NCBI RefSeq assembly: GCF_000003815.2
Contig: NC_049980.1
Location: 11,061,422 to 11,125,421, forward strand
DNA length: 64,000 nucleotides
Source: Branchiostoma floridae
Taxonomy: Eukaryota > Chordata > Leptocardii > Amphioxiformes > Branchiostomatidae
Reading direction: 5' to 3'
Position 1 is the stretch's first letter; the number at the start of each line of letters is the position of its first letter. This document shows, one piece after another, positions 1 to 64,000 of the stretch. Under the pieces are notes generated by a model that was not told the origin of the DNA, did not search any database, and saw only the letters and a list, made by a program, of their open reading frames with translations. The translations under genes were made by a program, and so were the position numbers.

Positions 1-584
1 GTCTGTTCTTCACACTTCTCTGTGCTCAGGTCCTTCCGTTCAAACTCCACATGGTAGCTGTGTCATGACAACAGGAACATATGATATTATAAATCAATAT
101 GATGATAAAAATCATCTGATACTGCAATATTGTTATACAGTCAGCAACACATTCTGCTCTTCCTATGGTACAGAAATGTTAAATGTCTTGATCTCAACGC
201 TCATGACTTACATATTTACCACAGTACTGGATAACTTTGAGGCCTGGAATATAGTAAAGCTAGGCATACTATAGTTGCACTTTAAAAGGCATGGAACAAA
301 GTCGTGGAGTTGACTGAAATTTCTTTTGAGACCAATAAAATGCAAACTTTAAGGAAATGTGCTTGATGACCATTAAAAAAACTCAAGATTGATATGGAGA
401 TTTGCCATGAATGTACATTGCACACCTACCGGCATCTTTCATAGTGGTACTGTGTCAGGGTCCAGTCCTTGGGAACAGGCTCGGCTGCCCCTGCCTCTAT
501 GCCAGCCTCCATGGGCTGGAGCTCATTCTGTGCAGCCACCACTATCAGCAGGACAGGCAGTATGATCATAGTTAGCACACCCAT
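1..584 (-). CDS. Secreted protein of unknown family, 5' part only
   Basis: Two coding exons of a minus-strand gene are visible: 430-584 and 1-57, the latter cut by the window edge. The first ATG (582-584) follows an in-frame stop and opens a hydrophobic signal peptide, MGVLTMIILPVLLIVVAAQ. An acidic, proline-containing stretch follows, then WTLTQYHYERC. The exon ends in phase 2 at a good donor (CG|GTAGGT). The second exon starts after a CAG acceptor at 58-60 and continues in frame as RYHVEFERKDLSTEKCEEQ. Cysteines are appearing at the point where the sequence is cut. I do not recognise the family. It is secreted or type I membrane by inference from the signal peptide. It lies opposite EFR3, whose upstream exons must be further left, so this gene is nested in or interleaved with an EFR3 intron. 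Confidence 0.55.
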
Positions 585-2590
585 GGTTACACCACCTGTT
601 GTAGCTACCTGTTATACCGTACTAGCCCTAAGGACTAACACACAACCCACTGACTTCTCACCACTCTTCCAACATCAGTTGAAGAAGTGGAGAAGTCCTC
701 TAGAAGTGGTCCTCGGGGTGCAAGTTTGCCGGACTTATATAGGAAGGCTAGACTAATCCCATCTGACAGCCATTGTTTCCGATTTTCCCACCAAAAATTC
801 CATTTCTTCCTAGCGGTAACCTTGTTTTAGGACTTTCTTGTGACTGGAGCTAATGTGTAAGTCCCTTCTTGCCACCTGTCTTTAACTCTTTAGTAATCAA
901 CTTCTGTGCATTTAAGTAGTTCTCTATGTCTTGACTGTTCAATGGGGTAATGAGAGTCTGCATTTAATTGATAGGAAAATAGCATTGAAATCCTGAGTGG
1001 TGAGGTGGGTTGTGTAATGAACTACTCTACTCTACTTAAACGCTACATTTCTACCTGTAATGCCTGATCTCATATTTAAAAGTAAACTAGAGTTCACTGA
1101 CCCCTTGCCTTTGCTAATTGAATTGTAAACCTTTACAGATTATGCCAATATAGTCTCATTTCCATACATATTATATTATATAATGTATCAGTTGCTGATC
1201 TTGTCTCACTGCAACCCAAATGACACAGTTGGTCAAAGTCTAGATTCTGTTCCTATCTAGCATCCCATATGCATGATGCAAAGATGGCTATTCTCACTGG
1301 CATTTTCTCATCAGTCAAATGAGGCCCTGATTTGCATTATAAGTGTATGTTTGATAACTTCCAAATGCTGCAGGTATCAACTTCTTGTCATTTACCACTA
1401 TGGAATTATCATAGATACTATTGGCCTTTTCTCATCATTAATGCAAATGATGTCCCCACAGCCACTCCACCAAAGCAAAAATGCATGAAGCATTAACCTT
1501 CTTGTCGAAGTTGATAAACTCTGGTTTAGACTTATTATTAGAGGGATTCTGACAGTAGTAACATGCTCTATGAACACGCTCAGCAATATAACTGTTTCAG
1601 CCATTTAGTTAGTCTCAACCACACATCCCCATCAAATTGAAAAAAAAAGAGCATTAAGTACATAGTGCCTGGTTTTCTGCCATTCATAAAATTGTCATCT
1701 TACTGGACATGTTAGCACCCCAAGATGACTTACATTGGTAGCTGCATTTCAGTGTTGGAACTGTTTCAAGCTGTCAATATTCTGCATTGTTGTATGAGTA
1801 ATAGTTTGTTGATGTATTGTGTTTGGTAGCTATGGCAATGCAAGTATGTAAAAGGTTGTTTTCTTCAGTTGAATTTGTAACATCGAATGTTTGTTTTAGC
1901 TTCAGGAAAGGGCTTTCACAAAACAATCCCAGCTTTTTCACACGAGGACTCCGTTAATAATGTTCCTCTTTTAACAAAGTACTGGCCCCCGACATCATTG
2001 TATAATTTCTGAAGCCTGGCACTTATATTAATGGGAAGGGAGACTTATCCTTCTATCCTTAACTAATTGCCTTTAGTTAACGCATGGGAGATGTGAAAAA
2101 TTGCTTGGAAGCTACTTTTTGTCTTCTTTGTAGAAAGCATGCGAACCTTCTTTAAAGAAAGTTCCACATATATAACGTAACGGTTACATGATGCAGTGTA
2201 AAAAGTTACTGAGATCAGTATACAGCTCAAACTAGGGATATTGTATACAACACTTTAGTTTGTTACAATTACTACAGTCTGTATTACAGTGTAACATTAT
2301 GGTTTATGTTGGTAAGAAACTTTTCATGTGAAAACTAAGATTTTCTCATTCTGACACAAAAACCTGTCCACCAGGATTTCTATAGTTACTGACAATAATT
2401 ATATATATATATTCTAGATAGAAAGGATATTGTCCTTTTTCTAGATGATTGTAAAACTGTGTATCTATTGTTTGTTGCACCTCCTTGGTTGCACAATTGT
2501 TCTTCTTACATGCTTAATGTCACATTCAGTCAAACTCTACAGTAACTGTACATCAGAAGTTGTAACTTTGATGACTTTGTTCTTCTGTAG
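585..2590. other. Intron of EFR3; no exon recognised
   Basis: AT-rich sequence with no exon I can support on either strand. The EFR3 exon preceding 2591 should end in the conserved GSIG-like peptide before GPSVLEVF, and nothing here encodes it. The only notable piece is a short AT run at about 2399-2411. Confidence 0.5.
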
Positions 2591-5500
2591 GACCTTCAGT
2601 GCTAGAGGTGTTCAACACATTACTACGTCATCTACGCCTGTCCATCGACTACCAGCTGACGGGGAGGCGGGGCTCACAGGGAAGCATCCACAAACAGCCA
2701 ATCAACGAGGAGGAGGAGAAACTGTTCCAGGAGGCCATCATTACTACTGTTGGTGGGTAAAAGTCAGAAATGACACTCAAGGTCTTACATGTACATGAAG
2801 TGTTAGTATGAAGACATGGAAGAATAGCTGAAAATGATCTTGGCCATATGTGAAACTCACTCACACTCACTCACTATCCGGTTTAACGTCTGTTGTTCCC
2901 CATCCCTTGAGGGTTAGACATGCTTGCAAGTAGATGAGGGGGCTTGATGGCAGCTCGCCAGCGTCCTCTGTCACTTGGGTTGACATTGTGAAGATTGAGG
3001 AAGTCAATGTTTTCCCTTATATTGTCCATACATCTCTTTCAAGGTCGCCCACGAGGATTCTTTCCCTCTGCTGATATCTGTGATTTTCCCGGGTGAAAGT
3101 TTGTAATTACTCTAACTGTAATGCAAAGGGCCGGCATTTACTGTAACTGTAAACCTAAATGCAAAGTGAGCAGTCACCTCAGAGTTCAAAATTGATACAT
3201 ATTTCACATGCCCATAACTTTGACCTGGCAACCTTTTAAACCAAGGTGTACATTAATTTTGTATATGGTGTTGCAAGGCCTGGTCATTTGCTGTAACAAC
3301 GGAATAAATCCACTGAGTGAGGGAAGTGGCCTTCCCTGCTGGGTGTTACCAGACATTCTGATTGGTCAATGTTCTGTGAACTCTCCTTCTTTTAACACCA
3401 GTGTTAACGAATTTCTATGTGCAAGGTCAACAACGTCTTGCTATATGATAATATCTAATTTAGTAGTACACATTATATATCAATTGATGGATTTCTTGAC
3501 ATTTTTCAATCAGATGTTTTCCTTCCCAGTATACTCTGGCAAGATTTACAAACTTACACTTGTGTGCTTGTGTCATCCTCATCTTTCCTAGGTGCATTTG
3601 CCACTATTTTGCCAGACTACCAAAAGATCGAGATCATGATGTTCATCATGGGGAAAGTTCCAATCCCTCCACAGAATGGAGACAGCAACTTGCTCTCAGC
3701 TACAGGGGTCCAAGGGTACAGTATACGTCATGTAGCCTTAGGATTTGTTACATGCCTTTCCTTCTGCAAATATCAGTAGTAATGTCAGAAAAAAAATGTA
3801 CCTGTCAGTGAGTGCATCAGTGTAACTTCAGTTATGTATGATTGGTGCAAGGCCTGAAAATGTACAATGTAAGTGTACTAGCCTTGGTGTTGTCCCTACT
3901 TTAAATGTACACAATCATGTTATTGAATGAAAGACCTCATGATATACCAGGTGTTTCCTTGTAACTTGACAAGATAATAATGGTTTTGAATCTTTCTGCT
4001 GTTTCAACTTATCCTTCTGCCTGACAGCAAACAGAACAATAATCAAAGGGATTTTTAAATAGCTGAAAGTTGGTTTTCTTAGCTCTCTATCCTTCTCTCT
4101 ATGCCTTTGACTTTGATTTCCCTCTGTCTTTGTGTACCTTTCACACTTTTCTTTCTTCTGTAAAGACTGATTTACTTCCAGAACCTGAGACCTAACTTCT
4201 CTCAGTGAGTAGAATCTTGCTTTGGTGTTTACCGACAGCAATATTTCTTGTTGCGAGTGTGCCTTTCCTCTGTCTCTTATACAGCAGCTGCTACATAAAC
4301 TACATTGTACAGCTTGTATGTGTGTTTTATGGTTTTCAAATTTTCCTTATATTCTTTCCCCATCTTTACATTTTCCTTCAGTTTTATTTTCTTCCTGTCC
4401 TACGTTATATTTTGATAGTTTTGATAATGTTTGGCTCACACACAGATGACAAATTTCAGGTTATACTGAACAATTGTGCCTTCCTTTCCATTTCTAGGGA
4501 GGAGGGGAATCTACTGCTGCAGAATATGCTGTTAAAGAGCTTGCACCAGGTAACTTCTGTTAGTACGGTTATTACAGTATTACTATAAATATAAACAAAA
4601 TCAATTAATGATGATCAGTATTGCCTATGTACAAGTCTTAGACTAGAAGAGAAATATGTTCAAGTTTCAGATAATTTTTCACCTGTTAGGAGAATTACAT
4701 TGCATATGTGCATGAGTTATTTGTATTTACTATAATTAGATACAGAAACATGGATGGATTATTCTTCCCCCCCCCCTCCAGGCCCCAGTGTTTAATTATC
4801 AAATTGCATGGTAGACCATAAAGAGCAAATGCTTCATGTTTTCAAGATCATGGCAAAATGATAAGGACCTAAATTTTGATGAGAATTATTATGGATCACG
4901 ATACTATAGAGTACAGCGTATATCTGACTCGTTGCTGAAGGTTACAAAATGTACATGATTGTATATCTGACTGATCCCCATTTTGTACCCAGGTTGCCCT
5001 GGCCTACACGTCCGTCTCCATGACGACCACCTTCACCTCCACAGCATTCTTGGATCCCTTACTGAGAGTCTCCCTGGTGGCCGACGCCCATGTCCGCCTG
5101 ATCGTTCAGCAGATTCTCCACACCCTCATTGATCGCCATGGCAACTGTGAGAAGTTACAGGAGATCAGGTGTGCTGAGAGTCATGATGTGCTTTCTGCTT
5201 TGATTGTGCCTTTAATATTATGTTGACACGTAAAGCTACCTGTCAATTGTGGCTTTAAGAACTTTGTCACTTTGATAATTTCATCAGGTTAGTAGAATAT
5301 AGGATATAGGACAATTCTTTTTCACAACCAGTAGGTACTTACTTGGCTTACGTTCTTACGTTTTGATGTCTCTCAGACACCTTCTTCAGATTGAAGCTCT
5401 GAAGGTGTCTTTGAAACATGAAAACATATTAAGTCAAGTAAGTACCTACTGATTGTGATAAAGAATTCTCCTATATCCTAACTTTGTCACTGTTGTTTTT

Positions 5501-8500
5501 ACTCAAAATTCAATTCAAAAGTGGAAGTCTGTATCAGATTTTAGCTGATCTATCTAACTTTATATTTATGACCTTGCAGAATACCCAAGTATATCAATGA
5601 CCTTGATCTGAAGGTTGAGAAGTGTTCCAGACAAGACTTGGCCTTCATGAGAAAAGTGAGTATACTTTGAAGTAAAAGATATACATTCTCCTCCTATCCT
5701 GTAATTATTAACCTTCTCTCTGCTGCCTAGCCACATAACCAATACAAATTTAGTGGATAAATGGCTACCTTAGCCTGCTGAAGGTTAAGGTGGAGGGGTT
5801 AAAAGATGCATCTATCCTCTAGGAGTAACATAACTGTTATGATTTGTTAATATGATTTTACATGGTACATGTATTGTAAAGGGTTTCTAAGGCCACACCA
5901 ATTTAATTTCTTGGTTCACGGATTTTTTCATAAAAAATATGGAGCGAGAGGGCGAAATAAAAATAAAAATAAAAATCGTAAAATGGTTGGGATAAAGGTA
6001 ACGGCTAATCCAAAACATAAAGAAAAAAGTTTTCAGCTTGAAAAAAGTACAAAAACACTATTTTTGTACAGTAACAGCACCTGTACCCACACTTTAAGGA
6101 GCTTAAATATAAAGGCCAATTTGCTACTGTAACACCAGAAAGTTGGTGAATGGTTTCATTAATGGTGAAAATTTGCTGAGTGGTAATTTTTAGTTTTATT
6201 TTTTTTCCCAAAAAATAGGAGCGAGCGAATCCGTGAACCAAGAAAATAAATCGGTGTGGCCTAAAACTTTCAGATTATCCTATGAATGTTCCACCTAGTT
6301 TGATCCCTCACTTTGACCTTGAGTGAACTTTCCTCTGTACTCCATCCAGATGATTCTGTCCTTTTCTCTCCACCCAGTGTGTGTAGAGCACAATGCCACC
6401 TTAAATCTAATCTACCCTTCCATAACTTGATTTCACAGTTAAGCCTCCTACATTTCCCAATTTTCAACTCTCACATCTTGGCTTTAAACTTGATTAAGTG
6501 CGCGTAAGACTGGGATAAGCCAAGGCACAACTTAGTTATCCTTTTGTTTCCAGGAGTGCTTGTGGTTGACAAATACACACAGATTCCACCTTTAACTCAA
6601 TAATTCAAAAGTGTATCATAATAAGGTTAAAGGGACTATACCACAGGTTTGCCTAATGTACGTGNNNNNNNNNNNNNNNNNNNNNNNNNNNNNNNNNNNN
6701 NNNNNNNNNNNNNNNNNNNNNNNNNNNNNNNNNNNNNNNNNNNNNNNNNNNNNNNNNNNNNNNNNNNNNNNNNNNNNNNNNNNNNNNNNNNNNNNNNNNN
6801 NNNNNNNNNNNNNNNNNNNNNNNNNNNNNNNNNNNNNNNNNNNNNNNNNNNNNNNNNNNNNNNNNNNNNNNNNNNNNNNNNNNNNNNNNNNNNNNNNNNN
6901 NNNNNNNNNNNNNNNNNNNNNNNNNNNNNNNNNNNNNNNNNNNNNNNNNNNNNNNNNNNNNNNNNNNNNNNNNNNNNNNNNNNNNNNNNNNNNNNNNNNN
7001 NNNNNNNNNNNNNNNNNNNNNNNNNNNNNNNNNNNNNNNNNNNNNNNNNNNNNNNNNNNNNNNNNNNNNNNNNNNNNNNNNNNNNNNNNNNNNNNNNNNN
7101 NNNNNNNTACCTTTACCATCTGTCTGTACTTTGTATGTGGCACTCATAACACAAGCTACTAGTTTGAGTGCAGTGCCACATTGTCATTGTCTGTCCCAAA
7201 GCAAAATGAAAATTATAGGAAATAAAAATGAACCATCAGAAAAAACATTTAACAGGCTGAGAGTTTTTGAGGAGTCTTCGCATGATATTGATGCCATGTT
7301 AAATTCCTGTCCCCAGCACGGCCCCCAGTTCTACTCCATGCTGTATGAGAACCTGCTGCAGCACGACAACAGTGATGAGAACTTCCACGCCATCTACTGC
7401 ACCATGGCCCTGCTGTGTGTGGAGATGGGAGGGGAGGATGTACTGGTGGAGCTGCTCAGGCTCACACTGGGGCTGCAGGTGGGATGGAGAGATGAGTGAG
7501 TGAGTGAGTGAGTGAGTGAATGAATGACTACTGCACCATGGCCCTGCTGTGTGTGGAGATGGGAGGGGAGGATGTACTGGTGGAGCTGCTCAGGCTCACA
7601 CTGGGGCTGCAGGTGGGTGGATGGATGGATGATGGAGGGAGGGAGGGACAGATGGAAGGATGGATGGAAGGAGGGATGGATATGGATGGATGGATGGATG
7701 GATGGATGGATGGATGGATGGATGGATGGATGGATGGATGGATGGATGGATGGATGGATGGATGGATGGATGGATGGATGGATGGATGGATGGATGGATG
7801 GATGGATCAATCGATGGATGGATGGATGGATCAATCGATGGATGGATGGATGGATGGATGGATGGATGGATGGATGGATGGATGGATGGATGGATGGATG
7901 GATGGATGGATGGATGGATGGATGGATGGATGGAACAATCGATGGATGGATGGATGGATGGATCAATCGATGGATGGATGGATGGATGGATCAATCGATT
8001 GATGTTTTTTCAAAACTTGTAATGCATAAGAGTACACACTTCCAAACTACCAATCAGTAATAAGGACATTCTAGCTTGAATGTACAACTAAAATGATTCT
8101 GTAGTCAACAATATGAGTCTACAATTTCCAGGCCTGCCTGTCTTAAAGGCACATCTTAGGAAAATATAATAGACAAGTAACCATATCTTGCACACATGTC
8201 GTTCCTTTAATATACAGTCAAGGTGATTTCAAGATGATTGGTAAAGCTACTATGGATGTTACACCAATATAGTCAATGCTATGATTACATGTAGGAAATT
8301 GCCTGCAAGCCACAAGAGGAAAACGACCTCTCAACTCCGCACATCTGCAAGCTCCATGCTGTCCTTGCTGCATACTTGAACCTGATCAGTCAACTAACCG
8401 CCATCCCTGCCCTGTGTCAGCATGTCACCCAGGTGAGTCATCTCACACATTTCAATACAATCATATATAATACAACACGGTGTATTCCGTATCACCGGAG

Positions 8501-11500
8501 GTACCTGCCCAACCGCGGAAAGAATCGCCCGAAGGCCGGAGGATGATCTGACCCGCGGGAGGGCTGGGACCGAGTGTGAGGCAGATTACACTGGTATGTA
8601 AATGTTCCTTAATTCACTAGAAGTATGGATGAAATTACCCAATGAGCATTCTAAAAATTGTTGCACATGGCAACTATATCATCAAAAAAACATATCAGGG
8701 ACATGAGAATAAGCCGTAGTTGCAATTGGAAAGTTGGAATCTGGGACTTTGAAGAGTTAGGGTACACCTGTGAAGGAGTGAAGGAGTGAGAAAAAAGACA
8801 CTGGACATGCAGAGAGAGGGGAATCCTAAACCATGGTGGCCTGCATTGGTGCCAGCTGAACTGCATGTGTTGTGAAGAAGAACAAACAAGAAGAAGTTGT
8901 TGGAAAGACGTTAAACCAGAAAATTGGTAAATAAAGATGATTTGTAAACTGAAAAAGTTTATACCAGCATTAATTGTGAAATCACAACCAATAGTACTAT
9001 GATTGAGTTTTTTTCATGATTAACCAGTCATGTTTTCTAAGCCTCTAAGGTGTCAAAGCAATAAATCACTGCTGCCTTATATATGTCATACTCGTTACAA
9101 TGTAGCACATTGCACATTGTCTAGTATGAAGTTTAGATTTAAAGTTGTATTATGCTGATTGTGACAGTGTGTGTAAATTGCATTGGCCTCTGACACACAA
9201 GCCCTTCCAGTGAGTGTTCCTTCTCCCTCAGGGCCCCATCACCAGCACAGAAGACAGTTCATACTTCTGAATATTTCATAACATACCTCTTTCTATGGAC
9301 GTTCATGTATATAAATGAATGATGAGGCCAATTTTCTTGTGTCTTGTTAAGCCCTTTCACCCCACTCAAGGGCTAGGACAATCTGACTTTTTTTCGCACA
9401 AATAGATGAAGCACTTAGAGGGTAGACTGTACCATTTCCAACGTTAGGGGTGTACATGATTGCCAACATATCTTTGTTGACTTTGAAATCTAAATCAGCA
9501 TCATTTGTTGTATCTATATGGCCTGTGCTTTACAAAGAAAAACAACATAACAATTGATTTTCAACAATAAGACAATTAGATCTCCCAAAATTGAAAGCAA
9601 GGTGGTGTACACCACCCCTGGCTACTGCAGGTCCTGAGTCCCGAGCTGGAGATTCTGCAGACATGAGCAAGATTAAACCTTTTACTGTGAGAGAACAGTA
9701 GTGAGATGTTCAATGTACCAGTAGGTGACAGTAATGTATGCCTAGACTGGAGGATTCTGATTGTTGAATTCTGCAGTTCTCTATAAAAAACAGTTATCAT
9801 TATCATCATCACCACAGCAATGGTAAGGTTTTGAAATCATTTTGTCAGAAGCTTTGATAACTATATATATCCCTTTACCATAATATATACCTATAGGTTT
9901 TGTCACAGTAACTGCAACAGTTGTAGAACCTTAGGCAGTTGCTGTATGACATTCTGTGCCAGTACCTGTCCAAATTAAGAAAGACTGGCAGTCTTCTGAG
10001 TGTCTAGATGAACAGCCACTCCATTGGAGTATGGTGAGTCTACTGAGTGTCTACAACTGAAGGGAAACAGGGAAATCCCATGAACTTGTCATGTGAATAT
10101 CATGCATATTGGTGATGTTTCTTAATTGTGATTTTCAGGTTTTGGAAACCAGGAAGCAGGAGGCACCTTACTTTCTACCTGAAACTGCCTTCTTGGAGGG
10201 AAACAGTCTGGACCAGTGAGTAGTGTTGAGATGGCCATCAGTGGTTCTTCTTTCTGCGGAGGTTGCATGCTGTTTTGCAGTGAAGTAGCTACCAATATGT
10301 GGGTGGAACATATAGCATAATCAACTTTGGCCCAAATTGGATGTCGTGAATTACTTAGACTGTACATTCAAGTGCTTTAAGTTTGAGACTTGAGACTTAT
10401 GACATATATGACATTGTGTACAACATATACTGAGTGACTGTAAACATTACATCCCTTGTAAATCTTGTCATTGTGCATGCATTGGCTATCTTACTAGTAA
10501 GTTTATGCACCAAGTCATTGTCACAAGAAAGCCAAAACATTCAGAAATTTTGCTCATCATGTTACTAAGTAGTATTTGTTTTGTGCAATGATAAGTATCC
10601 AATATTGGGTTTCAATTCGGGTAAATTCCACATTATTGTTATAAGTCCCTGCTTTTTCTTCATATCATATGTTGTGACTTTGCTGTGTATTACCTAACTT
10701 TGTGTTGTATGAGTTTGACAAAGGTGCTGTATTGTACGTAATTCTGAACAGTCATTATGTATAATCCCTCATATCAGTATTTATTGCATTTTCCCTGTCA
10801 CACTGTAGGGTGACATTGCCAGACACAGTGGACACCAGCTTGTTGTTCCACCAGAATGCCATCAATGAAGCCATGGCCAGCAGTGGGCACGAAGTCTCCA
10901 GACTCTCACAGCCATTCGTTCCTCTTAGATCAGGTCAGCATGCCAAGGAAAAATGTCATTCATCGATCATGGATAGATTTGAAAGTCAACTGAATTGATA
11001 GTTTTTTTCTATGCATGGATGCCAAACATACTTATCAAGGACCTCTATTATTCTGTATATCATAAGATACATTTTTATTAATTACCAAAGATGAATGTAC
11101 ATGTATGAGATGTATTTATAAACAGAGGTTTATTGTACAATGTACATGTAGTACTATATTGAAATTAAGGGTTGTAGTATTACATGTGTATATTCAAATA
11201 AAGGATCAAACAATTTCACTTTTTTTGCAAAATATATACATTTTTTTCATACTCAGAACTTTCATCATTAATGAAGGTTAAGACATCTTGGTAATGTCCA
11301 TCACTTACTCAAGGAACTGGATATGATTTTATTCCAAAATTGTATCCCAGTTGCTTCAGAGTAACAGGTATTCATGAAATACTATATGTTCCAAAACATT
11401 TATCAATATAGTAACACAAATGGAAGCAACAGTAGTATTGCATGATTGCTTAAAACTTTGAAACATTGTATTTTTTTTTCAGATTTCCCATCTCAAAGCA

Positions 11501-14500
11501 GATACAGTATGGATGTCCAGTCTATCAACATCGAACTGGACCAGGTGGACACCCCTGGCAGGGACCGGGTAAGGCATCGTTCAACACTTTGGAAGGTTCC
11601 CACAGTTCATGCTAGTTCACCTTTATCCATGCTAACAGTTAACCTATATCTGTCATATTTGAATCGGGATATTTGGTGATATGAAGTCGACGGTCATGCA
11701 GTGGATTCAAATTGCAATATTTTGAATGAATTGAAATTTGAAACCACAAACTGTCAAATTGATATCACCGAATACCCTGATTTAAATACAGCGGATATAT
11801 GTTACCCTCCGGATAAAGGTGAACTAGCATTACATTGAAATAAGTTCTCAATACTCATAAAGGAAAAGAGTCCCTTTTGAGTACGACTTTGTATTTCTTT
11901 CCTATGCTTTCCAAATGTATCATGGTTTGTCAATTTCTGTTGTGGGAAGTAGTTTAGTGTTGTCCTATGTTTTCCCATACTTACAGATTGGGATACATTA
12001 GATTACAGGTTTTTATTTATTAGGAAATGTGGAGACCCTTGAATAGGCATTGTCTTCTGTGGGTATTGTACACAATAGCATGTTTCTCCTTTGTTATTCT
12101 AACTTTTCTTTTCATGATCATGAAGTAGACTATATTGTTCTTGACTTGCACTGACACTTTACTTCATAATCTAATGAAACTGTTAAAATTTTTAAGTTAC
12201 CTTCTTCCCTATGTTTTTGTTCTCTTTGTACTACTTCTGTTTCCTTTTGTTTCCTTGTTCCTAGACAAGTTTCCGTGCATGTAGTCTTGTGGTAAGTTCC
12301 CAGTGCTTTTACCCCAGTTTCTTTCTCAATTTTCAAAACATACCTTCCAAAACAGTATTAGATATTGTATTTCCTTTAAGCACATTTATGTATGTATATT
12401 TGTGTGTGTCTGAGTGTAATATACATTAGATAATATAATGTTGATAACTCCAAATATGCAAATAACTTGTCTCGTGTTTTTTCTTAATCAGAAACACCCA
12501 GGGGAGGAAATCACCTTTGAAACTTTGAAGAAAACCTTAAGTAAGTCCTCATGTCTTACCTTGATGATATGCTTACAATGTATCTGTACCTTGTTCCTTA
12601 TGTATGATATATATGGTCTCAATTTATTCAATATGACCGAGAGGTCGCCGGTTCGAATCCGCCTGCCGTGTTGCCGGTTTTGTGCCCTTGGGAAAGGCAC
12701 TTTACACGACTTTCCTCACTTTACTCAAGTGAAAATGAGTCGTCCCTCGGATAGGACGTTAAAATGGAGGTCCCGTGTTTGGGGAGAGCCACACCCCAGG
12801 CACGTAAAAGAACCCGCCACATGTGCGATGGTGGGATGTGGCGGATCAAACAATTCCGGCCAAAATGGGGTAGGGAATTTCCCGAGCAGCCTCGTAACCC
12901 CTGCTTCGCCTATTGAGTCAGTGAAGTCAAGCTTGATGTTTCTGACTTAGGGAGAAGAGATGCTGCTACAGTTATCGCTATGGGCCGCTCTTCATCACCA
13001 TGATGGTAACATCAGGCCCTACGAACATGATTTGAAAAAAAAAAAAAAAAATATTAGTTAACATAGGAAACTTTAGGTATTATGAAAATATCAGTTCTAT
13101 TCATACACTGTATTAGCTATTACGCCCAAAAAGTCTATAGCTGTATATTTAGTAAATTTGTCGCTTTAGCAGAGGAATGCCATTCATAAGGCTAGCAAAA
13201 GGTATGTTGGCAAACCAAATTGTCTATTAGTATATACATTCATGGTACAAATGTACTGCAACAATATTATATCTATGTTACATGTTGTGTATGGCTAGTC
13301 AGAAACTTAGTGTATTTTTATGCTGCCCTAGTTGGGCTAGGTTAAAAAAACACGAACCTGACCATGTAAATATTGAAATTTCTAATCTCTTGTTCTCTCT
13401 TCAGCTGAGAAGACACCAGATGCAGAAGATGATGAAGCAAGAAGAAGGGAAGTGGTTGAAAAGTTCCAGAATGCACCGTTTGAAGAGATAGCAGCCCATT
13501 CTGAGGCCAGGGTAGGCCATTTCCATAAATGCCACAAATCTGTGTTTTATCACTTTGGTAGTTTGAAGAGGGCTCTATATTGTGCACCCTGTAGTGTCTA
13601 TACCCTCGTAGTGTCCGTCCTCTCGTGGTATCCATACCCCCGGTAGCGTCCATACCCCCTGTAGTGGCCATACCCTCTGTATTGGCCATAACCCCTGTAG
13701 TGTCCGTACCCCAGGGCCTGTATTGTCTGTACCCCCTGCATGTAGTGTCTATTACCTTAGTAGTGTCCGAGCTGCATCCTAGGTTTACATTGTTTGAAGA
13801 AAACTACCAGTTTGAAGCGTGTGAAAGTGTACCCAATGCTTATGGTAATTGTTTTCTTGAAACCCCCTTTTCAGTCCCAGCAGCTGAACAACAAGCTGAA
13901 TGAGATCATGGACATGGTGTCAAAGTAAGTCCATATGACCTCTCTGTTACATAGTTGTAATGTAGCAACATTTCACAACTTGTTGGGGTTTTGAGTAGAA
14001 TATCAAAATAACACACTATCCATGCATGTCAAAGATGAAATAAATGAATGACAAAAAAATGAAAATGTTAATTATATAGTACCAAGTATATAGTCTCATT
14101 TGGCCAATGGACCTATTTAAATGTTTTTGAAGGTTTGTATTCATAAGATTATGGTCATATTTGCAATTGCATGTAATCTAGGTACGATTCCCTCAGTTGT
14201 TACATAAACATGCATTGTCAAAAACTTGTAAAAATCTTGCTGATAATTCCTCCAAAAGACAGGTACCAGCTGATTACGAGTTCAGCACCAAGGACAGCAT
14301 CTATCATGACTTATCTTTTGTAATTTGACATGTTCATTGACAATGAATATTCTTATTCATCTATGTGGAATAAATGACCAGATTTCTACCATATGTTGGG
14401 CTGAGCAGTATTTCAGCACCAAGGACAGGATCATTTTACACACTTTTTTAAAGTATTGTTTTCAAGCTTGCAAGAATGTGTATAGAAACACTAGTCTACA

Positions 14501-15356
14501 GCAATGCTAGTGATTAGGTGATCATCAAAGATTTTTGGAGTATGGGCTATTTGAATTTAAAAAGTTCAGGATTCTGGGGTGTAAAAAATCACCCCCCCCC
14601 CCTACCTTATATCCATATATGATTTCATCATAGATTCTTTTAATTTGGCCTTGAACCCAGTCTCTTACAGTACTTTGAAAACAAGAAAGCTTCTGAAAAA
14701 AGCTGGCCGGTGCGTATTTTGGAAAAAGCCTGGATGTTAAACAAAATCACATGAAAAAATAGTTTTTAAACATCGAGTTACTGAATTGGTCTGTCTTCTA
14801 TTAAAAAAACATTACATGAGATTTGTCTAACAAAGAAAAAAATTGTTACAAGTGGGGTTGGAACCCACGATCCACGGCTGCAAAAGCAAATTGCTATAGC
14901 CACCCAGCGCATAGACCGCTCGGCCACGCTAGCTGATTGCGTAATCGTGCGTATAGAAGGGCTATAAGAAGAGTTTGGTTAAATTGACCGATCCATGCAT
15001 CCATGCAAACCAAACCGTTGACGCTACGCACTGGTAAAAATTACTAACAGACATCTTAAACTTAAAACGATAGCTACAAAATAATCTTGCCATGTGAAAT
15101 TTGTGGTAAAATTGGGAATAATTGATAAAGACTTTGACAGTCTTTCATTCTAAATAATAATATGCGTCAAGTAGGGGGAAAGAAAGTAAATTCTGTTGTA
15201 GCAGTTTTTATGATTGACATTTGTTATATTTTGTCTTGTAATCATTTCAGGCCATCCGTGGATGCCTCAGGCAGAGTTGTGTCACTGTCAGGACCCTTCC
15301 AAGTCAAGTCTGTTCCTGTCTATGAGATGCAGTTCCCTGACTTGTGTGTGTACTAA
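2591..15356 (+). CDS. EFR3: EFR3 homolog (C-terminal ~500 residues)
   Basis: EFR3/Rolling blackout is a palmitoylated plasma-membrane protein that anchors the PI4KIIIalpha-TTC7 complex for PI4P synthesis (family knowledge). Exons: 2591-2752, 3592-3715, 4498-4549, 4993-5168, 5580-5655, 7317-7478, 8295-8432, 10139-10215, 10809-10933, 11483-11568, optional 12265-12291, 12492-12540, 13405-13511, 13875-13924, 15251-15356. All junctions are GT-AG with matching phase. Diagnostic peptides are [50 protein letters not shown] and the C-terminus [15 protein letters not shown], nearly identical to the vertebrate EFR3A/B ends. About 320 N-terminal residues, including the Cys-rich membrane anchor, lie left of the window. 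The gap at 6665-7107 is intronic: the peptides on either side (LAFMRK and HGPQFY) are contiguous in vertebrate EFR3, so no exon seems lost. Confidence 0.95.
2856..3090 (-). mobile_element. LINE 3'-end fragment (RTE/CR1-like)
   Basis: On the minus strand this reads as the extreme C-terminus of a non-LTR retrotransposon ORF2: a GRP motif, then a [13 protein letters not shown]-like helix and [11 protein letters not shown], ending near [10 protein letters not shown] and a stop. A short tetranucleotide-like tail (TGAG/GAGT units, plus-strand 2857-2876) follows the stop. At least one disruption is seen after the GRP motif. It is an old 5'-truncated copy in an EFR3 intron. Confidence 0.6.
5300..5480. 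mobile_element. Foldback/MITE-like inverted repeat
   Basis: TAGGATATAGGACAATTCTT at the left end is matched in inverted orientation by AAGAATTCTCCTATATCCTA at the right end. The complementarity continues inward (GTAGGTACTTACTTG against CAAGTAAGTACCTAC, then a central AGACACCTTC hairpin). The whole ~180 bp can fold on itself. It lies in the EFR3 intron after exon 4993-5168. Confidence 0.65.
5889..6263. mobile_element. MITE with ~35-bp terminal inverted repeats
   Basis: The ends AGGCCACACCAATTTA..TTCTTGGTTCACGGAT and ATCCGTGAACCAAGAAAATA..CGGTGTGGCCT are inverted copies with few differences. The interior is AT-rich, including a run of AAAAT units, and has no coding potential. It is a non-autonomous DNA element in an EFR3 intron. 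Confidence 0.7.
6665..7107. other. Assembly gap
   Basis: Run of 443 N inside an EFR3 intron. Alignment by eye to vertebrate EFR3 suggests no coding exon is missing. Confidence 0.99.
7528..7617 (+). repeat. Duplicated fragment of an EFR3 exon
   Basis: Ninety bases are an exact copy of 7394-7483, the 3' half of EFR3 exon 7317-7478 plus its donor. The copy is offset by 134 bp and separated from the original by (GAGT)n/(GAAT)n units. It has the 3' coding end and the GTGGG donor start but no acceptor, so it should be non-functional. Perfect identity implies a recent event or an assembly error. Confidence 0.9.
7618..8001 (+). repeat. (GGAT)n tetranucleotide array
   Basis: About 380 bp of GGAT units with interspersed GGATCAATCGAT variants, starting directly at the end of the duplicated exon fragment. 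Every frame is open only because the unit lacks stops. It is not a protein. Confidence 0.97.
8470..8595. repeat. CpG-dense block, probable repetitive element
   Basis: A sharply GC- and CpG-rich ~125-bp island (ACGGTGTATTCCGTATCACC … CCCGCGGGAGGGCTGGGACC) within AT-rich intron. It has no reading frame and no splice sites that suit EFR3. It is probably an interspersed repeat, but I could not confirm a second copy here. Confidence 0.35.
11609..11830. mobile_element. MITE with terminal inverted repeats
   Basis: ATGCTAGTTCACCTTTATCC at the left and GGATAAAGGTGAACTAGCAT at the right are perfect inverted copies. Inner segments are also partly complementary (TTGGTGATAT against ATATCACCGA). It is a 222-bp non-autonomous element just inside the EFR3 intron after 11568. 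Confidence 0.8.
12265..12291 (+). CDS. EFR3: Candidate 27-nt microexon of EFR3
   Basis: Twenty-seven bases encoding TSFRACSLV sit between a pyrimidine-rich acceptor (TTCCTTGTTCCTAG) and a perfect donor (GTAAGT). The segment is in phase 0 with both neighbouring exons (11483-11568 and 12492-12540), so inclusion or skipping keeps the frame. It falls in the variable segment before the [10 protein letters not shown] motif. This is inferred from splice signals only. Confidence 0.5.
12634..13051 (+). mobile_element. tRNA-derived SINE with poly(A) tail
   Basis: A pol III B-box-like GGTTCGAATCC (12650-12660) is followed by the conserved SINE body CCCTTGGGAAAGGCACTTTA and a ~17-base A tract at 13035-13051. 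No clear A box is visible, so the head is truncated or degraded. It lies in an EFR3 intron in the same orientation as the gene. Confidence 0.75.
13588..13760 (+). repeat. Minisatellite, ~18-bp unit
   Basis: Degenerate tandem copies of a unit like TGTAGTGTCCATACCCCC, about nine in number, in the EFR3 intron between exons 13405-13511 and 13875-13924. Confidence 0.75.
14845..14942 (-). repeat. tRNA-like sequence (SINE head or tRNA pseudogene)
   Basis: The minus strand carries an A-box-like TGGCCGAGCGG and a perfect T-arm GTGGGTTCCAACCCCAC (14852-14868), as in Leu/Ser tRNAs. The acceptor-stem halves do not pair and the anticodon arm is poor, so a working tRNA is unlikely. A T run follows downstream. 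Confidence 0.5.
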
Positions 15357-15550
15357 AATCCCATCACTTATCCACCTTGCCACTCTTTGACACAAATGGA
15401 CTGATCCTCAGTGTGACAAGTTATTGTTATGTGTGGACTGTACCACTATGTATGAGATAGTGTAAAACCTGTTTTCTTGTCAGAAATGTTGTTCTTTTCT
15501 GACATTACTTAAATTAAGTGATCTGTCTTGTTACTTTACCTTGAAAAATA

Positions 15551-16421
15551 CGAGGGGTGATCAATAAGTTCTCGGCCTAACTCAGAAATAATAAGCACAA
15601 CTCAAATTTTGAGGCACAACTTTATAGTATGAAGCCTTTTATCAATATCCTCCAAATTACAAATCATTGGAGTCATTACTTTCCAGGCATTCGTTTTATG
15701 CAAATTAGAAGGTAAGTGGCGAGAAAAAAGTGGTGTGAATTGTGATCAGACATGTGTGGGTCGAGTTCCCCATGCCGTAAATTAACAAAAGACATTGTCA
15801 AAATGTTTGATAATCATTCTCCTCCTATTTCAAGCAAAAAGAATTGGGTGTCTGACTTCCAGCAGCGCAAGTTCGATCGCACACCTCAGGTCAGGTCAAT
15901 TGTCCCATTTTTTCCGTTCTCCCTTACCTAACATTACTGGGTGTCGCCTGCAAAGTAATGATCACAATAATTTGAATTTTGGTACAGATTTATATAAGAC
16001 GTTATCTATACTTCGAAATCTGAGCTGTGCTTATTATTTCTCCGCAAAACCGAGGACTTATTGATAATCCCACGTACTTGCATAAAATCTTATATAAATG
16101 TGTACCAAAATTCAAATTATTGTGATCATTACGTTGCAGGTGACACCCAGTAATGTTAGGTAAGGGATAACGAAAAAAAAGTGGACAATTGATCTGAAAC
16201 CTGAGGTGTGCGGGTCAAATTGTCTGATCACACTTCACCCTTCTTTTTCTCGCCACTTACCTTCTAATTTGCATAAAACGAATGCCTGGAAAGTAATGAC
16301 TCCAATGATTTGTAATTTGGAGGATATTGATAAAAGGCTTCATACTATAAAGTTGTGCCTCAAAATTTGAGTTGTGCTTATTATTTCTGAGTTAGGCCGA
16401 GAACTTATTGATCACCCCTCG
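15551..16421. mobile_element. Long foldback DNA element, mariner-like ends
   Basis: The ends CGAGGGGTGATCAATAAGTT and AACTTATTGATCACCCCTCG are perfect inverted copies, flanked by TA on both sides (15549-15550, 16422-16423), the target duplication typical of Tc1/mariner. Complementarity continues nearly to the centre (~15985-16065), so almost all 871 bp form one imperfect palindrome. No transposase frame is present. It is a non-autonomous foldback lying ~200 bp past the EFR3 stop codon. Confidence 0.85.
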
Positions 16422-17886
16422 TAAGTTACTTCTTTTTTTTTGTTCCAAATTCTATTGACACCCTTCTCTTACAAAATCATGATGTCCCTCTCCTGAGTAG
16501 AAACTTAAAGCCGCTGAAGCTTGTGCAGTAGTAATTCATATCTGGTGTAAGTTTAAGAGGATAGGAAACCCATGAAAACTATGACAAACTTGTGAATAAT
16601 GAATGTAGTTGAACAGAGATCAGATGTAATTCTGAAACACTTGTGAAAAACTGTCCAAAGCTCTACCAAGATTGTAAGTCATTTGTATAATGCGTAAGTG
16701 TTATTGTTATGCACGTATCATGATGTTAGTATATTCTCAATGTTTAGAAAATGTTGATCAATGCACACAAGTACATACTCTGGTATTTTGTACATTTGGT
16801 GACTCTGGTACAGGTCTTGCCATTTTATATCATGTGTTTTTTTGTTTGTGTGTTTTAACAGAAAAATGTCCAGTATTGTAGTTTGTGTACGAGATGACAT
16901 GCTGTATACATGCGGAAATTTATCACCTGGTTTAGAACACCCGTATGGAACGTTATCGCGGCCCAGGTATGACATAAATACATATATTAGCACATCATGG
17001 GTGCATTAGATGTAAGTTTATGTATTTCAATATGGGAAATCTATTATTTTGTTGGCTTGCCACAAATGTAGATAGTGTACAGCTTTAAATTTGTTTATTC
17101 TGATTGCAAACTTATCACATTGGGAAGGGAAAAAAGTGTAAAGAAAAATTTTTATGCACCACTTGGTATTCCCCCTTCTATGATGAAAGAGAATATTCAA
17201 ATAGCATTTCACAACTAGAGCTTGTTGCTCACTCTCACTAGAGCTTGTTGCTAGTGCCCCTATTTGATACAGTAGGGGGATAGAAGTCTTTAGGTGAATG
17301 TGGCAATTTGTTAAGTATAAAACATAAATTAGAACTAGTACTGTACATACTGTATATTTGGCCTGTATTGTTCAAGTTTTGATTTTGTTATATGTAAAAA
17401 AAATTAAAATGTGAGAAAATGTTCAGTGTTAAAAGTCAGTGTTGTCTCCTGAAGCTAAGAAGCCAGGGAACTTCATCTGAAACTTCCAGTGATTCTTCCT
17501 AGTTTGTAAAGAAAAAGTAATGAAAAAAGGCAAAATCTTCTCAAGTTTAAGTAATTATCACCGGATTTAAAGAGAGAGAGACTCAATTTAGAGATAAGTT
17601 AGTACAGATATGACACTTTGCAAATAAGTAGATAAAAACTATACTGTAACATCTGTTTGTGCACTCATGCAAGATGGTTCAATAGAGTGATGCTTCACAT
17701 CTTACTTGTCAATGGGTTGTATTTTAGTAAATGGCTAGTAAAACTGGACTGAGCAAATAAATAGAGATGTTTTCACTAAATGTTGAAAATGAATGTTGCT
17801 ACATGTATTTTACTGCACTGATTGCTATTCTAGAAGTAGTGATAAAACGCTGTGACATTGTGACAATGCCGGTGCAAGGAAAGTGT

Positions 17887-17892
17887 AATAAA
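17887..17892 (+). promoter_or_regulatory. Candidate poly(A) signal for EFR3
   Basis: AATAAA on the gene strand, the last good candidate before clearly unrelated sequence. A second lies at 17756-17761. Confidence 0.35.
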
Positions 17893-17910
17893 GAGCAATT
17901 CTGGTACAGT

Positions 17911-18904
17911 GTAACAGTTGCCTTTTGGGTTTGAAGGTGGTTGATGTTAACTCGACTTCTGTTTGTCTTTTGCATCTCATGCAGGGAACATCTGTCTTCT
18001 ATTCTTTACTAGAGAGTTGTTTCAAGTTTTCACTGATTTGGAGAGTGGCCTAAACATGGAAGAAAATCAGAGGGGATGGAAACCAATGGTTTCGCACATG
18101 TAATGTCATTCTTATGTCGAAACTGTATACGGTTCCTTACTCATAATTTTGGGTCAAGAGTATATGCATCATTTCGCACGTGGAAAGAATGAACATTATG
18201 CTATGTTTCTTTGCTTTGTTACCCATGGCATCTGCTGGCAAGTACGACAAGCAATTTTTTATGCTGTTCTGCAGGTCACTTTTAGGTTTTGCAAATTTGA
18301 TTTTCCTGTAATTGATTTAATTTCCTTTGCTATTTTCTCGGTACACTGTCTCAGGCTTCATTGCAAGCCATCTCTCCCTGATTCGTTCGACAATACCAAG
18401 AGTGATTCCAACGATACAATTTTTATCAACATTCACGTGGATATTAGAATCTACTTAAACGTACCACGAGAGTGGTTACTTCCTCCATTTACAATGTGCG
18501 ACATGTTAAGCCAGGCATTTTAAAAGATTGGAAAATCAGATGAACAGTTAAGTCTATTTCTGAAAGCAGTCCTTAAGAGAGCTTTGGACATTACGCCTGT
18601 TGTCATTATGCACAGGAGAAACTAAAAACACAGAAAAGGGTATTGTTCAGAAACGTGCAGTTGCCTTGGTATATGTCTGGTTTTGTAATCTAGTTTTCTA
18701 CATGCTGACCACTTACTAATTTCACCAGGACGACCGTGGCCTAACCAGGTTACACACATCCCATCAGTTAAGGTGATTTACCTTAGTGTGGACAAAGTGT
18801 GTTACTAACTTCCTTAAAATCTAACCCACAGTCCTTACCCGGGACAATGTTGTCCGATTCCAACAAGATTTTAAACCCACCTTTAAAATCTCACCCACAG
18901 TCCT
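17911..18904. other. Intergenic; nothing recognised
   Basis: An open frame at 18149-18523 (124 codons) has no recognisable domain or splice context and looks like chance. Short direct repeats (ATCT/CACCCACAGTCCTTA) occur at about 18822-18905, just before the inverted structure. Confidence 0.5.
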
Positions 18905-19849
18905 TAAAGGTGGGTTTACACCTGCGTATATTTTCAAGTGCGCATGATTTCCGCATGAAATTTTGTCAATACGCGGCCGAACGCCCAACATTTGGATTTT
19001 TTTTGGAATAAATTAAATTGTACGTCGAGCCCATCTGGCGTTTGAATTACGACTTCAGCGTTTTCATTTCGCATGAGATGCGTATGATTGCAACTGAAAT
19101 GCGCAACAAAATTTTCCGTACTGCGAATAGATTCGTATGGGGTACGTCTGTTGGGCGTTTTCCGGACGCACACAACGTCTACCGACCGCATGCCTGACGC
19201 ACCTGGTGCTAACTGCATTCCAAACGCATTTCAGGTGTGTCAGAGGAACAGTTTGTGTTACATATACTTTTGTTTGCGAGCATTGCCAATAGAGTATTTT
19301 TGTTAGAGGAACCCTTTGTACTACGTATGCCTTTGTTTACAGGCAGTGCAAGTAGAACATTGACAAGTAAACAGTGAAGAGGTTTTTTTTATTCATTTGC
19401 GAAGCAGTAAAGCAGTGACACTGTGCTTTTACAGAAATGTGGGCCATCATTTACCTTAAGAAATTATGTGCACTGTTAAGATTGTGTTTTTTTCACTTTG
19501 TCCTTAATGATTTCCCCTATCATCTTAGTATTTCAACTATAAAAATCACACTCATACACACCACAAAACGTATTCAAGATCTTTATCAAACACGTAAATT
19601 AAACAATTATGAAACCTTACGCCCTCTGTCAAAGTTGTAATATGGCTCTATATTGCACCTTTATATCATGTGGTTCTACACACAAAAAAGTGCCATTATC
19701 AGCAAATTAAGTCAAATATCTGTTACACAAAATGGCACGTGTGTCACACAAATTGACCCAGTGCTTGAGCAGGTTCCTCTACATCTTCCCGTCCCTGGAG
19801 GCTCTGTTGGGACCAGTGTCCTGCATTCATAGTGTCCTGCAAGTTGTGA

Positions 19850-20360
19850 CCATCTCTCCATGCCCCCGGTACAAATTCGTCGGTCCTGGCCTGGATCTGA
19901 CATCATAAACCGGAAGATTCAAAAAAATCCCTATCGACCAGAGGGTTTGTCCATTCTGTCCAGAGCTAATAGAAGACGAATATCACTTTATGGTTGTATG
20001 TCCCAAATATTCCGATATACGCAATTCTCTATACAGAAGGCTGTCATTTTGTACACAAGGATTTATCCAAATGGACCTGAGGTGCAAATTCAAATACATA
20101 ATGACATGTGACAATCCCTGCATGGCAGATATAGGAAAATATATCAAAGAAGGTTTAGACATTAGAAATTCCCCAAATGATTGTAAAAGCCTCCAATGAT
20201 TGTAAGAAACTTATCCCATAATACAACTCCTGTATTAGTTAGATAAGCCTTAACTAAAGTTAAGAGGTACAAAGTATAGCATCTACATAACTACAGTGCT
20301 ATGCCATACTTTGTACCTCGTACAATTGTTGTGCAATAAAGTTATATACATCTTGAGATG
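19850..20360 (+). mobile_element. LINE ORF2 C-terminal fragment and 3' end
   Basis: A frame ending at about 20199 carries the CPFC…EDEYHFMVVCPKYSDIR zinc-knuckle-like motif (CxxC…HxxxxC) and KYIKEGLDIRNS. These are typical of the extreme C-terminus of non-LTR retrotransposon polyproteins. A 3' hairpin follows (GAGGTACAAAGTATAGCAT / ATGCCATACTTTGTACCTC), then an AATAAA motif near 20335. The inverted partner in the right arm covers the part ending at the gap (21282 to about 21530, minus strand). Confidence 0.6.
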
Positions 20361-20832
20361 ATTTTTTTTGTCTGGAGTCAGATGCACCTTCGTATTTATT
20401 CCAAATCTGGAGTGTGCGTCGATCACGCTATCAGTACGCGTAGTATGCGCAAAGCGATCGCAGAACGCACGGTACTAAATCGTGATCTATGTGTGCATGT
20501 TTTGACATTTCTCGACATTTTGACTAATTTCTTCAATACGCGGCCGCACGCACAAGACGCACCTCTATCGCATCTGAATCGTCTTTAGAAAGTTTCACGT
20601 ACGCAGGCAAACGAAAATATACGCCCAGTTCGTCTGATAGTTTTGGACATGCACAAAACTATCATTCGTACGCAGTTTGGTGCCCAAAACGTTATGGATG
20701 CGCAATACAGTGGTCCCACGTCGGTCGATTGCGCCATGAAGACGCTACATGTTTGCGCTTTACACGCAGTAATACGCGGAAATCGCGGTAATGCGAGTAC
20801 ATAGCGTTCTCTACAGCGCAGACACAACGCAC

Positions 20833-21281
20833 NNNNNNNNNNNNNNNNNNNNNNNNNNNNNNNNNNNNNNNNNNNNNNNNNNNNNNNNNNNNNNNNNNNN
20901 NNNNNNNNNNNNNNNNNNNNNNNNNNNNNNNNNNNNNNNNNNNNNNNNNNNNNNNNNNNNNNNNNNNNNNNNNNNNNNNNNNNNNNNNNNNNNNNNNNNN
21001 NNNNNNNNNNNNNNNNNNNNNNNNNNNNNNNNNNNNNNNNNNNNNNNNNNNNNNNNNNNNNNNNNNNNNNNNNNNNNNNNNNNNNNNNNNNNNNNNNNNN
21101 NNNNNNNNNNNNNNNNNNNNNNNNNNNNNNNNNNNNNNNNNNNNNNNNNNNNNNNNNNNNNNNNNNNNNNNNNNNNNNNNNNNNNNNNNNNNNNNNNNNN
21201 NNNNNNNNNNNNNNNNNNNNNNNNNNNNNNNNNNNNNNNNNNNNNNNNNNNNNNNNNNNNNNNNNNNNNNNNNNNNNNNNN
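20833..21281. other. Assembly gap
   Basis: Run of 449 N at the loop of the inverted structure. Confidence 0.99.
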
Positions 21282-22475
21282 AATTTGCACTTCAGGTTCA
21301 TTTGGATAAATCCTTGTGTACAAAATGACAGCCTTCTGTATAGAGAATTGCGTATATCGGAATATTTGGGACATACAACCATAAAGTGATATTCGTCTTC
21401 TATTAGCTCTGGACAGAATGGACAAATCCTCTGGTCGATAGGGATTTTTTGGAATCTTCCGGTTTATGATGTCAGATCCAGGCCAGGACCGACGAATTTG
21501 TACCGGGGGCATGGAGAGATGGTCACAACTTGCAGGACACCATGAATGCAGGACACTGGTCCCAACAGAGCCTCCAGGGACGGGAAGATGTAGAGGAACC
21601 TGCTCAAGCACTGGGTCAATTTGTGTGACACACGTGCCATTTTGTGTAACAGATATTTGACTTAATTTGCTGATAATGGCACTTTTTTGTGTGTAGAACC
21701 ACATGATATAAAGGTGCAATATAGAGCCATATTACAACTTTGAAAGAGGGCGTAAGGTTTCATAATTGTTTAATTTACGTGTTTGATAAAGATCTTGAAT
21801 ACGTTTTGTGGTGTGTATGGGTGTGATTTTTATAGTAGTTGAAATACTAAGATGATAGGGGAAATCATTAAGGACAAAGTGAAAAAAACACAATCTTAAC
21901 AGTGCACATAACTTCTTAAGGTAAATGATGGCCCACATTACTGTAAAAGCACAGTGTCACTGCTTCACTGCTTCGCAAATGAATAAAAAAAACCTCTTCA
22001 CTGTTTACTTGTCAATGTTCTACTTGCACTGCCTGTAAACAAAAGCATACGTAGTGCAAAGGGTTCCTCTAACAAAAATACTCTATTGGCAATGCTCGCA
22101 AACAAAAGTATATGTAACAGAAACTGTTCCTCTGACACACCTGAAATGCGTTTGGAATGCAGTTAGCACCAGGTGCGTCAGGCATGCGGTCGGTAGACGT
22201 TGTGTGCGTCCGGAAAACGCCCAACATACGTACCCCATACGAATCTATTCGCAGTACGGAACATTTTGTTGCGCATTTGAGTTGCAATCATACGCATCTC
22301 ATGCGAAATGAAAACGCTGAAGTCGTAATTCAAACGCCAGATGGGCTCGACGTACAATTTAATTTATTCCCAAAAAAATCCAAATGTTGGGCGTTCGGCC
22401 GCGTATTGACAAAATTTCATGCGGAAATCATGCGCACTTGAAAATATACGCAGGTGTAAACCCACCTTTACGCGG

Positions 22476-22612
22476 NNNNNNNNNNNNNNNNNNNNNNNNN
22501 NNNNNNNNNNNNNNNNNNNNNNNNNNNNNNNNNNNNNNNNNNNNNNNNNNNNNNNNNNNNNNNNNNNNNNNNNNNNNNNNNNNNNNNNNNNNNNNNNNNN
22601 NNNNNNNNNNNN
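22476..22612. other. Assembly gap
   Basis: Run of 137 N immediately right of the inverted structure, hiding its target-site duplication. Confidence 0.99.
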
Positions 22613-23271
22613 AACATAAATGTGGGGAAGGACACGTACTCTATATATATTACTGATGCGTTGGATGTAAAGTAGTATAATTTAGATTACACTGTGGTGT
22701 CAACACATTCAAATGATTGTCGACTTTCCATTCACACCACACACAGGCCCTGCAATGGTAACGTCACAAGAATGAAATCAAAATCATTTCGATGAATGAC
22801 ATGGTACTTTAATCTTGGGGCATGAAATGAGGATGAAATGACATGTACAAAGTAAGCGGAGCAGCACACTGGGTTACACAAAACTTCCTTGATACATTTT
22901 TTCCGGATCTTAAGTCTCTATGGGAAGGGTAGTAGACAATAAGACTACTTCGAAGATCAAGGAGAATAACGCACGCCTAGATTCCCGTTTGATCTTCTGC
23001 ATGATTTGTGACGTGTTTGTTTGCTAAACAACAAAAAGCACACACTGGTGAAAAATGTACAAACACAACCATCCACCACTATAGGTGAAAGTTTGGTGAT
23101 GGTTTGGTGAAGAAAGTTTCTGGGACTTTCGTTGGCAAGTGCTGCGTACATGTTACGGATAAACATGCAGCAAATATGTGATGATTCTTGCACACGCGAC
23201 ACATATGAACTATCGGCATGCACGTGGAGTCAGATGTCTCGGCGACTCCCGTGGCCCAGCCTGCCGTCTGC
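22613..23271 (-). other. Probable 3' UTR and flank of myosin light chain gene A
   Basis: No coding exon is recognisable on either strand. It lies directly downstream of the stop at 23272-23274. No clear AATAAA was found on the minus strand before the gap. Confidence 0.4.
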
Positions 23272-26200
23272 TCATTCGTCTTCCTCCGGCTCGGCGCCCG
23301 TGCGGACGTACGTCAGGAAACCCACCCAGTTGAACTGGCCCTTCTTGTTCACAGCCCACGGGGCTCCCGCCAACATCTTATTCCACTGCGCAAGGATAGA
23401 GAGAAAGTATGAAGATATCAGACATTTGGTACAGTAATCTTCTATTGAAGTGACTGTAAACATGCAAACTTTTTACTGACATAATCGTTCAAATTACTTC
23501 AAAATAAAAAGTGGAAAATTCACAACGCCACACACCGCGCCACCAAACAGGTGATGGAGGGATAAGGAGTGCAGAAAAAGTCCCCATCCCTGATCAGAGA
23601 GCGAGGCGAATACTTTTCCTGAGCCATAAGAAAGAGGGTGGATGGGTCTTGGATAGGGAAATGACAAGACCCTCCTCCCCCTCATATCTCAACATCCCCA
23701 TTTCCTAGTTTCCCTATTTGACCCGACTTTCCACCTGTTCCTCCCAACCACCTCCTGCTCTCAAAGTCAAACTGTGCATCACCCCTTGTTGTGTTATTGG
23801 CATACGTGCTCATTTGCATAACTCCCCTGATTGGTTACCCTCCAAAATTGAGTTAATTGACCCTCTGTTTTTGGCGCGCGGGGACAGGTGTAGCGCGCGG
23901 GGACAGGTGTGGCGCTGTGAATAGAACGTGCCGGGAACACGTCATCATCCACAACAACACAAAATGAAACAACAGAAACGTTTGCCTACCTCGTCCTCTG
24001 AGAACCTGTCACCCCTCTCACAGAAGATCTCCTTTACCCTAAGGACGACACAAATGCAACCAACATTAGTCATTCTTTCTCCATGATACATGTAAATATC
24101 TGACAACTTACACATCTGCAAATCTTTCGTTTTGAAGTAGCTTTATTTCATACTGTTAGGGAAACATGCAGGGTATTTTACGTTTACAACTTCAGTTGCA
24201 CAGAGACTTAGACTTACGTTACACATTTGTGATAGAATAGTTTATTTAACGTTACCAACTAAGAACAACTCACTTCAGCTTTGGCAGAAAGCCTTTGCCC
24301 TTAGGGTCAAATTGCTTCATTCCGTCCAAGAGCGCCTGAACGGGGTTGGTGTCTGAAGGGAAAATGGACAAAAAGACAGGTCAAACTTAGTGGAACTATT
24401 TCACGAGGAATTTTGCTCTTCTTGTGTTGTCGTTACTCAGTGTTCGGTTGGAAATGGATACTATTAGTACAGTCGTATAGTTAGACAACTTGTGCTTTTT
24501 AACAAATTTGGTACACATGTATTTGAGTGTATTCTAAGCAAGTATAGATAAGAAGGAAACTCAGTTTCCGCCCAGAATCGGTTCTATTTCATTTTTGGCC
24601 GTTTTCAGTCCCCAAAAATGCATGTTTTGTGGCTTCTGTGCCATAGCGATATAACCAAATGACCTAGAATTTGGTGTATGGAAATGCCTATATGTGGCAT
24701 ATTCCAATAGGTCAGCTGACGAACACTGGATCGGATATGTATAAAACTGTTAAACATTTCTTCTGGTGGAAAATGACATGCCTCCTATTCTCTGTGTTCC
24801 ATCTTAACGTTGCGTTCTGAATTATTCACGATCCCATAGTAACACTTACCCTTCATCTTGTTTCCGAACAGAGACAGGAAGACCTGGAAAGAGATGGGCT
24901 CGGAAGCCTCCGCGATCATCTTGTCTATCTGTTCCCTGAAGTCGTCCGGGTTCTTACCTATTGATAATATGTAAACAACACATAAAGATGTGTGATTTGT
25001 CTTCCAGGGACTATGGTGTTATTCACATAATGCGACATCGTGTGTATTCATGTGTAAGTTTTCTTTTACTCTGGAAGTTCAGAACTATCAGCTAATGAAA
25101 ATAAGATCTAGAAGGCTGCTCTCAGGGATGGTAAAGATATATATATATATATATATATATGGATGAGGATGAAGGAAACGGCACAACAAGGCATTGGCAA
25201 GTCAAGATGGTTCACGGAAAGATATTTACCAAATGAGGCATACGTATCCTTCAGATCCTCCTTGTCGACGAAGCCATCTCTGTTCTGGTCCAACACTCCG
25301 AATGCCTGGAATGCAATACAGGAGGATAAGGTTACCAGACTGGGCGTGTTAAGCGGGACCCCTACCGAAATATCACATATTACAAGTGCCTTGTTGCCAG
25401 TTGTAAGGTATTTTCTGCCATGGTGTGGTTTTGAGTAACATTCTTATTGTAATGTTACATCCTGAAAAGTTTTGAGTGCCTTGTGAAAAAGTAATTTATG
25501 GTAGCTTTTTGTACTCTTCTGCTTCATGACATTTGTAAACACAACGCAGGGAAATATAGCGCGTCACTTAATATTCCGAACAACCAACACATTGTGGAGG
25601 GACATTATAGTTGACCCACAGCAGTTACTATTCTAATCAAACCTCCGAACTCCTTCCCCCGAATAAAACAACCACTTTATATTTCCACCACTATCAAGAC
25701 CTGAGGCCCGACTGAGCCGTTGACCGTCTCCCGAGACGAAAAGAGTCAAAGAGACTATCAAGACCACCATAACTCCTACATACTGATCGGGACAATATCC
25801 TTCGGCCTGCCCTATGCTGTTGTACATGTCACAATGTACAAGCAATATAATCTGAAATACTTGTAACATTGTCAAAATATGGTGCAGCGGTTGATAGGTT
25901 TTTACCAGGTGGTCTTTTGCTGGAAATGCGATACAAACAAACAAACAATCAGATCAATAAAGACACCTCACCTCCTTAAACTCCTGCACCTGGGATGAGT
26001 CAAACGTGGTGGCAGTAGTGGTGGCACGCTTGCCTCCTCCTCCTCCACCGCCTCCCTTTCTTCCCTTGCGACCCTAGACGTGAAAAACAAATGCAGGATA
26101 CTGTCGTTTACATCTTTCTTGACATCCAGAGAGCGTCCGGGAAAACATGATTGGTTATCCTTCATTGAACGATTATACATGTATAAATGTTGATTTTGGA

Positions 26201-28018
26201 GGCATGTATTTATCTTTTTCTTTTTGCGAAACTAAGGTCTGTACATGTTTGACTATAATTGAACACAGTAATTACTTCTCTTCATTATTTAGTGCGAGGT
26301 CACTTCTGTCGTAGGAGGTCGTACAATTTATATCTAAGTTGTGACAGACCCAACAACAGGCAGGACCTAAGACAGGTTTATCCGGAACAAGAGAGCTGAA
26401 TTTTGATCGACATATGCACAACTAACCCATGCATGCCTCCAGTTTACGGTCGTGCGACCGTCGTCCGACGAAAGTGACCAGACGCTTACAGTATATGATA
26501 CATGTTGTACACTCACCAGTGAGGGTCCCATTGTCGAAGCTTGGTTGCAGACATATCCAATTAGTCTGTACTTTGATCATTTCTATATGTTTATGTACTA
26601 GCCTTTAGACTCTACCGTCATCCCAGTAACGTGGCCACGGAAATACCTACACACTGCACTCTGAACAAACTCTTAAATTTTTGTAGATCTAGATTGACAC
26701 CGTTACTTCTCGTACCGTATGTGAAGTTACAATGGACAGTGGATAGTCAGTGAAACATTTTTAAAAGGTCCCGAGGATTTTGACAGTGCTTCCCTCACGT
26801 TATGTCAGACAGAATACAAGATTTATGTTATATTACACACTCTCGCCCGATATGCCATATTTAGCTGTCAAAAAAGTGCAGTAAGGATTCCCAAATGCTT
26901 CCTTCATTCCATCACGGAAGGTACATGTACTATTGTTACAAAAACACATGGCCGTCAGAGCTCATATTCATTCCGGTGCTCTGGACGTACCAGTATGCGA
27001 CTGCAATAACTCCTCTTGGCCAGCAATATGTTTCGTGATGCCAAAAAAGGACATTTGGTGTGATGGAAATGATCTCTATACAAACGTAAGTTAACAGTCT
27101 CTTTAGCCTTCATTTCGCGGTTATCTGACTACCACCATTTAGATGCTATATGAGATAGTAATGGTTTAACTTGTTCGTATATAGAAAGGATCTCAAACAC
27201 AGAAGAGACACGACTGAATCGTGGATCGGAGACAGTGCAACCTCAGGAGATGCCATCCATACTGGGACATATTTATAGCACGCAGGGGAGGGCACGAGCA
27301 ACCCCACACTCACCCAACATTCAGGGAATTCCTATTACATATCCTGCATGTACAACAATGCAAGAAGAGGTCCGTTATAACTGTAGTTATCTATGTCCGA
27401 TTCTTCTCACCATATTTCTTTCGGTGATATTTCATAAAGTGAACCATCAGTGTCACAGACTATGATGAAGAATGCAGTATGTTTTATGATCGAAAATTAT
27501 TTCCAAATGCTCGAGTAAAGTTTCAGAGTTGGGAAATGCTAGAATGATATACTTAGAGCATCACGTTATAGAAACATATTGGGGGGCAACAAGAATCTTT
27601 CCAATACGAAGGATGCTTGACATGGCCATTGTATAAAATGCATTTGGAAAATTAATCTCACTTTAGAACGCTCAGTTATAATTCACACCCAAACGCTATG
27701 ATTAGAAGAAGTTCTACTCCTACCTTTGTGATACAAATCAACTGTCTGTCTCATTGTACTGTTTCAATTGAATGAATATCAATTCTGGTTCATGGTTTAT
27801 CGTAATTTGTTATGGTTTATCGTTATTGCAAAGGACAAAGAGCTATATGTCATTTGGCTAGCGCTCGTTTTATAGCAGTCGGTGAGGCTTGTCCCCAAAA
27901 GCTAACTGCAATGCACTGACAATCTTTCTTATCTTAACACAAAGCCTGTTTAAATAATCACTACACATATTGTTAAGACATCGAAGATAAATACAACGTA
28001 TAGCGATGCTCTTACCAT
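23272..28018 (-). CDS. Myosin regulatory light chain, muscle type (gene A)
   Basis: EF-hand light chain that binds the myosin neck and tunes contraction. Coding exons in order: 28016-28018 (ATG only) or alternative 26517-26531 (MGPSL), then 25972-26073, 25230-25305, 24850-24957, 24274-24352, 23990-24038, 23272-23385. All junctions are GT-AG and in phase; the product is 176 or 180 aa, close to the usual ~170. The N-terminus is GRKGRKGGGGGGGKRATTTA, with a seven-glycine run where vertebrate chains have a basic stretch and phosphorylatable serine; only threonines stand at the site here. EF-hand 1 is intact (DQNRDGFVDKED). Later motifs are EASEPISFQVFLSLFG, KQFDPKGKGFLP, EIFCERGDRF and the acidic end GAEPEEDE. 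The tandem partner is gene B. Confidence 0.93.
26517..26531 (-). CDS. Alternative first coding exon of gene A (MGPSL)
   Basis: ATGGGACCCTCACTG followed by a strong GTGAGT donor, in phase 0 with exon 25972-26073. It lacks an obvious TATA box, whereas the distal ATG-only exon at 28016-28018 has one and matches the gene B structure. It could be an alternative promoter product or a chance start. Confidence 0.45.
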
Positions 28019-28122
28019 TTTGTTCCAAGTGTTCCAAGTCCCAAATCACTGCCACCAACCTAGGAAAGTGCGAGGGGTGCTATGCCACCAAAATGCCGGA
28101 CGATTTTATTGAGATTCCTTCG

Positions 28123-28161
28123 CTTTTATACCTGGAAATCGACACCTCGCACTGTCATTGG
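28123..28161 (-). promoter_or_regulatory. Core promoter of light chain gene A
   Basis: The minus strand carries TATAAAAG (28123-28130), about 105 bp upstream of the ATG at 28018. A CCAAT box (ATTGG on the plus strand, 28157-28161) lies ~30 bp further upstream. Transcription would start near 28095. The layout parallels that of gene B. Confidence 0.65.
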
Positions 28162-29406
28162 TCGGCTGTTTTCGTCATTGAATTTTAAAGAGGAACACGC
28201 TTTGCTTTCCTTGGGTTATGGGTATCTGCCAGAGCGAGTTAGCAGTTTCTAAATTTGTTTTCATTGTTTTTGCATACGGGTTCGTATTGTGATACGCGCG
28301 CGGCTGACCGGAACATACCAACGAGGACAGGGGTGATAAGCTTTACTTTACTGGCAGCAAACTGCACCCATTTTCATTATCAAAATCGGACGTTGGCATG
28401 ATTATTACCATGAGTAAGATCCACAATTATTCTATTACTTTGTTGTGCTGCTTTTGCCCCCTTTCTTTAAATCTTTTGGACATCAAACTTAGAACGACCC
28501 AAATAGATAAAGACAGCTGGAGAAATATATAAACCCGCTATAGGGGGTAAATAAAAAGCGTGAGGATATTTCAATTAAAAAGGTAGCATGGCGAGGTATT
28601 ATTTTCTGTGTTTCAAGTGTTTCGAGTTAAAGGTCCCTGGCCCAACTTTTACTCAACATACTGACAGTCACGTAGGTTACTGGTGGAATTGAAAGACTCG
28701 GGGTTTCGCTACTCTAAACTTGGAAACGCGTCAGATAACCGTGAGGATGAAGTGCATTGCCTAAACGCTCTAGCAATATGGAGCTACATTGCAATTGAAA
28801 ATAGTTGTAATGAGAATACAACTATTAAGTTGGTACTGAGATACCTTACCAAAAAGAGATCGCCACCCGCGTGAAGAAGATACCTCGGAAACAAAAATGG
28901 TTCAACAAGTGCTCGGGTGGGCAGGCTAGTGTTTATTCCACGTGTCTGTCCATGAAAAAATGACATTGCAATCACTATTCCATAACCAATGTGGGGACAT
29001 GACAAGCCGAGTCCAGCTTGAAGACGAAATGCTATTCCTGGCTGTCGTGTACCCACTTCTAGTTATCAGAAATAACAAATGGCAAATANNNNNNNNNNNN
29101 NNNNNNNNNNNNNNNNNNNNNNNNNNNNNNNNNNNNNNNNNNNNNNNNNNNNNNNNNNNNNNNNNNNNNNNNNNNNNNNNNNNNNNNNATTTTTAGAAAT
29201 CAATATCTAACGGTTGTTCAAACTATACCCCCGTACCCTGTCATAGTTTTGACCCACATGAGCGACGAAATTTGTACCTGTAACAGGTGGTAACCTTTTC
29301 ATATAGCTGACAATGCGCCGACCAACGTGGAGGAGAGATGATGTACAAGAGACAAATTCTGTCGGATCATGTGGAGCAAACTCTCATTATCCATTTATCT
29401 GATCTA
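28162..29406. other. Spacer between the two light chain genes
   Basis: It holds the upstream flank of gene A, an assembly gap (29089-29188) and the 3' flank of gene B. No further gene is recognised. Confidence 0.5.
29089..29188. other. Assembly gap (100 N)
   Basis: A round-number gap of 100 N, suggesting unknown true length. Confidence 0.99.
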
Positions 29407-32400
29407 TTACTCGTCGACGTCCTCTTCCTCGCCACCCTTCAGGAAGCGGCAGAAGGCTGGGTAGTGGAAACGGCCCTTCTTATCGACAACGTGTCCGGCA
29501 CCGGCCAGCAGCTGATTCCACTGGTGAAGAAATAGGGGGAAAAGTAGTTAGTACATTTACTACATATCAAACGAACAGGTGTTTCAATAATATAGGGAGT
29601 TACTTTACAAATACGTCATTGTCCAACACACTACGATCTTTATAATCAAAGAGCTGCGCCAGAAGATTCTCACCTCTTCCTCCTTGAACTTGTCACCCTT
29701 CTCACAGAAGACTTCTTTGACTCTGAAGAATAAGTGATGAAAAACATAACGTGTGAAGATGAGTATGAGTGAAATGCAGCATCCTAGGATATCAGCTAGA
29801 AGGTAGACAAAAACGGAACGTCGTGGCAAAGGTTTTCCTCAAACTCAGATCGCTATACTGTTCAATTATCGATCTCAAAGTCTTTCTACAGTAACAGTGA
29901 GTCTCTTTCCTCGGACGCCAGTCTTCAAAACGAATGTTCACCGCTATCTCCTTGTACATTATTTCCAACTTCTTAGTTTATTGCCTTGAAGTGGCCGATA
30001 AAAAAGTACGTACAGGGCCTTTGGTAGGAATCCCTTGTTCCTGGGGTCGAACTGCTTGAAGGCACCCTGGAGGGCACTCTCGGGGTCAGAGCCGGACATC
30101 TTGGATCCGAAAAGGGCCAGGAAGACGGTGAAGCTGATCGGTTCTGATGCCTCTCCTATCATCCTGTTCACCTTCTCCTCATCTGGGGGCTTACCTGGAG
30201 AAGCGGGAAGGATAACGTTTTATTTCCGTGTGAATATCATAATTTTGGGTTTTCATCAGATCTTATAACGCACCATTACGCGATGTGTATATGACAGAAC
30301 ATCATAACAAGAAACACAATTTTGTTAGATTAGAACCCTTGGTAGAGTACATGTATCATTGATATCATTGTCATTTGTTTGTCACCACATACCTCTCAAT
30401 ATGATAGGAACAGCTATAGATCAGCTAATATATTACAAAATAAGACATAAAGAAAGAGAAAATTTTAATTCTTCTCAACTAGAAACATTTCATTGAGATT
30501 TTATGAATCTTAGTGTTGGAGAAATTTTCTAGTTTCGGTGGATACTTGTTTTGGAAATTTCCTAATATCTTTGACTGCTTGGAATCTCCCCGTATGTATC
30601 TAATGTACTTGATCTAAAATGGTTGGCACATTGAAGCCATTTGGAACCATTTTTTCACACTTTATCTTCGCTACAAGCATGTGTATGTTAATACCACATT
30701 CATACTCAACTATTTATTTCATTACACTTATTTTTTTCTAATGCGAGATAAATCTGATGGCCTGTGGGTATACGCTTTGTTCAGGAACAACGTAGCATAT
30801 CAAGTAGAAGATTATTACAAAATAGGGTACGGTTTTTACGTATTCTAACGTTATAGCTGTGAGTATGGTATCTGTCTGTTTATCTTTTGATGGGCTTATA
30901 CCAATCCCATCTCATGCTTGTTCGGAGGCCATTTTGCGTAAAATGATAGCATAAATATGTTCGTGTTCAGGGCAAAATGGTTGAGCTAATTTTGGCGCCA
31001 CATAGATGAATGTGCAAAACCCAAGCTAAGGAGGACAAAAATAAATCCATCGGACACCGGAGCTCCCGAGTTCACAGCATGCTCAGCAGCCGCCATGTTG
31101 TTTCACCTGTCAAATGCAAATCATGGGGCAAACTTTTTCTCTGGACGCTAGATCACAAATTGTCCTCTAAAAGTTGATATGAACCATTTTCAGTTGTATG
31201 CAAAGAGGATTTTGTGACGTCCTTTGTGTCGAAATGTTACAAAGTATATTTCAGTGATGGTCCTGTTCTGTTTGCATGTGGACTTGGGGTATCAAATGAC
31301 ATCACTCTAAAATAACTGTCACCGATACATACATGCCCGACTAGTAACATATGATACCATGTCCTCGTGAACTATTTCTCTATGTAATTTTCGACTGCAA
31401 CTTTTCCACCGTTCTTTCTTGTGAGACAACTATTTGTATGATTTGGAAGACCTACTTGGAAATCCAGCAACCCTTAGATTTATTTCCTGTGCATGTACCA
31501 GAAATTAATTTTGTTCTCTCTAAAGCGATTGAATACAACTAAATGAATCGTTAATTAAGTAGACAAAAAAATCTCACAAACTACTCCCTGTCCCACACAT
31601 CCCAAATGGCCTGGACTCGTAACTACGATATCTCGAAACAGAATTATTAAACAAACACACCGTAAAAACACTTCACCATATTTGGTCATTGGGCCGAGTA
31701 ACTGACAGGAGGCATTGAAATAACAATACCCCCCTATAACAACTACATGCCGATACTTTCGCCGGTTATTTCTAAATATACTCACCGCCACATACTTAAC
31801 TGGATTCCACCATCTATAAAACACATGGACCGCTGCCCATCTCTAGTCTCTATGTGTGACAGCGATGGTCCATGGGCGGATGTTCTTTACTAGTTATTTG
31901 CACGACATGTATAGATTTTGGAAAGTTTAACACTCGGCCATCATTATGGCACACAAGGATACCATTTGCAACAAAAGCCTTTGGAGTTGCGCGAGGAAAA
32001 TGGAAACTCATTCGTTTGAAATATGACAAGAGTCTCTCATACCCACGCTATTTTTGTCCCAAATTGTTAAGATGGACAGCATAATATTCTCGTCATCAAA
32101 ACTAGTTTTAAAAGATCTCAGTGCGTGACATACCCAGGGAAGCGAAGGTGTCCTTCATGTCTTCCTTGTCGCAGAAGCCATCTCTGTTCTGGTCCAGAAG
32201 AAGGAATGCCTGTAGAGAAAGAAAGGGCACAAATTTTACTCAACAGTTACATGTTTGTGTACATGGCTTCTAACTTTAGCAAAGACCGATATTTGAATCG
32301 TCAGAAAACAACATAGAATGTTTATGAAATCAACAAACCGAGTTATCAATCTTTTATTCACATAGCATTTTGTGAAGGAAACAGCGATGTGGCACTCATA

Positions 32401-34348
32401 CATCTACTGCATATTGTGGCATATACGTCGTTTTGCACCGATGTAACATGATTGACAACAAGTGTATTTTTCTCACCTCCTTGAACTCTTGCACCTGAGA
32501 TTGCTCAAAGACGGCGCCGACATTGGTGGTGGCGCGCTTGCCTCCCTCACCTCCCTTCTTCTTACGGCCCTGTTCGGAGAAAAATAGTTTGAAGTCAACA
32601 ATACAATTTTGACTATTTCAATGGATATATCAATTGTTTAGTCTTGTCAGACCATCGCTCTTTCCAATTTTCAAAGCTGTATTACTTGCCCTGTTTACAG
32701 GATTCTTTCTCTGTGAGAGCCATTTTAATCCTACTTTCCTAATATTTTCATGTGCATTGTTGGCAGGCCTTTACAATGTATCAATATGTATGCATTGTTG
32801 ATCTAATGTTTATGATGATTTAGTCCCAGGCAGGCCATTTGGCCTTGGTTTGCCCTGGGATTCCATGAAGTACAGAATGTTGTTCCAGTTGGCAACACTG
32901 ACTTGCGCTCCGTGTTAGTATGACGTGTATTTCTCAGGTCCCGGCTTTGTTGCCCTACCATTGTGTCTGTAAGTACTTAGCAGTGCGACAATATTTAAGG
33001 CATGTATCGACTATGAAAGGCAACACATTGATTTAGATCAGATCGGAGGGCTTTCTGAGTGTAAGCTGTTTTTCTTCGGATTTGCTACTAAGGTTGCAAC
33101 TGCACATGTATTCGCTTATCTTTGTAGTAAATCTGAAATGAATTTACCTCAGCCAATTACCTTGCGCTTTGTAATTAAGCCCGTTGTAATCAGTTGTTTT
33201 AAGATTTTCTGTCTCCTCTTTGTGAGCTATGTTCTTCCAAATTCCGGTTTCTAATTTTATACCTATCATGTGACTCAACCATCATGATCTACATTCCAAT
33301 ACAAATGATTTTACCACTGGTTTTATCCTACCAGCTATTAAAGTTTCACATTTCGCATTTCAAAATAGTTTTTGTACCGGTTGAATAGAACTAGTACCAG
33401 TGGCTTCCTGTTTAGTTTGTGTATTGATCACTTCAATTGAGAAAATGTTTACATTTTTGGCGGGCTAGGCCTAATGGACCGCAGCCAATAAGAAAACAGG
33501 CATTCCGGAATTTCAAACTGAACACGGGCGCCGAGAAATCCTTGTGAGGAGGCTTCAATAAGAGTTGAACCACCGAAACGATCATTTCATGACAGTCAAA
33601 TGTTAAGTTTATCATTCGCATCTCCGATTGTGCACCTGTCCTTTAATCAATCACCGAGATGTCTATGAGGTCAACTTCTGGAGTATTCAACGGTACAGAG
33701 GCTCAGTTTAAAACATATTCAAATCCCGGATATCCGACACATGCAGTTCTAAAAGCCCCTAGCATAACAGCTATACTTGATATCCATGATGTTCAATTTT
33801 GTGTCGTTGTAAAATAACTGACCTAATTCTCATAATAAGCCCATTCTCGCAGCATATTTTGGAGACTACAGGGGGAAGGGAACTAGAAAAAATATATCAA
33901 ATGACTATTGGCCGGAAGCTTTGATGTTGAAGTGATGAAGTTGCCTGTAGATAGGAATTAGGGCTTCCCCCCCGGGTGATCTGAAGTTCAATTGGTCTCA
34001 GCGACCCGCGGTGAATGCCAGAAATTTATAGCCATGGCCGTTGGTCACCGAACACACCGAGGACCTATGCACTAGCTTTTATGACTTCCGAATTGTAGCT
34101 TTTATGAAGGGCACATCCCTACCGTTAGGGGTCAGTTAAGTGGCTGTGGCTGTCAGATATGCTTGAGCCATGTAGTTAACATGTCTACTTCTATAGGATA
34201 GACTTCACTGGTATATGGACCGTACGAGAGCAAAAAGAAGTTTCCATTCAAAGTTTACAACGATAAAGCAAGTAATCTTTCTCATAGTGAATACAACGAC
34301 AGAAAGCGTAAGAACAGTATACAATACAGGATAAAAGGCACTTACCAT
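29407..34348 (-). CDS. Myosin regulatory light chain, muscle type (gene B)
   Basis: Tandem paralogue of gene A, upstream of it on the same strand. Coding exons: 34346-34348 (ATG only), 32477-32569, 32134-32209, 30014-30194, 29674-29722, 29407-29520; 171 aa, all junctions GT-AG and in phase. The N-terminus is GRKKKGGEGGKRATTNV, aligned to the vertebrate RATSNV phosphosite with Thr in place of Ser. EF-hand 1 is DQNRDGFCDKED, with a cysteine at loop position 8. Later motifs are EASEPISFTVFLALFGSKM, KQFDPRNKGFLPKAL, EVFCEKGDKF and the tail GGEEEDVDE. Exon 30014-30194 corresponds to two exons of gene A, so the paralogues differ by one intron. It probably acts in striated muscle like gene A, with a different tail and N-terminus. 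Confidence 0.94.
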
Positions 34349-34437
34349 TTTCGTTCAAGATAATCAGAGGCACCGAACCAAAAGACAATCTACAGGCGCG
34401 AGCTCTTGTCGGACAAGGAATCTACTCAGAGAACTGC

Positions 34438-34516
34438 TCTTTATGTACGAAAATGTCAGCAATTTTTAATCCGCCACTCTGCATATTCGCCAAACAGACC
34501 CTGAGCCCTGATTGGT
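34438..34516 (-). promoter_or_regulatory. Likely core promoter of light chain gene B
   Basis: The minus strand has a TATA-like ACATAAAGAG at about 34439-34448, ~95 bp upstream of the ATG. A CCAAT box (ATTGG on plus, about 34511-34515) lies further up. The arrangement resembles gene A, with a weaker TATA. Confidence 0.45.
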
Positions 34517-37315
34517 CTATAGTTGACAGGCGTTTGACAAATCGACCGTTTTTGGAAAGTGTAATTTTGTAGCTTGTCCCTGTCAAGGCTCCAGTTCCCA
34601 GAATACGCAAATTCCGGGGCCACTTTATCCCAGTAGAGGGAAGCACTTATTTTTTGTTCCACAGAAAGCCACTATTTGCAAAAACAATAAAATCAGAAAT
34701 TTTCTCGAACATCTAAAGTTTATCTTTCATGTTCAACTTTTCTTAAAACAATTTATAGTGAAATTATTTGTGGGCATCACAAGTCACTTTATTCGAAATG
34801 TTTACCCCTCTTGATGTTTTGGCACTTTCCAATCGTCCTCTTTAGTTCTGCATAATTCTGGAAAAGCATGCAATCGCCGATACATGATACCGTGTTCGCG
34901 TCTGTCTCCAACGTCAAGTCTGCATGATAGATGAGATTTGACATACCGCCCTGCTGAAAAATTATACAAGGGATACGCGCCTAGAAACGCGTATATATAG
35001 AGCACGACACACACACACACACAACTTCGTTTGCTTCGTTTCTTAAAAGGATCGCAGACCAGTCCTTGCGTTTGTCCTGTTAGCAGGTGGCTCGGATGTG
35101 GTAGCCATGGCTGCAAAATGGTAGGAGTTGAATGGGGTGTTGATTTAGGAGGTCCTGTCACAGTAACCGATCAGCACATTTTATGCGATCTTCCTGAAGA
35201 CCGACTGCGACCGATGGCGGCACCCCGGACTTCACGGCTTAGGAGCCTGCTGGCGATTGTGGTCTTTATCCTGCCATGGCCTCGGACCTCTCCTGTCGTC
35301 TATGTTCTATTGTGTACAGCTAGCACTGAATGTATGTTCCGTGTAAGGGACGGAAGCACTTAATTCAGAGCGCGAACGGACATGGGCAAGGCAGTTGCAC
35401 GGTTGCTGTGGTTTCACGCAACTTGCATGCAAGAAGCCACAAGCTTGCTGTCCTTCTGCCGAAGACAGTTCTTGCGGAGTGTTAGACAACGATTAACCCA
35501 TTCCGGGGTTTCTATGATCTTTGGGCTTGGAAATTTGCCTCCTGTACGTGACAAGTCCAGCTGCCAGAGACAGAATATGATCATCTTTGTAGTTCAAGGG
35601 CTTGGAAAGTCATTCAGATGATGTTACATAGACATAGACATAGAGATGCTATATCCTGAATCAGAAATAGACTGTACATGAGCGCGGACATACAATAGTA
35701 GTAGAAAACTGTTTGATATAAAAAGGACCAAACGGTTTTGTCACTCGAACAACTGTCAGAAATGTGGAGTGTTTAGAATGGTGGTGACAAACGGGAGCGA
35801 TCGGGCACAAGTGGGGCCCCTCCCCGACAGGGCCCAACAATTTGTCAGCAAATTTCGCGCGAGCCGAAGCCACCAAAGATGAACACACAGCCCCCCACAC
35901 AAAGGTTATCTAAGGATAGAAATGTATAGAAAGTATAAGATCACGTGTTTTATATATCCTATCGTCATTTATTTGATGAGAAATTTTATTCGGATGAACT
36001 TCTGCTCACAACACGCACGCATGTTCGTCCAGAGGTCAGGTTCAGTTGATCTCAGTTCCCCAGGCCAGCGCACAGTGTCATGATAAAAGTGACGTCAACG
36101 AGACCCAACCATTTAAAGACAAACAAGCATCAACAACAATAACAACAAAACACAACGGAAAAAAAGAAAAACATGTTTTCTTTAGGGATCTGGATTATAA
36201 AACTATGAACCTCGCACTTTGCATAATTGCCGCTAGATGTCACTATAGCTAGAACTGCGACAAAGTATCCATCCAATAATGATCATACTTAAGCAGGGAC
36301 TTGAGCATCACTTTATTCCCAAAACTTTCATACTACACGAATATTCGTAGTGCAAACACAGGTAAACGCTATATGAACGTATTGCCAGAGCGCCTATTTA
36401 AACGGTCATTTACTTAGTATTTCCTCTTTGAGCGTGGAAGTTGAAATGAAACTTTCGATGAAGATCTTCATCGAAAGTTTCATTTGAACTTCCACGCTGG
36501 TCATCACTGAAAGAAAGCGATCTTCTATCAAATAATTCGCTTTGAAAGGGGTTTAAAGTCCTTTTTTATCGAAAATTTTGCAGTAGAAGTTATCGGATGT
36601 GTCAGAGAAACAACGTAGACCGGGACTTGTATTTCTTATGCAAGTCACGTATTTGGATTTTCAATCATTTGGAAGCGGAACGCAAACAAAAAAATTTTGT
36701 TCAATGTAACAACGTGCAGCTAAAATAACGGCTATCTTTACGGGTAGACTTTCACCAAAATTTACGCGACGCGGGTGTCCTGTCAGATTTCCGGGCGGTG
36801 TCTAAAGAGGTCCCGATAGCGGCGTCCCGATAGCGGGAAATTTCACCGCTAACGCGAAAACCGTAATTTTAAGTGAATTGCACACACACAAAAATGAGCA
36901 GACATAAACACCGAAAATAAACCGGATCTTTACATCTGCTTGGCCATTAGATTGTGGTTCTTGACATCAGCAGGGCGTGGCTTCGTGACGTCACTTTGAC
37001 CTGTCGTATGTTGGGGGACCGTCCATTAGATCTCTTAGACAAGCAACATGACTAATCATGACAACATCACCTACAACACTTTTTGCGTGTATTAAAGATA
37101 GCACAATTTTGTTAGTAGTCAATAGTCATAGTTTGGAAATATCAAGGACTTTTATGAGATAATTTTCCACCCTATTTGGTGTTAGCGGTTTGCCCCGACC
37201 TGGTTTACGGTACGTGTTCAGTGAAAGCAGAGCGCCAGGGTGGGCTTGTCACACTTTGTCAGTTTACAAATTTGCCACTAAAACCGTGACGGAGTTCGTT
37301 GTTTGAGGGTACAAC
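34517..37315. other. Intergenic, divergent promoters of light chain B and scramblase
   Basis: Includes an (AC)n run at about 35008-35022, a near-perfect palindrome (36431-36498) and a CpG-richer stretch at about 36760-36870 that may belong to the scramblase promoter. Open frames of 79-119 codons near 34800-35620 have no domain or splice support. Confidence 0.45.
36431..36498. repeat. 68-bp near-perfect palindrome
   Basis: AGCGTGGAAGTTGAAATGAA… is followed with no spacer by its inverted copy, centred on AGATCT (36462-36467), with a single mismatch pair over 34 bp per arm. It has no larger element around it. Confidence 0.9.
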
Positions 37316-40300
37316 ATGGGAGATCAGGTAAGCCTGCTGGAGACAGCATGACAAGGTTTGATTGTTACTTGATATTTAACCCGTAAACATTCAGTTTGAT
37401 GCCGTTTCGAATTCCCTCTAACGTTATATCTATCTATCACATCAGTATCAGCCGCCACATGCAGAAAATTGCTCGTATAAAACTTGACACAGTTCCAAGA
37501 CATTTACCCTAGCTCAAGCTCGATGGATACTAAAACTGATAACCCCCGCGACGTATATGTAAATAACCGTGGTCCTGTAATGTCAAAACTTTTGTGGAGT
37601 TGTAGATTGTGTAGTTTATCCGTTCAGGTCTTCTGCAGCTGCCACAAAAGCACTAACTTGGGCCATACTGAGTTGATTGTATGGATGACATCCACTGGGC
37701 ATCCCAAAACTGATGCGAGCGTGAAAAATGCCTTCATGATAAAATCAGTATGTCTAAGTGTTCAGGAAGATTAAACATTTGACTGAACATGCAGAATATG
37801 AATGCCTAACACTTTATTTTCATTCTGTCACTTCGTCTTTGACTTGGAAGACTTTGCTCAATGTACAAAATGTAATTTTCTGCTTTAGGCCAAGAAATCA
37901 AGAATAGCAATAAAAAATTCCTGAAATGGTGACGATTGTTGGACATGGGACGAAAATTGATCCACATAATCAATGGATAAACCTAATCATATGTTATGTA
38001 TAGCTAGTAAGAAAGTTATTATCATAACTAAGTATTCCTGCTAATCTGCCCCATATAACAACCTTCTATGGGATGGATGCTTGTTCCTGAGAAACTCGTC
38101 AACCAGATAATTTTATAATTTTCCATCTTGTCATCTGTTGAGGGAGTAATTGTTTCCTTTATTCCTTTATCTGTATTGTGAGCCCTCATAATTTAGGTTG
38201 ATTGGTTGGTTGGCGAGATTTTCAGGTTTTATGAAATTTATTTGCAAAACCTTGTTGATTTAAACTTGAACACATATGGATGGTAATTGTGATCGCGGTG
38301 GAAGCAGAAATGTTTGGTACAGCTGACACTGATGCAACCTAAAACCTAAGCTAATACTGACCCAGACTACAATTTTAAATTTGTCCACACTTCCTTCCTA
38401 CTGCAACAGTTGTTTCCTTCATTTTTCGACCTAGCCTGGTCCTAAACTTTGTACGAGTACGTGTACTCTGCAGCTATATGATAGGTATGGATACCTGAGA
38501 CCCTTGTCAACCATCGGCAGTGTAGAGTGCACTTCCCTAATGCAATAGCGTAAACATGCCATACAAATACATTGGCTGTGTGTGTACATTTTAGGTGAGG
38601 CCTCAAGAGTTAGAGGTAAAACAGAGGTCACACAGCAATGAGTAACTCATAAATTCTTGTTTGTCACGTCTGCCATTTTAGCTTGTTTCAGTCTTGACAG
38701 CAATAAAATTCATTTGAATTCTAACTTTTTGCTATCATTTTGTGGGCTCCTTCAAATGAAACTTTTCAAGTGAACAATCTCTCATCGACAGTTGCAGTTG
38801 GTAATTATTGACCAATGTATGACTGTTAGTCATCATCAGGTGGTTAAGCAAAGTACATGTAGGTTAAAGGGCGAAAAGTATGGTTACCATATATAGCCTG
38901 GAGTCTTATTAGCTTTGGTCCGCTAGCCTGGAATTCAGTCTTGATCACCAGAGGGCTCATTTTCCTTAGCCTCCTTTGCAGACTGTCCTCTAGCTAGGAG
39001 CATTAGAATTAACTTTTTGAAGCACTGATTCGCAACTTGTGGGAGATCATTTTCTCTACAGAAAAGTTGCAAACGATGCAATTGAATTTTAAATTTATTC
39101 TTTTTAAATCTAATTGCATTTTATTTGTAAGTTCTGACTGGACAGAGCATGGACAATTGCGGACAAATGGACAAGATGCGGACAATTTAAACAATAGACT
39201 ATTTGAGTAAGAATTGCGACAAAGTGTTGCGTAAAGTAAAGACATAAATAAAAGATATAACGTAAAGTGATATATAGTGTAAATTCATTTATTTTCTTAG
39301 AGACATTGTTAAAATGTGGTGGAAAGTGCATTTTCACTGTCATGAATTTGCAATAAAAAAATAAAACCACGGCAAAGATTTACGCAAACTTGTGCGTAAA
39401 AGTCCATTTCAGCATTTTATTATTTCACCATTTCTCGGAGGTAGTAAACTTAAAGGTCGCAATATCCAATATTGAGTACTGTGTATTGGTATAATTCTTA
39501 GTCAAACTGTTTTGAGCTGTGTTCTAACACAAGGAAAATACTCACCATAAATTTTCAGTTGATCTTGTCGACTGTCATCAGATGACTGATTCACTACGCT
39601 GACATTCCGGAAGTCGGCAGTGATGGCAGGAGCGAATCAAAAGTGGCTGAATTACAGAATCTACCACCGTTTATACAGTCATTGAGAGTTGATACGACCT
39701 GATGTATATTGCCCCTAATGATAGAATTCTTGTTTTCCTGTGGCAGCCACCATCCTACCAGGCCACAGAGCAGCAACCAGGCATGCAGCAACCGGCCATG
39801 CCACAGCCAGCCATGCAGCAGCCGGTGATGCAACAGCCAGGGGTGATGCCACCCCCTGGGGGAATGAAGGGGCAGTGGGTGCCACCCCCCCAGCAGGCCA
39901 TCCCAGGATGCCCCCCTGGTCTGGAGTACCTGACCCAGGTGGACCAGCTCATCGTCCACCAACAGATTGAGCTGTTTGAAGGTAAGACTGTACTAAAAAT
40001 TCTTTGTTGAGTGTTTTTTATTTTCTATTGTATGAAGAAAAAGCATTTCATGCTGTTTTAGATGAAAGCTGTTGAAACAACTCTGCAGTACAGTTAGTGA
40101 TAACGTTACATTGGAAACACATTTTTTGGGGTGATGAATTTGCAGTGGAGAGGTCTCTCTAAAAACTGCAGAAACGAAACCGCCCATGAAACTTTCATTA
40201 TTTACATAGCATAAACACATCCCACAGTAACTCATTTCTGCTCAAGTCGAAACAACTGTTTTGATGCAGCAGATAACAGTTATAGCCAATCAAATGTTTT

Positions 40301-43300
40301 AAAAGTACTGAAACAACTCAGGGAGTAGAAACAGAAAGAAACATCCTGACACTCGCATCGATCCCGGGCCCCAAGCTTGCTAATCCAGATGCTAAACCAT
40401 TCAACCAAAAGGCTTATAATAAGTCTTTTCAATTGGCATCTTCAGTTTAGCAGTCCTTGAACCCCACTGTTATGATACACAGAGAAATTAAAAGCACAAA
40501 TGAATTTACTTTGCACTTTGCAGAAACTTAAGATGCTATAGAGTCATCTTTAGTAATTATAATGATTTAACCAAAATGCCTTTTACTTTTATCCAGCTTT
40601 TACCAACATCCAAATGGCAAACAAGTACGCTGTGAAGAATTCCATGGGACAGCAGATATTCTTTGCCTATGAAGGTATATCACATGTGATTTTTTGTTGC
40701 TAAGCTTACACATGCACCGTATACTGTCACATTGAATTGTAAAAAAATTTGTATATTGTACTTTTTTAGATATCCGATATTCATTTCTTAACTGTAACCT
40801 GGGAACGAATTATACTTGAATGAGTCTATACCTGGGTAGTTCTTGCAACACAAAATTTGTAACAGCAATGCTTTTCAAGTTTGTTGATTGATTGTTATTA
40901 AAGTTTAAAAAAAAGAAGTATTTTCTAACCTGTGTTATTCACATGTATTGAGTCATACTGTCTTAACAGTGTTGAGTTCCCTCTCCTTCCTCAGACTCTG
41001 AATTCTGCATGCGTTTCTGCTGTGGACCCAACCGCAGCTTTACCTTCCATATCCTTGACAATGCTGGGCATGTATGTATATCAGGATTGTGGTTAAGGCA
41101 CCAGTCAATGTAAGACCAAAGGGGCTGTAAAGAGTCATGAGCAGGGGTTGCAACTTTTATTTTTTCCCATCTAACACTAGTACTGTGATACACAAGACAA
41201 CCTGCATGGTTCCACGTTAACTGTTTCTACATGACGTTGCTCACTCAGAGTCCAATTGAAATCCCTGTTTAGACTTACAGTGACAGGTGCCTTGCTAAAT
41301 CTGTTACCTATTTTATTAATGCTACTTCATTGATTCCAGAATGAGATACATGCTCATGATGTGGACCAATCACTGCTTTGCAATGCAAATCCTAGGTAAT
41401 GCTGGGTAGGTTTGATTTCTCTGATTTGCTTTGATTTACACAATTTGATTCTGACTGATTCATTGATGATCCTGTAGATTGATAAATCCACTTACTAATT
41501 CTTCATCATCATCATCATCATCATTATCACTAATTCTCCAATTAGTAAAAAATACTGATAGATATTGATTGACACCTTGCTACCATGGCAACATAATGTA
41601 CAGCCTAGATACACTTGAATTCTTTTTAGAATGAAAGAAAATTGTTTTCCTGCCAAAAGAGCAAGCATCATATGCTATACCTTGATAACAGGATGACTGC
41701 ATTGCATGTACCTTTACATGATGCATCATATGTACCAACATGACATTCCATCTGCCCCACTCCTCTGTTTTTACCCTGCCCCCTGGGTTCCTAGGAGGTG
41801 ATGCGTATGCGGCGTGAGTTTAAGTGCTGTGCAGGCTGCCCGTGGTGTGCCTCGTGCGCCCGTGACTGCTGTGCCTACGAGGTGTACGTGGAGTCACCTC
41901 CAGGACAGCTCATCGGCATGGCCATCCAGTCGTAAGTCATATCTAACATACATGTGTCTATTATACCAAGTTCATAGAAGTTAAGAGATTATTAAAAATG
42001 CATGTAACATTTTATAACGGTTGCTATTTGGATGATGACAGTGGCCCCTTGTTTGAGGGACTTAATCCAATTTATAGGGTTTCAGCTTATTGCTGCAGTA
42101 TTTGATATCAATAATTTGTATATTCCAGTGGGTCCAAGTGGAAGCCCCACTATGAGATCCTGAATGCCAATGGAGAGTCTATCTTCCACCTGTGGGGCCC
42201 CTGCTGTGTGTGGAACGGGGCCTGCTGCACCTGTGATGTGGACTTCAATGTAAGTGTCTCTGTATGACTTCAAAACTATGGCAATGATATGATATGATTT
42301 TAATGTTTATCATTTAAATTTTTCAATCATGAATATCACTGTTTGTACATGTACCAGTATATCTCTTCTTCATGTAATAATCACTGGCAGAGATGAAAAT
42401 GAATCATGATTTAAGTTTAAGATTTCCAAATTTGAACGTAATAAACATTAACGTTATATGATAATGATTGATGATGATTGGCAGACAAAAATATCTCCTC
42501 AGGTAGAAACAAACTCTAAGCCAAAAAAAAGACCAGACTTCTACTAGTAACTTTATTGCTACAATATTTGTCATGATATTAGTGGAGTTAATCAACTTCA
42601 ATGATTCACACCATCTTTGCCACTGTTCCCTGCAGGTGTATGGTACTGACCAGACCACAGAGATTGGGAAGATCACCAGGAATTATGCCGGCTTTGGCAG
42701 GGAGTTCTTCACCCAGGCCAACCACTACAGCATGTCATGTAGGTCACATTCTTGTCTCATAGGGCCTGCCGTGTGAGTCAAGTTGATGAAGAACTGTATT
42801 TACCCCATCCTGTCTACTTACTTAATGTGGGTATTAAGCTTCCTTAGCAGGCTGTACCAGTCAGGCTTTTGGGGGGGCTTATATGAAATGTTTGTTTTTT
42901 CTGATGGCATGACAGTTCTATTGCACTCAGTTCCTTGTGGCCTCACATTGAGTGTGGTAGAAGAGCATTATACAATGTATTAAAAAAGACTCATGGAGCC
43001 AATGCTTAAGAGACTACTAGTAGTGTATTCTGAATGGTGATTGTTTGTTTGAACCTTAATTTATTAATGGTGATTGTCTGATATCTAACTGCATGTTTGC
43101 CTCACAGATTATGTATCATTTCTGATGGATGACAGTTTCTGTACTGTCTGATCAGGTTCAAATTACTTAAGTGCTAGAAATACCCACACTTGCACATGCA
43201 ACCACCACATTTAGCTTGGTGCAACTTAATTTCAAACCCAGGCAGTGCAGTGCGCAACCTGAAAGTTTGCAGTTGTAACGTTGCTTTTTCCCCAGCTACT

Positions 43301-43683
43301 GTACATAAGTCAGTCTCCAGTAATTTACCACTCTCATGTGTTGTTATGTTTGCCCCCCTCCCCAGTCCCCATGGACCTGGATGTGAAACTGAAGGCTGTG
43401 CTGATGGGAGCCATGATCCTGGTGGTAAGTCTGACAACTAGAACAGTTATTGTAATATGGACACCATTGTTATCATGATAATAACTATTGATGTTTTAGT
43501 TTTTAACCAGGTAAAATATTATCTCCGTCATTATAAATGTAATATGGATGATTTTATATTTTCTTTTTATTGTGTTAATGTTATAATGAATGTAGAAATG
43601 AAGATGTAATATTTTGATGTGATGGAGCACTAACATTTCTCTCTTTTTTTAAGGACTTCATGTTCTATGAGCAGCCGAAGTAA
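37316..43683 (+). CDS. PLSCR: Phospholipid scramblase
   Basis: Scramblases are Ca2+-responsive, palmitoylated type II membrane proteins linked to bilayer lipid mixing and nuclear or immune roles. Nine coding exons: 37316-37327, 39747-39981, 40597-40674, 40995-41071, 41795-41931, 42129-42249, 42636-42738, 43366-43424, 43654-43683. All junctions are GT-AG and in phase; the product is 283 aa, a complete gene. Order: MGDQ; a Pro/Gln/Met-rich N-tail with repeated MQQP units; the core [21 protein letters not shown]; the Cys-rich acylation segment [37 protein letters not shown]; and the terminal helix [20 protein letters not shown] ending DFMFYEQPK. The FPMDLDVK(L/M)KAV motif is diagnostic. A 2.4-kb first intron separates the four-codon first exon, so the core promoter is just left of 37316. 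Confidence 0.96.
40345..40415 (-). repeat. tRNA-like fragment in scramblase intron 2
   Basis: The minus strand reads TTGGTTGAATGGTTTAGCAT (A-box-like) and, ~35 bases later, CCCGGGATCGATGCG (B-box-like), the order and spacing of a tRNA-derived SINE head. The stems are decayed. Confidence 0.35.
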
Positions 43684-46126
43684 GATGATTTCCACTGTCT
43701 CACAAGTGTCTTCCAGGACAACTGTGTGGTACCAGGTCCTTGGTGGTACTCTGTACTCTGGTACAGAAATTGAGAGTAGTGTTTTCTTCATGTATAATTT
43801 TGGAGGAATCTTGCCTAATTTGAGAGGAAATGGTTTTGAGAAATTGAGGGTAGTGTTTTCTAAAATGAATATTTTTGTGCCAGTGTAGAATGATAGCAAG
43901 AAGACAGGAACCAATTTAATGTATTGCTAAGTCACTGTGTTTAAACAATTATGGCTCTATTTCATCAGGACTTACAACAGTGTTAGACTGTGTCTCTTTT
44001 AAAGTATGTGACTACATTGTATACAGCCACACAGGTACTTAATAATCAAACTTGATGTACATAATATTATCATACAAAATGACTAGTCATTATGATTGAA
44101 TTAAACAAATTTGTTAGTCAGAATACTCAAATTGACTACTGTAGCTTGAAGGTTCTAAAATCTGAAATTCTGAAAGTAAGATATATATGAATGGGTAACA
44201 ACCTTTACTATCTATGAATCTATATCTAAGAAGAACTGTACCTTTAGCAGTGGTGCTTTATAATTCCACAAGTGATTCTTCTACGTCTTGTACGTTTTTA
44301 ACCTTCAATAAAAATGTGGAATTAAGTGGTTATAGAGATGTGCCTTCTGATACATGTACTACATTATATGCAAGCCAATTTGCATGTAATTGTGTCTTAC
44401 AGGTTTTCATGTACAAAGTAGTGTTACATGTTACATGTGCAAATTTAATTTATGTTTTCTGCTGAACTGAATTTGCGTGTACATCTAATATGCAGTGTGC
44501 CATATAGCAGTGCCAATTTTGACGTGTGTCAAAACAGTAATCTATCTTTTAATGCATGTCCATCTTTCATTGATAAACTGAATTTTATTGATCTCAGTTA
44601 CGTGAGTGTACATGTCAGTCATTTGTAGTGACAAAGATGGATGACGACATTACACACATGTGCTACAATTAATGTAACTGCAGCCATTTCCACCCAAAAC
44701 AGAATCAACAAGCCTTCACCCATGAGTTGAGGCATTCTGTAATTCCTGCTACTCCAATTTGAAAAGATATGAGTCTCATTTATGATCTTGTATGCCAGTT
44801 TTCCTTAGTATTGAGAATCTTGTGATGCCAAATACTAGTTTACTATTTGGTGCAGCTACAATGTATATTTACTTGTCAACAAGAAAATTTAAATTGTCAC
44901 CACCCTCTGATTAGATGGATTGAGTCCTTAGGTAAAGCTTTAAATGACAGAGCTGTGTGTGGCCTGATGACATCATTCTTTGAAATGGCTCTGATTCAGA
45001 CTTTGAAAGGGATTGTATTCGACATTTCGGATGGTGACATAGAGTGAGCAGCTCTGTGTATGAGGGAGCGCAAGGCATCATCTCCACGTGAGAGACCCCA
45101 AAATACAACCAGAGGGGAAGTTGTCTTGTGCTACTAGCTAATAATGAAAAAGAATCATGCTTCCCTTCAGTCAAGGAGAACAAATTCTAAAGAAGCAACT
45201 TTCAGTGGCCTTGTTGTCATGAGGTATCTATGCAAACCAGGGCCTACAACTTATGACACACTGGCAGCACACATTATGGCTACACCTGTAGTAATGACCA
45301 ACTGCCATATTCAGTGACAACAACCAGTAAACACAGAATCAAATGTGGGATGACAGAGTTGGTGTATTCCAAGTTGTATACAGGCTGTTGTACATAGTTG
45401 TATGTGATCATGTGCTGTTCACTATTGCAGTAATACAAACAACCATCTGTTTCAAGCAAAGCTTGAACATTTACATTTGTATATCTGAACGTCAAGCAGA
45501 TGTTGGGAGGTAAGATGAACTTGTCTCATTATCCTCTAACAATCCTCCTATATCAGTGTCACAAGCTTCTCTCCCAACATCTGCTTGGAAAATGACCACC
45601 TGTAGTTTAAACAGCAACTCATCAAAGCAAGGACATTTAGTTTTGATCACATATAACACCTAACATGGTACTCTTTTCATCCTTTCATTTTACAGAAGAA
45701 AAACTTACTTTATCCTTACATCTAAAGTGAGGCAGGTATTTTTTCTACATGGAACCCCTGCCTCCGAGACTCAGCTTATCCGGTTGATATAAAAACTGCA
45801 TACTTGATATTTAGAGTGGAAGACTGCAGTGATCATGATACAATTGTCATACATGTACTGGTACTGTACAGGTAACTATTATCGTTATAGACCAATTCCA
45901 ATCATTGGTCTTGTTACCCTTTACAGCATTACATCTCCTCTAATGGATTGTCATTTACAGAGGAAGGTTACGGCAACAAAGTCGTGTTATATATGTATGT
46001 ATTACTTTTGCAATACTGTATGTACTTCTTCAAAGATGTATGTAGATGTAGAATGAAGTTGTATATGAATGTACTCATTGATGACAGCTGAAGTCTCATC
46101 CCACAATTCTTTAGGGTTTTAGCGGC
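43684..46126. other. Scramblase 3' UTR and convergent intergenic region
   Basis: No coding exon is recognised between the scramblase stop and the convergent small gene at 46127. It includes a foldback at 45493-45588. Confidence 0.45.
45493..45588. mobile_element. Short MITE-like foldback
   Basis: CAAGCAGATGTTGGGAG and CTCCCAACATCTGCTTG form perfect 17-bp inverted ends around ~60 bp of non-coding sequence. Confidence 0.6.
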
Positions 46127-46507
46127 TCAGCCCTTCATCTTTGATGACTGGAAGCACACCTGGTCACCGGGTGTGTCCAGTCGTCCCGACAACAGTATGG
46201 CTGCTCCTGCATCATTGCAGAATACTGAGGAGGTAAAAGTGTAGCCCCCAGTCAGTCTATTACAACTGAATACATTTGTATCTCTTGCCGGTTTTTGTGA
46301 AGCCAAATTATCAACTGATGTAATTGTTCTCGATCATATCTGGACGTCTTTCCAGCAAAGTGATTGTTTTACTTGAAAACTGTAAACGTTAACTGAAATC
46401 CCTGTGAACTCACCTGGCGGTGCGCCGTCAGTGATGCTCGTCAGGGATGGTGGTCTCCCTGTCGCACGCCTGGCTCGGTGGACATCCATGTAGTTGAAAG
46501 CAGTCAT
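46127..46507 (-). CDS. Small predicted protein of unknown function (62-63 aa)
   Basis: Two coding exons, 46414-46507 and 46127-46224, join in frame at canonical sites (CCA G|GTGAGT … CTCCTCAG|TA). The coding exon 46414-46517 has a strong acceptor after a T tract. A non-coding first exon (about 48030-48085, donor AAAG|GTAAGC) lies 1.5 kb upstream, under a clear TATA box. The product starts MTAFNYMDVHRARRATGRPP and ends SGRLDTPGDQVCFQSSKMKG, with no signal peptide or membrane span. I do not recognise the family. The case rests on promoter, splice signals and phase; the alternative is a non-coding RNA with these exons. Confidence 0.45.
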
Positions 46508-48029
46508 CTCTATCCCTCTGGTCAGAAAAAAAAACACAGATTTGTATTAATTATATCAACATTCAAACAGTGAGAACTATGTGATCGCCGGTGAGAGTTT
46601 TCAGGCATTGTCTGGTTTCGGTTCATGAGAAGTTTCGGTGTGACGTCACTGATTCTACTTACATGTACAGTGCAGAACGAAATGGGTGTACCTAGTAACA
46701 TGCATTGGCATAATACCGGCATTAAGACTTACACCGGCCGATCAAAAATAATGGAATTTAGAGAGATCTACACATGCAACAATAGTTATTTCTGAGGTGT
46801 GCACACTTCAGACATCTAGGTGTCCAATACATCATTTACAAAGCATCGATAACAATGCATTCGAAGACAACAAGGCCAAAAGTTTTCAGTATCTTTTTCG
46901 GGGTAGGCAGCTCGTCGTGGGACGAACACACTGTCACATTCATTGCCAGATTTGTAGATCATAATACACATGCTCATGGCACAAGACGAACATGATTCGA
47001 CAACAATCTTGAATTTCTGTTGGTGACCTACAACTCATGTAAAAGTGTGAAGAACCGGTTGCATAATAGCCCGGATCTACGACTGAATGGGCAAATGATT
47101 GAACGTACGCAGCCATTTTCCCGCCATTTTTATATCTACGCTAACAGTGAAGTGTTACGTCATAGCGGTTGTGACGGACACAAGTTAAATGAAAATTCTT
47201 GACAGTATACGTCCGTTTTCTCATGACATTTTGTATGCTCATGCAGGTTTATGTTTTATGCATTTACTAACAGAAAAGGAAGGAACATCAGAGGATGTAT
47301 AAAGGTACATAGCAACAGTTAATTGTGCCGTGTTTCTTCCGCCGGTATTTTGTACCCCCTCCCAACAACGCGCCCGTTCGCCGTGTAATTCCGCGGCGTG
47401 TTACAATTACAATATTACGCTTTTAGCACTGGACAAGAGTGGCAGAAAAGTTACACAGAAGAAGTGGCAAGGGTAACCTATAACAGCAACATGTAACTGG
47501 AGAAAATGATGCGTTGACAATTTGTCAAATCAGTATGGCTAGAGAAATCGTCGTAAACGTATCGGTATTGGTATGATAATAGATGTTACCTACTGACGGC
47601 AGTAGTAATGTTACACTGGTAAGGTAGAGATCTATCATAAACATATATCATAGTGTTTTGCCTCATCACGTACAATGTATGCAACGATACACGACATTGA
47701 TACACACGTGCACATTGTTATATTACGCCATATCGTGGCATTGTCTAGGTACCTAATCTCCAAGCAGATCCTACGGTGCCATAAGGTATTATCAAAGCTG
47801 GCCAAGGAGGGTAGCCGGCCAAGGGAGTCAAACGGGAAGTTTGATACTATACATTACGCACCGTGGATCTGGTTCGAGATTACAGGTACCGAGGTTAAAG
47901 CGTTTTCCACAAATTTACAACAGTTTTCATAGTTTTTGTTTAATATCACATGCAGCGTTGGGAGAGCCCCCGTCCCTCCCTGTTTCAGTAAAATGGGAAA
48001 CACGAGCGGAGTGAAGGAAAACAGCTTAC

Positions 48030-48119
48030 CTTTCTCCTATTCTGTCAGTGTCAGTGCATTAGTAGCACAGAAACCCCCCAGCCGATAAAGCGCAGTGAGC
48101 TCTTTTCAGCTCTTATATA
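48030..48119 (-). promoter_or_regulatory. TATA promoter and non-coding first exon of the small gene
   Basis: TATATAAG on the minus strand (48112-48119) precedes a likely start near 48085, and the exon ends at GAAAG|GTAAGC (48030). Minus-strand CCAAT boxes lie near 48212-48222 (ACCAATCAA). A three-codon upstream ORF sits in the leader. Confidence 0.6.
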
Positions 48120-50185
48120 CCTTCCATATGCATGACGGGATTCCCCGTTGTTTGTTGGAATGCCACAGTTCAGCCAATCACAGCTCAGAATATGCTTACA
48201 CCGCAAGCGTTGATTGGTTGGTAATGACTTAACTCTAGGTTTCGGCTCAAGTTTCGCTGATGTTATGTTTTCGTTCGAAACAAGTTTCATCATTACCTGC
48301 CTCGGGGTTCCATAGGTCAGGTGGAAAGTCCAAACCATGATAACAACGTTCACGCTGCGTACATACGTTCAGAACGTGAGACCTGTGAACAGTCCGATCA
48401 AGGAGGTTAAAAAAATAGAAACCTCCTTGGTCCGATACAGAATAAGTTTCTATGTGGCAGCATCGGGTTTCCCTACGTCGACGTCATGGAAAGTCCCAGT
48501 CATAACTGCCGTGCTGGCAAAACGGCACCAAGAATCTTAAAATGTACATGCACAATACACTGTAAAATCCCGGCCGCGAAAATTGCAGTCTCTAACGTTA
48601 CAAGCCTTTGTGATTCAGTTTAACCCCACACAAATGTCGTCTTTCAGTTCTGCACACCTGAAGCTACTAGCAGGCGTTCGTTCTGGGTGCCATATACGTG
48701 CTGTCTAGTGGACTCTCTTTTGATGAATCGTAATTTTTTTATAATACCATTTGACCATGATATCAAGGTTCAGCAAATATTGAACACCCCTGTTTGGCCC
48801 TCGCTCAGTAATCGACTACATAGTTTCTCATGGCAGCTTCTCTACCCAGGGGCCTGGCAAAACGCCATCCAGACATATGCAAATTGTGCCACACTTCTGG
48901 AAAATCCCGAACTTGAATTAAAATTTAAAGTCTCTGCCTGAGTTCGTTGGTCCGTCCGTAACTGAAATGATTTGAAAAAAAAATAGGTAGTGTTTGACCA
49001 ACCATTAGTATTACCCGGCAATGCTAATCATGTGGCAAATATTACCCGGTAACATTTCATATTCTAAGGAAATATGGACGAGTACATTTATTCAACATTT
49101 TGGTAGCTTGTGTCCACACAAGTTAAACCCTCTGTCAACCCTTCCAACCCTAACGCCTATCGGGATCATTTGCTTGTCGGTATGACAATTCTGGCAATGT
49201 CAACGTTTGTCATGGTCCTTTGGTTTTTGGTAACATTTAACGTGCAAGTGAAATTTAAAAGTAGCCCAACATTTCAAAAAGTACAACTCGACTGAATTGA
49301 TATGATACATGAAACAATCAATAATAGCGAGTACAAAGTTTAGCTAAGCCCTTGTATTCTATCCAGCATGATTGTCTCTGACGATAATTATGCTCTCCCA
49401 GAGTGGAGGAATAAAAGGAAAGGAAATGAATGAATGAATGAATGAATGAATGAATGAATGAATGAATGAATGAATGAATGAATGAACGAATGAATGGCCT
49501 TAATTGTACATTCATGTCTCGACAGGTTAGGTACGGGTCACTGGTAACAGACATATGTAGAGACAACAAGATACAATTTAACTATTTGAAGGTGCTAAGC
49601 TAATAGGATGGTCGACATCTTCTCGCTTCTTTGTACAGGTGTAAATATAGTAACAGATAATGTTTGATATACATGCTGAATATATCAATCCAACATAATT
49701 ATATGTTGCTGAATAGACTAACATCTATGTCAATAAATGACCATAATCATAGTGCTGAGTATTAGTCAGCCAATGTCGATATCAATATACATGTTCGCTT
49801 TATACAATAAGCAGACAGACTGTATACATGGTGAATAACATTGGAAACAAACTGTGGAATACAAATGAAAATGTAAATAAGTTTGGATTTAACCCTGCGT
49901 ATATGGATGCAAAAATAGTCTCTAAAGACCATTCTGTCATATATCACTTACATTGATGTTGTTCACTTTACATCTCCTTCCTATTCAAGTATAACTGAAC
50001 TAGAACTATAATTATATGATATGATAAAAAGTACATCATGTTAAATAGTAAGATACAATAACTGAAAATATGTAACAATCTATATCATGTAGCTTAATGC
50101 GGCCAAGACATACTACGTTGATTCTACCATCCGTTCCTTGCATTGATTACAAGCACAGGGTAAGTAATGCTGTTTAGGTCCATTT
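48120..50185. other. Intergenic region
   Basis: No gene is recognised. It holds a short inverted repeat at about 48398-48434 (GATCAAGGAGGTT / AACCTCCTTGGTC) and an ATTC/GAAT microsatellite. Confidence 0.5.
49426..49496 (+). repeat. (TGAA)n microsatellite
   Basis: About seventeen TGAA units with one variant near the 3' end. Confidence 0.97.
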
Positions 50186-53100
50186 TCAATTCAAACCTGT
50201 AGACCATATGAACAGGTAATATGACCAGAAACAGATGTTGAAGAATGAAAAGGCAGCCAAGAACACTATACGGGTCACATAATCAATCTGTTGGCTCAAG
50301 TACGTGTGTACATCCGGGTCATTTATGTCAGAGTCAGTGTCAATGACGTCAGAAGTTGCATCTGTGACGTCAGTCACCATGCTACCGTCTGCCATGCTAC
50401 TGGTATCCTCCGATGATTTGCCGGTGGTGTTCAGGGTGTCGTATCCAGAGGTTTGGCTATCTACCTCGTCATGCAGGTCGAGATTTTCAGAAGCGATTTG
50501 AGGGGGATGACTCTCGCGGATGTTGTTCATAACTGGGATTGGACACCTGGGCACATCCACTTCCGGCTCAGGGTGGATTTCCGCAACCACTACTGACAGT
50601 TCACCTGGTCCATTATCCATTTTGTAGTCTCGCATGTGGGGCGTATTTCTACCTTCAGAGAAGGAAGTCTCCTGGGTTGGTGGGACGTAAGCAATCCTCC
50701 ATCCTTGGCCGTCCGCTTGCTCCCACCATATCCCGAGAGGGCTGGAATATTTCGCACGAGGGATGCAGACTTTCAGCTTTCGTGGTTTGTTCTCTACCGG
50801 GCGCTGAATAGACAGAATTAGAAAATGTCATAATCAAAAATAATATAATATTGTTTATGAGCGATGATGATAGCAAGGGTTGTGAGTTTTTCTTAAAGAT
50901 GGAAGTGATCTCCATTAAAGGTACAGAATAAAGTCAAACATGTACAATTTGCCACCGCTTCATAATGACCACCTGGTCAATGTGGCTACCTTTGGTGGTC
51001 TCTTAGATGATTTTTCCCACAAGCATTACAGAGTTATGTCTATTGGGAACACCTGTCCACATAGACCAGATTCTATCGGACCTCTGAGTGGTCTTCTTGT
51101 GTAGTCTTGACTGTAGTCATCCGGAAATATTTTGGGAATCCAACGTAAGATAATTCTTTAACACCTCCCATCCCCCGGATTGTGCAAAAATAAAACTACT
51201 TACCTCTAAGTTCTCTTCCCGTCTGCTGTAAATGTAGTAAACTACGACAGTCTCAGCCAGGGCCAGGACGATGAAGACGAGACAAACGATCAGCCAAATG
51301 TCTATCGCTCTTGCAATAGATACCTGCGGGGTAGAAACAAACCAAAATACGGACCGTCAGTGTCGTGATGATGATGATTTTTGTGATACTGGTTTTTATA
51401 TAGTACAATTTAGGTACGATATCATCGATTGTGGTGCTAATAGTGAAGGATACAAAAGAGTTATGTTACTTCTTACTTCATTGTTGACCTGTATCTTCCT
51501 GCATTTGAGAAACAAAACAGTTGAACACATAAAGCTTCGCTAACTCTAAATCAACGTCACCCAAAAGTGGCTTGCAAAGTTGGGAAGTTGGGGCAAGTGC
51601 ATCTATCGAAACATTACATGTACTTTCGTATTACCCACCCAGAGTATTCTGTGCTTCAGGACGCCCTTAGAGATCATCACCAGGAGTGGGATGATCCCGA
51701 GAGTGATGCGGCCGGAGATGGCTTTCTGGTGCAGCGGCAGCCATGTCTGCATGAGAGACGCCACCACGAGGATGAAAGACGGGATGAAAGTAGTGGAGAT
51801 GTAGATCCACAGGCGCCTGGTCATACCGAGCTTGACTGATACCGTGGTGTAACTGTTGGTGTCTGAAAACAAATCAATCACACACGGTGTCAACACAATT
51901 CACATGATTAAAATCATATTGAAACAGTATGAAGCAAAGTTGTGGTGTAATAAGTTTTAACACAAAATATGGACTTTTGATTGTCCATCTTCACTCTCCG
52001 CCTGGGAATGAGTAATCCACAACTTCTGTGACGTCATGTTTTTAAGGTTAAACATGTAACGCATTGAGCAGTGGATCATAATCATAAGTTGCTGAAGTTT
52101 ATGGTACACCTCTGCCCCTGTTAAGCCTAATCATCCACTAACATATCCGATATTGGTACTAGTAAATCAATTTTTCATACATGGACACCATAACACTGTT
52201 TTATCTGCATAACCGTAACTCACGTTCCGTGACAAAGACTATAGTCGATAGTTGGATAGTCGAAAATTAAAACTTTTTCTGTTAGAAATTACACTTCAGA
52301 ATTATTTGTACCGACAAAGATGAGCTTGCAAGCGAATCTTGATAACAGTGTCATGGTGATGATGGTCAAAATATGTACACCTAATAAACAGAAGCGTCTC
52401 CCTGAATATCTTGCCGTTGTACTTGAGTGGAAGGCAAGTTCAACACGAACGGTTCAAAGCTTTCAAACCTTTGTGGAGGTTGTTAGCGCTGCGAGCCACC
52501 CTGCGCGCCTCCTCTGATACCCTGCGTGCTTCCTCGGGACAGTCCGCCTTCTCCATCGCACACTCCCCCACAGTCGTGCGGCAGTCCTTAGAGCTGGTGA
52601 AGGGGCACGTCTCAGCATTGTACTCACACGATTGCCTGAAGTAACTGCAGTCTGGAAATTGTAATTCGATAGTATAAGGAATTCGCTTTTTTGTGTGTAT
52701 TTCTTTCTTTATCAATGTTTATTTGTTCCCTTAATTTGCTTTCTTGTGTGTCTGTAGTTATTTGAGTACAGTACTAGTGTTGCTTGTTTCCACATCCTAG
52801 GGGCGTTAGGAACACTGACCGGAAGTTAGGTCAAGGGTCCCAGAAAAGTTTATCTTATTTTCCGTCTTCAATCTCTTGGTACATGTATGTCTGTTGTCTT
52901 ATGAGAGCCTGAGTGGGAAAATGCATTAAGCAGTTTAGCACTGAGAAATTTGCAGCAATGACTGAGGAAAGAATTTCACAAAAAGAGATGTTTTATCTTC
53001 AATTTTGCGTTGGCTCTCTGTCTGAATAAAAGGTATATGCTACATTTGCACTTTTAAACTGTCACGATAATGTCGTTGTGATGGTGGTATCATTTACAAA

Positions 53101-55385
53101 CCTGAGACGTTGGTGAGAAATGACTGTAAGGTCCCAGACAGCTGTACCCTGCTCAGCATGAACTGAGACACCACTTCGGCACTGTCAGTCTTTATCTGGT
53201 CCCGGGATGTGTCGCTGAAGGACATCAGTCGGAACCTGACTCCGTTATCTGCACGTATGGTAGGAAAACAAGCATTATTCATCTATTGTCTGGTAATTTC
53301 AATTACTCAAGTGAATGTTAGATTTTTAAAACATCATAACATTATAAACAGGTGGTTCCTAATCTATATCTAATCTACGGACGTGTCCTGATCATTTAGT
53401 TCATTAGATTCTAGCTAATTCTGACAACAAATTCAAACCAACAAAACAATAGTCTTTCTACAGTGCTGGCACCCCTTCCTCGCGAAGGTACCAATGAGAA
53501 ATGCATCAGATTTTTGTTCAATCATTGCATTCAGGTCGCTCAACGGCCTGTGTGGGACGTGTGTAGAAAACTACTTACATCCATGAAGCGGCATGATGCA
53601 GCCCTGACTGTCAAATGGAAAGTGTTCAAACTTCACTCCCGAACAAGATACCTGTAGGTCACGGCTGCAAAGATAAATCAAACACTTATAAAAGAGTACA
53701 AGGTATGAACAACGATGTGTAGAATTCATGGTTCTAATGAAAACCTTGCACCAGACTAGCTGGTTGCCTTCGTTTCCGGAGGCTTTGTGTTTGGTATACA
53801 TGACTGTTATGTTCTTGTGTGTCCGCAGTCATTTAAACACACAGTCAGTGTTAGGAAGTGAGTGAGAATATTATCTAAAAATCTGACTTGGCACTTTGGA
53901 GAGTGACAGGAGGTGTCAGACATGACAGGTCACGGGGTCAATGGAAGAGACTATTAATTTACAGGATGGCATAGTTTTTGGTCTGTCTTCTCGTCTGTGT
54001 TTTCATGGTTATGTATTTTAGATATGCTGGTGACCTTCATTTAGGATAAGTTTCGTACTCACATCATTCTAAAGACAGTCAGCCCACTCTTGTGCAGCCA
54101 CAGGGATATCCCCGTGTCCGATGTACTCCCCCTGTCCACGACAGATGTCCTTCTGATGTTCCTCCCGAAGCTCAGTGGCGGTGTCCAGAGTAGGTCCGGG
54201 GGAACGGGAACCCAGGAGGTGGTCAAGCCCTTTAGTCGAGGATCTATCCAGGCCAGTACGTACTCTAGAGTCGTAGATATATTCTGTAGAAAAACAGACA
54301 CACGTATACTGAAAAAAACGGCCATATCTGTAATTGTTTTCTCGTTTACTGTGGGTCCAACACTCATTACTCACAAGCCTAAAACATGCTTTCGAACTGA
54401 GTCAGACATACTGACAGGTTATACAGTTCAATGTACAGTTGTAAGGGAGAAGTTAAAAAGGTATGCCATTGTTTGTAAATGAGAATTGTTGAAACAGAAA
54501 TGATGTAATAGAAATGATGTAAAACAGTCAAATGTGGAGTACCAAATAAGAATAGCATTTGTATCGTAACATGACGTCACATATATACTTACCACATGTT
54601 CATCATCAAGCCAGCCGAGACGACGGACGTACACAGTCGAAGAGACCTCCGACCATCTGTCCGTGTTGCTTTCTAAAACGACATTGCAGTTGTTGTTTTT
54701 TACTTGCTGATCCATGCACATTCATGACGTACTTTATACGTTATAGGTGACCATAACACATTAATTTGGACATTTACGCCTTTCAAGATTACTAAGTCAA
54801 TGTCCACCACTGATGTTCGGACTACGCACGACGACATTACCTAAAATCGAGGAGGTTAAAGAGATACTCCTTGTTGTAATCTACCTTCTATTACACACTT
54901 TTCTTTTGGCAGAGACTTATACGTGGTAATGAATTCTACAAATTTTACTATTACTGGACAGGTGTTGAAAATAAAGCTGTGGCGGTCCGACTAACAATGG
55001 TTGAAGTAGGCCAATATGGCTATAAAGCATTCTAGTAAAAGATAGCTTAGATAAATGTCAAAGTGCAAAGATTGTCTCCTACCCCCACTTGTTGGTCTCT
55101 GACTCTTGTCATATCTTGGCGGTAGCGGCTCGCCTGTCTTCCAGAGCTGCCATTCTGTCCAGCTGGCGTTACCCCCACTCTCAGGCTCGTCCGGGTTATA
55201 CTCGCCCTTTGGTAATGGAATACGCAGCGTCAAGGAAACTATCTTTTTACTTTTTGTCACGGTGAAATTAAAGAGTAGATATACCCAGTTGCCATTTTTT
55301 GGCGAAGACTTATTTATAGTAGTGTTAGGCTTGGTTAGATGCCCAATTTTTGGAGGTTGTTTCCAAAAGCACCTGAAAACCAAAC
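50186..55385 (-). other. Module 4: Cys-loop pentameric ligand-gated ion channel subunit
   Basis: Exon 55083-55385 (phase 1-1) gives a ~85-residue stretch unlike known channels, then YDKSQRP, the usual start of the ligand-binding domain. Next come VSSTVYVRRLGWLDDEHV (beta 1), NISTTLEYVLAWIDPRLKG (beta 2), VPPDLLWTPPLSF (loop A), and the Cys-loop CSGVKFEHFPFDSQGC. A six-cysteine cassette in loop C follows, then M1 LWIYISTTFIPSFILVVASL, M2 SGRITLGIIPLLVMI (Leu at 9'), M3 AIDIWLIVCLVFIVLALAE, a ~170-residue acidic Ser/Thr-rich loop and M4 RIVFLAAFSFFNICFWSYYL, ending STGLN. There is no glutamate at -1' and an Arg at 0', which leans to an anion channel, though the canonical Pro-Ala before the Arg is absent. 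Ligand unknown. Confidence 0.93.
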
Positions 55386-58300
55386 CTGCAAAAGTTAAAG
55401 TACTGGAACTGAGACAATCTCAAATTGTGATGGACAACATATTTTGCACTTTACAGCGTATGTCGTCAGACGAAAGTTAATCCATTGATAGTTACTTTAA
55501 GTAAATACATTTGTATTATCATTTATGAAAATGTTCAATCACACCACCAAATGGTCTTCAATTATAACACTTACAGCTAGGTATTTATCCCATATGCCGT
55601 CTCCTGCAGCTAAAGCATTCCCAGGATCGTCTGAAGTAGCTGCTACTGATGCGAGTGTGGACGGGGGCTCTTCAGTCGTAGTTGGGATGCAAGGTGTATC
55701 TGTAACAATATTTTCATTTCATTTTAGATTTATGATGATGGCGATGATGATGATGATGTTGATTGTGCCCTTTGTGCATATTAGACTGTTGGAAGGCAGA
55801 CTGTTACTGAGGAAGACTATTTCTGTTGGTGAGAGCAGACGGACATCAACCCGAATATAATGATGACGGATGTGATCAACAGTAATGGACTTAAAAACGC
55901 GCTTGGGCACGCTTGGGGGAAGACGTTACTCTTCTAACGTTACAAGGAGAAGACTGTAACTGAAAAGTGAGGGAAACAGTCTAGGAAACCTTTCTCTTTC
56001 TCTTTAATGCATTGTAAGGGGATGGTTGAATATTTTCGAAACCAACTCTGTCAACTCATCTGCCTTCTCCACATGTTTGGTTTATTTCTCAAACACAAAG
56101 CGCGCGTAAGTAATATATCAACTTCATTATGTCTTTCGGTTTGACGTATGAATTCTTTGTGCCTGATAAAAACTTCCTATACTCACTGTCAAAGTTGACT
56201 GGCCTCATCATCATTGTAGATCTCTTGAGTGAATAACCAGACCCCTTCCAGGTGTGCCAGACAACCCCTTGAGACGGGTCACAGTAAGGGTTACAGTCCG
56301 TCAGGTACTTCCCGTTTAGGAACGCGTAGCCGCAACCTGAGGAGAATGAAGTACACATTTATGTTACTCCATGTCATCATCTATGTCAACACCATCTATA
56401 GCAATCACCTTTAATGCGAAAGAAGGAGGAGGAGTAGCCTCTGTTGCAGTCTCCAAATGGGGCGAAAATTCTTTCCACCGTAAACTCCCTTCCTCGGCAA
56501 ACTCCTGTTCCCGGCATAAGAGAACCTAGCTGAGCAACGTTAAAAATCGTGAACCAAATAAGTCAATAAAAAAACAGCCCCGTTCGAAGATTGCAACGTA
56601 GGCTAGAGGAGGAAGAGCAACAAGAGTGGCAGGGGAAAAAGAGGAGGATGAAGATGACATCCTCTACAAGATATGTCTTACCTGGTGGATACCACCATCC
56701 GCCTTCACTGTACGTTGACGCACAGTTGAAGTCTTCATTGTCGTCATTCTTCACGTCGAAGGTTGAGAATTGTTGGCCGTTGGCGTTGTACCGTCCGTCT
56801 GGTGCCAAACTGTCTCCTGCGTCACCCGCAAAATCTCCTATCTGAAGATGTTGATTGGCAAAAATGTAAAAGAAAATTGAAATGGCTTTCTTGTTTTCGT
56901 CATTAATCATCTTTCTATCCACTTAATTCAATGCTGCTTAGTAAATCACGTCTTCGGTATCAGTTACCTCCGCAAAACAGAGACAGAAGTATTGTTTCCG
57001 GCCTGTGCGTTTGTCTGTCTGTCTGTCTTGGAGCGTGTCTGCAGATGTTTCTGCAGTTATGTAAATAGTATAGAGTGGCAGATCTAGAGTACAAGGTAGT
57101 AATGGTGTCAAAAGATGTCAGCAAAATTGGAAGTCTTATTTCGCTTGTTATTTTGGTAGACCATTTACAAATTCTATTAGAATTTTAGGTTTCTGGGGAA
57201 GGGGAGGCATTGATCGTGTTTTGGCAACTGAGTGAAATAGACAAGAACATCCGTATTGTACCTCCAACGCATAGAACGAAGTAATGTCTCCAACGTTGAA
57301 CGTCCGGTAGGTCGCCTCAGCCACGTTTCCGTCCCAATCCTCGAGCTCAATGATCAACTCGTAGTCCGACGTTGACGTCAGGCGATGTGCTTTCTCCAAA
57401 CCCATCCACACCTCTCCGCTTGGGTCACCAAATCCTGCCTGGTAGTCACTCCAAGGCCTCCCAAAGTCCACCGACCCGTCCTGTCGTCGTTGTAAGATGG
57501 TGGAACCACAGTTCAAAGTTGTCATGCGACAGTAGACTTCGAACGGAGGATATCCCACGGAATAGACGCCATCTTGTCGTTCCCCGGACGCGAACAGGTC
57601 GGCGCAATCCATAGGCCCACTCGGTGGGAGGCAGTCGTCGGCTGGAAGTGGATTGGTCGTTGAGGGGAACGAAAGAGTAAGTCATAAGAGAAGTGATATC
57701 TGATGTGTTTTCCAGTAGCAATGTTCATCCGTAATTGCTGTGATATTTACACATATAAGGTATACATTCCCCTGCGCTCGGCCGCGGCCTATACAATATA
57801 TAAAAGCACCTTGGGAAAGCTCTGCTAAACCGGGCTGAGATTATTTCCACTTGAGGTGGCCGCTGACCATCAACGATCCTCTATGGGTAACGTTATCTCC
57901 TATGTTTTTCTTTACATAAAGTTGAATTTGTGATTGACATACAGTTGGTTAGAGGCCACACCCACAAAAGTGGAAACCTCAGCCCGATAGAGCCTCCGGA
58001 GCTCCCAAGATACATTGTATAGGCCCCGCGAGAGGCTCTGTGAGAGAGAATGAAGTATGAAGTATGCAGTGCCAACCTTGGGGTCTGATGACCATGAGAG
58101 TCCTCCGCAGAGAATAGCCCGCGCCCCTCCACGTCTGCCACACCACGCCCTGCGACGGGTCACAGTGGGGATTGCAGTCACGCAGGTACTTCCCGTTCAG
58201 GTAGGCATATCCACATCCTGCAGTAACAAACGTCATCAAGTTCAGAGCTCCATAATTACAATCAGTGATCACAAAATCGCCGTATCTAATGGTGAGTGGT

Positions 58301-61300
58301 AGATCTGTATATCATTTTTCACACTATGGTTACGACGTAATAAAACCCGAAGGTCACTTCAAGGTTACGGGTTACATGAAATTGGTCCGGGACAGCATCT
58401 CTTCGTTTTTCTAAGTACAAAAAATCATGATTGAGACAAGATAGGCTCACTGAGAGTGCTAACTGATCAGTAGGAAAAGCCATGGTTAACCAGGTATCTC
58501 ACTGAAGCTGTGGCACGTTGGCGGCGTTGCGCCGTCCTAGCAAGGACCTGGTTTATGTACAACTATGAATAAGAACTGAACTGAACTGATGAATAAGAAG
58601 ACAACAAAACACACAAAGCTAAAAAAGATTCATTTTCGTCGATGAAATTCGCTGAGGGCTCTGTGAAATTCACTCGAACGCCACCAACATGCCGCAGCTT
58701 CAGTGAGACAAACGCTTTTCAAAGACTGCTCAGGAAAGTCCCTACTCCATTTTGAAGTTTTTTTTTTTCATTTACCTCATCACAAGAAAAATAACCTTAA
58801 CATCTTGAAGAATCCTTGGATAAGACAATAAAAAGAAATCTCACCTGGGGGATACCACCATCCGCCCCCGCTGTACGCCTCCGCACAGTTGAAGACGCCG
58901 TTGTCGTCGTTTTTGCGGTCTGTAGTAGTGAACATCTTTCCACTGGAGTCATAGCGTCCCACCGGGCCCATGCTATCTCCAGCGTTACCGGCGTATGCGT
59001 CAATCTGTGGGCAAAAAGACAAGAACATTGCTTAAGAGTTGATATAATGCGAGAAAGTTTGAGGAAAACATCTAAACCTAAATATTAGCTATATGTTCAG
59101 GCCCCTTTCCACTACACGATCGCTGAGCGACCAAATTTGGATTTTGGTTAACCTGATGCAAGATTTAAAAGTATGACAAAACACTCAAAACATAAAAGAA
59201 ACCGTTCTTTATGTAAGAAATTCGTTGAGCGATCTGTCATCAAAGTGGTCGCAGCCTCCAGAGGAAAGAGGTGTTAGAAACTGGACATTTCATGTAGGAC
59301 AAAGATGTCGAAATTTTAAGCTGACACTGAAATCAAAATCATAGCAAAAGCGACCGGAATGCTCAGAGAATGTGTATGAAAATGTACCGTCAACTCGTAG
59401 TTGGTGTCCTCTGTTCCAACAGAGAACACGGAGTAGCTGGCGTGAGCCGTCACACCGTCCCAGTCTTCCAGAAGGATGTGGAGCATGTGATTCCTTCTGG
59501 AGGAGATGACACTGATGTTCTTCAGCCCCAGCCACATCTCTCCATCTAAGTCCCCGAAGCCGTTCTCGTAGTCACTCCACTCCCTCTCGAAGTCCAAAGA
59601 GCCGGATGTGCGGCGTTGAATGACGGTCCCACCGCATCCAAACGGGTCCATATCGCACCAGACGTTAAACGGCGGGTCGTCCACCGTGTAGATGCCGTCA
59701 TCTCGGGACCCCTTCGCGAACCAGTCTGCGCAGTCCCTGGGGGGTGGTGGATCCGGGGGACAAGCTATCGGGAAAAGTTTTCAACAGCACCATTCAATTA
59801 TACAAGTACATGATGTGTACAATGTTTTTTAAATTCAAAAGTAGTCCCCTAAACGTAAATAGGCTGGTCAAACCTCAGTGAACAATCCGCTCGGGGGAAG
59901 TGGTAATTTTTAAAACAATGAAACCTGGAACAATATAATATGGGGATGGAACAAGACAACAAAGGCTTGCCCTACCTATCTTATTACAACACATCATGCA
60001 ACTTATAATTGTGTCATCTCAACGTTCATGGTGTTCATAGAGACATAAATGGCTATTCGGGACCGAGACATGTAAAAATAAACAGTATGTGATTAGTTCG
60101 TCTTTAGTCTTGATCATCTAATTTGTCTCGTATCTCAGTCAAAGTAGCCAGACTTACGTTTCAATTGACCTCCATGGAAGCCGTAAGTCTCTTGGTCAGA
60201 GGAGCCGCTGACGACAATATCTGCAGAACGTGATAATGGACCTCAATGATACACAAACCACAGGAAAGGCGGCAATGATCGGTAAAAAAAAAGCATCTAA
60301 TTATTACTCTTGTTTATCTTAATTCTGACAAGTAAATTGTGACATTATTCATTATCCATTTGAGTATGATAAAGGTATAGAATAAAAATCAGCCGATATC
60401 GATTAACTAGCCTACATCAATAAATCAATTAATGAACAGACAGCCTTAAAGGCAATCTTATATGTATCCTTAATTTACGCCAAAAATAGTTACTCAAGCA
60501 ACTGGATATGGATTTGAAACGGTCAGACGTTTCGGATAGAATATCCAGTTGCTTGAGTAACTATTTTTGGCGTATCTTATTACCTGGATGTCTAACCTAC
60601 ATCGACGTATCCTTAATTTACAATATAGGAAATTATAAAAACTTTTACAGCGAGCCTAAACAGTTTAAAATAAACAGTGAGCTTACAGTGAGCCTTTTAA
60701 AAATGAGTTAGTGTGCTATTGCTTCAAACAAAGGTCTTGTCTAAAGAAATACGCAGCGACAAGTACACAGTGCACGAGGATGATATTGGATGTTCTGTGA
60801 CAGAGTTTTGTTTCGTAACACAATGGATAGAAATGCACAGTAGTGAGACGCTGACCATACACAGCTGTTGGATCAGTGTGAATGAGTGTATGGCTGTCTT
60901 CAGTAATGTCAGTACAGCCGGTTGAGTAGCCGCTCTGCAGAATCGGCGTCCAAACGATGGAAGGGTCCAAAGGGGAATCATCCAACTCAAACCCAGATGT
61001 TACCTGAGAAATATATGGTATTAGAAGTTAAATTGTTTTATCTTTGTGTTGCTTTTTTCTCTGCAAAGACTGGAATTGGACAGTCGTTAATCTGGCGTAG
61101 TCAATATTTGGTGTTGGAATTTACAGTCACGTTTCAGAATTATCTCCACCAAAACATTTAATCGTAAAATTTCCATCTTTTTTGTTTACTTTCATGCTTT
61201 TTGTTGTTGTTTCAGTTATGATTAATTAACATTGGATCCTTGATTGTATGACCCACAACAATGCCTGATTCTATTGACAATAAATGTAGTTGTAAAAAAA

Positions 61301-64000
61301 TCAAAAACATGAGCTATGAAAAATCAAAAACATGGGAAATGGTTTATGGGCTTTTGGATCCCAATCTGCATGTATGGCATGATTTCACGATGCATATTAC
61401 TAAGTACAATTTAACTATTGATGAGTCAGATTCTAAGGATTGACGTTGCACAAATTCACAGAAATAAAGATCTTAGCTAAGTTTTGCAGTCTATAGTATG
61501 AAAATCTGCTCACCTGTGACACGATGCAGAGCTTGCGGACATGTGTGCCGGGTCCCTGCAGGTCTACTGTTGTGAAGGTGTACGTGTTGTGGTAATTCTC
61601 CACAGCGGGAACAGTGGTCATGTACGGATCAGAATCACTCGCACTGAGATAAACATAGCAGGATTGTAGTTTGACTATTACATTCTGATTGGGGAAACTC
61701 CTAGTATGTTTATGAGTGAACATGTGCCAATAATTGCAAAGAAAGAGGAATAAAAAATGCATTGAATAACGTCGGTGAAGGATAGACATCCAGGTAATAA
61801 GATACGCCGAACAGCAATCACGTAAGCAACTGGATATGGTTTTGGAAACGGTCTGACATTTCAGGTAGAATTTACTACCTTTCGTCATTGTCTCCAGTTG
61901 CTTCAGTAATTGCTATTTGACACTAAAAATGCACATTTAAAGAAAGAAAAGAACTTTCGTCCCAACACTATCACACATTGTTGCATCGCCATACCCTTAG
62001 TGTCATTGTCTTCCATAATTTACTACCATATTCCATTGACTATCAAATAATTGTAAAGGTACATGTTCAAATGTTTTACTTGAGAACGCATTCGATACAA
62101 GTTATGAATGACTAACGGTCATCACCTTATCTGTACCACCATGACCGGAGCGTTGGATTTTATCTTCCTGAACTCGTTCGCGGGGACGTCGACGTCGAAA
62201 TACTCCCCTGGTTGTAGAGTCGTCGTTTCACCTCGGACGGTAACCTAGAAAAGTAGACACATCTACATTCCATGAAAGTTCGAGGTCATCTAGCAAAATG
62301 TACCCACCATATTGCCCTTGCTCGGACACATCGACTGAACTGTCGTAGAATCGCGCAATTGCCGACAAAACATCGGGTGCATTACTGCAGAAAATGTCAT
62401 TTAGAGCTCGCAGGCTCTTCGGTCGGTTGATTTTCTTTCTGTGTGACAATAATAGTGAGTACGCTTCAAATGAATGTTACAACTCCCTTCACGGAGCTGT
62501 TATTACCTAGCTATAGCAACCTTGGCAGTAGACGTTACCAAGTGTTCTTAAAGCTACTCCAAGGTACAGGTAAAACACATAATCACTTATTTGTGTTCTA
62601 CGCGACTTAGTATGGCAATACATACCTCGGTGTCGTCATTGGCAGCAATGACCCGGAAAAGGCCGGCAGAGCCCCGACCTTGAACCAGGTCCGGTACGGC
62701 CAGGTACTCCGTCCCCCATCCGTCCAGAGGCAGGACCTGGTCACTTCTCAGGCTACCACTGACCACTGCCACCGGCGCGCTCGAGGAGATGTGGGATCCT
62801 AAGGAGAATGTATATCATCAATCAATACATGTAGCTAACTTCCCAGTGTACGCGCGAAGACCATATCTATGTAGCAGAGAATCCTTTGACTGGGGTGGGA
62901 ATGTTGACAAAACTACTATCTTTATAATGAGAATTATTTTTGCAGATAACCAAAGCAAGAACAAAACCATCTGAACTGAAAGAGATTTGACTTTTGAATC
63001 GCTAAGTAAGGGTCCGGTCAAATATGTCATGCGATCTTTTATCGATAGCAAACTGAGGAAATTTGGGGGATAGTCCTAAAAATGCGGCTGTCTTGTTACG
63101 GAAATGCTGCCTGCGTGAAAGTACTGGCATTTTTATACTACTGATGTGGCAGGGTATTTGCTTGTCCACATGCGACCTGAAAACAGAATATCTAACGAGA
63201 CACACCGGTTAAGTCCCCCGCTGACTGGACCTGTAGCCCCTCATATTCCCCCAGTTCGACGTCAAAAGCTGTCCCGGCGGGGTAGGCCGCTCCGTCAAAC
63301 GTGACGTCATGAGTGGGTGTGATCGTGACCGTGGTGTCGGGGTAGGCGCTGATCACTCCAAATTCTGTCATTCGTGTGAGGAACAGTATTTAGCAAAAGG
63401 AAACCCGACTGAAAGGGAACTGTAGTTAGTTCTTGATGTACACAGCGATTGAGTCAGACAAAGAAGACGGAAACTCCCAATTGTTCATTTGGTGAACAAT
63501 TAATCCCTTTATAATGTGCTTTACCAATTAACTCCCGTGAAATATCGTACTAATGCAATTAGTACTGTTTACACACTTTATTTACTACAAATAAGCCTCA
63601 ATATTTGCCCTTCTTGATTCGGCTACGATTTGGCGTGAAGAGCAATGGAACGCTTGCCGGGGCATCAAAAAGAAGTACTCTAATATAGTTTTCACTGTAA
63701 CGTTACTTGGACATTTGGTTCATCTAACAAAAACAAATCGGTCTCACAGTAATTCGGGTCATTCTGACTAGAACATTGGCATAGCTAACACCCTGACTGT
63801 CAACTTTTATCATACATGCTCATCTTTTTTGTAGGATATAGTGCAGTTGGTTCTATCAAAGATACCAACGTTACAGGTGCATGTAGAAGTGATCGATTTA
63901 AATCATGCTCTTTCAAGCATTACCTGAGAGTTGCCCAGAGGCGCTGTACCCGGGAATGAAATATTCGCTCCCAAGAAATGAAATCGGCAAAACCCTATAG
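50186..64000 (-). CDS. Predicted IgGFc-binding/FReD/FReD/Cys-loop channel fusion protein (5' end off window)
   Basis: Visible exons in order: 63924-64000 (partial), 63206-63364, 62626-62798, 62126-62244, 61514-61643, 60856-61003, 60158-60220, 59388-59764, 58845-59004, 58077-58217, 57262-57641, 56682-56841, 56187-56336, 55083-55385, 54593-54672, 54063-54283, 53579-53664, 53102-53248, 52469-52651, 51639-51862, 51204-51323, 50186-50803. Every junction is GT-AG with matching phase, giving ~1,405 residues with no stop. Modules: IgGFc-binding N-terminal domain, two fibrinogen-like domains, pentameric ligand-gated channel. The key junction 56187 to 55385 joins phase 1 to phase 1 by skipping exon 55575-55699. 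No in-frame ATG exists in exon 55083-55385 or its open upstream stretch, so the channel part needs an upstream exon. Inferred: a surface channel with a lectin-like ectodomain. Alternative: two genes with an unseen channel start exon. Confidence 0.6.
52469..52651 (-). CDS. Loop-C cassette exon, six cysteines
   Basis: A 183-nt exon with phase 1 at both ends, acceptor TTTCCAG and donor GTTTGA (weak). It codes for 61 residues from DCSYFRQSCEYN to RRVARSANNLHK. Cysteines fall at residues 2, 9, 16, 24, 31 and 38, i.e. spacing 7-7-8-7-7, followed by an Arg/Glu/Ala-rich, probably helical, tail. It sits exactly between strands beta 9 (FMLSRVQLSG) and beta 10 (YTTVSVKLGM), which flank loop C in the family. 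Skipping it leaves LTNVSDTNSYTT, a normal-length loop. Confidence 0.8.
55539..55699 (-). CDS. Alternative C-terminal exon giving a secreted form
   Basis: An acceptor (TGTTACAG) at 55700-55701 opens this exon in phase 1 with FReD 2, coding NTPCIPTTTEEPPSTLA, a Thr/Pro linker, and ending GIWDKYLA. A GTAAGT donor follows at 55574, in phase 0. No acceptor of exon 55083-55385 accepts phase 0. If not spliced, the frame runs eleven more codons (VSVIIEDHLVV) to a TGA at 55539-55541. The simplest reading is a terminal exon for a soluble IgGFc-FReD-FReD protein, mutually exclusive with the channel part. An unseen small exon between 55574 and 55386 is an alternative. Confidence 0.45.
56187..57641 (-). 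other. Module 3: fibrinogen-like domain 2 (FReD)
   Basis: Three exons (57262-57641, 56682-56841, 56187-56336) with phases identical to FReD 1 and near-identical exon sizes (380/160/150 against 377/160/141), so this is a domain duplication with its introns. Motifs: MDCADLFASGERQDGVYSV, FEVYCRMTTLNCGSTILQRR, GSVDFGRPWSDYQAGFGDP, EVWMGLEK, IELEDWDGNVAEATYRTF, FAGDAGDSLAPDGRYNANG, DVKNDDNEDFNCA, GGWWYPP, LNGKYLTDC, SLKRSTMMMRP. It shares the unusual extra cysteine (NCGSTI) with FReD 1. It ends in phase 1, and may splice either to the channel or to the alternative end exon. Confidence 0.95.
58077..59764 (-). other. Module 2: fibrinogen-like domain 1 (FReD)
   Basis: Three exons (59388-59764, 58845-59004, 58077-58217) after a Pro-rich hinge CPPDPPPPRDC. 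The fold runs end to end: DCADWFAKGSRDDGIYTV, FNVWCDMDPFGCGGTVIQRR, GSLDFEREWSDYENGFGD, EMWLGLKNI, LLEDWDGVTAHASYSVFSVG, YAGNAGDSMGPVGRYDSSG, DRKNDDNGVFNCA (the Ca2+-site region), GGGWWYPP, LNGKYLRDC, SLRRTLMVIRP. FReDs of ficolins, tachylectins and FIBCD1 bind acetylated sugars or other surface ligands; which applies here cannot be told. The strand after the second Cys lacks the usual GGGWTV tryptophan and has GCGGTV, an added cysteine. The module has phase 1 at both ends. Confidence 0.95.
60478..60605. mobile_element. Foldback repeat, copy 1
   Basis: ACGCCAAAAATAGTTACTCA … CAACTGGATAT is followed ~30 bp later by its inverted copy (ATATCCAGTTGCTTGAGTAA … TTTTTGGCGT). It continues into TATTACCTGGATGTCTAACC. 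Intronic in the fusion gene. Confidence 0.75.
61783..61920. mobile_element. Foldback repeat, copy 2 (same family, opposite orientation)
   Basis: Begins AGACATCCAGGTAATAAGAT and has GTAAGCAACTGGATATGG, the complement of copy 1's right half. It then carries GGAAACGGTCTGACATTTC in place of copy 1's GAAACGGTCAGACGTTTC. More diverged than copy 1. Confidence 0.7.

Follow-up and report, generated by a model that had tools for sequence, protein, structure and literature searches.

To our knowledge, the Cys-loop channels of animals have mostly been described as receptors for neurotransmitters that carry no large additional domain. The best sequence match in the PDB to the channel half of the gene described here, queried without its loop-C exon, is the glycine receptor (GlyR) alpha-3 (E 2.1e-23), which was also the sole outside sequence in the comparison of channel cores. 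The likeness to GlyR alpha consists of homology in the ligand-binding domain (LBD) and the transmembrane (TM) part, the core of M2 and the AIDIW start of M3; identity to GlyR alpha-3 is 24-32% over the rows of the channel family treated below and 25% for the gene itself. The gene differs from GlyR alpha by a 14-residue Cys loop, the loss of the loop-D arginine, an insert at loop C, a head of one IgGFc-binding domain and two fibrinogen-like domains (FReDs), the missing -2' Pro and an M1-M2 link that is longer by two residues.

Octopus chemotactile receptors are neurotransmitter-receptor-derived channels turned to contact chemosensation; the cephalopod receptors of this type derive from nAChR, and the relevant passages of the source mention no added head (PMC11526382). 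DeCLIC, a bacterial, calcium-sensitive pLGIC, belongs to the same superfamily as the present gene and has an accessory N-terminal domain, a likeness drawn from its published description (PMC12664993). The sequence-only reading of this DNA had stated that it knew of no described channel with such an ectodomain. A literature search agrees, in that no description of a channel with an IgGFc-FReD-FReD ectodomain was found in the text retrieved; the exception, and the nearest case, is a line on B. belcheri 269420_PRF0, in which Neur_chan_memb occurs in a novel architecture shared with a B. floridae ortholog (PMC4967905). Neur_chan_memb is common to 269420_PRF0 and the present gene, and the architecture of the former is not given in that text (PMC4967905).

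The window is the whole stretch of 64,000 nucleotides analysed, from Branchiostoma floridae. Rebuilt exon by exon, the corrected gene occupies 64000-50186 of the minus strand and has 23 exons, coding for 1387 residues plus stop, with the 5' end open (Table 1). A single frame runs through IgGFc-binding, FReD, FReD, Cys-loop LBD and four-TM exons. All introns (22/22) have GT..AG ends, and the exon phases are consistent down to one terminal stop. Pfam matches of the corrected model, all above the cut-off (the curated one for the two channel domains), are IgGFc_binding PF17517 (E 9.7e-49, profile 5-294 of 297), Fibrinogen_C PF00147 (two stretches, E 4.9e-118), Neur_chan_LBD PF02931 (E 7.6e-11) and Neur_chan_memb PF02932 (E 2.6e-12). 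Domains, strand, frame, coordinates, canonical splice sites and matching phases are thus as the sequence-only reading had described them, its count of 22 exons being one short; a model built with its junction gives the identical set of four Pfam domains. Its observation that the channel half has no early ATG also holds, the first in-frame Met after FReD 2 being residue 928, inside the LBD. Addition of exon e0 moves the start of the PF17517 match from profile 31 to profile 5, and because the match then reaches profile 5-294 of 297, e0 is taken to belong to the gene. The signal peptide falls outside the window, as the first exon runs off the edge.

Table 1. Features of the IgGFc-FReD-FReD channel gene, in order of transcription (positions are those of the window)
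Feature	Position	Strand	Basis or remark
Exon e0, start of IgGFc-binding domain	63924..64000	-	Phase-1 donor fits e1; cut by window edge
Exon e1, IgGFc-binding domain	63206..63364	-	PF17517
Exon e2, IgGFc-binding domain	62626..62798	-	Gene model and Pfam
Exon e3, IgGFc-binding domain	62126..62244	-	Pfam; 27/38 identical in P0001
Exon e4, IgGFc-binding domain	61514..61643	-	Pfam; identical 34/44 in P0001, 37/44 in P0002
Exon e5, IgGFc-binding domain	60856..61003	-	Gene model and Pfam
Exon e6, past the IgGFc domain match, phase-1 exit	60158..60220	-	Gene model
FReD 1 exon a	59388..59764	-	PF00147
FReD 1 exon b	58845..59004	-	Gene model and Pfam
FReD 1 exon c, phase-1 exit	58077..58217	-	Gene model and Pfam
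FReD 2 exon a	57262..57641	-	PF00147; identical in P0010 from the first Met of P0010
FReD 2 exon b	56682..56841	-	Gene model and Pfam
FReD 2 exon c, phase-1 exit	56187..56336	-	Gene model and Pfam
Stop (56091-56089) and AATAAA (56086-56081) beyond the FReD 2 donor	56081..56091	-	Read-through of the FReD 2 donor
Linker exon (NTPCIPTT ... GDGIWDKYLA), internal	55575..55699	-	Between FReD 2 and LBD in P0001, P0002, P0010
First LBD exon, replaces the earlier 55385 start	55083..55206	-	P0001, P0002, P0010 models
LBD exon, beta 1 region	54593..54672	-	Skipped with frameshift in P0010
LBD exon with loop D (LEYVLAWIDPRL)	54063..54283	-	Gene model, alignment
LBD exon with Cys loop, 14 residues between cysteines	53579..53664	-	Gene model, alignment
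LBD exon preceding loop C	53102..53248	-	Gene model, alignment
Loop-C insert, rich in cysteine; one exon of 61 codons with phase 1 on both sides	52469..52651	-	Gene model, alignment
LBD end, M1 and M2	51639..51862	-	PF02932
M3 exon	51204..51323	-	Gene model and Pfam
Intracellular loop, M4 and stop codon	50186..50803	-	Gene model and Pfam

A phase-1 intron closes the IgGFc part, and each FReD as well as the loop-C exon is flanked by phase-1 introns. These module borders fit the bias to phase 1-1 exons reported for exon shuffling in lancelets (Huang et al. 2014, PMC4284660). Splice sites were scored with a small leave-one-out matrix; weak sites are the acceptors of e4 (-1.7) and FReD 1a (0.0) and the donors of e5 (1.0) and M1 (1.8), and these are crossed by proteins from other assemblies. 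The open frame 54840-54704 ('X2') was rejected as an exon, being absent in the orthologs and ending in a phase that suits neither of the exons after it.

The search for the same domain order in other amphioxus, as suggested with the sequence-only reading, was made at the protein level. A query carrying the junction of that reading, without the loop-C exon and M4 (residues 716-1110 scored), gave two matches out of 4969 candidates: the 1281-aa P0001 of B. lanceolatum and the 1226-aa P0002 of a B. floridae x B. belcheri hybrid. In a Pfam rescan both contain PF17517, PF00147, PF02931 and PF02932 in the order of the window gene, and the recurrence of this order in two other Branchiostoma assemblies points to more than chance. 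Compared with P0001 and P0002, identity is 90-96% for the FReD exons, 79-97% for M1-M2, M3 and the remaining LBD exons and 69-72% for the last exon. The first LBD exon is 78% identical to P0001 and 71% to P0002, and 59% identical to P0003 over a stretch of 27 residues. In the IgGFc exons covered by the two models identity is 69-90%, with the exception of e3 in P0002 (6/38). P0001 and P0002 are without the first half of the IgGFc domain, their matches beginning at profile 152 and 203 of 297; P0002 starts near e3, inside the domain, and neither shows a signal peptide by eye. The start of the P0001 model is probably a repeat and doubtful: the translation of 12636-12737 of the window, a repeat-like stretch, is 68% identical to P0001 residues 15-47. 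This repeat is the one match for the ten database proteins in 1-50000 of the window.

The third model, P0010 (B. floridae, 'fibrinogen-like protein 1', 374 aa), is by its sequence a truncated piece of the window gene. Its first 304 residues are identical to the window model and span both 56187|55699 and 55575|55206. It starts inside FReD 2, skips exon 54672-54593 and ends in a frameshift, its last part being the product expected from that skipping. The best solved-structure match of P0010 is angiopoietin-like 4 (E 1.8e-50), and the closest solved relatives of FReD 2 are angiopoietin-like 4, angiopoietin-2 and FIBCD1. None of P0001, P0002 and P0010 is a clean model, which weakens the case for a fusion.

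The main correction concerns the junction of FReD 2 and channel. The sequence-only reading had proposed a splice 56187|55385; by the small leave-one-out matrix the acceptor at 55385 scores 10.8 vs 1.2 at 55206, a difference that explains this choice. The models P0001, P0002 and P0010 do not use this splice; they have 56187|55699 and then 55575|55206, and the 56187|55385 model was rejected because the linker exon is taken instead. Nothing in P0001-P0010 significantly matches the 59 residues added by the 55385 start (best E 0.37), and Pfam shows no known domain in them. The stop at 55539, earlier named as an alternative transcript end, belongs to an exon that is internal in the same three models. 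The linker exon is identical to P0001 in 26/42 and to P0002 in 27/42 positions; both ends are conserved and the Thr/Pro/Ala-rich middle is variable. Among the plain, lectin and EGF members of the channel family nothing matches it significantly, which counts against the fusion. A homology between the linker exon and the Thr/Pro-rich stalk found in the lectin channels was rejected, the similarity being not significant.

The claim that one gene joins IgGFc, FReD, FReD and channel is upheld by three Branchiostoma models, P0010 covering only FReD 2 to the first LBD exon. From these gene models FReD and channel are probably present in one transcript. Lancelet domain fusions can, however, be annotation errors common to two species, as in a refuted Lectin_C example (PMC4967905), and both this source and PMC6071037 caution that predictions for several lancelets may repeat one false fusion. 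These documented convergent errors lend some weight to a misjoining of two neighbouring genes, one for a secreted IgGFc-FReD-FReD protein that terminates within or shortly past the FReD 2 exon and one for a channel with its own signal-peptide exon, repeated in three assemblies, which is considered unlikely. The weak acceptor at 55206 (1.2) counts against the fusion. In agreement with a misjoining, the FReD 2 exon, if translated beyond its donor, stops at 56089 and is followed by AATAAA at 56086; against a misjoining, the linker exon is kept with both junctions in models from three assemblies, and a protein terminated after FReD 2 needs no linker. The plain sister P0003 begins, as judged by eye, with an apparent signal peptide, but a scan of the 487-bp intron that precedes the linker, run with no positive control, gave no first exon resembling a signal peptide. 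Further upstream the scan gave two calls in 7.8 kb vs about 0.8 expected (background 10 per 100 kb of strand), at 59240 and 56910; both have phase-1 donors and would suit a separate channel gene, yet both sit in FReD introns and one runs into a FReD 2 exon. The lectin and EGF heads on sister channels, themselves gene models, make a head expected. The locus is a checkable case in the dispute over real and annotation-made domain fusions in lancelets.

The stop and AATAAA beyond the FReD 2 donor mark the possible end of a soluble IgGFc-FReD-FReD form; of the six poly(A)-type hexamers found in the 22 introns (9650 bp), two lie in the 487-bp intron after FReD 2. A soluble short form may thus exist beside or instead of the channel form. 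Production of both, by alternative polyadenylation or exon skipping, would give a soluble protein and a channel as a receptor/decoy pair and is compatible with the single hybrid channel gene preferred below; we hold it as a tentative proposal. The poly(A)-type signal next to the stop speaks for it, and P0010, by skipping 54672-54593 and stopping early, would be a FReD product without channel. The phase-symmetric loop-C exon could be skipped as well (omission of 52651-52469 preserves the frame, phase 1 on both sides), but the loop-C insert is included in all nine database channel rows P0001-P0009, and the isoforms are predictions.

The gene is very probably a member of a family of related amphioxus channels with a loop-C insert. 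Searching with the core of the three FReD-type channels gave eight proteins at E<=1e-5 among 6518 candidates, all from Branchiostoma, the eighth being the FReD piece P0010. The ten channel rows compared, the window gene and P0001-P0009, are likewise all Branchiostoma. As predicted from the models, the core is shared and the N-terminal head varies between none, C-type lectin, EGF and IgGFc-FReD-FReD. P0003, P0004, P0005 and P0009 ('glycine receptor alpha-like') have cores 39-52% identical to the FReD group and the insert in common with it, and differ from it in having no Pfam head; P0003 seems by eye to start with a signal peptide, and the N-termini of P0004, P0005 and P0009 are incomplete or unclear. 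P0006 and P0007, from two assemblies, join a C-type lectin to the channel (Lectin_C E 3e-12 and 2.2e-9) and have a hydrophobic start, by eye a signal peptide, and P0008 joins EGF domains to the channel (Pfam rescan). These three have the same core with an N-terminal extracellular module, but another module than the FReD group. The lectin channels have a Thr/Pro-rich stalk, whereas the FReD group has the linker exon, with no significant similarity between the two. P0001 and P0007 appear to share a chromosome, as do P0002, P0006 and P0009, and P0003 and the gene of P0010.

The FReD group (98/100) and the lectin group (100/100) are supported in the tree, and six of its eight inner branches are open, so the tree does not give the order of head gains. 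The protein searches need shared five-residue words, and a third search returned five Branchiostoma rows and missed P0006 and P0007 although both lie within its length limits; the searches are therefore insensitive, and the restriction to Branchiostoma is given as found, not as proof of absence elsewhere.

Loop C is the lid of the classical ligand site. GlyR alpha-3 has no insert there. In the insert of the family C9, C16, C23, C31, C38, C45 and VG.C are invariant in all eight aligned rows, the window included, and P0002 and P0004, outside this alignment, also have the six cysteines. Searches of the inserts against Pfam gave sub-cut-off matches only, to zinc-finger models for two of four inserts and, for the insert of the window gene, only to MSG (0.35). 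In the FReD group the insert lacks the CxxC pair present in the remaining members and is longer by about 19 residues, which are charged. A structure prediction for P0003 with seven rows (pLDDT 47.9) was too poor for the fold of loop C; searched against the PDB, the best 50 of its 1176 matches were glycine or GABA-A receptors, repeating the sequence result.

The loop-D arginine, which we take to be part of the agonist site in glycine and GABA receptors (GlyR Arg65), is replaced by Val, Asn, Ser or Met in 9/9 rows covering the position, P0009 not covering it. Loss of this arginine together with the loop-C insert would agree with a channel that glycine or GABA no longer opens. The Cys loop usually has 13 residues between its two cysteines. 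In the window gene the two cysteines close a loop around F/YPxD, CSGVKFEHFPFDSQGC, by a putative disulfide, and in the FReD-type rows (3/3) the loop has 14 residues instead of the usual 13; the count is 13 in GlyR alpha-3 and in the six further rows of the family that were measured, and 13 in the alignment for P0009, a value not measured by script. The motif -2'Pro -1'Ala 0'Arg is presumably the selectivity motif of amino-acid gated anion channels. Pro at -2' is absent in 10/10 rows, all ten have Gly or Ala at -1' (no Glu) and Arg at 0', and the link between M1 and M2 is two residues longer than in GlyR alpha-3. A Pro at 7' of M2 occurs in the FReD group alone (3/3 rows). Leu at 9' is conserved in every row (10/10), which makes a pore plausible. 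By homology of the LBD and the predicted four-helix TM part, the gene is placed in the Cys-loop superfamily and not as a glycine receptor.

IgGFc-binding domains occur in mucus proteins, and FReDs are recognition domains. The explanation favoured for the whole, with moderate confidence, is a hybrid channel encoded by one gene, which has left transmitter sensing and whose head binds glycans, mucus or matrix. The protein would begin with a signal peptide coded beyond the window edge and continue with the IgGFc-binding domain, FReD, FReD, linker, GlyR-like LBD with the loop-C insert and four TM helices; the phase-1 introns at which its modules meet follow the classic pattern of exon shuffling. 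Five subunits would assemble into a pentamer, each contributing one IgGFc-FReD-FReD arm; the site for the classical amino-acid transmitters would no longer be used, and the head would bind glycans, mucus or matrix multivalently. Once bound, it might anchor the channel at the surface or pull on the LBD and so help opening; the loop-C insert, with its putative disulfides, is a possible coupling part between head and LBD. Gating or positioning by mucus, microbial or matrix glycans had already been proposed in the sequence-only reading. The octopus receptors are a precedent for the turn from neurotransmitter to contact sensing (PMC11526382), and DeCLIC for an effect of an added N-terminal domain on gating (PMC12664993). 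Given the fusion, a role of the head in gating or placing the channel is reasonably likely.

The head may on the other hand be only an anchor or spacer, tethering the protein to mucus or matrix, with the channel opening to another small dissolved ligand; this amounts to the favoured explanation without gating by the head and seems possible, though it is not what we expect. Head types vary while the channel core is kept, as such a role would suggest, but loop C is rebuilt by the insert in every row of the family. In DeCLIC gating seems to be sped up by the N-terminal domain, whose part in calcium sensing is described as unclear (PMC12664993); this was counted in favour of the anchor. Extended to the whole family, the hybrid-channel explanation would make these proteins pattern-recognition receptors, in which amino-acid binding was lost, loop C became a disulfide-rich lid and exchangeable heads were acquired through phase-1 exon shuffling, glycans of microbes, mucus or matrix opening or holding the channel to give an electrical or ionic signal; this extension is rather doubtful. 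If true, it would link pattern recognition directly to ion flux in a chordate channel family and provide a eukaryotic test bed for the control of Cys-loop channels by accessory domains.

Two tandem myosin regulatory light chain genes, present as pieces, adjoin the channel gene on the minus strand (tblastn of window peptides). The pieces lie at 32209-32132 and 30189-30019, and at 25305-25225, 24949-24848 and 24377-24279; a query joined from the two copies gave PDB matches near 1e-25, and EF-hand models stayed under the cut-off. The stretches 18937-20052 and 21320-22438 are inverted near-identical copies flanking an N gap at 20833-21281; they are 96-100% identical at the protein level in two probes, and one probe resembles by eye the end of a retrotransposon protein. 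Translated in several frames, a long simple repeat at 7302-8057 yields HPSI and DGWM repeats.
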